This document shows positions 1-64,000 of a stretch of 64,000 nt of DNA, one piece after another. The notes under the pieces were generated by a model that was not told the DNA's origin, ran no database searches, and saw only the letters and a list, made by a program, of their open reading frames with translations. Within the stretch, counting starts at the first letter, position 1; each line of letters begins with the position of its first letter. Both the position numbers and the translations under genes were made by a program. This DNA comes from Nevskia sp. (lineage in GTDB: Bacteria > Pseudomonadota > Gammaproteobacteria > Nevskiales > Nevskiaceae), in NCBI GenBank assembly GCA_021732745.1, contig JAKFUK010000001.1:756931-820930 (forward strand). Reading direction: 5' to 3'.

Positions 1-283
1 GGCTCAGCAGCGTCGGCATCGGCAGGGCGATCGCCGCATCGCTGCGGGCATACGGCAGGGCTGCCGCCATGACCGCGAGAAAGGCATGCACCGGCCAGCG
101 CTGCCAGAGCAGGTCGGCACCGGCGAGGCTGTTCCACAGCGCTGCCGAGGCGGCCGCCAGCATCAGGCTGGCCATCAGTCGTTCAAGACGCTTCGACGCA
201 TCGTCCGCGCCTCGGGCCTGCCACCAGGCCAGCACGATCATGGCCAGCGGCACGTCGGCGACCGCCAGTGCTGCGGCCGTCAT
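1..283 (-). CDS. membrane protein, partial (C-terminus beyond window edge)
   Basis: About 94 residues are visible and the frame stays open to the edge of the window. The start ATG at 283 overlaps the stop of the upstream 46-aa ORF as ATGA, which argues for translational coupling. The N-terminal 20 residues (MTAAALAVADVPLAMIVLAW) are hydrophobic, followed by a basic and acidic patch and a second hydrophobic stretch rich in Ala, Leu and Trp, so two or more membrane segments are likely. I do not recognise the family. As the third gene behind a Fur-box-like site it could take part in metal handling, but that is inference from position only. Confidence 0.5.
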   Translation of the reverse strand, partial: MTAAALAVADVPLAMIVLAWWQARGADDASKRLERLMASLMLAAASAALWNSLAGADLLWQRWPVHAFLAVMAAALPYARSDAAIALPMPTLLS

Positions 284-420
284 CGCGGCGTCGCCACGGG
301 CTTGACCGGCGGCGGCAATGCTGTCCGCGCCAGCAAGGTGGCAAGCCGCAGTGCCGGTTCCGCCGGCTTGGGCTGTCGCTCGCAAGCCGGTTTCGGACAG
401 GCCTGACAGCGCCCGCACAT
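280..420 (-). CDS. 46-aa Cys-rich small protein
   Basis: The ATG at 420 overlaps the stop of the upstream methyltransferase-like gene as TGATG, and its own stop overlaps the next start as ATGA, so this short ORF sits in an unbroken chain of coupled genes. A GCGAGGA Shine-Dalgarno-like sequence lies 8 nt before the ATG. The product starts MCGRCQACPKPAC: four cysteines spaced Cx2Cx2CxxxxC-like within 13 residues, suited to binding a metal or forming disulfides, followed by a Pro/Ala-rich tail. A longer in-frame start exists at 468 but has no ribosome site. Function unknown; it is easily missed by length-filtered gene callers. Confidence 0.45.
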   Translation of the reverse strand: MCGRCQACPKPACERQPKPAEPALRLATLLARTALPPPVKPVATPR

Positions 421-1043
421 CAGGAAATTCCTCGCACAAGCAAGGGTTTGGCGAACATCGCCGAACAAGAAGCCGTCAACGCGCCCGGGGTGAGCGCGAA
501 ACGGAACACGCGGCGGCCGCGAGTGCCGAGGGAACAGGCACGCCGAGTGAGAGAGACCAGGGTCACGCGGCGCATCAGCGCTTCACCGACCATTGGAGAC
601 CGCCGTCGATCGGCAGCCGGAGGCTTGATGATGTCGACATAGCGCGACACCCCCGCCCGGCGCAGCACATCGCGGGCGCGCTGCGCCGAGGCTGGATTGT
701 GCTCGAAGCCGATCAGCGCGCGGTCGCTGCGCCCGCCGGGAATGCTGCGCAGTGCATCGGCAAGCCAGACGGCGGCGATGCCGTCAGCCGTGCCGAGAGT
801 GACCACCAATTGGGCGCGCGTCGCGACGATCAGTTGCTGCAACCATTGCCCGGACGTCGCCGACAGCGGCTCGCGCGCGTCGCGCGCCGACGGCCAGCAC
901 GCCGCCAGCCAGTGAAGCAGCCGCTGCCGCGGATGTTCGCCGGAATAGCGGGTATCGAGTAACGCCCGGGCACGCGGCGACGCCGTGGTCATCGGGCTTG
1001 CAGCGGAATTGTCGACCGGCGTCATGGGCGGAATGCCTCCCAT
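420..1043 (-). CDS. class I SAM-dependent methyltransferase-like protein
   Basis: 207 residues. Residues 79-96 (LVVTLGTADG then AAVWLADAL) resemble motif I of O-methyltransferase-type Rossmann folds, and residues 111-130 (IGFEHNPASAQRARDVLRRAG) resemble the following strand with an acidic ribose-binding residue and helix. After about residue 140 the sequence becomes Arg/Ser/Ala-rich and no longer resembles the family, so the C-terminal half is either highly diverged or altered by a frameshift. Other in-frame starts are Met7 and Met18. It heads the coupled minus-strand operon and faces the Fur-box-like palindrome at 1117-1135. Substrate unknown. Confidence 0.45.
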   Translation of the reverse strand: MGGIPPMTPVDNSAASPMTTASPRARALLDTRYSGEHPRQRLLHWLAACWPSARDAREPLSATSGQWLQQLIVATRAQLVVTLGTADGIAAVWLADALRSIPGGRSDRALIGFEHNPASAQRARDVLRRAGVSRYVDIIKPPAADRRRSPMVGEALMRRVTLVSLTRRACSLGTRGRRVFRFALTPGALTASCSAMFAKPLLVRGIS

Positions 1044-1116
1044 CAGTGCGAAGCGCAGCGATTGCGCGTTCCGGCTGGCTTGCTCTGAAGGGCATGGCTG
1101 CGGCGTGATGGAGCTA

Positions 1117-1135
1117 TTTAATGATAATCATTCGT
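1117..1135. promoter_or_regulatory. Fur-box-like palindrome
   Basis: The 13-bp palindrome AATGATAATCATT (1120-1132) is identical to the core of the classical Fur operator, and 14 of 19 positions of 1117-1135 match the 19-bp consensus. It lies between the start of the methyltransferase-like operon (minus) and the lipoprotein gene (plus). Repression of one or both by iron-loaded Fur is a reasonable inference. Which side it controls cannot be decided from sequence. Confidence 0.65.
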
Positions 1136-1226
1136 ATTTGTAAACCCTCCGCCGCACACTTTCGATCGAAACTTTCGCGGCCTTTCAGCCGTCATTCAGG
1201 CAGGGCCGCCCACGCTACCCGCCTTC

Positions 1227-1718
1227 ATGAGAACTTCCGACATGACCACCGCGCCCCGCTTGCTGCTGCCGTCCCTTGCCCTCGCCTTGCTGCTGAGCGC
1301 CTGCGCAACGCCGCAGTCGCGCATCGAGCGCAATCCGGACAGTTTTCAGGCGCTGACGGCGGAGCAGCAGGCGCTGGTCAAGGCCGGCAAGATCGCCATC
1401 GGATTCAGCGAAGCGGCCGTGAAACTGGCGCTCGGCGAACCGCAGCGGATCACCAAGCGCACCACCGGCAAGGGCGACAAACTGGTCTGGCGCTACGTGG
1501 ACCGTGAAAACAGCAATGCCGATGTCGCTTTCACGGGCTACTACGGCGGTGGCCCGGGATTCGCCGGCTACGGCAGCGCGTTCCCGTACTACAACGGCTT
1601 CTACGGTGCCGGCGTGCAACGCATCTACACCGGCCCGGGCCCGACCATCGAACGCGACCGCATCCGCGTGGTGTTCACGGCCGGCAAGGTCAGCGCCATC
1701 GAAGAAGAAGTGAAGTAA
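1227..1718 (+). CDS. outer-membrane lipoprotein, BamE/SmpA-like
   Basis: 163 residues with a typical lipoprotein signal: charged start, hydrophobic core and lipobox LSAC with the lipidated Cys at position 26. The mature part has a segment near residues 55-90 (GFSEAAVKLALGEPQRI, then a KLVWRYV strand) with the arrangement seen in the small BamE/SmpA fold, followed by a Gly/Tyr-rich stretch (GYYGGGPGFAGYG). It ends with a charged strand. Met6 (1242) is an alternative start; neither has a strong ribosome site. Exact function is unknown. Confidence 0.75.
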   Translation: MRTSDMTTAPRLLLPSLALALLLSACATPQSRIERNPDSFQALTAEQQALVKAGKIAIGFSEAAVKLALGEPQRITKRTTGKGDKLVWRYVDRENSNADVAFTGYYGGGPGFAGYGSAFPYYNGFYGAGVQRIYTGPGPTIERDRIRVVFTAGKVSAIEEEVK

Positions 1719-1774
1719 CGCGGGACTTCGGTATCGGGCGGCGACTTTGCATGCGGCGAGATGCAAAAGCCTTG

Positions 1775-1882
1775 TTTCACGCAGAAAACGCGAAGTACGC
1801 AGAGAAAATCAGTAACGGGATAAAGCGTCTTACTTGACGTTTCTCTCCGCGTACTCTGCGTTCTCTGCGTGAGACCCGCTTT
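1775..1882. repeat. type A intergenic inverted repeat
   Basis: Arms of about 35 bases, left starting TTTCACGCAGAAAACGCG and right ending GCGTTCTCTGCGTGAGA, face each other around a short unique loop. The same family (core CACGCAGAGAACGC) recurs at 27733, 52760, 60170 and 63526 as pairs and as single arms elsewhere. This dyad occupies most of the 1719-1988 gap. The element may act as a transcript-end hairpin, but there is no clear U-run. Confidence 0.8.
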
Positions 1883-1988
1883 TCAAAGCCACCGCCCCCC
1901 CCAAAAGCACGACCTTCGGGTGGGCAGTCGCGGCTCCGCCATCGGCGATAATTGATCGGCCAATCATCCCGCCTACCCGGAGTTCCCG

Positions 1989-3185
1989 ATGTCCTCATCC
2001 AACGACCACGCGTCCGTGGTCATCGTGTCTGTCGCCCGCACCCCGATGGGTGGCTTGCTCGGCATGCTGTCGCCGCTGTCCGGTGCCCAGTTGGGCGCGA
2101 TCGCCGTCAAAGCCGCCGTCGAACGTGCGGGTATCGCGCCTTCCGATATCGAGGAAGCCATCCTCGGCTGCTGCCTGATCGCAGGGCAAGGCCAGGCACC
2201 GGCGCGGCAGGCCGTACGCGGTGCCGGGCTGCCGGATTCGGTCGGCGCGACCCAGATTTCCAAGATGTGCGGCTCCGGCTTGAAAGCGGTGATGCTGGCG
2301 CACGACCTGATCAAGGCCGGCAGCAATACGGTGATGGTCGCCGGCGGTTTCGAGTCGATGACCAATGCACCGCACCTGCTGGCCAAGGGCCGCACCGGCA
2401 TCCGCTACGGCGCAGCGACCATCCTCGACCACATGGCAGTTGATGGCCTGGAAGACGCCTACGAGCGCGGCAAGTCGATGGGCCAGTTCGCCGAGACCTG
2501 CGCCAGCCACTACAGCTTCACGCGCGAAGCGCAGGACGCTTTCGCCGTCGCCTCGCTGGCCCGCGCCAAGCTGGCCAACGAAGACGGCACCTTCGATTTC
2601 GAGATCACGCCGGTCGAGCTGCCCGGCAAGAACGGCGTCGAGGTGATCCGCCACGACGAACAGCCGGCCAAGGGCCGTCCGGACAAGATTCCGACCCTGA
2701 AAGCCGCGTTCGCCAAGGACGGCACCATCACCGCCGCGACCTCGTCGAGCATTTCCGATGGTGCTGCCGCTGTCGTGGTGATGTCGGAAGCCGAAAGCAG
2801 CCGGCGCGGCCTCAAGCCGCTGGCGCGCATCCTCGGTCACGCTTCGCACGCGCGCCTGCCGGGCGAGTTCGCGATCGCCCCGGTATTTGCTATCCAGAGC
2901 CTGCTCGACAAGCTGTCGTGGACCGCCGCCGACGTCGATCTCTGGGAGATCAACGAAGCGTTTGCGGTAGTGACCATGGCGGCGATGAAGGACCACGGCC
3001 TGCCGCACAACCGGGTCAACATCCACGGCGGTGCCTGTGCGCTAGGCCATCCGATCGGCGCCAGCGGCGCGCGCATCCTCGCCACCTTGATCGGTGCCTT
3101 GAGGAAAACCGGCGGCCGACGCGGCATCGCCAGCCTGTGCATCGGCGGCGGCGAAGCGGTGGCAGTGGCAATCGAGATGCTGTGA
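1989..3185 (+). CDS. acetyl-CoA acetyltransferase (thiolase)
   Basis: 398 residues, full length for a thiolase. It condenses two acetyl-CoA to acetoacetyl-CoA or cleaves 3-ketoacyl-CoA. Family marks are visible: the nucleophilic Cys in KMCGSG near residue 92, NEAFA near residue 322, the His in GGACALGHPIGASGAR near residue 350, and the final Cys in CIGGGEAVAVA near residue 386. In a methylotroph it could feed polyhydroxybutyrate synthesis or fatty acid turnover, but no phaB or phaC is nearby, so the pathway is open. It stands alone and is followed by a strong terminator. Confidence 0.93.
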   Translation: MSSSNDHASVVIVSVARTPMGGLLGMLSPLSGAQLGAIAVKAAVERAGIAPSDIEEAILGCCLIAGQGQAPARQAVRGAGLPDSVGATQISKMCGSGLKAVMLAHDLIKAGSNTVMVAGGFESMTNAPHLLAKGRTGIRYGAATILDHMAVDGLEDAYERGKSMGQFAETCASHYSFTREAQDAFAVASLARAKLANEDGTFDFEITPVELPGKNGVEVIRHDEQPAKGRPDKIPTLKAAFAKDGTITAATSSSISDGAAAVVVMSEAESSRRGLKPLARILGHASHARLPGEFAIAPVFAIQSLLDKLSWTAADVDLWEINEAFAVVTMAAMKDHGLPHNRVNIHGGACALGHPIGASGARILATLIGALRKTGGRRGIASLCIGGGEAVAVAIEML

Positions 3186-3204
3186 AACGCCCGCCTGTTG
3201 CCTG

Positions 3205-3241
3205 AAAAAGCCGGCGAATCGCGAGATTCGCCGGCTTTTTT
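3205..3241. terminator. bidirectional intrinsic terminator
   Basis: Perfect hairpin AAAGCCGGCGAATC / GATTCGCCGGCTTT with a run of A on the left and of T on the right. It lies between the convergent thiolase and S46 peptidase genes and can serve both. Confidence 0.9.
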
Positions 3242-3243
3242 GA

Positions 3244-5316
3244 TTACTGCGCGATGCTCAGCTCATCGCGCAGGTGCTTGGCGTCGTAGATGGTGCCGAG
3301 CGCTTCCACGATCAGGCCGCTGTGTACCGACACCGTGCGGTTGTTGCGTTCGTCGAACCAGTAGGCACCGCCAAGCGAGCGGATATTGCCGTCAAAGGCC
3401 AGACCGACGATGTCGCCGCGCCGATTGATCACCGGCGAGCCGGAATTGCCGCCGATGATGTCGTTGCTGCTGACGAAGTTGTAGCGCTGTGTCGGCTTCA
3501 GGCGGTCCTTCGCGGCCAGCAGGCTGTCCGGCAGCTTGAACGGCTCGTAGCCGGTGTGGCGCTGCCAGGCACCCGAGGCCTCGGTGTACGGCGGCACGAT
3601 CTTGCCGTTCTCGACCCAGCCGCCGACTTCGCCATACGACAGGCGCAGGCTGAAAGTGGCGTCCGGATAGGCGTCAGTGCCGTCCTTGGCGAAGGTCGCC
3701 GTGGCGATCCGCTCGGCATTGCGGGCGTTGACGGCCTGCACTTCGTTGTCGAAACGGGTGCGCAGGGCTCGCGCTTCGGGGTCGACGAGCATCGCCAGCG
3801 CGATCATCGGATCGCCGCTGGCAGCGACTGCGGCAGCACCACCGGTCCACAACTGCTTGCGGACCGCCGGATCGGCGAGCGCGCTGTCCTTCACCACCCG
3901 GGCGGCGAGCTGTTCCGGGGATTCGGTCGCGAACAGGCGGCGCACGAAGGGATCATCGGCACCGAGCAATTCGCGCAGCTTGGTCAGCGACCAGCCGAGC
4001 TTGACCCGCTCGTAGTCGGCATTGATCGGCGCGGTCGACAGCAGCGCCTGCTCGACGCGGGGCAGCGCGCCATCGGTGTATTCGCGCAGGCGCTCGGCAT
4101 TCGGCTTGGCGCGCTCCGCTGCCGCGCGAACCAGGCGACGCGCGTGGCCGTACATTTCGCTGTCGAAACCCGCGCTTTGTTCGAGCAGCCGATGCGGCTG
4201 GAACAGGATGCGCCAGGTCGCATCGGCCTTGGCGATGGCGTCCCAGGCATCGCCGACGTCGGCTGCGAGCTTCGGATCCTTGGCAACAAAGGCGCGCAGC
4301 GCGGTTTCCTGTGACTGCTTGAACTGGAATACCGCCGGGTCCAGCAGCGCTTCGAGCTGGCCCTTGCGCGCCTTCAAGCCGTTTTCCACCGAGAACAGGT
4401 CGGACTGCGCGACCCGCTCCGCTTCCCCGCCCGCTGAACGGTACTGGGTCAGCAGGCCGCGAAATTCGGACGACAGGAACAGCCGCTGCGGCAGCACCAG
4501 ATCGCGCAGGGTTTCCAGCTGGGCCACGGTCAGGCCGCGCTGGGTGGAGCCGGGATGGCCGACGGTCATCACCAGTTCGCCCGGTGCGGCACCTTTCGGA
4601 TCAAAGCGCAGGAAATCGGCAACCTTGGCCGGCTTGTTGTTCTCGTAGGCGCGCAGCAGGCTCATGTCGAGCGCATAACGCGGGAAATTGAAGTTGTCGG
4701 GATCGCCGCCGAAGAACGCGGCCGCCAGTTCCGGCGCGAAGGCCAGGCGCACATCGCGGTAACGCCGGTACTGATACAGGTGATACAGACCGCCGTGATA
4801 CAGCTCGACGACATCACAGCGGCTGGTTTCGGAATTCTTGCCGGTGCATTCCCCTTCGATCCGCGACTGCTCGGCCTTGCGCGCCTTGGCAAAGGCCTCG
4901 CCCTGCAGGCCGGCGGTCGCCTTGCGGATGCGGGCGCTGACATCGGTGATGGCATCGAGCCGGTTCAGCTCGATGTCCGGGCAGCGCTGTTCTTCGGGCC
5001 GGGTCTTGGCGATGAAGCCGTCCTTGATGTAGTCGCGGTTGGCGGTCGACAACTGCTGGACGCAGTCGTTGACGCAGTGATGGTTGGTCAGCACCAGGCC
5101 GTCTGGCGACACGAAGGAACCGGAACAGCCGCCGGCCAGTCGAACCGCTGACTTCTGGATATGGCTGACCCAGGTCGGGTCGGGACTGAACCCATAACGG
5201 GCCTGCATCTGGCGCTTCGGCAGGTTGTCCATCGTCCACATGCCTTCGGCGGCCTGCGCGCTTGCGGCGCCAAGGGCAAGAATGACAAGGAGGACGCGCA
5301 GCAGCAGTCTGGGCAT
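3244..5316 (-). CDS. S46 family serine dipeptidyl-peptidase
   Basis: 690 residues, the usual length for DPP7/DPP11-type exopeptidases that release dipeptides from peptide N-termini in the periplasm. A signal peptide is present (hydrophobic segment to AQAAEG around residue 24). The catalytic triad of a chymotrypsin-like fold interrupted by a helical domain is visible: His in LTNHHC (79/80), Asp in GGDPDNFNFPR (205-207), Ser625 in GGNSGSP. The mature start GMWTMDNLP and several conserved cysteines are also typical. P1 preference cannot be read safely. It is monocistronic, convergent with the thiolase gene. Confidence 0.93.
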   Translation of the reverse strand: MPRLLLRVLLVILALGAASAQAAEGMWTMDNLPKRQMQARYGFSPDPTWVSHIQKSAVRLAGGCSGSFVSPDGLVLTNHHCVNDCVQQLSTANRDYIKDGFIAKTRPEEQRCPDIELNRLDAITDVSARIRKATAGLQGEAFAKARKAEQSRIEGECTGKNSETSRCDVVELYHGGLYHLYQYRRYRDVRLAFAPELAAAFFGGDPDNFNFPRYALDMSLLRAYENNKPAKVADFLRFDPKGAAPGELVMTVGHPGSTQRGLTVAQLETLRDLVLPQRLFLSSEFRGLLTQYRSAGGEAERVAQSDLFSVENGLKARKGQLEALLDPAVFQFKQSQETALRAFVAKDPKLAADVGDAWDAIAKADATWRILFQPHRLLEQSAGFDSEMYGHARRLVRAAAERAKPNAERLREYTDGALPRVEQALLSTAPINADYERVKLGWSLTKLRELLGADDPFVRRLFATESPEQLAARVVKDSALADPAVRKQLWTGGAAAVAASGDPMIALAMLVDPEARALRTRFDNEVQAVNARNAERIATATFAKDGTDAYPDATFSLRLSYGEVGGWVENGKIVPPYTEASGAWQRHTGYEPFKLPDSLLAAKDRLKPTQRYNFVSSNDIIGGNSGSPVINRRGDIVGLAFDGNIRSLGGAYWFDERNNRTVSVHSGLIVEALGTIYDAKHLRDELSIAQ

Positions 5317-5859
5317 GGTGGCTTTTCGATCGAGATGAGTGGGGAGTCGATCCGCTGGCGTTCAGGGATCGTGACAACAGATGCAGCAAGGATGCGCGCA
5401 GTGTTGCAATGGTTCAAAACCGTCGCCGAATTCGGGTTTTCGATCAAGCGCCGGACCGTCGGTATCAACAGGCTGACCGGGAGGCCAGCCGGGGAGCGGG
5501 GACTCAGGTCGTCTGCACAGATCGAAACAGGTGGGTCAAATCTGCGCCAGCGCCACTTTCGATCCGCCAGGATTGTGCATTCGCACAATATCGACATCGT
5601 TCAATGTATTGTTTTTATTGAATTTATTGACCAACCGGGAAGCCTGCCCAGAGTGGCACGGCTGTTGCTGAAACGCCTCCGGGTTCGGTTATCGAGGGCA
5701 CCACGGCACGCGGTCTCGTGGGCCGATTCAAGCTGCGCCATTCCACCGGATTCAGTGGCAGGTGGAGTCAAAACTAAGATGCGCCGGATGTCGTGACGTT
5801 GTTCAGTCCGAGTGTGATCGAACAGATACAACCGTAATTTCCAAGCGGAGGAGAAACAG
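5317..5859. promoter_or_regulatory. xoxF upstream region with dyad at 5572-5589
   Basis: About 540 bases without a credible gene separate the S46 peptidase and xoxF starts. A 7-bp-arm dyad ATTGTGC-ATTC-GCACAAT lies at 5572-5589, followed by an AT-rich stretch with a second inverted pair (TTCAAT 5600-5605 and ATTGAA 5617-5622) about 240 bases before the xoxF start. These are candidate operator and promoter elements for xoxF. The regulator is not identified. A strong Shine-Dalgarno GGAGGAG stands just before the xoxF ATG. Confidence 0.45.
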
Positions 5860-7668
5860 ATGAATTTTCGCTACAAGGCAAGTATGGCAATGGCGGCTTT
5901 CGCCCTCGTCGCGGCTCCCGGCATGTCACATGCCGCTGCCGATCTCGACAAGGCGCTGGCCAATCCCGAAAACTGGGCGGCACAGGCTGGTGACGAATAC
6001 AACCAGCGCTACAGCAAGCTGACCCAGATCACCGACAAGAACGTCAACAAACTTCAGGTGGCGTGGACTTTCTCGACTGGCGTGCTGCGCGGTCACGAAG
6101 GCTCCCCGCTGGTCATCGACGGCACGATGTACCTGCATTCGCCGTTCCCCAACAAGGTCTTCGCGGTCGACCTCGACACCCAGAAGATCCTCTGGAAGTA
6201 CGAGCCGAAGCAGGACCCGGCGGTCATCCCGCAGATGTGCTGCGACACGGTCAACCGTGGCTTGGCCTTCGGCGACGGCAAGATCCTGCTCCAGCAGGCT
6301 GACTCCAACCTGATCGCGCTCGACGCCAAGTCCGGCAAGCTCGTGTGGTCGGTGAAGAACGGCGATCCGAAGCTGGGCGCCGTCAACACCAACGCACCGC
6401 ACGTCTTCAAGGACAAGGTCATCACCGGCATTTCCGGTGGCGAATGGGGCGTTCGCGGCTTCCTGGCCGCGTACAACCTGAAGGACGGCACGCCGGCCTG
6501 GAAGGGCTACAGCGTCGGTCCGGACGCCGAAATGCTGATCGATCCGGCCAAGACCACCACCTGGGCAGACGGCAAGGTCACGCCGGTCGGCAAGGATTCG
6601 TCCTTGAAGACCTGGAAGGGCGATCAGTGGAAGATCGGCGGCGGCACGACCTGGGGCTGGTTCAGCTTCGATCGCGCCCTGAACCAGGTGTTCTACGGCA
6701 CCGGCAACCCGTCAACCTGGAATCCGTCGCAGCGTCCGGGCGACAACAAGTGGACGATGTCGATCTGGTCGCGTGATGTCGACACCGGCAAGGTCAAGTG
6801 GGTCTACCAGATGACCCCGTTCGACGAGTGGGATTTCGACGGCATCAACGAGATGATCCTTGCGGACATCCCGGTCAAGGGCAAGCCGACCAAGGCGCTC
6901 GTGCATTTCGACCGCAATGGCTTCGGCTACACGCTGGACCGTACCAACGGCGCGCTGCTGGTTGCCGAAAAGTTCGATCCGGTTGTGAACTGGGCCACCC
7001 ACGTCGACATGAAGTCGGGTCGTCCGCAGGTCGTCTCCAAGTACTCCACCGCGCAGAACGGTCCGGACGTCAACACCAAGGGCGTCTGCCCGGCGGCGTT
7101 GGGCTCGAAGGATCAGCAGCCGGCGGCGTTCAACCCGAAGACCGGCCTGTTCTACATCCCGACCAACCACGTCTGCATGGACTATGAGCCGTTCGCCGTC
7201 GATTACACCGCAGGTCAGCCGTATGTCGGCGCGACCCTGTCGATGTTCCCGGCGCCGAACAGCCATGGCGGCATGGGCAACTTCACCGTCTGGGATGCAG
7301 GCGCAGGCAAGATCGTCTGGTCCAAGCCGGAGAAGTTCTCGGTCTGGTCGGGTGCGCTGACCACCGCTGGCGACGTGCTGTTCTACGGCACGCTGGAAGG
7401 CTACCTGAAGGCTGTCAGCCTGAAGGACGGCAAGGAGCTTTGGAAGTTCAAGACGCCGTCGGGCATCATCGGCAACGTCTTCTCGTACCAGCACAAGGGC
7501 AAGCAGTATGTCGGCGTGTTCTCGGGCATTGGCGGCTGGGCCGGTATCGGCATGGCAGCGGGCCTTGAGAAGGACACCGATGGCCTGGGTGCGGTCGGCG
7601 GCTATCGCGAACTGAACCAGTACACGGAACTGGGCGGCTCGCTGACGGTTTTCGCCCTCGGCAACTAA
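5860..7668 (+). CDS. xoxF: XoxF-type lanthanide-dependent methanol dehydrogenase
   Basis: 602 residues: a signal peptide to about residue 25, then an eight-bladed PQQ propeller. It oxidises methanol in the periplasm and passes electrons to cytochrome XoxG. The vicinal disulfide above PQQ is C127-C128 in [11 protein letters not shown]. The catalytic Asp is D325 in DEWDFDG, and D327 two residues later is the extra acidic residue that marks lanthanide-binding XoxF; calcium-type MxaF has Ala there. Other typical stretches are GGEWGVRG and [12 protein letters not shown]. The sequence looks closest to clade XoxF5, a judgement from memory. No mxa or pqq genes lie in the window. Confidence 0.96.
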
Positions 7669-7687
7669 GCGGCAACTGAAGCATCAG

Positions 7688-7727
7688 GGTGGCGCCGCCG
7701 ATGACCTCGGTGGCGCCACTTTTTTTG
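7688..7727 (+). terminator. intrinsic terminator of xoxF
   Basis: Hairpin GGTGGCGCC...GGCGCCAC directly followed by seven T, 20 bases after the xoxF stop. This separates xoxF transcription from the protease gene. Confidence 0.88.
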
Positions 7728-7862
7728 TTCTTGTTGTTTTGCAAGCCTCTGTTTTTTATATCGAATTGCGGAATTTCAGGAAACCAAAGCGCGATTTCCG
7801 CGGTCTTCCGGATGCGCTGTTTCCGCCCCCGCAGCGCTTCATCACTGGTTTTCTTTCGTCCC

Positions 7863-8906
7863 ATGACCATCGCCCGCGCCCTGCCCTGTCTGGCCTTGCT
7901 GACGCTGTTCGGCAGCGCGCAGGCTCATGCGCAGGTCAGTTCGCAGGACCTTGATCGGGCGCTGTTCAATCCGATCCTCGCCAGCATCGTCAAGATCGAA
8001 GCGGTCACCGAAGCCGGCGGCTATTCACTGGGCAGTGCGGTGGCAGTAAAGCCGGGACTTTTCGTCAGCAGCTGCCATGTCACGGCCAAGGCGGTGTCGA
8101 TCTCGATCCAGTACCAGGGCCTGCGCTGGGCGGTGACCGGACAGCGGGCGAATCTCGAACGCGATCTGTGCCTGCTCGAAGCGCCGCGACTATCCGACGT
8201 GGTGCCGGTGCAGCGCGGTCGCTCCAGCGACTTGCGGGTTGGCGATGGCCTGGCGGCGATCGGCTACACCTTCGGCGCTGGCCTTGCGACCCAGGTTGGC
8301 ACCGTGCGCGCCTTGCACCCGGTCGGCGGCGGCACGGTGATCCAGAGCGCCACCTACTTCAATTCCGGGGCCAGCGGCGGCGGTCTGTTCACACTCGACG
8401 GCCGTCTGGTCGGCATCCTCACGTTCCGGCTCAAGGGCGCGGAAGCCTATTACTTCTCGATCCCGGTGGACTGGATCGACGCCGAACTGGCGCGTACCGA
8501 TGGCTTCCAGCCGATTGCGCCGCTGGCCGCCACGCCGCCGTTCTGGGCGCAGCCGCCCGAGCGACTGCCGTTCTTCATGCGTGCAGCGACGCTTCAGGCG
8601 CGCAATCAATGGCCGGAAGTGGTGTCCCTGACCGAAACCTGGACGCAGGCCGAGGCGGACAATGCCGAACCCTGGTTCATCCGCGGTCAGGCGCTGGTCA
8701 AGCTGGACCAGCGATCGGCAGCGGTCGACGCCTACGAACACGCGGTCGCGCTGAATCCCCGTCTGGCACCCGCGTGGTTCCAGCTGGGCGAGGCGCAGTT
8801 CCAACTGGGCAAGCTCGACGCGGTACGCCGGAGCGTCAAACAACTTGAAGCCCTCGATCCCGAACTGGCCGCCGATCTGCGCCTGCGCAGCAGCATCCAG
8901 CCGTGA
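7863..8906 (+). CDS. periplasmic trypsin-like serine protease with C-terminal TPR repeats
   Basis: 347 residues. A signal peptide (MTIARALPCLALLTLFGSAQ, cleavage near AHAQ) leads into an S1-type protease domain with His72 in SSCHVT, Asp101 in ERDLCLL and Ser171 in NSGASGGGLF, a complete triad. From about residue 230 the chain becomes helical with TPR-like signatures (AEPWFIRGQALVKL, AVALNPRLAPAWFQLGEAQF), likely a protein-binding part. The frame is open upstream to 7689, but that part crosses the terminator and looks noncoding, so the start at 7863 is preferred. It could process or check periplasmic proteins of the methanol system; that is inference from location. Confidence 0.82.
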   Translation: MTIARALPCLALLTLFGSAQAHAQVSSQDLDRALFNPILASIVKIEAVTEAGGYSLGSAVAVKPGLFVSSCHVTAKAVSISIQYQGLRWAVTGQRANLERDLCLLEAPRLSDVVPVQRGRSSDLRVGDGLAAIGYTFGAGLATQVGTVRALHPVGGGTVIQSATYFNSGASGGGLFTLDGRLVGILTFRLKGAEAYYFSIPVDWIDAELARTDGFQPIAPLAATPPFWAQPPERLPFFMRAATLQARNQWPEVVSLTETWTQAEADNAEPWFIRGQALVKLDQRSAAVDAYEHAVALNPRLAPAWFQLGEAQFQLGKLDAVRRSVKQLEALDPELAADLRLRSSIQP

Positions 8907-8946
8907 CCGCGCCACGCAAGATTTTTTGAAAACCCCTGGAGTTTCC

Positions 8947-9621
8947 ATGCACACGCGACTGAAAGCCCTGTTCCTTGCCGCCGCTATCGTCCCGGTCATG
9001 GCGCTGGCACCTGCTGCCACGGCCGGCGATGAAATATCGGCAGCCGAGCAAAGAGTGTTTCTCGATCTGCATCTGCAGAATGTCCGCGCGGCGGCGGCCC
9101 TCAGCTATGTGTTCACCCAGAAAGGGGCCGAAAAGGACAGCTACAGCGACCGGGTCACCTTGAACGTCGGTGCTGGCGCACCCGAGCAGCGTGAACTCAA
9201 GGTCGATTTCCTGAGCGGCAGCCGCAAGATGGAACTGGCGACCGTGGAAGGCGGCACCGGCAATCCGGTGATCCTGTACTTCCTCGAACACGACATCCGC
9301 GACATGCACGACCGCCTCGGCGGTCAAGAAGCCTTCTTCCGCAAGCGTATCCGGCTGGCGCTGGCCGACAAGGCCACGGTGAAGCCGGTGAAGCTCAAGT
9401 TCGGCGGCAAGACCGTTGACGGCAACGAAGTGACGATCAGTCCTTACGTCGACGATCCGCTCAAGGATCGGCTCCGCCAGTTCGTGTCCAAAACCTACGT
9501 CTTCACCCTGTCCGAGGCCGTGCCCGGCGGTGTCTACCAGTTGCGTACCCATGTCGACACCGGCGGCGCTGCCGAACCGGCGCTCGACACGGTGATGATG
9601 CTGGTCGACGGCAAGGGCTGA
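8947..9621 (+). CDS. periplasmic protein of unknown function in the xox locus
   Basis: 224 residues. The ATG at 8947 follows a GGAG ribosome site 5 nt upstream and opens a clear signal peptide (hydrophobic to ATAGDE near residue 27). The mature protein is soluble-looking, mixed alpha and beta, without cysteines and without a catalytic motif I recognise. A segment reading LYFLEHDIRDMHDRLGGQE suggests a helical part. It follows the protease-TPR gene by 40 nt and probably shares its transcript. Function unknown; a periplasmic role next to XoxF is an inference. Confidence 0.75.
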   Translation: MHTRLKALFLAAAIVPVMALAPAATAGDEISAAEQRVFLDLHLQNVRAAAALSYVFTQKGAEKDSYSDRVTLNVGAGAPEQRELKVDFLSGSRKMELATVEGGTGNPVILYFLEHDIRDMHDRLGGQEAFFRKRIRLALADKATVKPVKLKFGGKTVDGNEVTISPYVDDPLKDRLRQFVSKTYVFTLSEAVPGGVYQLRTHVDTGGAAEPALDTVMMLVDGKG

Positions 9622-9659
9622 AACCCGGCCGCGCGCCCTGGCGTCACACTGGGTCAATA

Positions 9660-9764
9660 TCGAAACAGCCGCTTTCAAGGATCCTTGAAACAGGCGAGCA
9701 GTCGATCGCAAGTTATTGATCCTGAATCGCTTATTACGCCTGTCAGGCTGGCACGCGATCTGCA
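9660..9764 (+). promoter_or_regulatory. candidate sigma-54 promoter with upstream palindrome
   Basis: CTGGCACGCGATCTGCA at 9748-9764 matches the sigma-54 -24/-12 consensus with GG and GC exactly 10 nt apart; only the first T of TTGC differs. Upstream are a perfect 18-bp palindrome TTTCAAGGATCCTTGAAA (9673-9690) and TCGAAACA (9660-9667). TCGAAACA also occurs in reverse before the frmA promoter candidate (12423-12430). These are candidate enhancer-binding sites for the regulator at 10300. The rest of the 9622-10299 gap shows no gene, only a hairpin at 10150. Confidence 0.55.
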
Positions 9765-10149
9765 AAGGAGGGTCCTGACGCTGACGCCGGACGTCAGCCT
9801 TCAGGACTTTTGAAAGCAGGCCGCGCATGCCGTTTCCCGCCCCCCATCCGCGCCATGAAATGCCGCTGCGACCGCCGATGGCATCGGCTGTCCGGCAGCA
9901 ACTTCGAGTGCGCGCATGAAGCGCGGCAAGCTGCCACCCGGCATCGTCGACCCTGGGCCGGCGAAGCCCGAAAGCGCGCCGGGCTCATCGCGACCGGCCG
10001 CAGCGGCGCGCCGTGACGGCAGCCCGATCCGGACCCAGGCAGCGGACTACTGGACGGCCCTTCCCGGCACCCCGGTCGACCCCTCCGAAAGCCGCTCCAG
10101 GCCTGATTCTTCCGTCATTCCGGCACCCGGAAACCTATTGTTGTACCGC

Positions 10150-10184
10150 GCACCTGACGGCGGTAGTCTTCCGCCGTCCGGTGC
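10150..10184. other. strong hairpin in leader of sigma-54 regulator gene
   Basis: GCACCTGACGGCGG and CCGCCGTCCGGTGC pair over 14 bp with one mismatch around the loop TAGTCTT. No T-run follows, so it is not a standard terminator. It lies between the sigma-54 promoter candidate and the regulator start and could affect leader RNA folding. Confidence 0.4.
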
Positions 10185-10299
10185 ATCCCAGCCCTTCCGT
10201 CACGGCCGTTTCCAGCCTGACGATCCGCGCGTGATGGCCGAACGCCATGACGATAATGACTGCGGGCTTGCGAGCCCGTCAGCGCGGATGGAGGAGAGC

Positions 10300-12357
10300 A
10301 TGTTGACCACGCAGAAAGCGGCGCGTCACGCCAGCCTGGTCGAATCGGCTGTGCAGGGACTGGTGCCTGCGGCCGACATCGACCACCGAGTGCGGCATTC
10401 CTGGGCGCGGTGCATCGAAACCTACGCACTCGACCCGCAAACCCCGAAGAAAGCGACCGTCGTCGATCGCCCCGAGCTTCAGGCGCGGCGCGAGCAGCAC
10501 AGCCTGCTGCTGTCGATCGCCCGGGTCGAACTGCTGAACCTGCGCAAACGCCTGCACCAGAACGATTTCGGCATCATGCTGACCGATGCCGACGGCGTGA
10601 TCCTGCATTACGTCGGCGATCCCGGTTTTGCCTCCACGGCCAAGCGCAGCGGCCTGCGCGAAGGCGCGGTATGGAGCGAGCGGGAACTCGGCACCAATGG
10701 CATGGGCACCTGCATCGTCGAGCAGCGCTCGGTGGTGATCCACCAGAACGAGCACTTCCTGGCCCAGAACACCGAGTTGACCTGCTCGGCAACGCCGATC
10801 TTCGATCCGCAGGGCAAGGTTGTTGCCGCGCTCGACATCTCCGGCAGCTTCAACCGCGCCCAGACCCACACCTTGGCGCTGGTCGAGATCGCCGCCCAGA
10901 ACATCGAGAACCGGGCGCTGCTGGAAAGCTGCAAGCGTCACTACCTGCTGCGCTTCCATCGCCAGCCGGAATTCATTTCCACACCCGGCGAAGGCATCGT
11001 CGTGTTCGACGACAACGGCATGATCGTCGGTGCCAACCGCAGCGCGCTGGAACTGCTCGGCGCGCCGGATCACCGTTCGCTGTGCGGTCAGGCGCTGGAA
11101 TCGGTGTTCGACACCACGCTGTCCACCCAGATGCAGCTCGCCGCCCGCCGCGCTTTCCGTGCTGCGCCGCTGATGAGCCGCGCCAGCCAGAGCAAGCTGT
11201 GGAGTGCGATCCAGCCGCCAGAGCGCGATGCCCGCGACGGCGGCCGTCGCGATGTCGTTGAAGTGCTGGCCGCCTCGCCTTGCGGTCCGCTGGCGACGAT
11301 GGAATATGGCGATCCGCAGATGGCCAACAACATCCGCATCGTCCGCCGCGTGCTCGATCGCGACATTCCGGTGCTGCTGCTCGGTGAAACCGGCACCGGC
11401 AAGGGCTGCTTCGCGAAAGCGATCCACGCTGCCAGCCGGCGCTCCGACAAGCCCTTCGTGACGGTGAATTGCGCAGCGATCCCGGAAACCCTGATCGAAT
11501 CCGAGCTGTTCGGCTACAAGGCCGGTGCCTTCACCGGTGCCACTCGCGAAGGCCATTCCGGGCGGGTGGTGCAGGCCAATGGCGGCACCTTGTTCCTCGA
11601 CGAAATCGGCGACATGCCGCTGCCGCTGCAAGTGCGCCTGCTGTCGGTGATCGAAGACCGCGAAGTGATTCCGCTCGGTGGCTCGAAAGCCATTCCGGTC
11701 GACATCCGCATCGTCAGCGCCACCCACTGCGATCTGCTCAGTCAGGTGCGCGAGCGGCGTTTCCGCGAAGACCTCTATTACCGTTTGAATGGCCTGTCGC
11801 TGCGGATGCCGGCGCTGCGTGACCGCGGCGATGCCCGCGACTTGATCCTGAACCTGATCCGCGAGGAATCGCGCGATCGCGGCGGCCTGATCGACATCGA
11901 TGACGCGGCGATGCGCCGCCTGATGCAGTCGCCCTGGCCGGGCAACATCCGCCAGTTGCGCAATGTGCTGCGCACCATGATCGCGATGTCGGAAAACGAC
12001 TGCCTGACCCTCGCCGATTTCAATGACGAATGGCTGTCGGCCGGTACCGCCAGCACACCGACCACGCAAAGCGACGCGATCGCGCTCGATCTGGAAAGCG
12101 ACGACGTGCTGGGAGAGGCCGAACGCGAAGCACTGCGCCGGGTGCTGGAAAGCTGCCGCTGGAATGTCAGTGCCGCTGCCGTGCAGTTGCATGTCAGCCG
12201 CAAGACCTTGTATCGCAAGATGTTCCGGCACGGCATCACGCGCCGCGAAGGCAGCCTGGCCGATTCCGGCCACGCGCCGGGTTCTGTCGAGCCCGCATCC
12301 TCGGGCACCGGCATTCAGCGCGCCAACGGCAGCAGCCGGCACGCCGTCATCAACTAG
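10300..12357 (+). CDS. sigma-54-dependent transcriptional activator (AcoR-like: GAF, AAA+, Fis HTH)
   Basis: 685 residues. The ATG at 10300 has a perfect GGAGGAG ribosome site; the open frame back to 9916 is Pro/Ser-rich and looks noncoding. The N-terminal sensory part (about residues 60-210) contains the GAF-like stretch SERELGTNGMGTCI typical of AcoR-type regulators, followed by a PAS-like segment. The AAA+ domain has Walker A GETGTGKG (362-369), the sigma-54-contacting loop GAFTGA (409-414) and Walker B LFLDEIGD (near 430). A Fis-type helix-turn-helix is at 622-647. Next to xoxF and frmA it probably activates C1 genes in response to an alcohol or aldehyde signal; the ligand is unknown. Confidence 0.9.
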   Translation: MLTTQKAARHASLVESAVQGLVPAADIDHRVRHSWARCIETYALDPQTPKKATVVDRPELQARREQHSLLLSIARVELLNLRKRLHQNDFGIMLTDADGVILHYVGDPGFASTAKRSGLREGAVWSERELGTNGMGTCIVEQRSVVIHQNEHFLAQNTELTCSATPIFDPQGKVVAALDISGSFNRAQTHTLALVEIAAQNIENRALLESCKRHYLLRFHRQPEFISTPGEGIVVFDDNGMIVGANRSALELLGAPDHRSLCGQALESVFDTTLSTQMQLAARRAFRAAPLMSRASQSKLWSAIQPPERDARDGGRRDVVEVLAASPCGPLATMEYGDPQMANNIRIVRRVLDRDIPVLLLGETGTGKGCFAKAIHAASRRSDKPFVTVNCAAIPETLIESELFGYKAGAFTGATREGHSGRVVQANGGTLFLDEIGDMPLPLQVRLLSVIEDREVIPLGGSKAIPVDIRIVSATHCDLLSQVRERRFREDLYYRLNGLSLRMPALRDRGDARDLILNLIREESRDRGGLIDIDDAAMRRLMQSPWPGNIRQLRNVLRTMIAMSENDCLTLADFNDEWLSAGTASTPTTQSDAIALDLESDDVLGEAEREALRRVLESCRWNVSAAAVQLHVSRKTLYRKMFRHGITRREGSLADSGHAPGSVEPASSGTGIQRANGSSRHAVIN

Positions 12358-12422
12358 CGCCTGGAGAATCACAAGGCGCATTGCCAAGCCCCGCAGGTCG
12401 GGAATCGTTCATCTCTGTCGGC

Positions 12423-12476
12423 TGTTTCGATCACATCCGGATCGCGACAGCGCCTTGAGGTGGTCGCCGATTTGCG
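12423..12476 (+). promoter_or_regulatory. candidate sigma-54 promoter of frmA
   Basis: TGGTCGCCGATTTGC (12461-12475) has the GG and GC of a -24/-12 promoter exactly 10 nt apart and a perfect TTGC. Transcription would start about 60 nt before frmA. TGTTTCGA at 12423-12430 is the reverse complement of a motif found upstream of the regulator promoter. The -24 half is weaker than at 9748. Confidence 0.45.
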
Positions 12477-12549
12477 GTTCACGCCATTCGAGTTGTCACC
12501 CGCAATCGGGGTTTCAGCCCCAACTCACCCCAAAATCAGGAGCAAGACC

Positions 12550-13658
<1,109 letters not shown>

Positions 13659-13659
<1 letters not shown>

Positions 13660-14507
13660 TGTCGGGAGCGATCGAAAAACGCAGCGACCAGGCCTGCTAC
13701 GGCGGCCGCATGGGTTTCTACACCCATGCGTCGCGGGAAACTGGCACGGCGATGAAGTTCGGCGTCTACCTGCCGCCACAGGCCGCTACTCGCCGCGTGC
13801 CGGCGCTTTACTACCTCGCCGGCCTGACCTGCACGGAAGAAACCTTTCTGATCAAGGCGGGTGCGCAGCGGGTGGCGGCTGAACTCGGCATCGCGTTGGT
13901 GGCCTGCGACACCAGCCCGCGCGGCCTGAATCTGCCGGGCGAAGCGGATAGCTGGGATTTCGGCCTCGCCGCCGGCTTCTATCTGGACGCAACACAGGAT
14001 CCGTGGAAGGCCAACTACAGGATGGGTTCCTACATCAACGAGGAACTGCCCGCGTTGATCGAAGCGAACTTCCCGGTGATCGCCGGCCAACGCGGCATCT
14101 TCGGCCACTCGATGGGCGGTCACGGTGCGCTGGTGACGGCACTGCGCAGTCCGACGCGCTGGCAGTCGGTATCGGCCTTCGCGCCGATCTCGAATCCCGT
14201 CGCCGTGCCCTGGGGACAGAAAGCGTTCGGGAACTATCTCGGTGCCGATCAGTCGACTTGGGAGCAGTACGACGCAACGCTGCTGATCAGGAAGAATCCC
14301 TACCCCGGCCTGCTGTTGGTCGATCAGGGACTGGCCGACAATTTCCTGAATCGCGAACTGAAGCCGGAAAATCTCGACGCGGCGGCACGCGCCTCGGGAC
14401 AGCGTCTGAGCCTGCGTCTGCACGCCGACTACGACCATTCCTACTGGTTCATCCAGAGCTTCATCGCCGACCACCTCAAGCATCACGCAACCCAGCTGGG
14501 CGTTTGA
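13659..14507 (+). CDS. fghA: S-formylglutathione hydrolase
   Basis: 282 residues, esterase D family alpha/beta-hydrolase. It hydrolyses S-formylglutathione to formate and glutathione, the second step after FrmA. Catalytic triad: Ser151 in GHSMGG, Asp227 in DQGLADNFL, His260 in DHSYWF. The ATG at 13659 overlaps the frmA stop, so the two are translationally coupled. The formate oxidation step is not encoded in the window. The E. coli name frmB is also used for this family. Confidence 0.95.
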
Positions 14508-14524
14508 CCAACAAGCCACCGGCA

Positions 14525-14558
14525 GCCTGCCGACGACCGTCCAGCGGCGTCGGCAGGC
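14525..14558. terminator. hairpin after the frm pair
   Basis: Perfect 11-bp stem GCCTGCCGACG / CGTCGGCAGGC with a 12-nt loop, 18 nt after the hydrolase stop. No T-run follows, so termination may be partial or the hairpin may protect the 3' end. Confidence 0.5.
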
Positions 14559-14638
14559 ACCCAAGGGCAGATTCAGGATCGGTTCAGTGCAAGACGTGCA
14601 AACCGGTCACGCGACATCACCATGTGGAGGAGTTAGAA

Positions 14639-15040
14639 ATGCAGCATCGTGTCCTTTTGTCCCTGATTGCCGCGGCCGCGCTGGCCGCCGGTGTGTCAGT
14701 CACTGCATCGGCTGCCGATGCCCCGCTGTACACCGTTGTCGACGGCACCAAGGTCGACGCCGAAACGCTCAAGGGTTTCAAGACCTGGCGTGCGGCAGCC
14801 TGCGATCGCTGCCACGGTGCCAACCAGGAAGGTCTGGTCGGTCCATCTCTGGTCGAAAGTCTCAAGGTGCTGACCAAGGAAGAGTTCATCGTCACGGTCC
14901 GTGACGGTCGGCTTGCCAAGGGCATGCAGAGCTTCGGCAATAGCCCGAAAGTGATGGAAAACATCAACCAGCTCTACGCCTACCTGAAGGGCCGTTCCGA
15001 CGGCAAGATCACCCAGGCGAAGGTCTCGGGCATCGAATGA
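14639..15040 (+). CDS. xoxG: XoxG-like cytochrome c, electron acceptor of XoxF
   Basis: 133 residues with a signal peptide to about residue 25 (VTASAADAP) and one covalent haem site CDRCH (Cys55, Cys58, His59). Met96 in KGMQSFG is the probable distal ligand. Size and position next to xoxJ fit the periplasmic cytochrome that takes electrons from XoxF and hands them to the terminal oxidase chain. The ATG at 14639 has a strong GGAGGAG site. Its stop overlaps the xoxJ start as ATGA. It is separated from xoxF by 7 kb here, while many methylotrophs have xoxFGJ together. Confidence 0.88.
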   Translation: MQHRVLLSLIAAAALAAGVSVTASAADAPLYTVVDGTKVDAETLKGFKTWRAAACDRCHGANQEGLVGPSLVESLKVLTKEEFIVTVRDGRLAKGMQSFGNSPKVMENINQLYAYLKGRSDGKITQAKVSGIE

Positions 15041-15978
15041 TGGGCTCGCCACGCGTCGGAAATGTCTCGAGCACCGGTTTCGCAGACAGCATTCACGGCT
15101 TCCGGCGCGTGGCCAGCACGCTGATGACGGCACTGCTGTCGCTGGCGGCCGTCACTCCGCTGCTACCGGTGTCGGCTCAGCAGGCGGATGACGGACGCAA
15201 GGCCTTCCGCGTCTGCCGCGATCCCAACAACCTGCCGTTCCAGAACGCGAAAGGCGAAGGTTTCGAGGATCGGATCGCCGAACTGTTCGCTGCCGATCTT
15301 GGCGTCAAAGTCGAAGCTTTCGACTACCCCGCCCGCTTCAATTTCATCCGCAACACCCTGCGATTCAAGCTGCCGGGCGATGATTTCCCCTGCGACATCG
15401 TCATGGACGTGCCGGCCGGCTTCAGCCAGGGCACCGCTTCGACAAAACCCTATTACCGCTCCACCTACGCGCTGGTCGTGCCGCGCGGCAAGACGCTGGC
15501 CGGTGTCACCACCGTCGAGCAGTTCCTGGCGTTGCCGCAGGAAAAACTCGCCAAGCTCAAGATCGGCGTGATCGACAAGTCGCCGGCCTCCGACTGGCTG
15601 GCCAAGCGCGGCCTGCTCGACATCGGCGTGCCGTATCGGGTGCTGGTCGCCGACCCGGAACAGACCTCCGGCGGCATCGTCGAAGCCGATCTGATCGCCG
15701 GCAAGCTCGATGCTGCCATCGTCTGGGGACCGATTGCCGGCTACTACGCCCGCCATCATCCGGAAGCCGATCTGCTGGTCATTCCGATGCAGTCGGAGCG
15801 CAACATCCGCTTCGATTACGAGATCGCGATGGCGGTGCGCATCGCCGACAAGGCCTGGCTCAAGACCGTCGACGGCCTGATCGAACGCAACAAGACGAAG
15901 ATCGACGCGATCCTGGCCGATTACCGCGTGCCGCTGCTCGAAGCGCTGCCGCCGGCTGCGGCCAGCGACGACGATTGA
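15037..15978 (+). CDS. xoxJ: XoxJ-like periplasmic substrate-binding-fold protein
   Basis: 313 residues, signal peptide near residues 20-48, then a type II periplasmic-binding fold opening with FRVCRDPNNLPFQN, the hallmark start of quinoprotein-dehydrogenase-associated (MxaJ/XoxJ) proteins. Later stretches such as YRSTYALVVPRG, KIGVIDKSPASDWLAKRG and AAIVWGPIAGYYAR are also typical. Members are thought to bind or activate apo-XoxF rather than transport a solute, as there are no ABC partners here. The start overlaps the xoxG stop by ATGA. Confidence 0.9.
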   Translation: MMGSPRVGNVSSTGFADSIHGFRRVASTLMTALLSLAAVTPLLPVSAQQADDGRKAFRVCRDPNNLPFQNAKGEGFEDRIAELFAADLGVKVEAFDYPARFNFIRNTLRFKLPGDDFPCDIVMDVPAGFSQGTASTKPYYRSTYALVVPRGKTLAGVTTVEQFLALPQEKLAKLKIGVIDKSPASDWLAKRGLLDIGVPYRVLVADPEQTSGGIVEADLIAGKLDAAIVWGPIAGYYARHHPEADLLVIPMQSERNIRFDYEIAMAVRIADKAWLKTVDGLIERNKTKIDAILADYRVPLLEALPPAAASDDD

Positions 15979-16021
15979 AATCGGCCCGGCTCCGCTCCCA
16001 AACTCTCATTCAGGCTTGAAC

Positions 16022-16387
16022 ATGAACCTTCGCAAAGCTGCACCGGGCTTGATCGCGGCACTGCTGGCGCTTGCCGCCAGCGCGCCGCTGTCAGCCAGCG
16101 CCCACGACTACCCGACGGTCGATCGCATCGAATTCGTCCACATGTGCCAACGCGAGTACCCGGACAAGCCGCCGCACGAGATGCTCTACAAATGTTCTTG
16201 CGTGATCGACAAGCTGGCGGTGGAACTGCCGTACGAGGAGTTCGTGGAAAGCTCGACGGCGTTCTACGCCTCGTCCATCGCCGGTGAACGCGGCCAGGTC
16301 ATCCGCAACGAGCGCGTTGCCAAGGCGCTGGCCGACACCTTCCGCGAACAGCTCGGCAAGGCCCGCAAGGGCTGCTTCATCAACTGA
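16022..16387 (+). CDS. small periplasmic Cys-containing protein of methanol-oxidation clusters
   Basis: 121 residues. A signal peptide (to about SASAHDYP) is followed by a helical domain with four cysteines (HMCQRE, KCSCVID, KGCFIN), probably forming two disulfides. It has no haem motif. It sits 43 nt after xoxJ and 10 nt before the metallohydrolase gene, so it is part of the accessory operon. I recall similar small proteins next to XoxJ in methylotrophs but no assigned function. A TTG start at 16016 is possible; ATG 16022 is preferred. Confidence 0.75.
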   Translation: MNLRKAAPGLIAALLALAASAPLSASAHDYPTVDRIEFVHMCQREYPDKPPHEMLYKCSCVIDKLAVELPYEEFVESSTAFYASSIAGERGQVIRNERVAKALADTFREQLGKARKGCFIN

Positions 16388-16396
16388 GCGGATGAC

Positions 16397-17323
16397 GTGA
16401 ATCGAAGCGGGATCGGCCTGCTGCTCGCCGCCATCGCCGCTACGCTGTCCACCGAGGCCACGGCCGACCGCTTCACCCTGGAAAGCCCGGCCGAAGGCGT
16501 CTACCTGCACCGGGGCGCGCAGGCCGATGCCAGCCCCGCCAATGGCGGCGACATCGCCAACATCGGCTTCATCATCGGCAGCCGCTGCGTCGCGGTGATC
16601 GACAGCGGCGGCACGGCGGCGATCGGCAGCGCCCTGCTGGCGGCGATCCGCAAGCTGACCGACAAGCCGGTCTGCTACCTCATCCACACCCACGTTCACC
16701 CCGATCACGGCTTCGGCGATTCCGCATTCGCCGGCAGCGACACCGTGTTCGTCGCCCATGCGGAATTCCCGGCCGCGCTCGCCGCACGGCGCGATCATTA
16801 CCGCGCCGCGCTCCGGCAGACCCTGGGCGATGCCGCCAGCGGCAGCGAAATCGCCGTGCCGACACGGCTGATCAGCGGCGAGCAGACGCTGGATATCGGC
16901 GATCGGACCTTGGTGCTGCGCGCCTGGCCCACCGCACACAGCAACACCGATCTGACGGTCTTCGACCTGCGCACGCAAACCCTGTGGACCGGCGACCTGC
17001 TGTTCGTCGACCGCATTCCGGTGGTCGACGGCAAGGCGCTGGGCTGGATGATGGCGATCGACGCGCTCATCGCGATGAAACCGGCGCATCTGATTCCCGG
17101 ACACGGGCCGCCGAGCCGGTCGGCCGAGGTCGCTTTCACGGCCCAGCGAAATTATTTGCATAAGCTCATAACCGAATGTCGAAGCGCACTCGGCAACGGG
17201 ATTACACTCAGTGGTGCCGTTGAAACCATCGGTTTCGACGAGAACAAGCACTGGTTGCTGTTCGACGAATACCACCGCCGCAATGTCACGGCGGTCTATA
17301 CCGAGCTGGAGTGGGAGGAGTGA
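16397..17323 (+). CDS. quinoprotein-associated zinc metallohydrolase (metallo-beta-lactamase fold)
   Basis: 308 residues with a GTG start and a short signal peptide (to ATADRF). The complete zinc-binding motif HVHPDH (His99, His101, Asp103, His104 in HTHVHPDHGFGD) is present, with a third His in WPTAHSNTD, Asp in TGDLLF and His in PGHGPP, so this member should be active. It belongs to the SoxH-related quinoprotein relay system hydrolases found beside PQQ dehydrogenases, whose substrate is unknown. Its stop is 2 nt from the SoxYZ-like carrier start, suggesting the two act together in the periplasm. Confidence 0.85.
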   Translation: MNRSGIGLLLAAIAATLSTEATADRFTLESPAEGVYLHRGAQADASPANGGDIANIGFIIGSRCVAVIDSGGTAAIGSALLAAIRKLTDKPVCYLIHTHVHPDHGFGDSAFAGSDTVFVAHAEFPAALAARRDHYRAALRQTLGDAASGSEIAVPTRLISGEQTLDIGDRTLVLRAWPTAHSNTDLTVFDLRTQTLWTGDLLFVDRIPVVDGKALGWMMAIDALIAMKPAHLIPGHGPPSRSAEVAFTAQRNYLHKLITECRSALGNGITLSGAVETIGFDENKHWLLFDEYHRRNVTAVYTELEWEE

Positions 17324-17325
17324 AC

Positions 17326-18177
17326 ATGAAACGCATCGTCGGCAGGCTGCTGCTCGTCACCTTTTCAAGCGCTGCTGCGCTGCTGCCGTTCACCGCCGCC
17401 GCCGTCGCCGAAGCGCCGCAGGCTTCCGAAGTCAGCATCTGGTCGAAAGTACGCGGTAGCCTGTTCGCCGGCCGGACGATCAACGAGAACGCGGCCGACA
17501 TCGTGCAGCTCGATGCCCCGAGCCGCGCCGAGGACGCGTCGACGGTGCCGATCGCGATCCGCACCCAGCTTGCCCAGACCCCGGACCGCTACGTCCGGAA
17601 GCTCTACCTGCTGGTCGACAACAATCCCTCCCCGATCGCCGCCGTGTTCGAGCTGACGCCGGACAGCGGCCGTGCCGACATCGAAACCCGGATCCGGGTC
17701 GAGCAGTACACCGATGTTCGCGCCATCGCCGAACTCAACGACGGCTCGCTGTACATGGCAAGCCGCTTCGTGAAAGCCTCCGGCGGCTGCTCGGCCCCAG
17801 CCGGCAAGGATCCGGTGGAGGCGCTGCGCAACGCCGGCCGGATCAAGTTCCGCGTCGATGGCCCGGTGGTGGCCGGCAAGCCGACCATCGCCCAGCTCGC
17901 GATCAGCCATCCCAACGCCTCCGGGCTGGTGCTCGACCAGGTCACGCGCCTGTACGAGCCGGCCTATTACGTGCGCAAGCTCAATGTCAGCTATGCCGGC
18001 CGCCCGGTGCTGAGTGCCGATATCGACTTCTCGATCAGCGAAAACCCGAACTTCCGCTTTTATTTCGTTCCCACTGGCGACGGCGAACTGCGCGCCGAAG
18101 TGGTCGACACCAAGGATCTGAGTTTTGATAGCCAAGTAGTGGTCAAGCTCGGCGGTGTCGCCAGCGCGATCCAGTAA
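17326..18177 (+). CDS. quinoprotein-dehydrogenase-associated SoxYZ-like fused carrier
   Basis: 283 residues. The signal peptide ends near AAAVAEAP. The N-terminal half resembles SoxY and ends in the Cys-bearing loop SGGCSAPAG (SoxY carries its substrate on a C-terminal GGCGG Cys); the C-terminal half resembles SoxZ. Such fusions occur beside PQQ dehydrogenases rather than with sox genes. By analogy the Cys may carry a covalently bound intermediate or persulfide for the neighbouring metallohydrolase. Chemistry is unproven. The start has a GGGAGGAG site. Confidence 0.85.
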   Translation: MKRIVGRLLLVTFSSAAALLPFTAAAVAEAPQASEVSIWSKVRGSLFAGRTINENAADIVQLDAPSRAEDASTVPIAIRTQLAQTPDRYVRKLYLLVDNNPSPIAAVFELTPDSGRADIETRIRVEQYTDVRAIAELNDGSLYMASRFVKASGGCSAPAGKDPVEALRNAGRIKFRVDGPVVAGKPTIAQLAISHPNASGLVLDQVTRLYEPAYYVRKLNVSYAGRPVLSADIDFSISENPNFRFYFVPTGDGELRAEVVDTKDLSFDSQVVVKLGGVASAIQ

Positions 18178-18279
18178 GCGGCAAGACGGGTACAGGCCGT
18201 CGGATCAGTCGGCATCGCGGCACCCCGCGTTGGAAACCGGCATTCTCGCCTTCGATCGCGACGAGAACCCCCTGTCTGG

Positions 18280-19239
18280 ATGAGTGCCTCAGCAAATTCG
18301 CAGCAACCCTGCTTCATCGTCCTGAACGCCAGTTCCGGCCACAACGACACGAATGAAACTGCCGACATCATTCGCGAAGTGCTGACGGCTGCCGGCCGGC
18401 CGCATGAACTGCTGCTCGCCGAGCAGGGCCGCGACATCCCCAAGCTGGCGCGCAAAGCGGTGGAACTGGCGAAAGCGCAGGACGGCATCGTGGTTGCCGC
18501 CGGTGGCGACGGCACCATCAACGCCGTGGCGCAGGCGGCACTCGGTTGTGGCCAGCCGTTCGCAGTCCTTCCGCAGGGCACCTTCAACTACTTCGGCCGC
18601 GCCCACGGCGTGTCGCAGGACACCCGCATCGCCACCGAAGCGCTGCTGACCGCCAGCGCGCAGCCGGTGCAGGTAGGGCTCATCAACGACCGCATCTTCC
18701 TGGTCAACGCCAGCCTGGGGCTATACCCGCAACTGCTCGAAGACCGCGAAGCGTTCAAGAAGCGCTTCGGCCGCAGCCGGCTGGTGGCGATGGTGTCCGG
18801 CCTGCTGAGCTTCCTGCGCGAGCGCCGCCAGCTGGATCTGGACATCGAGATCGAAGGCGAAACCCGCAGCATCCGCACGCCGACGCTTTTCGTCGGCAAC
18901 AACGCACTGCAACTGACCCAGATCGGCATTGCCGAAGCGGAAGCCTTGAGTCGCGGCCGGCTGGTGGCGATCGCCATGAAGCCGGTCGGCACCTTGACCA
19001 TGATCGGCCTGCTGCTGCGTGGTGCCTTCGGCAAGCTCGGCGAGGCCGATCAGGTGGTCAGCTTTCCGCTGCGCAAGCTCACCATCCGGCCGCCGCGTCA
19101 GAAGCGCGTGCGCCGCTACAAGGTGGCGATGGACGGCGAAGTGACGCATCTGACTTCGCCGCTGGTATTCCAGGTGTCGCCCGAGCCGCTGCTACTGATG
19201 GTGCCGCTGGCACCGGTCGTCGAGGGTGCCGCGCCGTGA
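18280..19239 (+). CDS. diacylglycerol kinase family lipid kinase
   Basis: 319 residues, cytoplasmic, no membrane segment. The nucleotide-binding motif GGDGTINAVAQ is at 75-85, and FNYFGRAHG and the C-terminal MDGE segment fit the DagK/YegS/sphingosine kinase fold. It would phosphorylate a lipid such as diacylglycerol. Its stop overlaps the phosphoesterase start as GTGA, the first of three couplings in this four-gene set. Substrate cannot be read from sequence. Confidence 0.85.
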   Translation: MSASANSQQPCFIVLNASSGHNDTNETADIIREVLTAAGRPHELLLAEQGRDIPKLARKAVELAKAQDGIVVAAGGDGTINAVAQAALGCGQPFAVLPQGTFNYFGRAHGVSQDTRIATEALLTASAQPVQVGLINDRIFLVNASLGLYPQLLEDREAFKKRFGRSRLVAMVSGLLSFLRERRQLDLDIEIEGETRSIRTPTLFVGNNALQLTQIGIAEAEALSRGRLVAIAMKPVGTLTMIGLLLRGAFGKLGEADQVVSFPLRKLTIRPPRQKRVRRYKVAMDGEVTHLTSPLVFQVSPEPLLLMVPLAPVVEGAAP

Positions 19240-20033
19240 GCGTGGTGCTGCATCTGTCGGATACCCACTTCGGTACCGAGCGCGCCGAAGTGGTCGCCGC
19301 ACTTCTGCACTTGTCTGTGCAGCAGCAGCCGGATGTCGCAGTGCTGTCCGGCGACGTCACCCAGCGCGGCCGTAGCGATGAATTCGCTGCCGCCAAGCGC
19401 TTCGTCGATGCGCTGAGCGCGCGGACCAAGCTGGTGCTGCCGGGCAATCACGACATTCCGCTGTTCGACCTCTGGCGGCGCGTGTTCGCGCCCTACCTGA
19501 ACCATCGCCGCGCTTTCGGCAGCACGCTGGAACCGGAATACGAGGACGAGGCGCTGCTGATCGTCGGGGTCCGCACCACGCGGCGTTACCGGCATGTCGA
19601 CGGCACGGTGTCGGCGCGTCAGGTGGCTAGGACCAGCGCCCGCCTGCGCGACGGCGGCACGCGGCTGAAGCTGGTGGTCACCCATCAGCCGGTGCATGTG
19701 CAGCGCGACGAAGACGCCCACAACCTGCTGCGTGGCCGGGCAGCGGCGCTGCGCGGCTGGTCGCAGGCCGGGGCAGACCTGATCCTCGGCGGCCACATCC
19801 ACCTGCCGTTCGTGGCGCCGCTGCGCGAAGCCCACGGCCTGCCGCGCGAAGTCTGGGCCGTGCAGGCCGGCACGGCAGTGTCCCGCCGCACGCGCCCCGG
19901 CGTGCCGAATTCGGTGAACCTGATCCGCCACGCGCCCGGTGCGGGGCACTGCACCATCGAACGCTGGGATTTCGCTGCCGACCGCGAAGCTTTCCAGCTC
20001 GGTGACAGCACCGACGTGGCGCTGGATCGCTGA
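19236..20033 (+). CDS. calcineurin-like metallophosphoesterase
   Basis: 265 residues from a GTG that overlaps the kinase stop. All five blocks of the family are visible: DTH (9-11), GD (39-40), GNHD (70-73), a THQP block and GGHIH, giving a two-metal centre. Members cleave phosphodiesters, including cyclic nucleotides and phospholipids such as UDP-diacylglucosamine. Placed between a lipid kinase and a lipid-phosphate phosphatase, a phospholipid substrate is the simplest guess. The next gene begins directly after its stop. Confidence 0.85.
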   Translation: MSVVLHLSDTHFGTERAEVVAALLHLSVQQQPDVAVLSGDVTQRGRSDEFAAAKRFVDALSARTKLVLPGNHDIPLFDLWRRVFAPYLNHRRAFGSTLEPEYEDEALLIVGVRTTRRYRHVDGTVSARQVARTSARLRDGGTRLKLVVTHQPVHVQRDEDAHNLLRGRAAALRGWSQAGADLILGGHIHLPFVAPLREAHGLPREVWAVQAGTAVSRRTRPGVPNSVNLIRHAPGAGHCTIERWDFAADREAFQLGDSTDVALDR

Positions 20034-20648
20034 ATGCGGCCGCTGCTGGCCACCGCCGCGATCCTGATCTTCGCGCTGCTGGCGACGATGCCGGCCGCTG
20101 TCGTCGATGTCGATCAGCAACTGGCTGACCTGATGCGCAGCCGCGCGCCGCAATGGCTGCTGCAAGCGGCCTTCGCCATCACCCAGCTCGGCAATTTCGC
20201 GACTCTGGCCGGCATCGTGGTGGTCGTCGCGCTAGGACTGGCGATCCGCCGGCACGGGTTCGAGTTGATCCTGTGGCTGGCGATCACGGTGGGCACGGGC
20301 CTGCTGAACCGCACGCTGAAGCTGGCTTTTGCGCGGGTCCGGCCGCTGCACGAGCACGGTCTGGTGATCGAGCCGGCGTACAGCTTCCCCAGCGGCCACG
20401 CCTCCGGCTCGCTCGCCGTCTACGGCCTTTTGAGCCTGTTGCTGCTGCCGCACTTGGCACCCGGCGCGCGGCGACCGCTGCTGCTGGGCACGGGCGCGCT
20501 GGTGCTGCTGATCGGTGCCAGCCGGGTGATCCTGCATGTGCATTTCCTCAGCGACGTGATCGCCGGCTACGCGCTGGCGGGCGCGCTGCTGCTGATCGGC
20601 ACGGCGATCAGCGAACGATTGCGGCAGCGGCCGGTCTGGTCAGCATGA
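20034..20648 (+). CDS. PAP2-family membrane phosphatase
   Basis: 204 residues with five or six membrane segments. The three catalytic blocks are KLAFARVRP (96-104), PSGHA (119-123) and SRVILHVHFLSDV (163-175), giving the nucleophilic His170 and the phosphate-binding Arg and Lys. It dephosphorylates lipid phosphates (phosphatidate or undecaprenyl pyrophosphate type) at the outer face of the inner membrane. It abuts the phosphoesterase gene and overlaps the next gene as ATGA. Confidence 0.88.
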   Translation: MRPLLATAAILIFALLATMPAAVVDVDQQLADLMRSRAPQWLLQAAFAITQLGNFATLAGIVVVVALGLAIRRHGFELILWLAITVGTGLLNRTLKLAFARVRPLHEHGLVIEPAYSFPSGHASGSLAVYGLLSLLLLPHLAPGARRPLLLGTGALVLLIGASRVILHVHFLSDVIAGYALAGALLLIGTAISERLRQRPVWSA

Positions 20649-21559
20649 TTCGCTGGCTGACTCCCCTGCTGCTCGCCATCGCGCTGCCTGCGCAGGCGGA
20701 CGTCGTCACCCTGGCCGACGGCGTCCATGCCGATCTCGGCGACTACAGCGCGATCACGCCGGCCAATCGCGGCGAGATTGCCAACAGCGGGCTGATCGTC
20801 GGTACGCGCAGCGCGCTGGTGATCGACAGCGGCGTCTCGCAAGCCCACGGCGAGCGGCTGTATCAGGCCTGGAAAGCACGCAGCGAGCGGCCTTTCGAAG
20901 CCTTGCTGCTGACCCAGCCGATCCAGGAATTCCTATTCGGAGCCGGAGCGTTTCGCGGGCACGGCGTCACCGTCATCGCCCATCGCGACGCCGCACTGCT
21001 GATGCGCCAGCGCTGCGAAAACTGCCTGACCCATCTGCGCGAACTGCTGCCCGGCGGCTTGATGAAGGGCACCGCGCTGATCGCGCCGGATCGGCTGCTG
21101 GATGCCGCAACACCGTTCGATCTCGGTGATCGCGAAGTGCAATTGATCGACGCCGGCAAGGCCACCACGCCCGGCACGCTGGCGGTATTCGACCCAGCCA
21201 GCGGCACCCTGTTCGCCGGTGGCTTGATCGCCCACCAGCGCATTCCGAGCCTGCGCGATGCAAGGATTCCGCAGTGGCTTGCGGCTCTGGATCAGCTGAA
21301 AGATCTGCCGATCAAGCGCCTCGTGCCGGGTTTCGGGCCTGTAGGAAACACAAGCCAGATCAAGGACATGCAGCGTTATCTGCGACGGATCGACGCCGCC
21401 GTTCGCGCCGAATACCAGCGCGGTGCCAGCCTGCTGGAAGCGGTAGCCGCCGTGCAGGTCCCCGAGTTCGCATCGTGGAAGGAATACGCCGTGCTGCACC
21501 CGCAGAACGTCCAGTACCTCTACCGCCAGCTCGAAGACGCCGAGTTCCAACAACCGTAG
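20645..21559 (+). CDS. metallo-beta-lactamase-fold pseudoenzyme, quinoprotein-relay type
   Basis: 304 residues, signal peptide to about ALPAQADV. The overall layout matches the quinoprotein relay metallohydrolases (compare the gene at 16397), but each zinc ligand is replaced. The HxHxDH motif reads QPIQEF (91-96 in LLTQPIQEFLFGAGAF), the later His position is lost in AGKATTPGT, the GD block reads AGGLI and the PGHGP block reads PGFGP. It should not bind two zincs, so a binding or scaffold role is likely. It is coupled to the PAP2 gene by ATGA. Confidence 0.8.
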   Translation: MIRWLTPLLLAIALPAQADVVTLADGVHADLGDYSAITPANRGEIANSGLIVGTRSALVIDSGVSQAHGERLYQAWKARSERPFEALLLTQPIQEFLFGAGAFRGHGVTVIAHRDAALLMRQRCENCLTHLRELLPGGLMKGTALIAPDRLLDAATPFDLGDREVQLIDAGKATTPGTLAVFDPASGTLFAGGLIAHQRIPSLRDARIPQWLAALDQLKDLPIKRLVPGFGPVGNTSQIKDMQRYLRRIDAAVRAEYQRGASLLEAVAAVQVPEFASWKEYAVLHPQNVQYLYRQLEDAEFQQP

Positions 21560-21659
21560 GTCCGGATTCATCCGGACTGCGACGCCCAACCGTAGGTCCG
21601 GATTCATCCGGACACCCCACCCGATCGACAGCGCAATCCGGATGAATCCGGACCTACGG
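21554..21659. repeat. type C repeat, two direct and one inverted copy
   Basis: The unit CGTAGGTCCGGATTCATCC occurs at about 21555 and 21591 in plus orientation and inverted at 21637-21659. The last two can fold into a long hairpin between the convergent metallohydrolase-like gene and cbbR, so it may end both transcripts. The inverted copy contains the cbbR stop codon. Confidence 0.85.
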
Positions 21660-22577
21660 GGCGATCGAGAATAATTTGTCCAGCATCGTCTCGCCCCGTT
21701 CCAGCACGAAATAGCGAAACGCCTCGGCCGCCGGCGACAAGCTCAAAGAACCGATGCTGACCACGTGCCAGGCGCGCTTCAGCGGCAGACCGACGACATC
21801 GAGCATCGCCAGCTGACCGGCTTGCAGCTCCAGCCCCAGCGTATGCAGCGACAGCAGCGTGACGCCCATGTTGGCGATCACCGCCTGCTTGATGGTCTCG
21901 TTGCTGCTCATCTCCATGATCGTCGACGGCGCGATGCGCACTTCCTTGAACCAGGCTTCCATTGCTGAGCGCGTTCCCGAGCCGCTTTCGCGAACGATGA
22001 ACAACTCGCGGTCGAGCCGCGCCGGCAGGATCAGCTTCTCGCCGACCAGCGGATGCGAGGTCGCCGCGATCACCGCCAGCGGATTGGCCGCGAAGGCTTC
22101 GGCGCGCACGTCCAGTTCGCGCGGCGGGCGGCCCATGATCGCCAGATCAATCTCGCGATCGTGCAGCTGGCGGTCGAGCAGGTCGCGATTGCCGACCGTC
22201 AGCCGCACCTCGACACCCGGATAGTCGAGCCGGAACTGCGCCAGCAACCGCGGCACGAAGTACTGCGCAGTGCCGACCATGCCGACGGTGATCCGCCCGG
22301 CCTGCACGCCGCGCAGGCGGGCGATGGTGTCTTCGGCTTCCTTGAGCGTGGCGATCACCCGCCGGGCATAGACCAGCAGGTATTCGCCGGTAGTGGTCAG
22401 GCTCATGGTTCGGCCGCTGCGCTCGAACACCGGCAGGCCGACGGCGGTTTCCAGATCGCGGATCTGCATCGACACGGCAGGCGCCGTCAGATGCAGCTCG
22501 TCCGCCGCACGGGCGAAGTTCAGGTGACGAGCGGCAGCCACGAAGGTGCGCAACTGGCGAAGACTGAGGTTAAGCAT
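21654..22577 (-). CDS. cbbR: LysR-type regulator of CO2 fixation genes
   Basis: 307 residues. The N-terminal winged helix-turn-helix (ALRQLRTF-like start, then FARAADELHLTAPAVSMQIRD around residues 20-40) and the two-lobed effector domain are full length. Divergent placement 105 nt from cbbL is the classical CbbR arrangement, and CbbR activates the cbb operon in response to metabolites such as NADPH or sugar phosphates. The final residues IAP are followed by a TAG that lies inside a type C repeat copy, so the extreme C-terminus has been set by the repeat. Confidence 0.93.
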   Translation of the reverse strand: MLNLSLRQLRTFVAAARHLNFARAADELHLTAPAVSMQIRDLETAVGLPVFERSGRTMSLTTTGEYLLVYARRVIATLKEAEDTIARLRGVQAGRITVGMVGTAQYFVPRLLAQFRLDYPGVEVRLTVGNRDLLDRQLHDREIDLAIMGRPPRELDVRAEAFAANPLAVIAATSHPLVGEKLILPARLDRELFIVRESGSGTRSAMEAWFKEVRIAPSTIMEMSSNETIKQAVIANMGVTLLSLHTLGLELQAGQLAMLDVVGLPLKRAWHVVSIGSLSLSPAAEAFRYFVLERGETMLDKLFSIAP

Positions 22578-22613
22578 CAGAAAACCTTATTCGACGATGC
22601 AGATATCGTGAAT

Positions 22614-22626
22614 TTACCTTATCTCA
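22614..22626. promoter_or_regulatory. candidate CbbR binding site
   Basis: TTA-CCTTATC-TCA fits the TNA-N7-TNA pattern described for CbbR operators and lies in the cbbR-cbbL intergenic space, 57 nt before cbbL. The pattern is degenerate, so the placement carries more weight than the match. Confidence 0.45.
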
Positions 22627-22652
22627 TGAACTGACTACGGTAGCGCCACTGA

Positions 22653-24170
<1,518 letters not shown>

Positions 24171-24187
24171 ACAGAGAGATCACGATC

Positions 24188-24622
24188 ATGATGACCAATT
24201 CCAACCAGCGGCTGACCCAGGGTCAGTTTTCGTTCCTGCCCGACCTGACCGATACCCAGATCACCGCCCAGCTCGAATATGCGCTGAAGAAGGGCTGGGC
24301 GATCGGCGTGGAGTACACCGACGATCCGCACCCGCGCAACACCTACTGGGAAATGTTCGGCAACCCGATGTTCGATCTGAAGGACGCGGCCGGCGCGCTG
24401 ATGGAAATCAACAGCTGCCGCAAGACCTTCCCGAGCCACTACATCCGGGTCACCGCCTTCGATGCCACGCGCGGCGTCGAATCGCCGACCATGTCCTACC
24501 TCGTCAACCGTCCTGCGAAGGAGCCGGGCTTCGGCCTCGTTCGTCAGGAAGTAGACAACCGTGCGATTCGTTACACGATCCACTCCTACGCCACCGACAA
24601 GCCGGAAGGCGAGCGATATTGA
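24188..24622 (+). CDS. cbbS: RuBisCO small subunit
   Basis: 144 residues from ATG 24188 (ATG 24191 also possible). Start LTQGQFSFLPDLTD, the stretch WAIGVEYTDDPHPRNTYWEMFG and the long C-terminal extension are typical of red-type small subunits, where the tail forms a beta-barrel that helps assembly. It lies 17 nt after cbbL. Confidence 0.96.
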   Translation: MMTNSNQRLTQGQFSFLPDLTDTQITAQLEYALKKGWAIGVEYTDDPHPRNTYWEMFGNPMFDLKDAAGALMEINSCRKTFPSHYIRVTAFDATRGVESPTMSYLVNRPAKEPGFGLVRQEVDNRAIRYTIHSYATDKPEGERY

Positions 24623-24659
24623 AGCCACTTGAGCTCGCGCTTCGGCTCGAACAGGTAGC

Positions 24660-24766
24660 GAAAGCGTTTCGCACGAAGCACACGAAGAACACAAAGGAAA
24701 AGCGTTGAACCTGCCGTTGCTTCTACTTCGTGGCCTTTGTGTTCTTCGTGCGAAACGCTGCTGTGA
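24660..24766. repeat. type B intergenic inverted repeat
   Basis: Left arm GCGTTTCGCACGAAG... and right arm ...CTTCGTGCGAAACGC face each other over about 100 bases between cbbS and cbbX. The same family recurs at 60222-60313 and as a single arm at 57272. It adds an open frame ahead of cbbX that is not thought to be translated. Confidence 0.82.
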
Positions 24767-24786
24767 CATTCAAACCGGAGGCGAAC

Positions 24787-25692
24787 GTGGACGCAGTGAA
24801 AACCGTTGACCTCCAGGCGATCGTTCGGGACTCGAACGTCACCGAAGTGCTCGACCAGCTCGACCGCGAGCTGGTGGGGCTTGCGCCCGTGAAGCGGCGC
24901 ATTCGCGAGATCGCCGCCTATCTGGCGGTGACCCGCGCCCGCAAGCAGCTCGGGCTGGAAGCTGCGGCACCGAGCCTGCACATGTGTTTCACCGGCAATC
25001 CCGGCACCGGCAAGACCACGGTGGCGCTGCGGATGGCGGAAATCCTTCATCGCCTGGGCTACGTGCGCAAAGGCCATGTGGTGTCGGTGACCCGCGACGA
25101 TCTAGTCGGCCAGTACATCGGCCACACGGCACCGAAAACCAAGGAAGTGCTGAAGAAGGCGATGGGCGGCGTGCTGTTCATCGACGAGGCCTACTACCTC
25201 TACCGGCCGGAGAACGAGCGCGACTACGGTCAGGAGTCGATCGAAATCCTGTTGCAGATCATGGAAAACAACCGCGACGACCTCGTGGTGATCTTGGCCG
25301 GCTACAAGAACCGGATGGATACCTTTTTCAGCAGCAATCCCGGCATGTCCTCGCGCATCGCTCATCACATCGACTTCCCGGATTACTCGCAGCCGGAACT
25401 GCTGTCGATCGCCGGCAAGATGGTCGGCGCGATGAATTACCGTTTCGATGCCGAAGCCGAGACCGCGATGGGCGACTACATCGGCCGCCGCCTCACCCAG
25501 CCCAACTTCGCCAATGCCCGCTCGGTGCGCAATGCGCTGGACCGCGCCCGCCTGCGCCAGGCCAACCGTCTGTTCGCCGGTGTCGGCGAAGGCGCGCTGA
25601 ATGTCACGGCGGAAGACCTGAGCACGCTTTCTGCGTCCGATATCCTCGCGTCCCGCGTGTTCGACGCACCCGATTCCGCCGAAAGAACCTGA
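24787..25692 (+). CDS. cbbX: red-type RuBisCO activase
   Basis: 301 residues from GTG 24787, which has a GGAGG site 5 nt upstream. The frame extends upstream to 24730, but that part is encoded by the type B repeat. AAA+ ATPase: Walker A GNPGTGKT (70-77), pore loop YIGHT (110-114), Walker [10 protein letters not shown] (128-136). It frees RuBisCO of inhibitory sugar phosphates by pulling on the large-subunit C-terminus. Its place after cbbLS matches other form IC operons. Confidence 0.95.
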
Positions 25693-25702
25693 AAGGCCCG
25701 CC

Positions 25703-26779
25703 ATGCAACTCGGAAGAACCACGCTCTCGAAGTTTCTGATCGAGCAATTGCATGAAGTCGACGACAACGGCCAGCTCGCTGGCCTGCTGATCGACGTTGC
25801 CGCCGCCATGAAGTCGATCGCTGCCATGACCGCCAAGGGCGCGCTCGGCGGCTTCCACGGCAACATCGAAGCCACCAACATCCAGGGCGAGGTGCAAAAG
25901 AAGCTCGACGTACTGTCCAACGACGCGCTGATCGACGCCTGCGAATGGGGCGGCACCCTCGCCGGCATGATTTCCGAGGAAAACGAAGAGCCGATCCGCA
26001 TTCCGCCGGAGTTCAAACGCGGCCGCTACCTGCTGAACTTCGACCCGCTCGACGGCTCCTCGAACATCGACGTCAATGTCTCGGTCGGCACCATCTTCTC
26101 GGTGCTCGTCCATGAAAAGGAAACCGAGCCGACGGCGGCAGATTTCCTGCAAGTCGGCCGCCAGCAGGTGGCTGCTGGCTACGCCATCTACGGCCCGGCG
26201 ACGATGCTGGTGATCACCGTTGGCAAGGGCACGCACGCCTTCACGCTCGATCGCGAGATCGGCAATTTCATTCTCACTCACGAAAACCTGGTGATTCCGC
26301 CGGATACCAGCGAATTCGCGATCAACACTTCGAACGAGCGCTTCTGGGAGCCGCCGGTGTCGCGCTACGTGGAAGAGTGCAAGGCCGGCAAGACCGGCAT
26401 CCGCGGCCGCGATTTCAACATGCGCTGGATCGCCTCGATGGTCGCCGAAGTGCATCGCATCCTGATGCGCGGCGGCGTCTTCATGTACCCGCGCGACACC
26501 AAGGACCCGAAAAAGCCGGGCCGCCTGCGCCTGCTCTACGAAGCCAATCCGGTCAGCTTCCTGATCGAGCAGGCCGGTGGTGCCGCCAGCCACGGCCGGG
26601 GTCCGATCCTCGACCACCCGGCCGATGCACCGCACCAGCGGATCGCGGTGATCTTCGGCTCGAAGAACGAGGTCGAGCGCATCGAGCGCTATCACGCCGA
26701 GTTCGACGCCGGCATCGACCAGCCCTACATCTCGCCACTGTTCAGCAATCGCTCGCTGTACCGTTCCGAAGCCCTGTAA
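25703..26779 (+). CDS. cbbF: fructose-1,6-bisphosphatase class I
   Basis: 358 residues. It removes the C1 phosphate of fructose-1,6-bisphosphate in the regenerative phase of the Calvin cycle. The metal-binding motif [12 protein letters not shown] is at 112-123 and the EEN acidic cluster near 92-94. C-terminal [10 protein letters not shown] and EQAGG are family typical. It lies 10 nt after cbbX. Confidence 0.95.
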
Positions 26780-26832
26780 CGCACACCGGCGAGCCCTGAA
26801 CACAAGGGCCGACCGGCACGAGGAGAGCAGCC

Positions 26833-27705
26833 ATGTCGATCAAGCATCCGGTCATCGCGGTGACCGGCTCGTCGGGCGCCGGCACCACCACGGTGATGAA
26901 GGCGTTCCAGCATATTTTCCGCCGCGAAAAACTGAAGCCGGCCGTGGTCGAAGGCGATTCCTTCCATCGCTACGACCGCCTGTCGATGCGCGCCAAGCTC
27001 AAGGAAGAAGAAGCCGGCGGCAACACCCATTTCAGCCATTTCGGGCCGGAAGCCAACCTGATCCCCGAGCTGGAAAGCCTGTTCCGCGGCTACGGCAAGA
27101 CCGGCGGCGGCAAGGTCCGTCGCTACCTGCACGATGCTGACGAAGCCGCGCCGTACAAGCAGGACCCGGGCACCTTCACCGACTGGCACGACCTGCCGGA
27201 AAACACCGATCTGATGTTCTACGAAGGCCTGCACGGCGGCTATGCCGACGAAAAGGTCAACGTGGCGGCAGCGGTGGATCTCTTGGTCGGCGTGGTGCCG
27301 ATCATCAACCTCGAGTGGATCCAGAAGCTGCATCGCGACCAGAACATGCGCGGTTACAGCCAGGAAGCGGTGGTCGACACCATCCTCAGACGCATGCCGG
27401 ACTACATCAACCACCTGTGTCCGCAGTTCTCGCGGACCCACGTGAATTTCCAGCGCGTGCCGACGGTGGACACCTCCAACCCCTTCATTGCGCGGGATAT
27501 TCCGACCGCCGATGAGTCGATGCTGGTGATCCGCTTCGCCGACCCGAAAGGCATCGACTTCCAGTACCTGCTGAGCATGCTGCACGGCTCGATGATGACC
27601 CGGCCGAACAACATCGTCTGCCCGGGTGGCAAAATGAGCCTTGCGATGCAGATGATCTTCACGCCGATGATCCTGCGTCTCATGGACAAGAAGCGCCGCG
27701 CCTGA
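26833..27705 (+). CDS. cbbP: phosphoribulokinase
   Basis: 290 residues, the bacterial octameric type. It makes ribulose-1,5-bisphosphate from ribulose-5-phosphate and ATP, a reaction unique to the Calvin cycle. P-loop GSSGAGTTT is at 12-20, and YEGLHGGY and the HRD segment (LHRDQNMRGYS) follow. The start has a GAGGAGAG ribosome site. Together with cbbLS it shows a complete carboxylation module. Confidence 0.96.
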   Translation: MSIKHPVIAVTGSSGAGTTTVMKAFQHIFRREKLKPAVVEGDSFHRYDRLSMRAKLKEEEAGGNTHFSHFGPEANLIPELESLFRGYGKTGGGKVRRYLHDADEAAPYKQDPGTFTDWHDLPENTDLMFYEGLHGGYADEKVNVAAAVDLLVGVVPIINLEWIQKLHRDQNMRGYSQEAVVDTILRRMPDYINHLCPQFSRTHVNFQRVPTVDTSNPFIARDIPTADESMLVIRFADPKGIDFQYLLSMLHGSMMTRPNNIVCPGGKMSLAMQMIFTPMILRLMDKKRRA

Positions 27706-27732
27706 GTCTGGCGCAGCCGACAACAACAGCCT

Positions 27733-27832
27733 GGCTCACGCAGAGAACGCAAAGTGACGCAGAGAACGGCAAAGGCAATATCGCTTTGGCTTTTCTCTGC
27801 GTGCTCCGCGTTCTCTGCGTGAGAAAAAATCT
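27733..27832. repeat. type A intergenic inverted repeat
   Basis: Left arm CTCACGCAGAGAACGC and right arm GCGTTCTCTGCGTGAG separate the prk and tkt genes. It could stabilise or partly end the upstream transcript inside the cbb operon, giving unequal gene output. Confidence 0.82.
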
Positions 27833-27847
27833 TTCAAGACCCGACCC

Positions 27848-29899
27848 ATGACCGCCCCCCTGAACGCCGTTGCCCGTCGCCGCCTGGCCAATGCCATCCG
27901 CTTCCTCGCCATCGACGGTGTGGAAGCCGCGAAGTCCGGCCATCCCGGCATGCCGATGGGCATGGCGGACCTTACCGAGGTGCTGTGGCGCGATTACCTC
28001 AAGCATTCGCCGAACAACCCGAAGTGGGCCGACCGCGACCGCTTCCTGATTTCCAACGGCCACGGCTCGATGCTGCATTACGCAGCCTTGAATCTCGCCG
28101 GCTATGACCTGCCGATCGAAGAACTGAAGAAGTTCCGCCAGCTGCATTCGAAGACCGCCGGCCATCCGGAATACGCGATCACGCCGGGTGTCGAAACCAC
28201 CACCGGCCCGCTCGGTCAGGGCATCGCCAACGGTGTCGGCATGGCGCTGGCCGAAAAGCTGCTTGCTGCCCGCTACAACAAGCCCGGCCACACGATCGTC
28301 GACCACCGCACCTACGTCTTTCTTGGCGACGGCTGCCTGATGGAAGGCATCAGCCACGAAGTCTGCTCGCTGGCTGGCGTGTTCGGCCTCAACAAGCTGG
28401 TCTGCTACTACGACGACAACGGCATCTCGATCGACGGCCATGTCGAAGGCTGGTTCCGCGACGACACCGCCGCCCGCTTCCGCGCCTACGGCTGGCACGT
28501 GGTCGGCCCGATCGACGGCCATGACGTCGCCGCGATCGACGCTGCAACCCAGGAAGCGCTGGCCCAGACCGCCAAGCCGACGATGATCATCGCCCGCACC
28601 CAGATCGGCTGGGGCTCGCCGAACAAGGTCGGCACCGAAGAAGTCCACGGTGCGGCACTCGGTGCCGCCGAAGTCGCCGCCACCCGTGCGGCACTGGAAT
28701 GGCCGCACGGTCCATTCGAGATTCCCGACGACATCCGCGCCGCCTGGGACGCCCGCGAGTCCGGTGCCGCAAAGGAAGCGGCCTGGAACACAGCGTTCGC
28801 CGCCTACAAGGCCGCGTACCCAAGGGAAGCCGACGAATTCCTGCGCACCCAGCACAGCCTGCTGCCGAAGAACTGGCTCGAAACCGCGACCGCGCTGCTG
28901 GCCTCTGCCGCTGCGGTCACCGCGCCGGTCGCCACCCGCAAGTCCTCGCAGGTCGCGCTCGAAGCGCTGGTGCCGGCGGTGCCGGAACTGCTCGGCGGCT
29001 CGGCCGATCTCACTGGCTCCAACCTCACGGCTGCCAAGGCCAGTGCCGCTTTCCACAACGTCGGCGCGGCGGGCAACTACGTCAGCTACGGCGTCCGCGA
29101 ATTCGGCATGGCGGCGATCATGAACGGCGTCGCGCTGCACGGCGGCTTCATTCCCTACGGCGGCACCTTCGCCGTGTTCTCGGACTACATGCGCAACGGC
29201 ATGCGCATGAGTGCGCTGATGAAGCAGCGGGTCATCTACGTGCTGACCCACGACTCGATCGGCCTCGGCGAAGATGGGCCGACGCATCAGCCGGTCGAAC
29301 ACGCCGCGTCCTTGCGGGCGATCCCGAACATGGACGTCTGGCGTCCCTGCGATGCGCTGGAAACGGCGGTCGCCTGGAAAGCCGCGATCGAGCGTCACGA
29401 TGGCCCGGCCTCGCTGCTGCTGTCGCGCCAGAACCTGGCGCAGCAGAAACATGGCGATGACGCCGCCGCGCTGATCGAAAAAGGGGGCTACATCCTCAGC
29501 GAATCGACCTTGAGCCTGAACGTGATCCTGATCGCCACCGGCTCGGAAGTGTCGCTGGCGATGGCCGCCCAGACCAGCCTCGCCGCGCTCGGCATCGGCG
29601 CCCGCGTGGTGTCGATGCCGTCGAGCGACGTGTTCGATCGTCAGGACGCCATGTACAAGGCCAGCGTGTTGCCGCGCAGTACCCCAAGAGTGGCGGTGGA
29701 AGCCGGCATCGCGGATTCCTGGTTCAAGTACATCGGCCTCGATGGTGCCTTCGTCGGCATGTCGAGCTTCGGCGAGTCGGCCCCGGCCCCGGCGCTGTAC
29801 GAGTACTTCTGCATCACCGCGGCTGCGGTAGTGAAGGCCGCACAGCACGTCGTCGAAGCCAGCGCCAGCGTGCCGGCCATCGAACTGTCGATCAACTGA
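27848..29899 (+). CDS. cbbT: transketolase
   Basis: 683 residues, full length. Thiamine-diphosphate enzyme moving two-carbon units between sugar phosphates in the Calvin and pentose phosphate cycles. The cofactor motif [12 protein letters not shown] (near 160-171), the [12 protein letters not shown] start block and [12 protein letters not shown] (near 475) are present. The stop overlaps the gph start as TGATG. Confidence 0.95.
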
Positions 29900-30615
29900 T
29901 GCGTCCTTTCGACGCCATACTGTTCGACCTCGACGGCACCCTGCTCGAAACCGCGCCGGAGATCGGCGCGGCGGTGAATCTGGCGATCATCGAGCAGGGC
30001 TTGCCGCCGGTCGACATCGCCGGGGTGCGCTTCTTCATCGGTCACGGCGTGCGGCAAACCATCGCGCAGGCCTATGACACGGTGGCCGCAGCCGGCACGA
30101 CCGCCAGCAAGCGCGAGGCCGACATCGACGCCGCCCTCGCCCGCTTCGAGCATCACTACGAAAAGCTCGCTCCGCTGAGCCAGCCATTCGCCGACACGGT
30201 GTCCACGCTCACCAGCCTGCGCGCGCTCGGCATCCAGTGCGCGATCGTGTCGAACAAGGAGACGCGCTTCGTCGAGCAGTTGCTCGAAAACGGCCCGCTG
30301 CCGGGCCTGATCGACCTGCTGGTCTGCGGCGACACCCTGGCGAAGAAAAAGCCGGACGCCGCCCCCATCCTCCACGCGCTGGAAAAATTCGGCACCGCCG
30401 CATCACGGACGCTGATGGTCGGCGATTCCTCGATCGACGTGGCCTGCGCACGCAATGCCGGCGTGCCGGTCTGGATGGTGCCGTACGGTTACAACGGCGG
30501 GCATCCGGCGGAAAGCGCCGGAGCCGACCGGGTCATCGCCAGCCTGACCGAGGTAGTTCTTGCCTGTACCGGTACCGCGTCCGCGTCGGTTACCCTTGCA
30601 GACCACTCCCGATAA
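29899..30615 (+). CDS. cbbZ: phosphoglycolate phosphatase
   Basis: 238 residues, HAD family. It hydrolyses 2-phosphoglycolate made by RuBisCO oxygenation. Motif I is [10 protein letters not shown] with nucleophile Asp10 and Asp12; SNKETRFV and [14 protein letters not shown] give motifs II and IV. Coupled to transketolase by a TGATG overlap, which supports assignment to photorespiratory salvage rather than DNA repair only. The general name for this family is gph. Confidence 0.92.
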
Positions 30616-30635
30616 ACCACAACGAGACTGAATTC

Positions 30636-31700
30636 ATGGCACTGATTTCCCTGCGCCAATTGCTGGACCACGCCGCCGAGCACAGCTACGGCCTGCCCGC
30701 GTTCAACGTCAACAACATGGAACAGGTCATCGCCATCATGCAGGCGGCTGACGAATGCGACAGCCCGGTGATCCTCCAGGCCTCCGCCGGTGCCCGCAAG
30801 TACGCTGGCGAACCGTTCCTGCGTCACCTGATCGAAGCCGCGATCGAGTCCTACCCGCACATCCCGGTCTGCATGCACCAGGACCACGGCGCCAGCCCGG
30901 CATCCTGCCAGGCCTCGATCCGCTCGGGTTTCTCGTCCGTGATGATGGACGGCTCGCTGAAGGAAGATCAGAAGACCCCGGCCGACTACGACTACAACGT
31001 CCGCGTCACCGCCAAGGTCGTCGAGATGGCGCATTCGGTCGGCGTGTCGGTCGAAGGCGAACTCGGCTGCCTCGGCTCGCTGGAAACCGGCACCGCCGGT
31101 GAAGAAGACGGCGTCGGCGCGGAAGGCGTGCTCGATCACTCGCAGCTCTTGACCGATCCGAATGAGGCCGCGCAGTTCGTCGCGTCAACCCAGGTCGACG
31201 CGCTGGCGATCGCCATCGGCACCAGCCACGGCGCCTACAAGTTCACCCGTCCGCCGACCGGCGACATCCTCGCCATTGGCCAGGTCAAGGCGATCCACGC
31301 CCGCATCCCGAACACCCATCTGGTGATGCACGGCTCATCCAGCGTGCCGCAGGAATGGCTGACGATCATTCGCCAGTACGGCGGCGACATCAAGGAAACC
31401 TACGGCGTGCCGGTCGAGGAAATCTGCGAAGGCATCAAGCACGGCGTCCGCAAGATCAACATCGACACCGACATCCGCCTGGCAATGACCGGCGCCATGC
31501 GCAAGGTCATGGGCGACAAGCCGGACGAGTTCGATCCGCGTGCTTTCCTCAAGGCAGCGACCGCCGCTGCGCGCGGTATCGTCAAGCTGCGATTTGACTC
31601 GTTCCAGAGTTCGGGCAAGGCTTCCAAGATCAAGGTCGTTCACCTTGAGAAGATGGCGGCGCGATATGCGAAGGGGGAGTTGAACGCGGTCGTTCATTGA
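30636..31700 (+). CDS. cbbA: fructose-bisphosphate aldolase class II
   Basis: 354 residues from ATG 30636. Zinc-dependent aldolase joining triose phosphates to fructose-1,6-bisphosphate (and probably sedoheptulose-1,7-bisphosphate). HQDHG (81-85) holds Asp83 and zinc ligand His84, the second zinc-binding region is EGELGCLG, and [10 protein letters not shown] and [10 protein letters not shown] are typical of the Calvin-type group. Last gene of the operon, followed by a terminator. Confidence 0.95.
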
Positions 31701-31728
31701 GCGCTTCGCTCACCACTGGTTTTGAGAA

Positions 31729-31758
31729 GCCACCTAGTTGGGAGATTGGGTGGCTTTT
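31729..31758 (+). terminator. intrinsic terminator of the cbb operon
   Basis: Stem AAGCCACC / GGTGGCTT with a 14-nt loop and a run of six T, 28 nt after the fba stop. Confidence 0.85.
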
Positions 31759-31980
31759 TTGTTGGAGGCGTGTCGATGGGGACGGGATCTCGTCGAATCG
31801 CAACCCCATCCTCGAACCTGGTCTTTTAATCCCTCTTGCAGAACTATTCGAGCAAGCCCCTTTGATCCAGCGTTGCCGGGAAGGAGAAACTCGCTTTCAG
31901 CCTCTCGAAAGAACATGGACGCCTGATATCGCCGCTAGTATCATACGGACACGAGCAAAGCTCAGAAGTTGCTGGCTGCC
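31759..31980. other. intergenic space before hicAB
   Basis: No credible gene. Base composition is intermediate. It holds the motif GCCCCTTTGATCC (31856-31868), which recurs almost unchanged at 32616, on the other side of hicAB. It may mark a junction of acquired DNA. Confidence 0.4.
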
Positions 31981-32196
31981 ATGGAAAACAATCCGCTCGA
32001 CTGGACCATCGAGCAGATCGAAACCGTTGTCGCAGCCTACGGCCTGAGCTTGCACCGACCCGGCGGCAGTCATTGCATCGTCCGCCATCCCAGCGGCAGC
32101 AAAATCAGTGTTCCTGCTCATCGCCCAATCAAGCCTGTTTACATCCGACAGTTCGTACGTTTAGTCAAAACCGGACGAGGAGACAACACCCCATGA
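31981..32196 (+). CDS. hicA: HicA-family mRNA interferase toxin
   Basis: 71 residues. The double-stranded RNA-binding-like HicA fold shows the catalytic GGSH (His31) followed by RHPSG and the strand ISVPAHRP, then a helix to the end. HicA toxins cleave mRNA until neutralised by HicB. ATG 31981 is chosen over an in-frame TTG at 31969. The stop overlaps the hicB start as ATGA, the standard coupling for such pairs. Confidence 0.85.
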   Translation: MENNPLDWTIEQIETVVAAYGLSLHRPGGSHCIVRHPSGSKISVPAHRPIKPVYIRQFVRLVKTGRGDNTP

Positions 32197-32543
32197 TCGA
32201 TGCCACGCAATACCCCATCGAGGTGCGTCCGCTACCTTCCGAAGACGGTGGCGGCTGGCTCGCCACTTTTGCCGACCTCCCCTGCTGCATTGGCGACGGA
32301 GAAACGCCGGAAGCGGCGGTTATGGATGGTTACGCAGCCGCTAATGCCTGGCTGGCCGTGGCGGAAGAAGCGGGCGATCCCGTGCCCACTCCTGCCGGCG
32401 GTGGCGAATCCGGAAAATTCATGGCCCGAGTGCCCAAAAGCTTGCATGCCCGACTCGCCTCTCGCGCCCGCACGGAGGGCGTTAGCATGAATACGCTGGT
32501 GGTCGCTTTGCTCGCAGAGGGTGCCGAGCGGCGCGTTGGATGA
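32193..32543 (+). CDS. hicB: HicB-family antitoxin
   Basis: 116 residues. The N-terminal part (YPIEVRPL to about residue 50, with GGWLATFADLPCCIGDGETPEAA) is the partial RNase H fold that binds HicA, and the C-terminal part (FMARVPKSLHARLASRA onwards) is a ribbon-helix-helix DNA-binding domain for autoregulation. It overlaps hicA by 4 nt. The GC-rich composition is host-like, unlike the cassette that follows. Confidence 0.87.
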   Translation: MIDATQYPIEVRPLPSEDGGGWLATFADLPCCIGDGETPEAAVMDGYAAANAWLAVAEEAGDPVPTPAGGGESGKFMARVPKSLHARLASRARTEGVSMNTLVVALLAEGAERRVG

Positions 32544-32925
32544 TGTTTGGATGGAAACGATCCGCTTAAATGCAGGGCTTCTACAGCCTCAGAACCGATT
32601 AAATTCAACCTGGCCCCTTTGATCCAAATTTTGAAAGAGAATTCTGATAAACCAATGACTTACGCTAATGCTGCTCTTGATCCCGTGACCGAGAAAGCTT
32701 CGCTGGCAACCGCGAGGCCCCGGTACATCTGGTTCTGCTCACGGCCGCGCAATTGCAGAACGACGCTATTCGAGCTTTAAGCGCAAAACTAAGGCCTTGG
32801 GGCTGTTTTTTTCGAGGCCAGAAGTTTATGGGAAGGCTCAAACTTTGGCCCCTTTTATCGGAATCCGCCCCAGATAGCAGCTTGCGACCCAGCTACGGGC
32901 AAAACTTTACCCGGACGATCAACAA
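32544..32925. other. intergenic junction with GGGGCCAGG motif (inverted)
   Basis: No supported gene. Composition changes from GC-rich to AT-rich across this stretch. It contains TTCAACCTGGCCCCTTTGAT at 32603-32622, the reverse complement of the AAAGGGGCCAGG motif found three times after the cassette (36961, 37079, 37262), and a shorter copy at 32847. Probable left border of the acquired segment, also the place to look for its promoter. Confidence 0.5.
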
Positions 32926-34068
32926 ATGTCGGAGATACTCGCACAACAAAGAACCCGCTTCTTTGCCCGCATAACTGACGGACTTATTCAAAGCGATGTG
33001 CATCTTCTTCTTATTACACATTGCCTATCGGATCGGCCTGAGTTCATAGATGGACTATCGCGCCTAGTTGTGTCAGTGAGAATAGTCGCGATTCCATACT
33101 CAATTCATGAGCCGACCATGAACTCTCTTCGCGATCGCTTCGCCGTGTCAACGCCAACATTGGATGATTTACACAACCCAGATTTTTTGCTAAAACTGTT
33201 GGAAGAATTTCCAGATAACGCTTCGATAATTATTGTAGAAATAGGAGGATATTTTGCATCGCTGATGTCGAATATCCCAGTAGTCCTCCAAGGTCGAATT
33301 AAAGGTGTAGTTGAAGACACCGAAGCAGGTCACCGTCGATACTTAGCGGTAAATAAAGCATTGAAATGTGGTGTAATAAGCGTCGCTAGAAGTCCATTGA
33401 AAGAGCCCGAAGACTCCCTTGTCGGAGCTTCATGTATTTTTTCAGTGGAGAGAATTATGCGAGATTTAGGTACAATATTTGACGCAAAGAGCTGTACAGT
33501 ATTGGGATACGGAAAAATCGGTCGCAGTTTGGCCAAGCATGTTCGCGACCGAGGGCTACCTGTGGCTGTATACGATACGAACCCCGTCAGCCGCATATGC
33601 GCTATCTCGGACGGATTTTTCGTTCCTGATAGAGATTCATCTATATCAAGAGCAGACATAATATTTGGAGCAACAGGAAATTTAAGCCTCAGCGGCAGTG
33701 ATGTGAACCTGATGCGCGATGGCACATTTTTAGTTAGTTGCAGTTCCAAAACGCAAGAATTTGATTTGACATCGCTTCGCGCGATGTCAAAAAAAAGCAC
33801 TTCCAGCGTGGACTTGGAGAGGCTTGACTACGACTCCAAGAGACTATATATAACCTATGCTGGACAACCAATTAACTTCAGAGATGGCGCAGTAATCGGC
33901 CCAGTCCTTTACTTAATACAAGCGGAAATAATTTCAGCCGTTTCAATGATAATAAATCAGATCATTCAATGTGGAATACATTCTGTTCCGGACTCAGTGC
34001 GAGAAAATCTCGCCTACGCATGGCTTGCTGAATTCGTTAACGCAGAACGAGGATCTTATAATTGCTAA
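32926..34068 (+). CDS. S-adenosylhomocysteine-hydrolase-like NAD-binding protein
   Basis: 380 residues, first gene of an AT-rich five-gene cassette. The whole order of S-adenosylhomocysteinase blocks can be followed at low similarity: IIIVEIGGY (102-109) where the enzyme has a DDGGD-type block, GVVEDTEAGHRRY (127-139) where it has EETTTG, K159 and D163 in LKEPEDSLVG aligning with the catalytic Lys and Asp, the Rossmann motif GYGKIG (194-199), and GATGN (248-252). Real SAH hydrolases are longer and far more conserved, and the His of the N-terminal active site is not evident. NAD-dependent 3'-oxidation of a nucleoside ribose is the family chemistry, so a different nucleoside substrate is plausible. 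No clear ribosome site. Confidence 0.72.
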   Translation: MSEILAQQRTRFFARITDGLIQSDVHLLLITHCLSDRPEFIDGLSRLVVSVRIVAIPYSIHEPTMNSLRDRFAVSTPTLDDLHNPDFLLKLLEEFPDNASIIIVEIGGYFASLMSNIPVVLQGRIKGVVEDTEAGHRRYLAVNKALKCGVISVARSPLKEPEDSLVGASCIFSVERIMRDLGTIFDAKSCTVLGYGKIGRSLAKHVRDRGLPVAVYDTNPVSRICAISDGFFVPDRDSSISRADIIFGATGNLSLSGSDVNLMRDGTFLVSCSSKTQEFDLTSLRAMSKKSTSSVDLERLDYDSKRLYITYAGQPINFRDGAVIGPVLYLIQAEIISAVSMIINQIIQCGIHSVPDSVRENLAYAWLAEFVNAERGSYNC

Positions 34069-34078
34069 CTTTAGGCAT

Positions 34079-34666
34079 ATGCACATCAGCCTCGCACTCG
34101 ACGCAATCGACCGGTTTAAGACACACTTTCCGTCCGATGCAGACCGCATCGATCTCGATGGTGCTGAACGCCGCGTAAAGGAGTTGGCCGCAGGGAAATC
34201 ACCAGACCACATTACGGCTAGCGCTCTAGTTGTGGATCCGAGGTCACGGAGTCTTCTTCTTGTTTGGCACGACACTCTCGGCCAGTGGTTACAGCCAGGC
34301 GGCCACGTCGAATCCGCTGACCTTAGCCTAATCGATGCGGCAAAGCGCGAACTTCTTGAAGAAACCAGCATAGAGCCGTCATTCCTCGTCTTCCCGTTCA
34401 CTCGCGACTGCCCATTTGATGTAGACGTTCATTTTATTCATAATGAACATAGACATCGACCTCATTTTCATATTGACTTCCGATTCGTATTTTATGCCGA
34501 GAAGCCATATTCACTTGCCTTGCAGTCAGAGAGACCACGAATTCGGTGGATCGACTCTGCAGCAGCCACAAAGGCTCTTTTAACGATTGACTTACAAAGA
34601 ACTATTAGAAAACTCTGTGATTGTGGAATAATGTCGCAATCAAAAAATATCGAAGGAATACCGTAA
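34079..34666 (+). CDS. NUDIX hydrolase
   Basis: 195 residues from ATG 34079, 10 nt after the SAH-hydrolase-like gene. The NUDIX box lies at 74-98: GGHVESADLSLIDAAK then RELLEETSI, with the catalytic R90, E91, E94 and E95 intact; there is one extra residue in the spacer and Ser for the last Gly, both tolerated in relatives. It should hydrolyse a nucleoside diphosphate linked to another group. An N-terminal helical segment of about 45 residues precedes the fold. Substrate unknown, but the neighbours suggest a nucleotide. Confidence 0.82.
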   Translation: MHISLALDAIDRFKTHFPSDADRIDLDGAERRVKELAAGKSPDHITASALVVDPRSRSLLLVWHDTLGQWLQPGGHVESADLSLIDAAKRELLEETSIEPSFLVFPFTRDCPFDVDVHFIHNEHRHRPHFHIDFRFVFYAEKPYSLALQSERPRIRWIDSAAATKALLTIDLQRTIRKLCDCGIMSQSKNIEGIP

Positions 34667-34668
34667 AG

Positions 34669-35229
34669 ATGATCATTGCCATTGTAGGTCTCTGCGGAAC
34701 AGGAAAATCAGCGGCGGTCGCTCATCTTCACGCAGTTTTTTCATCGCCGATAATATACTTTGGTGGCGTCGTCTTAGCCGAGGTCGAACGCCGGGGGCTC
34801 ATAATAAATGCTGAAAATGAGCGAGTAGTTCGCGAACAACTGCGGCAAGAGCACGGGATGGCTGCGATTTCAATCGCTGCCCAAACTCAGATTTCATCGG
34901 CGCTGGAGCAGTCAGGGATCGCGATAGTTGATGGGCTGTATAGTTTTTCTGAGTATGAACATTTAAAAAATCTATATAACGCCGATCTAATCTTGATCGC
35001 CATTCACACAAATCGCCACTTAAGATACATAAGAATGGCAAGTCGAAAGGTTCGCCCTCTGACCCCCCGCGAGGTCGATAATCGTGACCTATCCGAGATT
35101 AAGCATCTTGAGAAAGGAGGTGCGATCGCCATTGCGGATTATCATATTGTTAACGAATCGACTTTAGACGAGCTAAAAAGCAAACTTAACCTGGTAGTTT
35201 TGGATATTCAAATTTACCTGAGTAGATAA
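34669..35229 (+). CDS. small P-loop nucleotide kinase, UPF0200/dephospho-CoA-kinase-like
   Basis: 186 residues, 2 nt after the NUDIX gene. Walker A GLCGTGKS is at 7-14. The following segments IIYFGGVVLAEVERRG and REQLRQEHGMAAISIAA match the layout of the archaeal-type UPF0200/COG1936-like kinases (there GD..REE..KRG and LRE..G..A). A lid-like segment RMASRKVRPLTPREVDNRD and a Walker-B-like IAIVDGLYS are present. It would phosphorylate a small nucleoside or nucleotide. The family assignment is from memory of motif order. Confidence 0.75.
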   Translation: MIIAIVGLCGTGKSAAVAHLHAVFSSPIIYFGGVVLAEVERRGLIINAENERVVREQLRQEHGMAAISIAAQTQISSALEQSGIAIVDGLYSFSEYEHLKNLYNADLILIAIHTNRHLRYIRMASRKVRPLTPREVDNRDLSEIKHLEKGGAIAIADYHIVNESTLDELKSKLNLVVLDIQIYLSR

Positions 35230-35234
35230 CGGCA

Positions 35235-36338
35235 ATGATAAAAATAAAGCTTCCTGATGACCCGTTCTCTTCCAATGTTATCTCTACTGTATTCATTACG
35301 GTAGTCGGCACTATTCTCGGCATCACTTATTCTTTTCTTTTCAAACAATTATCCGTCTTTAATTTAGCAGCTCTTTGCGCCGGTGCAATTCTATTTGTTG
35401 CGGGATCATTTGTCTTGATCTTGTCAGCCGATTCTCATGGCAGATCAAAAGGTGAGGCGCTTATAATTATTTTCGGAATTTTTATCTGCTGGCTAGCCCT
35501 CATCAGCTTTGTCAATATTAGTTTTTCGCTTCCCAGGCCCGATCCGCAATTATCAGATGTGTCAGTGCGTGGCGATCCTTCGCTTGCACTTATTCCCGGC
35601 GCATCGCCTCAACTTAGCGCGACCGCAAGGCCAAATGTGGGTACGCAGGTGCTTTTACTTTTCCCGTCAGGCGCGATCCTATTTGCGCTTCTTTGGCAGT
35701 TAGGTGTTCGTGATCAAGCAAAGCGCGTTCGTCACAATTTCGGTTTCGCGACAACAGGAGTTTTAGCTGTTCAAACCACGGATGGCAGCGGCAATTTTCT
35801 GCTTGTTCTGAATAAGAATCTACGAAATGGTAAGGGGTTGTGGGTTCCTCCGGGGGGTCACATAGACGTGTTCTCTGAGCGACCAGAGGACCGCGTCGTT
35901 GAAAAAATCCTGCTTGAGACTGGTCTCAACTCTACTGTTGTTGAGGTTAATTCGATGATGCTTCCCCCCGTGATAGGCCGCAGGACTGATCTGTGTACGT
36001 GGCACACGCCACCGGCTTTCTTATTACGAGAAGATCTCCAAGGGTTTTGCGGCAAGTTTCACAGGATTCATCTTGACTTTGTTTACATTCTGATCTCCAC
36101 CGACCAACAGACCAGTAGACTAGCCAAATATGGAAATAGTGACCGGATATTGATCCCGATTTCCGACTGCTTCTCTTCGCACGACTCGGCGAAGAACGCC
36201 ACAATTAAGACAATAGACGCATGGCGCGCTAACCAAGGTTTACAGCCTGCGTCTATGCAGGATAACTGTACAGCGGATGTCACTATGAGGCTTCACCTTG
36301 CGGCTCAGCATCTTATCCGAGTCGGAATAATAAAATGA
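35235..36338 (+). CDS. four-helix membrane protein with degenerate NUDIX domain
   Basis: 367 residues, 5 nt after the kinase gene. Hydrophobic segments at about 15-36, 43-65, 75-98 and 136-156 give four membrane passes with a 35-residue loop before the last. From about 168 there is a NUDIX-like fold: GFATTGVLAVQ, then LWVPPGGHIDVF (202-213). The box that should read RExxxEE reads EKILLE (223-228): Arg to Glu, Glu to Lys and one Glu to Leu, so hydrolysis is unlikely and ligand sensing more likely. The architecture of membrane part plus nucleotide-binding domain recalls effectors of nucleotide-signalling defence systems. That parallel is inference. Confidence 0.72.
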   Translation: MIKIKLPDDPFSSNVISTVFITVVGTILGITYSFLFKQLSVFNLAALCAGAILFVAGSFVLILSADSHGRSKGEALIIIFGIFICWLALISFVNISFSLPRPDPQLSDVSVRGDPSLALIPGASPQLSATARPNVGTQVLLLFPSGAILFALLWQLGVRDQAKRVRHNFGFATTGVLAVQTTDGSGNFLLVLNKNLRNGKGLWVPPGGHIDVFSERPEDRVVEKILLETGLNSTVVEVNSMMLPPVIGRRTDLCTWHTPPAFLLREDLQGFCGKFHRIHLDFVYILISTDQQTSRLAKYGNSDRILIPISDCFSSHDSAKNATIKTIDAWRANQGLQPASMQDNCTADVTMRLHLAAQHLIRVGIIK

Positions 36339-36958
36339 CTAGTGATCAACTTTACAGGTACATGCTGGCGCTGATCGACCAAGGGAACGTAGTGGGCGAG
36401 ATCGATATTTTTCGTGCAGGGCTGTCCAGCACAGATCCCTATATAAGATGGGCTGGCATAAAAGGGTGTGGCGAAGCTCGGGACACCCAATCTGTTGAAA
36501 AGTTGTTGGGCTTCTTGGGAACTGATGCTCCGGACTTGGGCGACGCCAATCAACGACGAGTCGCGGTCTGGGCGTTGGCAAGATTTGGTTTTGATACCAT
36601 TTTTCCATTGATTGAACATGATTCCCGGCTAGATAAGTCTGCTTTCGCAGAAGACGTAGCGGATCTTATTGGGGAACTGGGCGAGCCGCGTGGGCTCGAA
36701 TTACTGTCGCGGTTAATCGCCAGAAACGAACGTGCGGTGACACTTTGGGCGTCGCTTAGTGCTGCCAAGATCGGTGAGGCCTCATTGCCAGTTATTGAAG
36801 GATGCCTGGCTAAAAATCCAACTTTGGAGACCACATTTTATCTCTTGGACGCATTGTCGAAGATAGGAACGTCGGCCGCGCTCGCCCTTAGACAAAACTC
36901 GATGCAGAGAAGCGAGCACCATGCAATTCGTGTAATGGGTGCTAGTCTTACTGAGTAA
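36335..36958 (+). CDS. HEAT-repeat protein
   Basis: 207 residues, overlapping the membrane NUDIX gene stop as ATGA. Helical repeats with HEAT-like pattern can be followed: PYIRWAGIKGCGEARD, QRRVAVWALARFG, AFAEDVADLIGELGEPRG, AVTLWASLSAAKIGE and LLDALSKIGTSAAL. No catalytic motif or membrane segment. Such arrays usually bind other proteins or nucleic acids, so it may be an adaptor or regulator for the cassette. Last gene; repeats of AAAGGGGCCAGG begin 3 nt after the stop. Confidence 0.75.
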   Translation: MTSDQLYRYMLALIDQGNVVGEIDIFRAGLSSTDPYIRWAGIKGCGEARDTQSVEKLLGFLGTDAPDLGDANQRRVAVWALARFGFDTIFPLIEHDSRLDKSAFAEDVADLIGELGEPRGLELLSRLIARNERAVTLWASLSAAKIGEASLPVIEGCLAKNPTLETTFYLLDALSKIGTSAALALRQNSMQRSEHHAIRVMGASLTE

Positions 36959-37442
36959 ATAAAGGGGCCAGGGTCGAATGGCACTTACTTAGCGCCAAGC
37001 GATTGATTATGTGAAAGAAGCTGACGGCCGGGCACACTATTGGTCCTACCCGTGGGCTTAAAAGGGGTCATGGGCTTAAAAGGGGCCAGGCTCTGGGCTT
37101 TCCCCCCTAGAGCACGCCAACCGCGTTCAGCGCTCGGGTCGCGATGATCGACATCGACGACCACAGCAGGTTCAGCGTCCAACGAAGGAAGGTCGTGGTC
37201 AGGTCAGCCGCAGTCGCGGCCGTGCGGCCGGTGAAGCGCAGCGCAGCGCTGATAATGAATTAAAGGGGCCAGGCTCAATTAAATTACCGCTCAGCTCTCG
37301 ACAACGGACTTCATCGCGCTATCGCGATCGCGCGAAAAATCCGCGCCGAAGCTAGCCGCAGAAGGCGGGCGCGGCCGGCCCTACTTGGCCAGATGTCGGC
37401 AAAGGATTGCAGACCTGCTGATCGCCGCAGTCAGCGGCTGCC
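36959..37442. repeat. right border with repeated AAAGGGGCCAGG motif
   Basis: About 480 bases without a supported gene. AAAGGGGCCAGG occurs at 36961, 37079 and 37262 (the last continues CTCAATTAAATT), with a variant AAAAGGGGTCATGGGC at 37060. The copies lie in opposite orientation to the motif at 32603 before the cassette. Similar GGGGxCAGG motifs are known to me beside REP-associated transposases, though none is encoded here. GC content returns to host-like values in the second half. Confidence 0.6.
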
Positions 37443-37724
37443 TCAATCGCCATCTTCATTCTCCTGCGCCAGCAGCGATTTGAGCTGGTAGGCATTGACG
37501 TCGAAGTCGGTGTCATCCGCGACTGCGGTCAGGATCTGTGGCGCGATGCGAGCCCGTTCCTCCTCGGCCTCGGCGCTTGTGAAGCCCGCTTCTGCGGCAT
37601 CGGCGAACAGTTTTCCGGTCAGCCGCTTGGCCCTGGCTTCGTGGCTTTCGATGTCGGGATTGGCGCCGGGCGGAATGTTGTCCTCGATCCACGTACTGGC
37701 CCACCTCAGGAAACGATTGCTCAT
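37443..37724 (-). CDS. DUF768-like small protein
   Basis: 93 residues from ATG at 37724, with a GAAGGG-like ribosome site. Sequence begins MSNRFLRWASTWIEDNIPPG, resembling the rhizobial DUF768 type in the W...NIP block, then a helix-rich acidic C-terminus (EAEEERARIAPQ, DDTDFDVNAYQL). No known activity. The frame is open further upstream to 37874, but that part is Arg/Pro-rich and looks noncoding. Confidence 0.65.
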   Translation of the reverse strand: MSNRFLRWASTWIEDNIPPGANPDIESHEARAKRLTGKLFADAAEAGFTSAEAEEERARIAPQILTAVADDTDFDVNAYQLKSLLAQENEDGD

Positions 37725-38008
37725 GACTGACACCCTTCTCCTGCGTCGAATTCGGCACCGTTTTCCCGGCGCATTTCGCTCTCCCGATGCCGGGGGAGAG
37801 GTCCGCGAAAGCTTACTGCATGGCATTGCACGGCACGAAGGGCCCGGCTTGCCGATGCAAGCGAGGCGCAACAATCACTGTCCCGCTTCCGTGACAGCCG
37901 ATCACGAGGGCTTGCCCGTCATTCCTGAATAAGCCCACACAAACAAAGGCTTGCTCGCTATCCTGCAAGCCTCGCCTGACGGCATGCTTCCTGCTGCCCG
38001 CGCCGACC

Positions 38009-38314
38009 ATGCTGCCGCTCCGCCCTGATCTCGCTGCCTTGCTGACGGCCTCGTTGCTGGCGGCGGGCAATGCCGTGGCGGCGCAAGCGCTATCGCCGCT
38101 GGCGTTGTCCTGTCAGGGCTGCCATCAGCCCGCAGTCAATGCCGGAACGATGCCGGCACTGAACCGCTACCCGGCGGAAAAGATCGCCGCCAGCCTCAAG
38201 GCCGCCCGCGACGAACCACAGCCCGGTTCGATCATGGCCCGCTTCGCGCAGTACCTGACCGACGCCGAAATCGCCGCTCTCGCCGCCGAACTCGGCGCGC
38301 CGGCCCCGCCATGA
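38009..38314 (+). CDS. fccA: flavocytochrome c sulfide dehydrogenase cytochrome subunit (short)
   Basis: 101 residues with a signal peptide to about AVAAQA and one haem motif CQGCH (Cys35, Cys38, His39). Met76 in GSIMARF is a likely distal ligand. The overlap with the flavoprotein start (ATGA) identifies it as the cytochrome partner. It is monohaem and short, unlike the dihaem FccA of Allochromatium. Confidence 0.85.
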   Translation: MLPLRPDLAALLTASLLAAGNAVAAQALSPLALSCQGCHQPAVNAGTMPALNRYPAEKIAASLKAARDEPQPGSIMARFAQYLTDAEIAALAAELGAPAPP

Positions 38315-39588
38315 GCCTGTCGCGCCGCGCCGTGCTGCAAGGGCTGACCGCCGCCAGCGTCGGCCTGAGCCTGCCGGCTCAGGCGAAGGCCAAAGCCCGG
38401 GTGATCGTCATCGGGGCCGGTTTCGGCGGCGCGACCTGCGCGAAATATCTGCGGCGGCTCGCACCGGACACCGACGTGCTGCTGATCGACGCCCGCGCCC
38501 GCTGGTGCACCGGGCCGTTCAGCAATCTGGCGATCACCGGCTTGGCCAGCGTCGACAGCATCACCCGCAGCACGGCGGACATCGGCCGCGCCAACGGTGT
38601 GCGGACGCTGGTCGACGAAGTGACGGCGATCGACCCGATCACGAAAACCGTGCGCGTGGCCGGCGGCAAGCGCCTGCGGGCCGACCGCATCGTGCTGTCG
38701 CCCGGCATTGCCATGCGCTGGGGCTTGATCGAAGGGCTGAGCGCCGAGGTTTCAGGCGCGATGCCGCACGCCTGGACCGGCGATGCCCAAGTGCAGGCGC
38801 TGCGCGACCGGCTCGACGCCGTGCCGGACGGCGGCACCATCCTGATCAGCGCGCCGCCCAACCCTTATCGCTGCCCGCCCGGGCCTTACGAGCGCGCCAG
38901 CCTGATCGCCGAGCACCTGCTCAACACCGACCGCAAGCATTGCAAGATCCTGATCGCCGATGCCAAAGACGATTTCACCAAGCGGCCGTTGTTTCTGGCC
39001 GAATGGGACGAGCGCTACGGCGGCTTGATTGAATGGATTCCGCGCGCGAAAGGCGGCGAAGTGACGCGCGTCGACGCCGCCACCGGCGAAGTCTGGCTAC
39101 GCGACCAGACCCGCTCCATCGGCACGCATCTGGCTTCGATCGTGCCGCCGCAGCAGGCGGCGACGATTTCAAAGGCCGCCGATCTGACTGACGAATCCGG
39201 CTGGTGCCCGGTCAACCCGCAGAACTTTGAATCGACGCGCCACGCCGGCATCCATGTGATCGGCGATGCGGCCATCGCCACGCCGATGCCGAAGTCCGCG
39301 TTCGCTGCCAACTCGCAAGCCAAGCTCTGCGCCAGCGCGATAGCGGCCGCCCTCGCTGGTCGGGCCGCACCCGATGCCCGCATGATCAACACCTGTTATT
39401 CCCTGGTCGCACACGACGCCGCGATCTCGGTTTCCGGTTTCTATTCCGCCGCCAGCGGCCGCATTGCCATCGTTTCGGAGGGCGTCAGTCCGCTGAGCGC
39501 ACCGGATGGTCTGCGCGCCCGCGAAGCGGCCCAAGCCCATGATTGGTATGAAAGTATTTCGACGGACAGCTTCGGCCAGCGCGCCTGA
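38311..39588 (+). CDS. fccB: flavocytochrome c sulfide dehydrogenase flavoprotein subunit
   Basis: 425 residues with a twin-arginine signal (SRRAVLQGL). FAD-binding GAGFGGATCAKYL follows at 35-47. Cys66 in RWCTGPFSN aligns with the Cys that holds FAD covalently, and Cys188 (NPYRCPPGP) with Cys362 (INTCYSL) match the redox cysteines that attack sulfide. The enzyme oxidises sulfide to sulfur or polysulfide in the periplasm and reduces its cytochrome. It gives the host a possible inorganic electron donor for the RuBisCO pathway. Its 3' end overlaps the next gene by about 40 nt. Confidence 0.9.
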   Translation: MSLSRRAVLQGLTAASVGLSLPAQAKAKARVIVIGAGFGGATCAKYLRRLAPDTDVLLIDARARWCTGPFSNLAITGLASVDSITRSTADIGRANGVRTLVDEVTAIDPITKTVRVAGGKRLRADRIVLSPGIAMRWGLIEGLSAEVSGAMPHAWTGDAQVQALRDRLDAVPDGGTILISAPPNPYRCPPGPYERASLIAEHLLNTDRKHCKILIADAKDDFTKRPLFLAEWDERYGGLIEWIPRAKGGEVTRVDAATGEVWLRDQTRSIGTHLASIVPPQQAATISKAADLTDESGWCPVNPQNFESTRHAGIHVIGDAAIATPMPKSAFAANSQAKLCASAIAAALAGRAAPDARMINTCYSLVAHDAAISVSGFYSAASGRIAIVSEGVSPLSAPDGLRAREAAQAHDWYESISTDSFGQRA

Positions 39589-40249
39589 TCGCGCGGAAGC
39601 GCTGCGCAGCGATGATCCGAGCGGTGCCGCCTGGCATCGCTGGTTGCTGGTGTTCGGCGGCATCGTCTACGGCCTGTATGTCAGCCACGATCTTGGCTGG
39701 CTGCAACTGCTGGCCTTCGGCGATCCGACCTGGCTGACCTTCGGCATCATCGTGCTGTTCGGGCTGTCGTCGCTGTACTGCGGCGCGCTGGCGTTCGAGA
39801 TGGCGCGCCAGCACACGGTCTGGAAACGCCTTTACGAAGGGCTGGCGCATCAAGGCGCCAGCTGGGCCGGCGACTACCTCGCCGAACGCCGCGATCTCAA
39901 GGGTGCCGATGCCACTGCCCTTGGCGATCTGCTCCACGAGCGGATCAAGGGCCGTACCGAGCTGGGCTGGTTCTCGGCCGGCTTGCAGATCAAGCTCGGC
40001 CTGCTCGGCACGGTGATCGGCTTCGTGATCATGCTGGCCTCGATCGGCAGCGCCAACGACCTGCAATCGCAGGGGCTGGACACGCTGATCCGCGGCATGG
40101 GCATCGGCATGAAGGTGTCGCTGTACACGACCATCGTCGGGCTGGTCGGCTCGATGATGATCGGCATCCAGATGCTGGTGGTCGATCGCGCGGCGGACCG
40201 GTTGTTCGCGCTGATCGTCACCCTGCCCGATCGCGACGGCGCGAACTGA
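39548..40249 (+). CDS. MotA/TolQ/ExbB-like proton channel protein
   Basis: 233 residues with hydrophobic segments at about 31-52, 61-84, 145-170 and 190-215 and a cytoplasmic helical loop between segments 2 and 3. The stretch GLLGTVIGFVIML followed by GMGIGMKVSLYTTIVGLVGS is the typical MotA/TolQ/ExbB channel signature. The start could be ATG 39539 or 39548. It overlaps the fccB end. With the next gene it should form a proton-driven stator-like complex. It is not the Ton or Tol system: there is no TonB, TolA or TolB. Confidence 0.82.
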   Translation: MKVFRRTASASAPDRAEALRSDDPSGAAWHRWLLVFGGIVYGLYVSHDLGWLQLLAFGDPTWLTFGIIVLFGLSSLYCGALAFEMARQHTVWKRLYEGLAHQGASWAGDYLAERRDLKGADATALGDLLHERIKGRTELGWFSAGLQIKLGLLGTVIGFVIMLASIGSANDLQSQGLDTLIRGMGIGMKVSLYTTIVGLVGSMMIGIQMLVVDRAADRLFALIVTLPDRDGAN

Positions 40250-40253
40250 TCCA

Positions 40254-40868
40254 ATGGCCGCTCGCCGCAGCAGCAATCGCAAGCACTACGAGGAAGATCC
40301 GTTCACGGATCTGCTGTTCAATGCCTTGATGGGCTTCACGATGCTGCTGTTCCTGACGCTCTTGTTCCTCAATCCGCCGTCGAAGAAGACCGGGCTGATC
40401 GACACCAAGGCCGAGTTCATCGTGACGACCACCTGGCCGGACGGCTCGGAAGACGACATCGACACCTGGGTCGAAGGCGGCGATGGCGACGTGGTCTGGT
40501 TCCGCCATCCGGACTCCGGGCAGATGCATCTGGACCGTGACGATCGCGGCATCGCCAACGACACCATCACCGTCAACGGTCAGAAGATCATCAACCCGCT
40601 GAACCAGGAAGTGGTGACCCTGCGCGGCAAGGCACCGGGCGAATACACGGTGAACATCAATAACTACAAGTCGACGTCGACCGGCCCGGTGCCGGTGCAG
40701 GTCAACGTCGTCAAGGTCAATCCGGTGCTGACCGTCATCTACTACGACACCATCATGCTGACCCGCCAGGGCGAGGAAAAGACCGCCGTGCGCTTCACCG
40801 TGACCGAGGACGGCAACATCCTCAACGTCAACACGCTGCAGAAATCACTGGTCAAGTCGCGCGACTGA
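40254..40868 (+). CDS. ExbD/MotB-like single-pass protein with periplasmic beta domain
   Basis: 204 residues, 4 nt after the channel gene. A short basic N-terminus leads to a single membrane helix at 20-39, with Asp19 at its start (DPFTDLLFNAL), in the place of the proton-carrying Asp of ExbD, TolR and MotB. The periplasmic part (from about 50) is beta-rich and not an OmpA or ExbD domain: DDIDTWVEGGDGDVVWF, MHLDRDDRG, GEYTVNINNY. I recall this domain next to MotA-like proteins in other bacteria, without assigned function. Confidence 0.75.
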   Translation: MAARRSSNRKHYEEDPFTDLLFNALMGFTMLLFLTLLFLNPPSKKTGLIDTKAEFIVTTTWPDGSEDDIDTWVEGGDGDVVWFRHPDSGQMHLDRDDRGIANDTITVNGQKIINPLNQEVVTLRGKAPGEYTVNINNYKSTSTGPVPVQVNVVKVNPVLTVIYYDTIMLTRQGEEKTAVRFTVTEDGNILNVNTLQKSLVKSRD

Positions 40869-40893
40869 TCCCCACCCCGAACTCGCCCAAACC

Positions 40894-41409
40894 ATGTCAC
40901 AAGGCCTCGTGCTGCTGTCCCTGCTGTACTTCCTGCTGGCGATGCTGGTGCTGACGCTGCTGGTCCGCACGCAGTTGTCGGCGCGGCTGAAAAGCCTGCT
41001 GATCGTCGCTGTCGTCGGCGCTGCGATCCTGAGCCAGCAGGGCTGGAAGCGGATGGCCGGATGGCCGACGCGCGCCGAACTCCCCGATCGCTTCCTGTAT
41101 CACGCGGCCAGCGTGCGCGAGCCGAATGTGGCGACCGGCGATGCCGGCCTGATCCATCTCTGGGCCACCGAACTGACGCCGGACGGCCCGGCCGCCGAGC
41201 CGCGCGGCTACGAGTTGCCGTACAGCCCCGAGGATCACAAGCAGATCCAGGACGCCCGCGAACGCGCCCGCCAGCAGGGCCTGCCGCAGATCGGCCGCAA
41301 GGGCGGGCCGCGCAACAAGTCGAACGTGGTGTCGGACGTCAAGCGCAGCGCCGGTTCGGCGAACTTCTCGCTGGCCGACCTGCCCGATCCGGCGCTGCCG
41401 GAAAAGTGA
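40894..41409 (+). CDS. membrane protein of the stator-like set
   Basis: 171 residues. Two hydrophobic segments (about 5-24 and 33-47) are followed by a polar, Gly/Arg-rich region with PGWPTRAELPDRFLYH and SPEDHKQIQDARERARQQ. No known domain recognised. It sits 25 nt after the ExbD-like gene and 8 nt before the lipoprotein gene, so it is likely a fixed partner. A cytoplasmic or periplasmic location of the tail cannot be decided. Confidence 0.7.
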   Translation: MSQGLVLLSLLYFLLAMLVLTLLVRTQLSARLKSLLIVAVVGAAILSQQGWKRMAGWPTRAELPDRFLYHAASVREPNVATGDAGLIHLWATELTPDGPAAEPRGYELPYSPEDHKQIQDARERARQQGLPQIGRKGGPRNKSNVVSDVKRSAGSANFSLADLPDPALPEK

Positions 41410-41417
41410 GGCGCGCC

Positions 41418-42131
41418 ATGCCCACGCCCATGGTCCTGCGTCTGCTGACCGCCAGCGCCGCACTGCTGATCTCAGCCTGCGGCAGCGCCCCGGACACGCC
41501 GTACTTCCCGCTCGAATCCGGTCGCCATTGGACCTACGAACTGCACGAAGCCAATCCGCTTGGCGAAAAGACCGAAACCTTCGAGATCACCAGCGCCGGT
41601 CCGCGCGAGCGCGACGGCAGCACCTATTACCTGCGCCGCAACAGCCTCGGCACCGAATACTGGCTGAAGCTGGACGGCGGCAACATCGTCCGCACCGGCC
41701 TGCGCACCACGGTGGAAGTCGACCCGCGCGACGACGCCGTGCCGCGCACCGTGCTGCCGATCGCGCCGAAGCTCGGCGACGCCTGGGAGCAGCCAAGCCA
41801 GCCGTTCATCATGGAACGCGCCGTGCCGTTCCGCGAACGCTTCCTGCATCACGATTCGGTGCGCTTCACGCTGGCCATGAAGATCACCGCCGTCGACGAA
41901 GACGTGACCGTGCCGGCCGGCACTTTCAAGCACTGCATCAAGGCCGAAGGCGACGCCCTGATCCACGTGCTCGCCGATCCCCGGCTCGGCGGTTCGGAAG
42001 TGGTGGTCAAGCACACCGAGTGGTACGCCCCGGGTGTCGGCCTGATCAAGCTGCATCGCGAGGAACCGCTGGAAACCACGCAGATCGTTGGTGGCGACGT
42101 GACGATGGAGTTGCTGTCTTACGAGCGCTAG
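41418..42131 (+). CDS. lipoprotein of the stator-like set
   Basis: 237 residues with lipobox LISAC, lipidated Cys21. The mature part has a start typical of a secreted beta-rich domain (YFPLESGRHWTYEL) and later VTVPAGTFKHCIK and EWYAPGVGLIKLHRE, a pattern common in extracellular lipoproteins of unknown role. It closes the four-gene row starting at 39548. It may anchor the periplasmic part of the complex to the outer membrane; this is inference. Confidence 0.75.
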   Translation: MPTPMVLRLLTASAALLISACGSAPDTPYFPLESGRHWTYELHEANPLGEKTETFEITSAGPRERDGSTYYLRRNSLGTEYWLKLDGGNIVRTGLRTTVEVDPRDDAVPRTVLPIAPKLGDAWEQPSQPFIMERAVPFRERFLHHDSVRFTLAMKITAVDEDVTVPAGTFKHCIKAEGDALIHVLADPRLGGSEVVVKHTEWYAPGVGLIKLHREEPLETTQIVGGDVTMELLSYER

Positions 42132-42140
42132 CCCAGCCAC

Positions 42141-42228
42141 GTAGGGTGGGCAGGCTTCACCTGCCCACCGATTCGCCGAAGTTTGATGACCGCACACCGC
42201 GTGGGCAGATGCAGCCTGCCCACCCTAC
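42141..42228. repeat. type D inverted repeat
   Basis: Arms GTAGGGTGGGCAGGCTTCAC and its reverse form, GCCTGCCCACCCTAC, enclose about 40 bases. The right arm contains the TAG stop of the minus-strand gene at 42225. The same family occurs at 46963-47049. Confidence 0.85.
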
Positions 42229-42698
42229 TCGACCTTCAAAGGTACGGTCGCCGACAAGCCGAGTGCCTTCGATTCCTCGGACGTCTTCCACTTGCCGAGC
42301 TTCACCGACACTGGCACTTCCGTGTCGAGTATTTGCAGCCGCTGCTCTGACTGAAACAGCGGCTCGGTCTTGTAGGGGATCTCGCCGCTGTTCGATGCGG
42401 CACGCGGACTCAACCCGGATTCGCTGTCGCGTAGCACCGACGCGGTGTGATTGGGGTTTTTCCGCGTTGTCGACGGCTGATCCGGCACGCTCAGATTGAG
42501 CTTTGATGCAGGCTTGGTCGGCGGTGCCGGTTTCGCCTTCGCCGCCTTGCGCGATCTGGCATCGGCCTTCGGCGCTGGCCGGGCGTCGGCAGAAGCTGCG
42601 GCAGGCGGGGTTTCAGCCCGAATTCCGGCGAGCGGATAGCCGAAAAGGACGATCGCCAGAATCCAGATTGTCTGCCGTGCCGATGTGCGTGCTTTCAT
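42225..42698 (-). CDS. secreted or anchored Lys/Pro/Ala-rich protein
   Basis: 157 residues from ATG 42698 with AGGAG 6 nt upstream. A hydrophobic signal or anchor at about 10-28 is followed by a low-complexity region rich in Ala, Pro and Lys (KADARSRKAAKAKPAPPTKP). A compact C-terminal part (EQRLQILDTEVPVSVKLGKW) may form a small domain. Function unknown. Its stop codon TAG is formed by the first bases of a type D repeat. Confidence 0.6.
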   Translation of the reverse strand: MKARTSARQTIWILAIVLFGYPLAGIRAETPPAAASADARPAPKADARSRKAAKAKPAPPTKPASKLNLSVPDQPSTTRKNPNHTASVLRDSESGLSPRAASNSGEIPYKTEPLFQSEQRLQILDTEVPVSVKLGKWKTSEESKALGLSATVPLKVE

Positions 42699-42845
42699 GG
42701 CCATCTCCTGACCCGAACCTTGCACGATCATGCACCAGACGCGGGCCTGATGACGGTGTTCCAGCGCACCGACCGGGAGCCGCAAAGTCACCGTCCATCG
42801 TCGTTGATGTCGGTGACCTCACCGGCTCGCCGCGCGGCTGTCGAA

Positions 42846-43310
42846 CTACCAGAGCACCTTCGGCCAGTTGCGGTGACCATCGGTAATGAAGGTGTCGCGC
42901 TGCGCGAGCCACTCTTTCTGGGTGTCCAGATCGTAGTTCAGGTACAGCTTGTCATCGACGATGGTGAAGGCCGCAGGATCCGTCTTCGCGGTGTATTCGT
43001 GCGACACGGCGTAGGCGCAATAGCCGCCGAATTGCGGCGCGTACTGCTCGGGCGCGTTGCGGAAGCGGTCGCGGTTCTCGGTGGACACGAACAGCCAGCG
43101 CGCGCCATTCCAGTCCTCGAAAATCTCCTTCGAGCCCTTCACCGGCTTGCTGTCGACGAAATACGCCACCGGGTCGTAACCGCCGATGGCAGCGCCGTCG
43201 CTGACATACACCGCACGGGTCGCAAACATGCCGATCGACTTCAGAAGCATGAAACCTCCGAACAGAAGGACGGTGATGCCAAGGGCACCGCGTAACAGCC
43301 ATTTCTTCAT
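42846..43310 (-). CDS. YHS-domain membrane-anchored protein
   Basis: 154 residues. One N-terminal hydrophobic helix (about 7-27) is followed by a YHS domain: GAAIGGYDPVAYF at 40-52, then KEIFEDWNGARWLF, FRNAPEQYAPQFGGYCAYAVS. The domain is thought to bind metal, and GGYCAYAVSHE carries a Cys and a His. Stand-alone YHS proteins with this layout are often near metal or redox genes. It lies downstream of a sigma-70 promoter with a palindrome in its spacer and next to a MarR-type gene. Confidence 0.85.
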   Translation of the reverse strand: MKKWLLRGALGITVLLFGGFMLLKSIGMFATRAVYVSDGAAIGGYDPVAYFVDSKPVKGSKEIFEDWNGARWLFVSTENRDRFRNAPEQYAPQFGGYCAYAVSHEYTAKTDPAAFTIVDDKLYLNYDLDTQKEWLAQRDTFITDGHRNWPKVLW

Positions 43311-43372
43311 TTCTTGTCTCCGGACTTAAGGATTTGTTCGTTGATCGCACCGGATGGCGGCGGTCTTCATTC

Positions 43373-43401
43373 AATATATGCATGCCGCATGCATTTGTAA
43401 A
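43373..43401 (-). promoter_or_regulatory. sigma-70 promoter with operator palindrome filling the spacer
   Basis: On the minus strand: -35 TTTACA (43401-43396), a 17-nt spacer and -10 TATATT (43378-43373). The spacer contains the odd palindrome TGCATGC-c-GCATGCA (43379-43393). It reads toward the YHS gene 63 nt away. The MarR-type protein encoded next door is the obvious candidate repressor. Confidence 0.7.
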
Positions 43402-43435
43402 GGCGAACGTCCAGCGAAGGCATCGGTCGGCCGCC

Positions 43436-43951
43436 TCAATCGCCCATCGGGCAATCGCCGCAAGTGCGTTCGTCGCAGAGCCGACAGATGGTGTAACTGC
43501 GATCGAAATCAGATCCGCGCATCGTTTTCAACAGGGATTCCACAACACCTGCGAACGCCGCCTGCTGCTCCGCCGGCACGACGGCGACCACCCGTTCGAG
43601 CACCTGCTGACGCGCCGCAAGCACCTGGCGGCGCAACTGCTCGCCGACCGGGGTCAGATGCAGGGCCACCGTTCGGCCGTCGGCCCCGGCGCGGCGCTCG
43701 ACCAGGGACGCCGCCGCCAGCCGATCGACCAGCCGCACCGTGCCCGGATGCGAGCGATGCAGCAGGCGCGCCAGAAAGTCGATGCTGCAAGCGGGCGCGT
43801 GGCCGATCGACACCAGCGCCGCCGAGGTTTCGCCGCCGCCGCCGGTCACCGCTTCCGTGGCCTCGCGCATCTCGTCGTTCAGCGACAGCGCAAGCGCGCC
43901 GAGCAGGTTGGCCGTGCGGGAGCAGGCGGGGTCGCGGAAAGCGGCGGTCAT
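43436..43951 (-). CDS. MarR-type winged-helix regulator with C-terminal Cys motif
   Basis: 171 residues from ATG 43951 (43996 is an alternative start). The winged helix is visible in FLARLLHRSHPGTVRLVDRL and ASLVERRAGADGRTVALHLT, the recognition helix and wing of MarR proteins. The C-terminus CRLCDERTCGDCPMGD has four cysteines and may bind metal or sense redox state. It lies upstream of the YHS gene on the same strand, with the palindromic promoter between them. Confidence 0.82.
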   Translation of the reverse strand: MTAAFRDPACSRTANLLGALALSLNDEMREATEAVTGGGGETSAALVSIGHAPACSIDFLARLLHRSHPGTVRLVDRLAAASLVERRAGADGRTVALHLTPVGEQLRRQVLAARQQVLERVVAVVPAEQQAAFAGVVESLLKTMRGSDFDRSYTICRLCDERTCGDCPMGD

Positions 43952-44266
43952 CGGCAGGTCAATCGCGGATATGTGCAGCTTGCATATTAACGGCAAACCG
44001 CTGCGTTGCAGCCTCGATGTTCAGCCGCTCCGTGTACCTGACGATCCGGTGCCAGCAGCCGACAACCCGGAATCAGCAAGGGCAAGCCTGCTGGGCAATC
44101 TCAACCAGCATCAACTGATCGAACTCAACACCCGTTCAGTGAACACTCGGTTACATTCCTGACACAAGTTTCACGTTCGCGAGGATTTTCGCGCGTGCGT
44201 TCCCTTATCGAGTGACCTGGATTCGCCCGGCAGATGCCGCAGCGGTTCCCGAACGGAGATTGACCG
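43952..44266. other. intergenic space before the M36 protease
   Basis: About 315 bases between the divergent regulator and protease genes. No gene and no repeat family found. It should contain the promoters of both; I see no convincing boxes. Confidence 0.3.
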
Positions 44267-46951
44267 ATGATCCGATTGATCGTGGCTGCGGCCGGTGCGT
44301 TTGCAGTGGTCGGCAGTGCCGCCGCCGCTGGTGCGCTGTCGCCGCTGGCCAACCATGACGCCTCCTTTGCCGCCCCGAACAGCTTGTCCGACCGGGGCTT
44401 GCGCGCGGCAGAAATCGCCCGCGCCGCGCCGCGCCGCGCGGGTCTGGCGTCGACGGTCGATGCCACTCTCGGTGCCGCCAGCTTCCTGTGGGGCGCGGCA
44501 GGCTCGACACCGGCCGCCGTCGGCGCGCTGTCGCGTCCGGCGCTGGCCATGGCCCGCGCGCGCGACTACGCCGGTCGACAGGCAGCACTGCTCGGCATCG
44601 GAGGCAAGGCCATCGAACAGGCGAGCGCACGGCTGGTGCATGACGCGGCCGGCGGCGCCAGCATCGTCCGTTTGCAGCAGTCGATCGCCGGTGTCGATGT
44701 CTTCAACCGCCAGCTCAATGTGATGATCGGCAGCAAGGGCGAGCACATCGCGACCTCCGGCTATTTCGCACCGCAGACAGCGACTGCCTCGACCCATCGC
44801 CTCGGCGCTGCGCAGGCGATTGCCGCAGCCGTGGCCGATGTCGGCGGCAGCGTGCTGCCAGCGGCCCTGAGCCTGTCGCGTCGCGAAGGCGCTTACGAGC
44901 TGTTCAACCGCCCGGCCGCAGGAGCGCTGTCCCTGACTCGCGACCCGCGCGCCAAGAAAGTCTGGTTCCCGATGGCGGATCGTCTGGTCGCCGGCTGGTA
45001 TGTCGAAGTGATCGGTGCCGGCGGCGACGGCGAAACCTCCGCTTACAGCACGGTGATCTCGGCAGAAAACGGTGCGGTGCTGTTCCGCAAGAGCCTCATC
45101 GAGCAGGCCGCGTACAGCTACCGCGTATTCGCCGATGCCACCGGCATCCAGCAGCCCTTCGACGCCCCGATCGGCAACGGCTACGCGCCGTTCCCCGGTG
45201 CGACACCAGCCGTCGTTCAGCCGCGCACGAGTGCGGTCGCCAATCTGGTGACCCTGAGTTCCGGCCCGATTTCGACCAACGATCCCTGGCTGCCGGCCGG
45301 TGCCACCACCACCACCGGCAACAACACCGACGCCTATCTCGACAACGGTCTGCTGTTCGGCGCGCCGATCACCGCCGCCATCACCGACGGCTACCAGCCG
45401 CGCACCAACGATGTGCGCGCCACGCTTACCGCCCCGGGAACCTTCGACCACGCCATCGTGGCCGACGCCGATCCGGCCGGTGCCACGACGCGCCAGGCGG
45501 CGATCGTCAACCTGTTTTATGTCAACAACTGGCTGCATGACATCTATTACGACCGCGGCCTGAACGAAGCCGCCGGCAATGCTCAGACCGTGAATTACGG
45601 TCGTGGCGGCGAAGAAGGCGACGCCATTCTTGCCGAAGGCCAGGATGCCTCCGGCCGCAACAACGCCAACATGCTGACGCCGGCGGACGGTGGCAGCCCG
45701 CGCATGCAGATGTATCTGTTCGACGGGCCGATCACCGGCAGCGTCAATGTCACCGCACCCGCCGCTGGTCCGGGCCTCGTGTTCAGCACCGCCAGCTTCG
45801 GCCCGCAAGTGTTCGATGTCACCGCACCGATCGCTGCTGCCAGCGAGCGGGCCGGCGTGTCGCCAACCGACGGCTGCGCGGGCGGCCAGGCACTGCCGAT
45901 CACCGGCACCACCTTGCCGGCGCTGCCGGACCGCAATCTGCGCGGCCGCATCGCCCTGATCGACCGCGGCAACTGCTCGTTCACCACCAAGGAACAGTTC
46001 GCGATGGCGAGCGGCGCGGTCGGCATGATCGTCATCAACAACGATCCGGTCGCCGATCCGACGCCGATGGGCAATGCCGATCTGCCGCAGTTGCCGATCA
46101 ACCTGCCGCTGCCTTCGTCGACCGATGGCCTCTACCGCCTGCCGGCGGTGATGATCCGCAACGATGCCGGCGTGGCGCTGCGCGCCCAGCTTGCCGCTGG
46201 CAATGCCGTGAGCATGCGCTTGAACCGCGCGCCGTCGATCGACTACGACGGCACCCTGGATAACCAGATCATCGTCCACGAGTTCTTCCATTACGTGTCG
46301 AACCGTCTGGTCGGCGATGCCAGCGGCCTGTCGAACTCGCAGGGTCGCGGCATGGGCGAAGGCTGGAGCGATTTCGCTGCCCTGATGCTCACCGTGCGTC
46401 CGGACGATCTCGCCGTGCCCGGCAATGCCAGCTACAGCGGCGCTTATCCGCTGGCCTATTACTCCACTGCCAGCTTCAACGCCGCCTACCAGTATTTCGG
46501 CATTCGTCGTCAGCCGTATTCGCGCAGCTTCGCGTTCAACTCGCTGACCTTCCAGCACATCCAGAATGGCGTGCCGCTGCCGAACACGGCACCGGTCGCC
46601 TTCGGTGCCGACGGCGCGACCAACGCCGCCGTCCACTCCACCGGCGAGATCTGGTCGAACATGCTGTGGGAGGGTTACTCCAACATGCTCAACAGCGGCC
46701 GCTACAGCCTGCCCGAGGCCCGCAGCCGGATGATGGACTACGTGATCGGCGGCCTGAAGATGACCCCGAACGCGCCGACCATCCTCGAAGCCCGTGATGC
46801 CGTGCTGGCGGCCGCGATGGCCAGCTCGCAGGCCGACTACCTCGACCTGATCCGCGGCTTTGCCAAGCGCGGTGCCGGTGTCGGCGCCGTCGGCCCGGCA
46901 CGCAATTCGACCGACCATGTCGGCGTGGTCGAAAGCTACATCGCGCCGTAA
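44267..46951 (+). CDS. M36 (fungalysin-type) secreted metallopeptidase with PA domain
   Basis: 894 residues. A signal peptide (to about SAAAAGAL) is followed by a propeptide region, then the M36 catalytic part. YVNNWLHDIYYDRGLNEAAG, GRNNANMLTPADGGSPRMQM and the zinc motif HEFFH at 671-675 with GEGWSDF (the third ligand Glu) downstream are typical. A protease-associated (PA) domain is inserted near 540-620 (GRIALIDRGNCSF). It should be exported and degrade external proteins. The position of the PA domain before HExxH is usual for bacterial members. Confidence 0.92.
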   Translation: MIRLIVAAAGAFAVVGSAAAAGALSPLANHDASFAAPNSLSDRGLRAAEIARAAPRRAGLASTVDATLGAASFLWGAAGSTPAAVGALSRPALAMARARDYAGRQAALLGIGGKAIEQASARLVHDAAGGASIVRLQQSIAGVDVFNRQLNVMIGSKGEHIATSGYFAPQTATASTHRLGAAQAIAAAVADVGGSVLPAALSLSRREGAYELFNRPAAGALSLTRDPRAKKVWFPMADRLVAGWYVEVIGAGGDGETSAYSTVISAENGAVLFRKSLIEQAAYSYRVFADATGIQQPFDAPIGNGYAPFPGATPAVVQPRTSAVANLVTLSSGPISTNDPWLPAGATTTTGNNTDAYLDNGLLFGAPITAAITDGYQPRTNDVRATLTAPGTFDHAIVADADPAGATTRQAAIVNLFYVNNWLHDIYYDRGLNEAAGNAQTVNYGRGGEEGDAILAEGQDASGRNNANMLTPADGGSPRMQMYLFDGPITGSVNVTAPAAGPGLVFSTASFGPQVFDVTAPIAAASERAGVSPTDGCAGGQALPITGTTLPALPDRNLRGRIALIDRGNCSFTTKEQFAMASGAVGMIVINNDPVADPTPMGNADLPQLPINLPLPSSTDGLYRLPAVMIRNDAGVALRAQLAAGNAVSMRLNRAPSIDYDGTLDNQIIVHEFFHYVSNRLVGDASGLSNSQGRGMGEGWSDFAALMLTVRPDDLAVPGNASYSGAYPLAYYSTASFNAAYQYFGIRRQPYSRSFAFNSLTFQHIQNGVPLPNTAPVAFGADGATNAAVHSTGEIWSNMLWEGYSNMLNSGRYSLPEARSRMMDYVIGGLKMTPNAPTILEARDAVLAAAMASSQADYLDLIRGFAKRGAGVGAVGPARNSTDHVGVVESYIAP

Positions 46952-47269
46952 GCCCGTAGGCCGTAGGGTGGGCAGGCTTCATCTGCCCACCGATGCGCAA
47001 CCGTAAAAGCGTCGCGCAAGACGTGGGCAGGTGAAGCCTGCCTACCCTGCGAACTAGAAGTCTGGCCCCGCAGGTTCCGGTTGCCCGGAAGCTGCGGGGC
47101 TTTTTGTTGAACAATCGGTCGCTTCGTCAAATCAGTCGGGCGCTCGAAGCAGCACTCGCCGAGCGTCCTCCGATGCCATCGCGACCAGCGCCTTTCGCTG
47201 CGCGAGCCAAGCCTTCGACGCCCGAAACGCGGCAAAATCGCGCCACCCAAAGCCGCCACCGGAACTCCC
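46952..47269. repeat. type D inverted repeat and terminator after the M36 gene
   Basis: A type D dyad fills 46963-47049: GTAGGGTGGGCAGGCTTC on the left and its reverse form GAAGCCTGCCTACCCTGC on the right. A Rho-independent terminator follows at 47070-47106 (CCCCGCAG / CTGCGGGG, then CTTTTTG). The remainder up to yajQ holds no gene. Confidence 0.8.
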
Positions 47270-47752
47270 ATGCCCTCCTTCGATGTCGTTTCCGAAGTCG
47301 ACAAGCACGAACTGACCAATGCCGTCGATCAGGCCAGCCGCGATCTCGGCAACCGCTACGACCTGCGCGGCACCGACGCCCGTTTCGAGCTCGAGGACAA
47401 CGTCATCACCCAGTACGCGCCGACTGAACACCAACTCGACCAGTTGCTGGAAATGCTCAAGATCCGGCTCGCCGGCCGTCACATCGACCTGCGGGCAATC
47501 GAGTCCGGCGATGTGCTGACCAATCTTGCCGGCGCGCGCCGCGCGATCACCATCAAGCAGGGGCTGGAACAGGCGCAGGCCAAGAAGATCATCGCCAGGA
47601 TCAAGGAAGCCAAGCTCAAGGTCGACTGCCAGATCAACGGCGAAAAGCTGCGCATCAACTCCAAGAAGCGCGACGACCTGCAAACGACCATCGCCTTTCT
47701 CCGGAAAGCCGATCTGGAAGTACCGCTGCAATTCGAGAATTTCCGCGATTGA
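47270..47752 (+). CDS. yajQ: YajQ-family cyclic-di-GMP-binding protein
   Basis: 160 residues, typical full length. Start MPSFDVVSEVDKHELTNAVD and the segments NRYDLRGT and KIIARIKEAKLKVDCQIN are the family signature. It is a two-domain ferredoxin-like fold that binds c-di-GMP and nucleic acid or regulators in some gammaproteobacteria. It is monocistronic here. Confidence 0.93.
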   Translation: MPSFDVVSEVDKHELTNAVDQASRDLGNRYDLRGTDARFELEDNVITQYAPTEHQLDQLLEMLKIRLAGRHIDLRAIESGDVLTNLAGARRAITIKQGLEQAQAKKIIARIKEAKLKVDCQINGEKLRINSKKRDDLQTTIAFLRKADLEVPLQFENFRD

Positions 47753-47845
47753 CCGCGCGCCGCGATGGCGGCCGCAACGCAGTGCAGTTACGCTCCGAAA
47801 GCCGTAAACCCCCGTCCCAGCCACTTCATTCGTTGGAGAAGCCAG

Positions 47846-47974
47846 ATGACGCTATGCCCGATTGCCCTCGCTGTTGGCTGCAAGAAATGCCCTGCATTCA
47901 AGATTTGTCCGGCCACCGGTGTGCTTGGTGACCAGAAGAAGGACGATTCAGGCAAGTCCGACAAGAAAGGCTGA
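47846..47974 (+). CDS. 42-aa Cys-rich small protein (CPIALAVGCKKCPAF type)
   Basis: Start ATG 47846 with GGAG 8-12 nt before it. The protein begins MTLCPIALAVGCKKCPAF and carries CPATGVLGD after it, then a basic tail: four cysteines in 25 residues (positions 4, 12, 15 and 21). I recall nearly identical short ORFs in other gammaproteobacteria, always unannotated, which supports a real gene. The longer frame open from 47765 is a mix of unrelated sequence. Confidence 0.7.
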   Translation: MTLCPIALAVGCKKCPAFKICPATGVLGDQKKDDSGKSDKKG

Positions 47975-48020
47975 TCCTCAAGCCTCGAATTGCATCGCTG
48001 CGATACCGAACGCACTGAAA

Positions 48021-48051
48021 GACACCCGCCAGCCGCTCGCCGGCGGGTGTC
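48021..48051. terminator. hairpin between small Cys-rich ORF and pseudouridine synthase
   Basis: Perfect 10-bp stem GACACCCGCC / GGCGGGTGTC with an 11-nt loop. No T-run, so termination is uncertain. Confidence 0.5.
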
Positions 48052-48117
48052 GATGCCCCAAAGCCGCCTGCCAGCGGCTTTGTTCGTTTCCGGACCACCC
48101 TGCTTTCAAGCGCCACG

Positions 48118-48861
48118 ATGAAAACGCCCATGCGCCCCGCCACCCCGCCTCGTCACGGTCTGGCGCGGGTGTTGTCGAAGCTCGGCGTCTGCTCGCGCAG
48201 CCAGGCCGAGATCGCGATCCGCGACGGCCGGGTGATGGTCGACGGCCGCGTCGAGCGCAACCCGGAACGGCCGAGCGACGCCACGCGCGACAAGATCAGC
48301 CTGGACGGCCAGCCGATCGCCGCCGCCGCCAAGCGCTACATCGCGATCAACAAACCGCGCGGCATCGTCGTCAGCGCCGCCGACGAGCGCGGCCGCGACA
48401 CCATCTACGCCCTGCTCAGCAGCGCCGGCCTGCCGTGGATCGGCCCCGTCGGCCGCCTCGACAAGGCCAGCGAGGGCTTGTTGCTGCTATCGAACGACAC
48501 CCTCTGGGCGGCCGGCATCACCGAACCCACTGGTCAGCTCGAGAAGACCTATCACGTCCAGATCGCCGGCCTGCCGGACGCCGCCGCCCTCGCGGCCATG
48601 GAAGCCGGCATCGACGACGGCGGCGAGCACCTGTCCGCCCGCCGCGCCAGCCTGCTGCGCACAGGCGAAAAAAACGCCTGGCTCGAAATCGTGCTCGACG
48701 AAGGCCGCAACCGCCATATCCGACGACTGCTCGACGCCCTTGGCTACGACACCCTGCGCCTGCTCCGCGTATCGATCGGCCCGCTGGCACTCGGCAACCT
48801 GGCCAAAGGCGCCTGGCGCGATCTCGATGTCGGAGAGGTTGCTGCGCTGCGGCAGCGGTAG
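48118..48861 (+). CDS. 16S/23S rRNA pseudouridine synthase, RsuA/RluB/RluE family
   Basis: 247 residues: S4 RNA-binding domain (about 12-70, LARVLSKLGVCSRSQAEIAIRDG) and a catalytic pseudouridine synthase domain with the Asp in GRLDKASEGLLLLSND (near 112). C-terminal EGRNRHIRRLLDALGYD is typical. The target site cannot be told from sequence. Followed by 317 bases (48862-49178) without a supported gene or repeat. Confidence 0.9.
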   Translation: MKTPMRPATPPRHGLARVLSKLGVCSRSQAEIAIRDGRVMVDGRVERNPERPSDATRDKISLDGQPIAAAAKRYIAINKPRGIVVSAADERGRDTIYALLSSAGLPWIGPVGRLDKASEGLLLLSNDTLWAAGITEPTGQLEKTYHVQIAGLPDAAALAAMEAGIDDGGEHLSARRASLLRTGEKNAWLEIVLDEGRNRHIRRLLDALGYDTLRLLRVSIGPLALGNLAKGAWRDLDVGEVAALRQR

Positions 48862-49178
48862 GTTGGTGAGTGGGGACTTCGATTGATTGCGTAGGGCTCG
48901 AAAAAGACCGCCTATTGATGGTGCGGAACAGGACGGCTGGCTGCTCATTTTTCCGAACGCGGGACGTTGGGGAATTGATAAGGTGTCACTGTAATTGCCT
49001 GTAGAACCGCCGAATTGAGTAATAGCGCGCGACTGCGATGACATCGAATTGCAGTGGCATCCAGCTTTTTTACCATCCCCTGAAAAGAGGAAAATTGTGA
49101 AGTGAAAAGATGTTCCTCCAAAAAACACGCTGTTCAAGTCTGGGTTGAGCTTGGCAGACAGTATCGACGCGACCATTC
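48862..49178. other. gene-free transition into AT-rich patch
   Basis: I see no gene, repeat or strong hairpin. Base composition drops toward 49179, marking the start of the second AT-rich patch. Confidence 0.35.
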
Positions 49179-49511
49179 ATGAGCGTTAGTAACTGGAAAA
49201 TTTCCAGAAGCCGACTCTTCTTGTCGGCATTCGGTCTTCTTGCTGCAATTTGGATGGGAACCTACATGTATGTCAAACATGGCGGCCCATTGGAAGCGGC
49301 AATCGCAGGTCTGAACGCTCAAAGTATCCATCAAACACAAACCCGGACTGAGTTTTACTTGGCGCCTGGTAAAATATCGTTTACGGTCAATGGGGGCTTG
49401 AAATGTGTTGAATTTTTTGTCCGCTCCCGTTCAACAGTTTCTCAACTGCACCGAGTAAAGACATGTTGGTTAAATGAGAAATGGATTCTGCAACAAGAGG
49501 AGTTACTTTGA
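49179..49511 (+). CDS. small single-pass protein, unknown
   Basis: 110 residues with one hydrophobic segment at about 12-31 (RLFLSAFGLLAAIWMGTYMY), then a polar domain with two cysteines (LKCVEFF, VKTCWLN). Low GC compared with the flanks. No recognised family, no strong ribosome site. It may be a real accessory gene or a remnant. Convergent with the lipoprotein gene. Confidence 0.4.
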   Translation: MSVSNWKISRSRLFLSAFGLLAAIWMGTYMYVKHGGPLEAAIAGLNAQSIHQTQTRTEFYLAPGKISFTVNGGLKCVEFFVRSRSTVSQLHRVKTCWLNEKWILQQEELL

Positions 49512-49621
49512 CATCGAGCTTGGTGGCATCAAAAAAGTCACAGTGACGTGTTACTCATCGCCTAATCTTTTCTGCCAGTAACGACCATGAAGAATTGACA
49601 ACATGTACTGCAATTCTGCAA

Positions 49622-50278
49622 TTAATCTCCGCCTGAAAATGGCAACTCGGCGACCACTGAGGTCATTTCTGATGCGACTGCGCTGTCGTTGGTAGGCGAT
49701 GCCTTTATCACCCGGACCTCGATCCGATAAGTCGACGGCCATTGATCACGCTCGGCGAGGCTGGCCATCTTCTTCGCGACATCGATCGGAAATCGAAGCT
49801 GACCTGCCACTGTCGATGACGCGTCCACGGCCGACGACGACTCAACGGTTTTCCAGTCTTCCCACCGAGCCCCTTCACTGTCGCCGCGAGAGCCCACGAG
49901 CCATTGTTCGCGCGCCAGCAGCTTGAAAGCCGGAATGGTGGCGGCGGAAATGCTACTGACATCGACGATGGCATCTATCGTATCGGGATGAGGAACACCG
50001 ATCGGATCCGAGTACTCCCATTTATCAATCGTTACCGACGTCAGCTTCGGAGGCGGATTATTGGGATCCAATCCTTCCATCTGGACGTCAGACCACCAAA
50101 AGCACTCAAACCTGATTTTAGCGACGACGGCTGCCTCTGCGTTCATAGCTAGATAAGCAGCATCCGCCGCTGATATCGGTTCGGGCTTCCTCGCAGGGGA
50201 CGGCTTTTCGCAGGCCACCGTCGCCACCATGAGCGAAGCCGAGAACAAGAAAAATCCACAACGGCAGAGACAGATCAT
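49622..50278 (-). CDS. lipoprotein, candidate immunity partner of the murein hydrolase
   Basis: 218 residues with a signal ending in a lipobox-like VATVAC (lipidated Cys23). The mature part contains FECFWWSDVQMEG, a middle strand-rich region and the C-terminal block KMASLAERDQWPSTYRIE. The ATG at 50278 overlaps the stop of the upstream hydrolase gene (ATGA). A periplasmic lipoprotein coupled to a signal-less murein hydrolase is the standard layout of a type VI secretion effector and its immunity protein. No T6SS genes are in the window, so the assignment is inference. Confidence 0.6.
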   Translation of the reverse strand: MICLCRCGFFLFSASLMVATVACEKPSPARKPEPISAADAAYLAMNAEAAVVAKIRFECFWWSDVQMEGLDPNNPPPKLTSVTIDKWEYSDPIGVPHPDTIDAIVDVSSISAATIPAFKLLAREQWLVGSRGDSEGARWEDWKTVESSSAVDASSTVAGQLRFPIDVAKKMASLAERDQWPSTYRIEVRVIKASPTNDSAVASEMTSVVAELPFSGGD

Positions 50279-50964
50279 GCTTTGAAGCTCACATGCAGAT
50301 GATTATGATGTCCAGAATAAAACTTGGTTCCTTTTATTTCTTTATCATTAAACAAAACGCTCTTGTAATTCGCGTGCGATTGAAAACATTCAACCAACGC
50401 CTTTGTCATTGCACGGCTGTACGCAGTATCAGTAATCGTGATCGGCTTGTTCTTCTTGTCTGTCCTCAGCGGACGGACATCTACGTGAATTCCTGCACGA
50501 TGACTTTTGTGGGGTGGCATTAGAGCACCGCTTTGGAAACTAATATCACCAATTCCAACTTCCACACCCGGCCATTTAATCTTGAATTGCAAACAAACTT
50601 GCTGAATAGCGTTGATGGTATCTTTTGTACCGTACTGATTTTTGGTCGGTGAGTATGTGTAGTAACCAAGTCCACAAACCTGTGGAAGCAAGATAAGCGG
50701 TTTAGGAGTAATAACTAAATTCTTGATCTTGAGCTTGCCTTCGAGCAACTTCGTCCATGTACTTCCATTTACATCCACTCTACCATCAGGCATCGCCATA
50801 AAAACTTTCTGAAATAACTGGATCGCCTGAATCGTTTTTGACCCGCAATCCCCGTCTGCCTTTAGCTTCGCTCCCGCCGAGTTCAACAAGGTCTGAACAA
50901 CGATGACGTCAGCTTTGATGTTTGTGCCATTCTCGCCAACTGAAGCAATAATTGGAGCCGACAT
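50275..50964 (-). CDS. peptidoglycan-binding murein endopeptidase (LAS type), candidate secreted effector
   Basis: 229 residues from ATG 50964 with GGAGGATTT before it. N-terminal peptidoglycan-binding-like domain (VGENGTNIKADVIVVQTLL, about 9-57) and a C-terminal LAS metallopeptidase: H155-x6-D162 in SHRAGIHVDVRP and H222-x-H224 in GHHNHLHVSF complete the zinc site. LAS enzymes cut cell-wall cross-links. No signal peptide is seen, so export by another route such as type VI secretion is likely. Coupled to the lipoprotein gene downstream. AT-rich (22 G/C in the 60 bases 50581-50640). Confidence 0.75.
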   Translation of the reverse strand: MSAPIIASVGENGTNIKADVIVVQTLLNSAGAKLKADGDCGSKTIQAIQLFQKVFMAMPDGRVDVNGSTWTKLLEGKLKIKNLVITPKPLILLPQVCGLGYYTYSPTKNQYGTKDTINAIQQVCLQFKIKWPGVEVGIGDISFQSGALMPPHKSHRAGIHVDVRPLRTDKKNKPITITDTAYSRAMTKALVECFQSHANYKSVLFNDKEIKGTKFYSGHHNHLHVSFKA

Positions 50965-51044
50965 AAATCCTCCGTGAAATTCGCGAACTCTCCGCCGATA
51001 TTCTTCTATCGAACTGCCTGCTTTGCAGAAATTTTTGTCCTGCA

Positions 51045-51315
51045 TAGATACTTAATAGCATCCGGGTGTTCGTGTCAAAAAGGATGGTCAGAACTCGATC
51101 TTCACGGAAGCAGCTCAGCTTTCGTGCGAAGTTCAAGAAAGAGTCACCTGACTTGTCCGCGTTTTTAGGGTAAACGTCGCGTCCGGAATTGCGGTACCCC
51201 CTCACCTATTCCCCAAGCTTCGCTGGTAGTCCTGAGCATCCGCAAAGTGCAGAGGCCAGTTTCGTCTAGCGCGACCATTCATTGGCCTGAATCAACGCCG
51301 CCTGCAAATGGCGAG
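51045..51315 (-). promoter_or_regulatory. gene-free stretch with candidate promoter of the hydrolase-lipoprotein pair
   Basis: A perfect -35 TTGACA on the minus strand (51078-51073) lies about 110 bases before the hydrolase start; the -10 is weak (TTAAGT or TATTAA). No gene is seen in this stretch. Confidence 0.35.
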
Positions 51316-51450
51316 TCAGCGAAATAGTTTCGGTTTCGGCGTTGCTGCCGTCGGCCGGGATACCTTGATCAAGCGCGCGTCGATCCAGAAGGGGCATTGG
51401 TATTGACCATGCTCGGCTAGTCTCGCCACCGTAATTGCCAATAAAATCAA
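51316..51450 (-). pseudogene. truncated relative of the lipoprotein immunity gene
   Basis: The minus frame ending at 51316 reads ITVARLAEHGQYQCPFWIDA then RLIKVS, alignable to the lipoprotein C-terminal block VAKKMASLAERDQWPSTYRI then EVRVIKAS. Only about 40 residues are left; the frame upstream is formed by a type A repeat arm. It is a 3' fragment of a paralogue. The left end is approximate. Confidence 0.55.
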
Positions 51451-51514
51451 CGGCAATTCACAGGTGACGAACGCAAGAAGAAAAAAGCCGCGAAAGACTA
51501 CCTTTCCGTTTTCT

Positions 51515-51560
51515 GTTCTCAGCGTCCTTTGCGTTCTCCGCGTGACCCCGCTTTTCGCGA
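51515..51560. repeat. type A single arm upstream of panE-like gene
   Basis: A right-hand type A arm (TTTGCGTTCTCCGCGTGACC) without a partner. A left-hand arm lies after the gene at 52634, so the two flank the enzyme gene facing away from it. Confidence 0.6.
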
Positions 51561-51684
51561 CCCGACGAGCCTCATGCCCGCCCTCGGCACAGCCCTTGCT
51601 GAAGATCATCGCGCTATCGTCATCGCGGATATGCGACGGTATGAATCGAGCCGCTTTTTCAATTCAGGCCAGTCAAGGAAAATG

Positions 51685-52617
51685 ATGAACGTGCTGATGC
51701 TGGGCGCCGGGGCCACCGGCGGGTATTTCGGCGGGCGAATGCTGGAAGCGGGTCGCAATGTCAGTTTTCTGGTCCGCGAGCATCGTGCGGCGCAGTTGCG
51801 TGGCAACGGGCTGGTGATTCGCAGTCCGCAGGGCGATCTGCGGCTGAAGCCGCGCGTGCTGATCAGCGGCCATGTCCACGAAACCTTCGATCTGGTGATC
51901 CTGTCCTGCAAGGCCTACGACCTGGAATCGGCGATCGCCGCGATCACCCCGGCCGTCGGCCCTGAAACTGCCGTGCTGCCGCTGCTCAACGGCCTCCAGC
52001 ATTTCGAAGCACTCGATGCCCGCTTCGGCGCTGATCGCGTGTTGCGCGGTCTTTGCTCGATTGCCGTCCAACTCGGCAAGGACGGTGCGATCGAACACAT
52101 GTCCGGCATGCATGCGCTGCGCTTCGGCGAGGCCGATGAGCGGCGCACGCCCCGAGTCGACGCCATCGACGCCCTGATGACCGGCTGCAAGTTCGACGGC
52201 CGGTCGAGCGCCGGCATCCAGCAGGCGCTGTGGGAGAAATGGGTAATGCTGGCCAGCCTCGCCGCGATGACCTGCCTGCTGCGCGCCAATGTCGGCGACA
52301 TCGTGGCCGCTGCCGAAGGCCGTCAGCTGATGCTCGACACGCTCGAAGAGTGCATCGCCATCGCCAGTGTCCACGGCCATGCGCCGCGTCCGCCTGTCGC
52401 AGACGGCGTGCGAGCCATCCTCACCGAAACCGGCTCGCGCGCAAAAGCGTCGATGCTTCGCGATCTGGAAGGCGGCGGCAAGGTGGAAGCGGACCACATC
52501 CTCGGTGACCTGATCACGCGCGGCGCGGCCAAGGGACTGACTTCGCCGCTGCTGAAGGCGGCTTACGCCAGCCTGAAGATCTACGAACTGGGGCTGAAGC
52601 GGCCGCGCAGAGGCTGA
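51685..52617 (+). CDS. ketopantoate-reductase-family oxidoreductase
   Basis: 310 residues. Rossmann motif GAGATGGYFGGRML follows the start, and the Lys in SCKAYDLESA and a C-terminal GGKVEADHILGDLI are typical of 2-dehydropantoate 2-reductase (PanE). It reduces ketopantoate with NADPH for pantothenate synthesis. Some paralogues act on other 2-oxo acids. Start 51685 has AAGGA 5 nt upstream; the frame is open upstream to 51529 through a repeat arm and is not used. Confidence 0.85.
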   Translation: MNVLMLGAGATGGYFGGRMLEAGRNVSFLVREHRAAQLRGNGLVIRSPQGDLRLKPRVLISGHVHETFDLVILSCKAYDLESAIAAITPAVGPETAVLPLLNGLQHFEALDARFGADRVLRGLCSIAVQLGKDGAIEHMSGMHALRFGEADERRTPRVDAIDALMTGCKFDGRSSAGIQQALWEKWVMLASLAAMTCLLRANVGDIVAAAEGRQLMLDTLEECIAIASVHGHAPRPPVADGVRAILTETGSRAKASMLRDLEGGGKVEADHILGDLITRGAAKGLTSPLLKAAYASLKIYELGLKRPRRG

Positions 52618-52979
52618 GCAGCCCAAGCCTGTCGTCACGCGGAGAACGCGGAGGACGCAGAGAAAGCTGAAGCGAGAAAAGCTTTTCTCACCAGAAATCG
52701 TAGGTCGGCAATCCTTTGCCGACATGCGCGCTGGATCGGGCAGCTCAAAAGCCCGTTTCATGCAGACAACGCAAAGACGCAGAGAACAAGGTAAAGCCAG
52801 AAAGCCATTTTCTCGAACAAGCGCGCTTCATCTTTTCTCGGCTTTTCTCTGCGTCTTTGCGTTCTCCGCGTGAGATCGCTTTTGTCGTTGCGTGCAGGGC
52901 GGTGAAATTCCCTTCGCCCGGCCTCAAACCCTGAAGCCCCGCCGCGAGTCCAAACACATCGCAACGCTTGGGGGCGTCC
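52618..52979. repeat. type A elements between panE-like and RND genes
   Basis: A single left arm lies at 52634-52670, then a full dyad at about 52760-52880 (CAACGCAAAGACGCAGAGAA... and ...TTTGCGTTCTCCGCGTGAG). A short hairpin GTCGGCAATCCTTTGCCGAC lies at 52704-52723. No gene in this space. Confidence 0.75.
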
Positions 52980-55900
52980 ATGCGCATCACTCATTACTCG
53001 GCAGCCAATCCGGCCGCCATCGCAGCGGCCGCACTCGTGGTGCTGCTGTTCGGCACGCTGGCGCTGATCCGCCTGCCGGCGCAGTTGCTGCCGGATACCT
53101 CCGAGCCGCAGATCTGGATTCAGGTCAACTGGCGCGAGGCGGCGCCCAACGAGGTCGAGGAAGCGCTGGTCGAGCCGGTCGAGGAGGCGATGAAGGGCCT
53201 CGCCGGCATGACCCGCATGCGCTCGCAGACCGGCCGTGGTGGCGGCGGTGTCGGCCTGAACTTCGAGATCGGCACCGACATGACCCGGGTGATGCTCGAC
53301 GTGCTGTCGCGGATCAACCGCCTGCCGCCGCTGCCGCCGGACGCCGACGAGCCGCAGGTCTTCGACGGCGCGCCTTGGCAGCGCGAGAACGCGGCTTCGA
53401 TCCTGGTTCGGCCGCTGCCCGGCAACACCACCACCGATCTCGTCGCGACCTACCAGAAGCTGATGGAGGAAGTGGTCGAGCCGCGTCTGTCGAGAGTCGA
53501 AGGCGTGGCTCAGATTCGTCTTGAAGGCGGCCGGCCGAGCGAAGTGCAGATCCGTTTCGATCCGCACCGCCTCGCCGCCCAAGGCCTGACGCCGCAGCAG
53601 CTGGCGCAGGCGGTGGCCGGGGCCCGCGATGCCTCGGCCGGCTTCGTCAACATCGGCCGCCGGCAGTTCACGGTGCGCTTCACCGGGCGCGAGCCGGTCA
53701 AGGATCTGGGCGGCCTGATCGTCGGCTGGAGCAATGAGCGGCCACTGTACTTGCGCGATGTCGCCGACATCGGCATCGGCCTGCAGGAGCAGCAGGCGTT
53801 CAGCTATCGCAACGGCGTGCCCGGCTACTACATGACCGTGCAGCGCACCTCCCAGGCCAACATCGTGGCGGTGCTCGAAGGCGTGAAGCTGGCGCTCGCC
53901 GAACTCAACGCCGGCCCGCTGGCCAAGGAAAAGCTGCTCGCCGACCTGTCCTGGGACGCCAGCCTCTACGTGCGCCGGGCGATCGGTTTCGTGCAGGAAA
54001 GCCTGGTGGTCGGCGTGCTGCTGGTGGTCGGCGGCCTGTGGTATTTCCTGCGCGGCCCGAGGGCGCTGCTGGTGATCGCGATGAGCATTCCGCTGTCGCT
54101 GGCCTTCGCGATCCTGACCCTGCAACTGCTCGGCCGCAGCCTGAACGTGATTTCTCTGGCCGGGCTGGCCTTTTCCACCGGCATCGTCATCGATGCCGCA
54201 CTGATCGTGCAGGGCAATGTGCTGCGCTATGTGCAGCTCGGCCGTTCGGCGCTCGATGCGACGCTGGAAGGTGCCGCGGAAGTGATTCCTGCCCTGCTCG
54301 CCTCGATGCTGACCAGTGTCGCGATCTTCCTGCCGGTGCTGTTCATGGAAGGGCTGGAAGGCCAGTTGTTCAAGGATCTGGCGATCACCATGAGCGTCAG
54401 CCATGCGGCCTCGCTCCTGGTGGCGATGACGCTGATTCCGGCCGCCAACCGCTGGGCGCTGGCGAAAAAGATCGACGAAGACCAGCACCAGCATTGGTGG
54501 CGGGCGATGGCGCGGGTGGCGATGCGGGCCACCGACCGGCCGCTGGCGCGGGCGCTGTGGATCGCCGTCCTGGTGCCCGGTTCGCTGGCCTTCGTCTGGC
54601 TGGCGGCGCCGAAGCCGGACTATCTGCCGGTGGCGCAGACCGACAACGTCTGGGGCAATTTCCGCACGCCGCCGGGCGGCAACATCGAAACCTTCGAGCG
54701 CGAAGTCGCCCCGCTGGTGATCGAACGCCTGAAGCCGCATCTGGAAGGCACGGCCGAGCCGGCGATCCGCTACTACAATTTTTCCGCCGCCAGCGGCTGG
54801 GGCGGTGGCGTGGTGGTGGCCTATGCCGCCGATCCGCGCAAGACCCAGGACGTGGTGGAACTGTTGCGCGACAAGGTGCTGGCCGGGCTGCCGGACGTGC
54901 GCGCCTTCGCCAATCAGGGCTCGCTGTTCAGCCTGGATGGCAACAACGCCCGCAACATCGAACTGCTGCTGCAAGGCCCTGATCTCGATGCGCTGATGCG
55001 CGCCGCGACGGTCGCCGAAAAGCTCATTCCGGACGCCATCCCCGGTGCTTTCCCGCAGGTGCAGCCATCGCTGGAACTGAACCAGCCGGAGATCCAGCTA
55101 CAGCCGGATGAGTGGCGGATTTCCCGCGCCGGGCTTGATCGCAACACCGTCGGCAGCAGCTTGCGCGCCTTCACCGGCGGCCTGTGGGCCGGCGAGTATT
55201 TCGACGGCAACGAGCGCCTGGACATCATCGTCAAGAGCCACGACTGGCACACGCCGGAAGCGCTGACCGAGATGCCGATCGCCACACCCAACGCCGGTGT
55301 GCAGACGGTCGGCGAGCTGGCCACCATCAGCCAGACGGTCGGGCCGTCGCAGCTCATCCGCGTCAACGGCCGGCGCACGGTGTCGATCAGCTTCGAGCCG
55401 CCGGACACCATGAGCCTCGATACCGCACTGGATCTCATGAAGGACAAGGTCGAGCCGCAGGTGCGCGCGGTGATGGCCAGCAACGTGCAGTTGTCCTACA
55501 ACGGCTCCGCGAACGACCTTCAGCAAGCGCTGGCGGCGATGGCCTCCAACTTCGCGCTCGCGCTTTTGATCCTCACGGCACTCATGGCCGCCCTGTTCCG
55601 CTCGCTCTGGGATTCGCTCCTGGTGATGCTGGTGATTCCGGTGTCGATGGCCGGCGGCATCGCCACGCTGCGCCTGCTCGGCCTGTTCGGCTTCCAGGCG
55701 CTGGACCTCTTGACCATGATCGGCTTCATCATTCTGCTGGGGCTGGTGGTCAACGCGGCGATCCTGCTGGTTGATCAGGCCCGCGCCCGGCTGCATGAAG
55801 GGGCGAGCCCGCGCGACGCGGTGTACGAGGCCCTGACCACCCGCGCCCGGCCGATCGTGCTGTCCACCCTGACCGCCGTGCTCGGCATGCTGCCGCTGAT

Positions 55901-56084
55901 CTTCATGCCCGGCGTCGGTGCCGAAATCTATCGCGGCCTCGCCGCCGTGGTCGCGGGCGGCATGACCGTCGGCACTGCCTTTACCTGGTTTTTGATGCCG
56001 GCCCTGCTGCGCCTGCGCGAACGCAGCGTGCTCGCCGCACGAGTCGCCAGCCCGGTTGCTGCTGCCTCCACTGTTCAATCCTGA
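52980..56084 (+). CDS. RND efflux transporter permease
   Basis: 1034 residues, full length for the AcrB/MdtB/CzcA class: twelve membrane segments in two halves with large periplasmic loops. The N-terminus MRITHYSAANPAAIAAAAL, GIVIDAALIVQGNVLRY (TM4 region) and IGFIILLGLVVNAAILLVDQ (TM10 region) are typical; TM4 carries Asp in IDAAL. It should export drugs or toxic compounds by proton antiport. ATG 52980 is chosen over an upstream TTG. Precedes its adaptor, the reverse of the common order. No outer-membrane factor gene is next to it. Confidence 0.92.
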   Translation: MRITHYSAANPAAIAAAALVVLLFGTLALIRLPAQLLPDTSEPQIWIQVNWREAAPNEVEEALVEPVEEAMKGLAGMTRMRSQTGRGGGGVGLNFEIGTDMTRVMLDVLSRINRLPPLPPDADEPQVFDGAPWQRENAASILVRPLPGNTTTDLVATYQKLMEEVVEPRLSRVEGVAQIRLEGGRPSEVQIRFDPHRLAAQGLTPQQLAQAVAGARDASAGFVNIGRRQFTVRFTGREPVKDLGGLIVGWSNERPLYLRDVADIGIGLQEQQAFSYRNGVPGYYMTVQRTSQANIVAVLEGVKLALAELNAGPLAKEKLLADLSWDASLYVRRAIGFVQESLVVGVLLVVGGLWYFLRGPRALLVIAMSIPLSLAFAILTLQLLGRSLNVISLAGLAFSTGIVIDAALIVQGNVLRYVQLGRSALDATLEGAAEVIPALLASMLTSVAIFLPVLFMEGLEGQLFKDLAITMSVSHAASLLVAMTLIPAANRWALAKKIDEDQHQHWWRAMARVAMRATDRPLARALWIAVLVPGSLAFVWLAAPKPDYLPVAQTDNVWGNFRTPPGGNIETFEREVAPLVIERLKPHLEGTAEPAIRYYNFSAASGWGGGVVVAYAADPRKTQDVVELLRDKVLAGLPDVRAFANQGSLFSLDGNNARNIELLLQGPDLDALMRAATVAEKLIPDAIPGAFPQVQPSLELNQPEIQLQPDEWRISRAGLDRNTVGSSLRAFTGGLWAGEYFDGNERLDIIVKSHDWHTPEALTEMPIATPNAGVQTVGELATISQTVGPSQLIRVNGRRTVSISFEPPDTMSLDTALDLMKDKVEPQVRAVMASNVQLSYNGSANDLQQALAAMASNFALALLILTALMAALFRSLWDSLLVMLVIPVSMAGGIATLRLLGLFGFQALDLLTMIGFIILLGLVVNAAILLVDQARARLHEGASPRDAVYEALTTRARPIVLSTLTAVLGMLPLIFMPGVGAEIYRGLAAVVAGGMTVGTAFTWFLMPALLRLRERSVLAARVASPVAAASTVQS

Positions 56085-56095
56085 GACGCAAGCCG

Positions 56096-57214
56096 ATGTC
56101 ACTGAACCTGTCTTCCCCCCTGGTCCGCAATCTGGTCGCCGGCAGCCTGATCGGCCTGCTGCCGGCGCTGCTGTCGGTGCGCGCTCAGGGCCGCCCGCCG
56201 GCAGCGGTCGAGGTGAGCACCGCGCAGATGAAGGCGATGACGCCGCAGATCGTCGCCACCGGTCAGGTGCAGTCGAAAAGTGGGGCCGACATGGCCGCCG
56301 CGATCGGTGGTCAGCTCGCCTTCATCGCCGAGCCGGGCACGGCGGTGGCGAAAGGCGCGGTGATCGCGAGGATCGACATCGACGAAATCCGCTTGCAGCG
56401 CGCCGAGCAGGCAGCACGCGGAACCCGCGGCGAAGTCGCCCTGCGTCAGGCCCAGCGCGAGTTCGAGCGGCTGAAAGCCAGCGGCGACGCCATCAGCCGC
56501 GTGCAGCTCGATCAGGCTGAAAACATCCGCGATCTCGCCGAAGCCGACCTGCGCATCGCCAAGGCAACGCTCAGCCAGACCGACGAGCGCATCAGCCGCT
56601 CGGAGCTGCGCGCGCCGTTTGCCGGCGTGGTTGCCGAGCGTCGTCGCCGGGTCGGCGAGGAAGTGGCACGCGGCGATGTGCTGGCCCGGCTTCAGGACGC
56701 CGGCAGTGCCGAAATCCGCCTGTTCCTGCCGCTGCGCCATGTTTCGGCGATCAGCGCCGGCAGCGAAGTGCGCCTGCGGCTCGGCGATGGCAAGGCGACC
56801 CCGGCGAAGGTGCGCGCCGTGGTGCCGGTCGGCGATGCACGGTCACAAAGCTTCGAGGCGCTGATCGACGTGCCGGATGTCACCCCCGCTATCGCCGTCG
56901 GCCGCAGCGTGCAGGTTGAAGTGCCGCTCGGCACTCCGCAGCAGGCGCTGGCGGTGCCGCGAGACGCCGTGGTCATCCGTCAGGACGGCATGGCCGTGTT
57001 CCGCATCGCCGCCGACGGCAAGACCGTCGCTCGCGTACCGGTCGTAACCGGGGTCGCCGAAGGCGAATGGGTGGTCGTCGAAGGTGGGCTGAAAGTGGGC
57101 GAGCAGGTAATCGTGCGCGGCGCGGAATCCTTGCGCGACGGCGACGCCGTGCAGATCGTGCGCACCCGCGATGCCAGCAGCAGCCTGGCGGCGGGGCCGG
57201 CGCGCGAGGGCTGA
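56096..57214 (+). CDS. RND periplasmic adaptor (membrane fusion protein)
   Basis: 372 residues, signal or anchor to about SVRAQGRP. A lipoyl-like half (GGQLAFIAEPGTAVAKGAVIARID), an alpha-helical hairpin (105-160), the second half lipoyl ELRAPFAGVVAERRRRVGE and beta-barrel segments can be followed. It links the permease to an outer-membrane channel. It starts 11 nt after the permease stop, a two-gene operon. Confidence 0.92.
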   Translation: MSLNLSSPLVRNLVAGSLIGLLPALLSVRAQGRPPAAVEVSTAQMKAMTPQIVATGQVQSKSGADMAAAIGGQLAFIAEPGTAVAKGAVIARIDIDEIRLQRAEQAARGTRGEVALRQAQREFERLKASGDAISRVQLDQAENIRDLAEADLRIAKATLSQTDERISRSELRAPFAGVVAERRRRVGEEVARGDVLARLQDAGSAEIRLFLPLRHVSAISAGSEVRLRLGDGKATPAKVRAVVPVGDARSQSFEALIDVPDVTPAIAVGRSVQVEVPLGTPQQALAVPRDAVVIRQDGMAVFRIAADGKTVARVPVVTGVAEGEWVVVEGGLKVGEQVIVRGAESLRDGDAVQIVRTRDASSSLAAGPAREG

Positions 57215-57216
57215 CG

Positions 57217-57310
57217 CGAAAAGCGGGTCTCACGCAGAGAACGCAAAGACGCAGAGAACAGCAACCACGAGAAAAGCGTTTCGCACAAAGGCCACGAACA
57301 CCACAAAAGA
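57217..57310. repeat. mixed type A and type B arms
   Basis: A type A left arm (GGGTCTCACGCAGAGAACGC...) is directly followed by a degenerate type B arm (GCGTTTCGCACAAAGGCCAC...). This is one half of the nested arrangement seen at 60165-60355. Confidence 0.65.
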
Positions 57311-57440
57311 GCCCGATCGGCTGTTTTGATAAAAGCCTTTCAGCCGTTGCTTTCCTTTCTGTTCCCTTTCTTTTCCCTTTGCGCCTTGCGCGCAGCGCCC
57401 GTCTTTTTTTGACGTTGCTTCGCTGAACCCGGACTCGTCT

Positions 57441-58523
57441 TCACAGATAGCGGTAATGCACCCGGTTGGTCAGCCCGCAAAGCAGCTCATAGGCCAGGGT
57501 GCCGGCCCAGGTCGCGACTTCCTCGACCGGCAGCCCCGCCCCCCACAAGGTCACCGGATCGCCGACCGCCGCCTGCGGCAAGGCGCGCAGGTCGACGGTA
57601 ATCATGTCCATCGACACCCGGCCGATGATCGGCACCCGGGTGGCGTGGATCAGCACCGGCGCGCCGGTCGGCAGGATGCGGTGCACGCCATCGGCGTAGC
57701 CGACCGCGACGACCCCTACCCGCATCGCTACCGGGCACACGAAGGTAGCGCCGTAACCGATTGATTCGCCTGCTGATACTTCATGCACGGCAATCAGGCG
57801 GCTGACCACGTTCATGGCCGGCTTGAGGCCGAGATCGGCAGCGGTCTGGCCCGGCATCGGGCTGGCGCCGTAGAGCATCAGGCCCGGGCGTACCCAGTCG
57901 ACCCGCGCCTGCGGCCAGGCGATCAGGCCGGCGGAATTGCCGATCGAGCGTTCTCCGGGAATGCCCTGCATCGCTGTCTCGAAGGCGGCGATCTGCGTCT
58001 GCGTCATCGAGCTGGTCAGATCGTCGGCACAGGCCAGGTGAGTGATCCAGCCTTGCAGTTGCCAGTTCGGATGCGCCAGCAGCGCTTCGTTGAGCGCGCG
58101 CGCTTCCGTCAGCGGGAAGCCGAGCCGATGCATGCCGCTATCGAGCTTGAACCAGACGGCGAGCGGCGCGTCGATCGGCAAGGACGCCAGCAGTTCGAGC
58201 TGCCAGCGGTCGTGGATGACGATTTCCAGGCCCAGTGCGGCCGCTTCGACCGCTTCGTCGCGCGACAACACGCCTTCCAGCAGCGCGATCCGCGTCGTGA
58301 CGCCGGCATCGCGAAGCGTGACCGCTTCTTCGAGACAGGCAACGGCGAAGGCATCGACACCAGCCGCCGCCAGCGCCTGCGCCACCGGCACCGCGCCGTG
58401 GCCATAACCATCAGCCTTGATCGCAGCCATGACTTTCGAGGTCGGCGCCAGCGCGCGAACGCGGCTCAGATTGTGACGGACGGCCGACAGATCGACCGTC
58501 GCGGTGACGCGGGGAATGGGCAT
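57441..58523 (-). CDS. alr: alanine racemase
   Basis: 360 residues from ATG 58523. PLP-dependent enzyme making D-alanine for the cell wall. The PLP Lys is K36 in AAIKADGYGHG, and the second catalytic residue Tyr lies in GESIGYGATF. Active-site stretches LDSGMHRLGF and RVSMDMITVDL are typical. Upstream sequence is tandem-repeat DNA, so the longer frame to 58670 is not used. Encoded next to dnaB as in many gammaproteobacteria. Confidence 0.94.
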   Translation of the reverse strand: MPIPRVTATVDLSAVRHNLSRVRALAPTSKVMAAIKADGYGHGAVPVAQALAAAGVDAFAVACLEEAVTLRDAGVTTRIALLEGVLSRDEAVEAAALGLEIVIHDRWQLELLASLPIDAPLAVWFKLDSGMHRLGFPLTEARALNEALLAHPNWQLQGWITHLACADDLTSSMTQTQIAAFETAMQGIPGERSIGNSAGLIAWPQARVDWVRPGLMLYGASPMPGQTAADLGLKPAMNVVSRLIAVHEVSAGESIGYGATFVCPVAMRVGVVAVGYADGVHRILPTGAPVLIHATRVPIIGRVSMDMITVDLRALPQAAVGDPVTLWGAGLPVEEVATWAGTLAYELLCGLTNRVHYRYL

Positions 58524-58666
58524 GTGCAGCAGTTTCCAGTTACCAGTTGTTGGTTTCCAGAGAAGCGGTGAAGCAGTTTCCAGTTGCCAGTTGTTCGTTT
58601 CCGGAGAAGCAACAACGTATCGGCCCCGCTTCTCTGGAAACTGGAAACCGACTACTGGCAACTGCC
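58524..58666. repeat. tandem and inverted CCAGTTGCCAGTT-type repeat
   Basis: Units of CAGTTTCCAGTTGCCAGTTG-like sequence are repeated with variation (CCAGTTACCAGTTGTT, then AAGCAGTTTCCAGTTGCC), and inverted copies (GGAAACTGGAAACC, TACTGGCAACTGCC) end the stretch. It fills the alr-dnaB spacer and forms a hairpin. Confidence 0.8.
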
Positions 58667-60064
58667 TCACCCGTTGTACATGTACTCGGGTGCCAGGTTG
58701 TCGAAGCGCGTGTACTTGCCGAGGAAGGCGGTCTTGACCTTGCCGGTGGGGCCCGAACGCTGCTTGGCGATGATGATCTCGGCGGTGCCCTGATTCGGCG
58801 ATTCCTTGTTGTGGTAGTCGTCGCGGTAGACGAACAGCACGACGTCGGCGTCCTGTTCGATGGAGCCGGATTCGCGCAAGTCGGACATGATCGGCCGCTT
58901 GTCCTGACGCGCTTCGAGCGATCGCGACAGCTGCGACAGGGCGATGATCGGCACCTTCAGTTCCTTGGCCAAGGCCTTGAGGGAGCGGGAGATTTCGGAA
59001 ATCTCGTTGGTGCGGTTCTCGCGGCTCGACGGCACCTGCATGAGCTGGATGTAATCGACCACGATCAGCGCCAGATCCGGGTGCTTGGCGGCAATGCGGC
59101 GGGCGCGTCCGGACAGTTCCTGCGGCGACAGCGAGCCGGTTTCGTCGATGAACAGCGGCGCTTCACGGAGCAGGCCGCTCGCCGACACGAGCCGGCTCCA
59201 GTCGCCGTCTTCCATGTCGCCGGAGCGCAGCGCCTGCTGGTCGATGCGGCCGAACGAGGACAGCACGCGCAGCGCCAGCTGTTCGGCCGACATTTCCATC
59301 GAAAACACGGCCGTCGGCAGCTTCTGCTCGATCGCCACATGCTCGGCGATGTTCATCGCGAAGCTGGTCTTGCCCATGCCCGGACGGCCACCGACGATGA
59401 TCAGATCGCCCGGGTGCATGCCCTGGGTCATCTTGTCGAGGTCGGTGAAGCCGGTCGGACAGCCGGCCAGGCCGTCCGGATTGGTGCGCAGCATCTCCAG
59501 TCGCGCTTCGATGGCGTCCATCAAGGCCGGCATGCCCTTGGCCTGACTGGCCGCCTTCGAGCCACGGGCGCGGATCGCGAACACGCCCTGCTCGGCAACG
59601 TCGATCAAGGTGCCCGGTGGCCGTCCATCCGGCTGGTAGCCAAGCTCGGCGATGTCCTGACCGACCGCGATCAAGCTGCGCAGCACCGAACGCTCGCGAA
59701 CGATCTCCGCGTAGGCCTTGATGTTGGCGGCCGACGGCGTATCCGCCGCCAGGGTGCCGAGATAGCTGATGCCGCCGGCGTCCTCGAGCTTGCCCTGATG
59801 GCGCAGATGCTCGGAAAGCGTGACGAAATCGCAGGGCCGACCGGCGTTGAGCAGTTCGGCAATCGCCTTGAAGATCTGGCGATGGTCCTGGGTGTAGAAA
59901 TCCTCTTCGCTGACCTGATCGACCAGCTCGTACCAGGCGCGATTGTTCAGCAGCAGGCCGCCGAGCACCGACTGCTCAGCCTCGATCGAATGCGGCGGAT
60001 GCTTGGGGCTGGCGGCCAGACGCGGCGACGGCGCGGCATTCGAGCTTGGAAACGGAGTGGCCAT
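58667..60064 (-). CDS. dnaB: replicative DNA helicase
   Basis: 465 residues from ATG 60064 (GAGGGA upstream). Ring helicase of the replication fork. N-terminal domain with PHSIEAEQSVLGGLLL, then the RecA-like domain with Walker A GGRPGMGKTSF (225-235) and LIVVDYIQLM (Walker B), RENRTNEISEISRSLK and the SQLSR loop. C-terminus FDNLAPEYMYNG is typical. Open frame further upstream is in repeat DNA and not used. Confidence 0.96.
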   Translation of the reverse strand: MATPFPSSNAAPSPRLAASPKHPPHSIEAEQSVLGGLLLNNRAWYELVDQVSEEDFYTQDHRQIFKAIAELLNAGRPCDFVTLSEHLRHQGKLEDAGGISYLGTLAADTPSAANIKAYAEIVRERSVLRSLIAVGQDIAELGYQPDGRPPGTLIDVAEQGVFAIRARGSKAASQAKGMPALMDAIEARLEMLRTNPDGLAGCPTGFTDLDKMTQGMHPGDLIIVGGRPGMGKTSFAMNIAEHVAIEQKLPTAVFSMEMSAEQLALRVLSSFGRIDQQALRSGDMEDGDWSRLVSASGLLREAPLFIDETGSLSPQELSGRARRIAAKHPDLALIVVDYIQLMQVPSSRENRTNEISEISRSLKALAKELKVPIIALSQLSRSLEARQDKRPIMSDLRESGSIEQDADVVLFVYRDDYHNKESPNQGTAEIIIAKQRSGPTGKVKTAFLGKYTRFDNLAPEYMYNG

Positions 60065-60164
60065 CGTGATCCCTCGGGTGACCGCAAATCCTGCGCGCAA
60101 TCGCTTGCGGCTGCGATGGAACAAGCTGTGGACAAGTGTTGCAAAAGCCTTTCCGGCAGAAGCG

Positions 60165-60355
60165 GGCTCACGCAGAGAACGCGGAGATCGCAGAGAACAG
60201 ACAAAAGCGAGAACAGTATTTCGCACGAAGAACACAAAGAACACGAAGAAAGCAAAGGCGGACGCTGAGCGGCAACATCATTACCTTTGTGGTCTTCGTG
60301 TACTTCGTGCGAAACCGCCTTTCATTTTTCTCTGCGTTCTCCAGGTGAGAACCGC
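60165..60355. repeat. nested type B dyad inside a type A dyad
   Basis: Outer arms are type A (CTCACGCAGAGAACGCGG at 60169 and TTCTCTGCGTTCTCCAG at 60330); inner arms are type B (TTTCGCACGAAGAACAC at 60221 and CTTCGTGCGAAAC near 60303). The inner dyad is complete, so a type B unit has apparently inserted into a type A unit. Confidence 0.75.
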
Positions 60356-60368
60356 TTTTGGAAGGCCA

Positions 60369-60402
60369 AAAACAAATCGGCCCGCACAAGGCGGGCCGAT
60401 CG
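60369..60402 (-). terminator. terminator of rpsF-rpsR-rplI
   Basis: On the minus strand a hairpin ATCGGCCCGCC / GGCGGGCCGAT-like with a 4-nt loop is followed by TTTGTTTTTGG, 20 nt after the rplI stop. Confidence 0.85.
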
Positions 60403-60422
60403 TGTCACGAAGAGGCCGGCAA

Positions 60423-60875
60423 TCAGCCCTTCGTTTCCTCGATCACGACGATGATCGACGACTCGACTTCCGAGTGCAGGCGGACGGCGACCGTGTAGGT
60501 ACCAACCACGCGCAGCGCGCCTTCCGGCATGTCGATTTCGCTCTTTTCAAGCACGAACGCAGTGCCGGTGGTGGCACGGGCGATTTCCGCCGGGCCAACC
60601 GAGCCGTACAGCTTGCCTTCGTCGGCGGCCAGCGCCTTGATGGTGACGTGCTTGCCGGCGAGGGCCGCTGCGCGCATCTTCGCGGCGGCCAGCGTCTCGG
60701 CGTACTTCTTCATCAGTTCGGCCTTGCGAACTTCGAAGACTTCCTTGTTGCCGGAAGTCGCGGTCAGCGCCTTGCCCTTCGGCAGCAGGTAGTTGCGGCC
60801 GTAGCCGGACTTGACCTTGACGACATCACCGAGGTCGCCGAGGTTGTTTACTTTTTCGAGCAGGATCAGTTCCAT
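60423..60875 (-). CDS. rplI: 50S ribosomal protein L9
   Basis: 150 residues, full length. Starts MELILLEKVNNLGDLGDVVKVKSGYGRNYL, the family-defining N-terminal RNA-binding part (shown here only as its first residues), with the connecting helix and C-terminal domain after residue 50. Part of the rpsF-rpsR-rplI operon. Confidence 0.97.
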   Translation of the reverse strand: MELILLEKVNNLGDLGDVVKVKSGYGRNYLLPKGKALTATSGNKEVFEVRKAELMKKYAETLAAAKMRAAALAGKHVTIKALAADEGKLYGSVGPAEIARATTGTAFVLEKSEIDMPEGALRVVGTYTVAVRLHSEVESSIIVVIEETKG

Positions 60876-60887
60876 GGGTTCTTCTCC

Positions 60888-61115
60888 TTATTCGTGGGCG
60901 TCGGTGTACGGCAGCAGCGCGAGGTAACGCGCGTTCTTGATCGCCGAACCGAGCTGGCGCTGGTAGCGCGCCTTGGTGCCGGTGATGCGGCTGGGAACGA
61001 TCTTGCCGTTCTCCGAAACGTACTGCTTCAGCGTGGCCAGATCCTTGTAGTCGATCCGGACGGTGCCTTCGGCAGTGAACTTGCAGCTCTTCTTCTTGCG
61101 GAAAAAACGGGACAT
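60888..61115 (-). CDS. rpsR: 30S ribosomal protein S18
   Basis: 75 residues. [13 protein letters not shown] start, [11 protein letters not shown] and [12 protein letters not shown] are the usual S18 blocks. It lies 12 nt before rplI and 3 nt after rpsF. There is no priB gene between rpsF and rpsR, unlike in E. coli. Confidence 0.97.
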
Positions 61116-61118
61116 GGC

Positions 61119-61532
61119 TTAGACGGCCTCTTCGGTCGAGTTGGCAGCGGCGGCGTCGGCAGCAGCGGCCTCGCCCTCGGCATTGCGCTTGTATTCCGGC
61201 TTCTTGTCTTCTTCCGGCGCCTTGAACAGCGGCGACTGCTCGGTTTCCGCCTTGTCCATGCGGATGACCAGCTTGCGGATGACGGCATCGTTGAAGCGGA
61301 AGGCGCTTTCCAGCTCCTTCAGCACGGCGTCGGAGCACTCGATGTTCATCAGCACGTAGTGCGCCTTGTGCAGCTTGGCGACCGGATAGGCCAGCTGGCG
61401 GCGGCCCCAATCTTCCATGCGGTGCACGGCACCGCCGTCGGCCTCGACCATGCTCTTGTAACGCTCGATCATGGCCGGAACCTGATCGCTCTGGTCCGGG
61501 TGGACCATGACTACGACTTCGTAATGACGCAT
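61119..61532 (-). CDS. rpsF: 30S ribosomal protein S6
   Basis: 137 residues from ATG 61532 with AGGAG upstream. [20 protein letters not shown] start and [20 protein letters not shown] are the family blocks. The C-terminal tail is long and Ala/Glu-rich ([16 protein letters not shown]), similar to S6 tails that are modified by glutamate addition in other bacteria. Confidence 0.97.
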
Positions 61533-61722
61533 CGGCAACTCCTGAATACAGCCTCGTGGATGCGGTCCGGCGTGTGCCGGACCTGGCAGTCCCCCGCAAA
61601 TCGACGCACTGGCAGCAGGCGGTGGGACAAGGTTTTCCGGCCGCAACAGCAGACGGCCCGCCGGAAAGGTCGCGGAGTTTAAGGGTTTGGCGGGTATGGC
61701 GCAATCTGCGCGCCGCCAACGG

Positions 61723-62679
61723 CTACGGTGTGATCACGCAGCAGCGCGGGTTCGACAGCAGCTCGCGCGCCCGGGCTTCGCCGGCATCGACATCGACCGG
61801 CCGCAGGCGCTTCTTCATGCCGCTCAGCAGCTTGCCGAAGCGCGGCGTGAGCTTCGCGGCCCCGTGAATCTGGTCCAGCGCGCGGAAGTGGGCGTAGGCC
61901 TCGATGTCGTTCTGCGGCAGCACTTCGCCGCTGGCGTACCAGCCGGCGTAGGTCCAGAGCGCAGCCACCGAGCCGGCATCCCGGGCGCGGCTGGTGTAGT
62001 CGATCGCCTCGGCTTGCAGCGCTTCCTGCCGGGCGCGGATGTCCGGCGTGCATTCGGCGAGGAACTGGCAGTAGTCGTCCGGCGGCAGGCGCATCGGCAG
62101 GTTGAGCTGCGCTTCGATCACCCCGGCATCGGCGGATTTCTTCAGCCAGTCGCGGAACGCCAGCCGCGCTTCGGCGGGAACGCCGTCGCACTGCGCGAAC
62201 TGGTGGCGCATCGTCGCGATTTCCGCCTTTGGCGAGTCGACTTCCCAGCGGCCGCGACGGCCGGTCTGATGAATCGCTTCGACCTCGGCTTCCAGCGCAT
62301 CGGCATTGGCTGGCACTTCGCGACACTCGTACAGCAGGCTGCCGAGCCGATACTGCGACAGCGCATTGCCGCTCTCCGCTTCCGGCAGCAGCTTGGCGTA
62401 GGCATCGGCGTAGCGGCCCGGCGGCAGCGCGACTCTCGGCCGACGCACCAGTCGGACGGCGATGCCCGATTCGACCACCGCGCTCTGCACCGTCTGGCGC
62501 GGTGACGCGGGCGCTGCCGGGGCCGGCGGTGCTGAGAGTTCGGCCGGCACTTCGACCGGTGCGGCATCGACCGGCAGTTCAGCCAGCACCGGCGCATCCG
62601 GCTCCTGCGACCGGTAGACGAACACGGCGATGACCAGCATTGCCGCGATCAGCAGTCCCCACTTGAGCCCGCGCTTCAC
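61723..62679 (-). CDS. membrane-anchored Sel1-like repeat protein
   Basis: 318 residues. One N-terminal hydrophobic helix (about 6-22) and a Pro/Ala-rich linker (residues 30-62) lead to a helical domain with Sel1/TPR-like units ([49 protein letters not shown]). Several cysteines are present ([19 protein letters not shown]), fitting a periplasmic location. Function unknown. It lies 6 nt downstream of rlmB on the same strand. Confidence 0.75.
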
Positions 62680-62685
62680 GTCAGA

Positions 62686-63447
62686 TCACTTCTTGCGCGC
62701 GACCTTGGCCGGCTTGTGGTTGCGCTGGCGATAGGCCTCGTACAGGCAGACGGCGGCTGCCACCGACACATTCAGGCTTTCGATGCGATCGCCCTTCATC
62801 GGGATGCGCACCACGCGGTCGCAGCACTCGCGGGTCAGACGGCGCAGGCCTTCGGCTTCGCCGCCCATGACCAGCACCAGCGGCCCGGTCAGGTCGACGT
62901 CGTAAAGCGATTCATCACCCTCGCCGGCCAGACCAACCACCCAGTAGCCGAGCTGCTTCAGCTGCTCAAGCTTCCTGACCAGATTGGTCACCGCGACCAC
63001 CGGCACCCGCTCTGCCGAACCGGCTGCCGCCGAGCGCACCGCAGGCGTCAGGCCAACGGCGCGATCCTTCGGAATCACCACGGCATCGACGCCGACCGCA
63101 TCCGAGGTGCGGATGCAGGCGCCGAGGTTGTGCGGGTCCTGCACGCCATCGAGCGCCAGGATCAGGCGTTCGGGGGTCGCTGGCAGGTCGATGATCTCCT
63201 CGCCGCCAAGGTCGGAGGCTTCGATCGCTGCCAGCACGCCCTGATGGCGCAGGCCGGGAGCGCGGATGTCGAGAATGTCGCGGGCGACCTTGCGCACCGT
63301 GATGTTGCGCTTGGCGGCGATGTCGATGAGCTTTTCGGCACGCGCGTCGCGGCGGGTCTCAGCGAGCAGGATTTCGCGCGGCTTGACGCCACCGTCCTCG
63401 ATTGCCGCGATGACGGCATGAAAGCCGCCGATATAGGTTTCAGCCAT
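62686..63447 (-). CDS. rlmB: 23S rRNA (guanosine-2'-O)-methyltransferase
   Basis: 253 residues. SpoU-family SPOUT enzyme that methylates G2251. The N-terminal RNA-binding domain (GFHAVIAAIEDG) and the knot blocks NLGACIRTSDAVGVDAVVIP, VMGGEAEGLRR and RIPMKGDRIESLNVSVAA are all present. It is in the usual gammaproteobacterial neighbourhood of rpsF, dnaB and alr. Confidence 0.95.
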   Translation of the reverse strand: MAETYIGGFHAVIAAIEDGGVKPREILLAETRRDARAEKLIDIAAKRNITVRKVARDILDIRAPGLRHQGVLAAIEASDLGGEEIIDLPATPERLILALDGVQDPHNLGACIRTSDAVGVDAVVIPKDRAVGLTPAVRSAAAGSAERVPVVAVTNLVRKLEQLKQLGYWVVGLAGEGDESLYDVDLTGPLVLVMGGEAEGLRRLTRECCDRVVRIPMKGDRIESLNVSVAAAVCLYEAYRQRNHKPAKVARKK

Positions 63448-63525
63448 GAGAACGGTGCCGAGTGGATTGCGGCGCGCAGTTTACGTCTGTCGCTGTCGGC
63501 GTGATGCAAAAGCCACGGCGATCCT

Positions 63526-63642
63526 CACGCAGAGAACGCCAAGGACGCAGAGAAAGGCAAAAGCGATAAAGCCCTGCAGGTCGCCATGAATCCCGACCTA
63601 CATGGCTTTTCTCTGCGTTCTCCGCGTTCTCTGCGTGAGATC
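63526..63642. repeat. type A intergenic inverted repeat
   Basis: Left arm CTCACGCAGAGAACGCC and right arm GCGTTCTCTGCGTGAG surround about 50 bases that include ACCTACATGG-like sequence. It lies between rlmB and the DUF2339 gene. Confidence 0.8.
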
Positions 63643-63647
63643 GCTTT

Positions 63648-64000
63648 TCACGACGAGCGCCTGACGCCCGCCGGCAACGGCGCGAAATAGCCCGCCGCCA
63701 GCAGGATCGCGCCGACGAACAGGAAGGCCGCGATGCGCGCCAGGGTCCCGGTGCCGGCGGTGTCGACGGCGAACAGCTTGATCGCGACGACCACCATCAG
63801 CGCGGCACCCACCAGCCAGATTTCCCGAGAAGCACGGCGCGCGGCAATCCACATTGCGCCGCAACCGAGCAGGCTCCAGACCACCGAGAAGCTGGCCTGC
63901 AACAAGGCTGAATCGAGCAGCGCGTGCCCTTTAAGCGGCGTGTCGAAGCTGTAATGCAGGCCGCGCACGAGGGCACCGTTCAGCCAGGCGAAGGCGGCGA
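63648..64000 (-). CDS. DUF2339 multi-pass membrane protein, C-terminal part
   Basis: About 117 residues are visible; the frame continues past the window edge (AAFAWLNGALVRGLHYS at the upstream end), so the GTG at 63968 is not the real start. Hydrophobic segments, the block REIWLVGAALMVVVAIKLF, VDTAGTGTLARIAAFLFVG and the final GYFAPLPAG are the typical end of DUF2339 proteins, which are large membrane proteins of unknown function. Confidence 0.8.
   Translation of the reverse strand, partial: AAFAWLNGALVRGLHYSFDTPLKGHALLDSALLQASFSVVWSLLGCGAMWIAARRASREIWLVGAALMVVVAIKLFAVDTAGTGTLARIAAFLFVGAILLAAGYFAPLPAGVRRSS

Follow-up and report, generated by a model that had tools for sequence, protein, structure and literature searches.

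The five-gene block and its slot

The window, a stretch of 64,000 nucleotides from a Nevskia sp. genome, contains a run of five genes on the forward strand between positions 32926 and 36958. Gene 1 (P0001, 32926-34068, 380 aa) encodes a predicted NAD-binding enzyme with the fold of S-adenosylhomocysteine (SAH) hydrolase, gene 2 (P0002, 34079-34666, 195 aa) a NUDIX hydrolase, gene 3 (P0003, 34669-35229, 186 aa) a P-loop nucleotide-kinase-like protein, gene 4 (P0004, 35235-36338, 367 aa) a protein with four predicted membrane spans and a C-terminal degenerate NUDIX domain, and gene 5 (P0005, 36335-36958, 207 aa) a HEAT-repeat protein. The ORF coordinates agree with the one-directional layout described in an earlier note on this DNA, with gaps of 10, 2 and 5 nt followed by an overlap of 4 nt; the starts of genes 2 and 3 were set at inner ATGs (34079 and 34669) and the listed ORFs open further upstream. 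Recounting also reproduced the AT-richness of the segment: 18 G/C in 33181-33240 versus 42 in 23161-23220. The GC contents of genes 1 to 5 are 0.439, 0.485, 0.456, 0.471 and 0.508, those of the neighbouring fba and FCSD genes are 0.638 and 0.678. Promoter- and terminator-like sites at the cassette showed no excess over shuffled sequences.

Domain searches bore out the nucleotide-type folds that had been suggested for the products: gene 1 matches AdoHcyase_NAD (E 1e-12), gene 2 NUDIX (E 4.6e-12) and gene 3 the AAA_17/AAA_18 P-loop families (E 3.2e-7/4.8e-7). The last gene is indeed a HEAT protein (HEAT_2, E 1.9e-11). The impression that the set resembles no familiar defence system also holds, in that PADLOC gave no hit to genes 1, 4 and 5 at E values up to 1.

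The block lies in a slot flanked by fba and HicAB on one side and by a cytochrome c/FCSD operon on the other. In four of the eight congeners compared, fba is followed directly by the cytochrome gene and the slot is empty. In the congener G015, homology to the window stops at 32623 and restarts at 37258, both at repeat copies (AATTAAAGGGGCCAGGCTCAATT), and the slot is filled with two other genes. What is exchanged extends beyond the five genes, over about 32.62-37.26 kb, and is accessory cargo between inverted copies of a REP-like repeat. The low GC, the empty sites and the different content of G015 agree with foreign DNA in a slot whose content can be swapped.

On the left, the boundary repeat is at 32598-32629 on the minus strand (core 32606-32620, AAAGGGGCCAGGTTG), where the homology to G015 ends, and repeat comparison identified a second, more diverged copy at 32830-32864, also on the minus strand. 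On the right, plus-strand copies lie within 36957-37093 (cores 36961-36975 and 37079-37093, a weaker one at 37061-37075), and the boundary repeat, where homology restarts, is at 37258-37284 (plus strand, core 37262-37276). Both cargo ends thus carry inverted copies and the homology breaks at the repeats, a break seen in one congener. We rejected the view that HicAB travels with the cargo: it lies on the far side of the left repeat, in DNA where G015 still has HicB in common with the window and lacks most of hicA.

Genome-wide, the repeat has 14 copies at up to one mismatch, compared to one for the reversed control. At two other places in the same genome, IS200-like (Y1) transposase genes lie about 0.2 and about 0.8 kb from repeats; no Y1 transposase gene was seen within the slot of the window. 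We infer that Y1 transposases move the cargo. REP/RAYT systems consist of a Y1 transposase and palindromic repeats; the repeats of the window resemble them in being short, in occurring in both orientations and in the presence of Y1 transposase genes in the genome, near some copies, but they differ in their low copy number (14 at up to one mismatch) and in bracketing cargo genes.

The SAH-hydrolase-fold family and its NUDIX partner

The AF2 model of gene 1 (pLDDT 90.3) has the SAH hydrolase 3x2f as its best PDB match (TM 0.80). When the family was aligned (selection A4: 27 of the 83 loci from the relatives scan and viral contigs), H32, S59, E130, T132, K159 and D163 were kept in all 28 family members and the glycines of the NAD loop, G194/G196/G199, were invariant. 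In contrast to these conserved residues, the positions aligned to T57, N181, T158, C195, H301 and H353 are altered in 28 of 28; T57, N181, H301 and H353 (human SAH hydrolase numbering) we take to be SAH-binding or 5'-chemistry residues. The NAD-contact positions T158, T159 and N191 of SAH hydrolase are also altered, and the region of D131, which the program misaligned, reads by eye as DIGGYF against DDGGD. As judged from alignment and model, gene 1 is predicted to share with SAH hydrolase the NAD loop and several residues of ribose oxidation, but to lack those that recognise SAH. It is also shorter, with 380 aa versus 471 and 499 aa in the two canonical enzymes read. An assignment as ordinary SAH hydrolase was rejected on the altered recognition positions and on the NCBIfam ahcY score of 69.8 (cut-off 497.6); the same genome encodes a canonical-length SAH hydrolase elsewhere. 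The gene 1 family is apparently a separate, uncharacterised family with the SAH hydrolase fold.

The idea that the family is a trait of the whole order was dismissed: the other 25 of the 26 positive genomes have, by length, canonical SAH hydrolase, with 25-31% identity over part of gene 1 and open frames of 475-710 codons. Four of these 25 (L004, L005, L006 and L009) served as canonical rows in the residue alignment. With gene 1 as query, one scan of a contig collection of 84,980 species confirmed 222 relatives, of which the best 80 were kept; 78 of these are, by record title, from Actinobacteria, and the contexts of the family described here are therefore biased. Among plasmids, 52 records have one place that covers 80% of gene 1, a number that may include canonical enzymes. 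The phage search returned two partial matches only, annotated ahcY, and gene 1 as single-sequence query against viral contigs gave nothing useful.

In 77 of 87 loci, a NUDIX gene follows the gene 1 homologue within 1.2 kb, and the spacing to the downstream neighbour is between -4 and +14 nt in 67 of 78 cases; all neighbour counts depend on a home-made gene caller. An HD phosphohydrolase replaces the NUDIX partner in three loci. The PenF paper (PMC11592144) offered a lead on the HD partner and on nothing else. The NUDIX box RE..EE is invariant in 17 of 17 aligned sequences (selection A5: 16 of the 23 downstream-gene references, one of the 23 being the HD gene of L038), and gene 2, with R90, E91, E94 and E95 intact, is predicted to be an active hydrolase. 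A phylogenetic tree does not unite gene 2 with the other NUDIX genes that partner SAH-hydrolase-like genes, and none of the four plasmid relatives of gene 2 inspected, out of 49 records, has an annotated gene 1 neighbour within 3-4 kb.

The earlier note had looked to co-occurrence of the five families in other genomes for support, and here it was not upheld. In the 93 records that hold the gene 1 family, a gene of the gene 2 type is present in 77, but tblastn (E<=1e-3) detected genes 3, 4 and 5 in none of them; these records contain two pairs from the same place (L148/L150 and L149/L151), and some flanks are clipped by contig ends (L097 stops at gene 1). The expected defence or mobile surroundings were found for the gene 1-2 pair, and thinly: in one DISARM locus and on three viral contigs. 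The DISARM class 1 locus (L090, with hits to DrmD, DrmMI, DrmA, DrmB and DrmC) carries a relative of the pair between drmMI and drmA, but none of the five genes of the window matches a drm model. Two of the viral contigs have genes named by eye as integrase-like (L123) and serine-recombinase-like (L124).

A more frequent context is a natural-product-like cluster, recognised by two marker motifs and present in 34 of the 87 loci; the tally covers 86 loci, 34 with and 52 without marker, as gene 1 of L102 was uncalled. Representative cluster genes match thymidylate synthase, carbamoyltransferase, glycosyltransferase, methyltransferase, APH and histidine-phosphatase families. In the 52 loci without such a cluster, NUDIX is the next gene in 44 and no other neighbour family occurs in more than ten. 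On a plasmid of Staphylococcus epidermidis, the gene 1 homologue is accompanied by HpaB-like hydroxylase, NUDIX, phosphoribosyltransferase, HD and MFS genes, and on one Lactiplantibacillus plasmid its only companions are MFS and HD genes. A link of the S. epidermidis cluster to 6-N-hydroxyaminopurine was a guess for which the literature search gave no support. Among the papers listed by the other literature searches, none was seen to describe the five-gene set or an SAH-hydrolase-like defence gene, and no nucleoside biosynthetic cluster with a defined product came up that matches the gene set.

The kinase-like, membrane and HEAT proteins

Gene 3 has a PADLOC match to dCTPase (E 7.1e-9). Its residues 1-173 align to positions 155-326 of the 630 positions of this anti-phage dCTP deaminase model, which is the kinase-like part and only distantly similar, but gene 3 has no deaminase domain and no deaminase family was found among genes 1 to 5. 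A Nostoc plasmid carries a kinase similar to gene 3 between DrmMI-like and PDC-M51A-like genes, in a region that also has DrmD/DpdE- and DruE-like helicases. In four gammaproteobacteria, relatives of gene 3 adjoin genes that look housekeeping-like by eye, and the four class relatives stand without other cassette genes.

The NUDIX match of gene 4 scores 15.6 bits, under the Pfam cut-off of 21.1, but the box (GGHIDVFSERPEDRVVEKILLETGL) is legible by eye, with EK/LE in place of the expected RE/EE. With four spans by hydropathy, the protein fits its earlier description as a membrane protein whose NUDIX box looks unable to hydrolyse. Its NUDIX domain aligns weakly to the gene 2 family, including an H-x-H-x-D-like segment (probability 45%); the structure model was unusable (pLDDT 41.7). 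No relatives of gene 4 were found in the plasmids, phages and viral contigs searched, and in the class and phylum samples its own genome is the only positive (1/369 and 1/398). For gene 5, the plasmid search gave nothing useful.

TRPM2-like channels are gated by NUDIX-like domains. The CBASS effector Cap16, a membrane-plus-NUDIX protein, is said to be toxic even with its NUDIX mutated (PMC10419184). By its described architecture, Cap16 resembles gene 4: both combine membrane spans, predicted ones in gene 4, with a NUDIX domain for which hydrolysis may be unimportant. PADLOC gave no match to gene 4. Unlike CBASS, the five genes include no CD-NTase or other nucleotidyltransferase detectable by domain and PADLOC searches.

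Possible functions of the cassette

The reading that we tentatively place first, with the handling of an antimetabolite close to it, is a nucleotide-signalled conflict response. The operon would act on a single small molecule, a nucleoside or nucleotide: gene 3 may phosphorylate it, gene 1 may oxidise or rearrange its sugar via bound NAD, and gene 2 may cut the pyrophosphate of the nucleotide and so switch the signal off. Gene 4 would bind the phosphorylated form uncut and thereby change the state of the membrane, gene 5 would act as a scaffold, and a phage or other invader would trigger this nucleotide-gated membrane effector. The defence logic of enzymes plus sensor that had been read from the sequence is retained in its folds, its dead-looking NUDIX and its mobile slot. 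It does not extend to a recurrent set, and domain and PADLOC searches recognised neither a signal synthase nor a trigger sensor in the cassette. The signalling reading is weakened in that no second locus with all five families was found.

The close possibility is that genes 1 and 2, joined by the kinase of gene 3, act on a toxic nucleoside analogue, either to detoxify it or to contribute to its synthesis, with gene 4 as an accessory sensor or transport helper. A nucleoside is a substrate of SAH hydrolase, and the natural-product-like clusters as well as both plasmid contexts, that of S. epidermidis and that of Lactiplantibacillus, point in this direction, but the cassette of the window has no recognised exporter or tailoring gene, and outside the clusters the pair mostly has no fixed third gene. 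It is rather unlikely that the block is a composite, a recurrent metabolic pair that shares its transcript with three passengers without common function. The pair does recur alone, the slot carries different content in a congener and the class relatives of gene 3 have no other cassette genes beside them; against this stand the tight spacings of genes 2 to 5 (2, 5 and -4 nt), the low GC common to all genes, the nucleotide-type folds of four of the five products and the weak alignment of the gene 4 NUDIX to the gene 2 family. That gene 1 has the ordinary role of SAH hydrolase in the methyl cycle is very improbable: its fold and NAD domain would allow it, but the altered recognition positions, the low ahcY score and the canonical-length enzyme elsewhere in the genome speak against it.

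The most specific form of the signalling reading is a new immune cassette. With its bound NAD, gene 1 would form or remove a nucleotide signal oxidised at the sugar, the kinase would charge it, the NUDIX hydrolase would erase it and the four-span, channel-like gene 4 would read it; the cargo would move between palindromic repeats served in trans by resident Y1 transposases, with the gene 1-2 pair as a portable part that also occurs in DISARM and on viral contigs. We regard this full version as unlikely, more so than the composite.

Gene 1 represents a sizeable family of SAH-hydrolase-fold proteins that appears to be uncharacterised, often has a NUDIX partner and is sometimes found in mobile or defence contexts. 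As the slot suggests, gene cargo that is open to exchange can be bracketed by short palindromic repeats. Should gene 4 read a nucleotide, bacteria would have an equivalent of the channels gated by NUDIX-like domains, perhaps with a new signal.

Layout and surroundings of the five-gene segment

Five ORFs on the + strand lie where the earlier note had placed them, as ORF calls and translations bear out: a SAH-hydrolase-like gene (gene 1, 32926-34068), a NUDIX gene (gene 2, 34079-34666), a P-loop kinase-like gene (gene 3, 34669-35229), a gene for a membrane protein with a degenerate NUDIX domain (gene 4, 35235-36338) and a HEAT gene (gene 5, 36335-36958). Their packing is operon-like: the spacings of 10, 2 and 5 nt are reproduced, as is the final 4-nt overlap, and the AT-richness reported for the segment is exact (18 versus 42 G/C per 60 bases in the two stretches compared). 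The cassette genes have a GC content of 0.439-0.508, versus 0.638 for fba and 0.678 for the FCSD gene, and in a 1-kb profile of the window GC dips at 33-37 kb and again at 49-51 kb. The latter low-GC patch (49622-51045) holds a peptidoglycan-binding/murein-endopeptidase-like gene and an unknown 218-aa ORF.

Repeats bound the segment: a repeat search found two pairs of inverted arms (32598-32626/37256-37284, 83%, and 32830-32857/37077-37104, 79%) and direct copies at 36957, 37075 and 37258. The consensus from 12 aligned stretches is AATTAAAGGGGCCAGGCTCAATT. At up to 2 mismatches AAAGGGGYCAGGSTC has five matches in the window, every one within 32.6-37.3 kb (0.36 expected; five reached in 0/100 shuffles), and at up to 1 mismatch AAAGGGGCCAGGSTC has 14 matches in the whole genome versus one with the reversed control. 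HicA (HicA_toxin, 8.3e-7) and HicB (1e-10) genes (31969-32543) stand immediately outside the left repeat.

The FCSD protein was searched in 18 same-genus genomes, including its own: 10 match, G023 at 42% only, and the congener comparison consists of the eight good matches, six of which were fetched with a longer flank. In four of the eight (G013, G019, G024, G027) the cytochrome c and FCSD genes come directly after fba, within a few hundred bases. In the remaining four (G015, G018, G020, G021) a DUF768 gene precedes the cytochrome gene, and fba is absent from the fetched stretch of G018 and G020, two of the six longer-flank congeners. G015 has HicB and a cargo unlike that of the window: homology stops at 32623 and restarts at 37258, and between matching repeats there are five genes in the window versus two in G015 (179 and 182 aa, with no Pfam or PADLOC match at E<=0.01). 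The repeat is present at each of the two G015 break points; the copy next to HicB has 3 mismatches and the opposite copy 1. As the interval between right repeat and DUF768 gene is about 2.7 kb longer in G015, with the extra DNA missing from the window, and as most of hicA is missing there, the slot has been altered at more than one point.

The genome has seven matches to Y1 (IS200-like) transposases, one about 0.2 kb from a repeat at C1:573386 and another about 0.8 kb from a repeat at C1:971996 (C1 and C2 are contigs of this genome). Five further repeat places of the genome were fetched (L166-L170). At two of these, inverted copies flank accessory genes, with a Y1 gene at less than 1 kb: a subtilase and a low-GC gene that is lipoprotein-like by eye (L166, C1:567000-576000), and a 174-aa gene of 36% GC (L168, C1:969000-974500). 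The clear copies are one-stranded at the other three, beside genes including a Dyp-peroxidase-like gene (C1:880500-888500), beside genes at C2:239000-244000, and near a weak Mrr match and a SLOG gene (C2:721500-727500). We infer that the five-gene segment is exchangeable cargo between REP-like repeats; Y1 transposases may act on these repeats and are the candidate mover.

The SAH-hydrolase-like protein and its NUDIX partner

Gene 1 matches AdoHcyase_NAD (E 1e-12), its ahcY score is 69.8 versus a cut-off of 497.6, and the genome encodes a separate 499-aa SAH hydrolase away from the cassette. A genome scan gave 283 pattern matches; 222 relatives came out of it, and the best 80 of them were kept: two from Legionellales MAGs (45% and 42% identity) and 78 from Actinobacteria. 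Three family alignments (A1-A3) yielded the motifs DIGGYFA, VVEDTENGH and VARSPLKxxED. The AlphaFold2 model, built from a fourth alignment (A4, the window protein and 27 of 83 fetched loci), has a mean pLDDT of 90.3 and a thermophilic SAH hydrolase (3x2f, TM 0.80) as its top PDB match. Twenty-eight family proteins were aligned with five canonical enzymes; positions are given in the human SAH hydrolase numbering. H55, S83, E155, T157, K186 and D190 are kept in 28/28, E156 and E243 are D in 28/28, and T57, N181, T158, C195, H301 and H353 are altered in 28/28; T159 and N191, likewise close to NAD, are altered in the family too. This pattern of kept and altered positions fits an NAD enzyme that would oxidise a sugar hydroxyl of a substrate other than that of SAH hydrolase.

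In the gene 1 tree, which has several long branches flagged by the program, the window protein groups with the two Legionellales proteins (100/100), with the Actinobacteria apart (94/92). Both Legionellales MAGs encode a conserved protein of 446/475 aa immediately upstream of the SAHH-like gene (L038:2671-4011, without Pfam match, and L039:4247-5674) and a methyltransferase farther upstream. In a Rhizobium (L037:4768-7892) the SAHH-like gene is immediately preceded by a tandem pair of identical 483-aa ORFs that look transposase-like by eye.

A gene-2-like NUDIX (E<=1e-8) follows gene 1 on the same strand within less than 1.2 kb in 77/87 loci (genome loci 73/80, viral contigs 3/3, plasmid records 1/4). 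The spacing between gene 1 and a downstream gene of 120-260 aa is -4 to +14 nt in 67 of 78 cases, and the NUDIX catalytic residues are unchanged in 17/17 gene-2-type proteins. Several observations speak against the two genes having descended together: gene 1 is without NUDIX in Legionellales, the gene 1 tree requires two changes of NUDIX label, and the four plasmid relatives of gene 2 that were inspected have no annotated gene-1 neighbour in 3-4 kb; the gene 2 tree gives no decision. An adjacent HD-domain gene replaces NUDIX in three gene 1 relatives (L038 and one Staphylococcus and one Lactiplantibacillus plasmid). The S. epidermidis plasmid locus L032:1324-10476 encodes a TIGR00730-family protein, HpaB-like hydroxylase, NUDIX, PLP enzyme, phosphoribosyltransferase, HD, SAHH-like protein and MFS; a mobilizable Lactiplantibacillus plasmid carries a tight MFS, HD, SAHH-like trio (L033:5889-9086), and 40 Lactiplantibacillus records match gene 1.

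Genes 3, 4 and 5

The P-loop kinase-like gene 3 occurs at E<=1e-5 in 1/85 genomes of the order, its own, and at E<=1e-6 in 5/339 genomes of the class sample, own included. The four class relatives are 44-49% identical and have neighbours that are housekeeping-like by eye; none of genes 1, 2, 4 and 5 was found in the stretches around them. In the PADLOC dCTPase model, the kinase-like part is matched by gene 3 (7.1e-9) and also by relatives from L140, L141, L034 and L035. On a Nostoc plasmid (L034:1027-15530) a 37% identical relative is flanked by a DrmMI-like methylase on one side and a PDC-M51A-like radical SAM gene on the other, near a DrmD/DpdE-like helicase and a DruE-like helicase (first 833 residues scanned), possibly an undescribed defence arrangement.

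The membrane pseudo-NUDIX recognised from sequence in gene 4 stands: four hydropathy peaks (about 18-36, 45-63, 75-93 and 135-153) precede a NUDIX domain with EK/LE replacing RE/EE. Its alignment with the gene 2 family is weak (hhalign 45%), the structure model is unusable, and searches of plasmids, phages and viral contigs and of the class and phylum samples found no relatives. Domain search assigns HEAT repeats to gene 5, which has no plasmid relative at E<=1e-3.

Genomic contexts and possible function

Co-occurrence of the five families, which the earlier note named as support for its reading, was not found: among 93 gene 1-family records, with flanks of up to 9 kb and often shorter, gene 2 is matched in 77 and genes 3, 4 and 5 in none (E<=1e-3), and the five-gene set is therefore seen only once within those flanks. 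As to the neighbouring defence genes that the same note asked about, the pair lies in a DISARM class 1 locus of a Dactylosporangium MAG (L090; DrmD and DrmMI at E 0, DrmA 1.5e-296, DrmB 2.9e-64, DrmC 8.6e-96). At L090:7014-17361 the pair and, by eye, HD-domain-like and HTH-like genes stand between drmMI and drmA. Three IMG/VR contigs also carry the pair, one with an amidase and an integrase-like gene (L123) and one with a serine recombinase (L124), all by eye. These defence and mobile contexts are individual loci, and we claim no enrichment. In the 52 loci without the Streptomyces cluster described below, NUDIX is a neighbour in 44 and every other family in at most 10. Open-access literature searches returned no description of such a five-gene set, nor of gene 1's SAHH-like family in defence.

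A reading purely as defence is opposed by 34 gene 1 loci with motifs that mark a conserved cluster of Streptomyces. Representative genes of this cluster, drawn from several loci, have matches in six kinds of family (thymidylate synthase, carbamoyltransferase, glycosyltransferase, methyltransferase, APH and histidine phosphatase), and it looks like a nucleoside natural-product cluster. At L063:446-11444 it comprises thymidylate-synthase-like, carbamoyltransferase, glycosyltransferase, kinase-like, methyltransferase, APH, phosphatase, epimerase-like, SAHH-like, NUDIX and cytidylyltransferase-like genes, some assigned by eye. That the cassette handles an antimetabolite is a close and serious, if itself doubtful, alternative, and that its genes are a composite cargo is an unlikely but live one.

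Building on the observed boundaries, operon-like packing, folds, residue states and recurrence of the pair, we tentatively read the cassette as a nucleotide-gated conflict module. Effector domains of conflict systems include NUDIX and HEAT, according to an excerpt of PMC7159879, and the CBASS membrane effector Cap16, which contains a NUDIX domain, is described in an excerpt of PMC10419184 as still toxic when this domain is mutated; for gene 4 Cap16 may serve as an analogy, and we claim no membership in CBASS. In such a conflict module all genes would share one ligand, on which the enzymes would react in a set order, gene 4 would be the reader, gene 5 may be the scaffold and the trigger would be phage.
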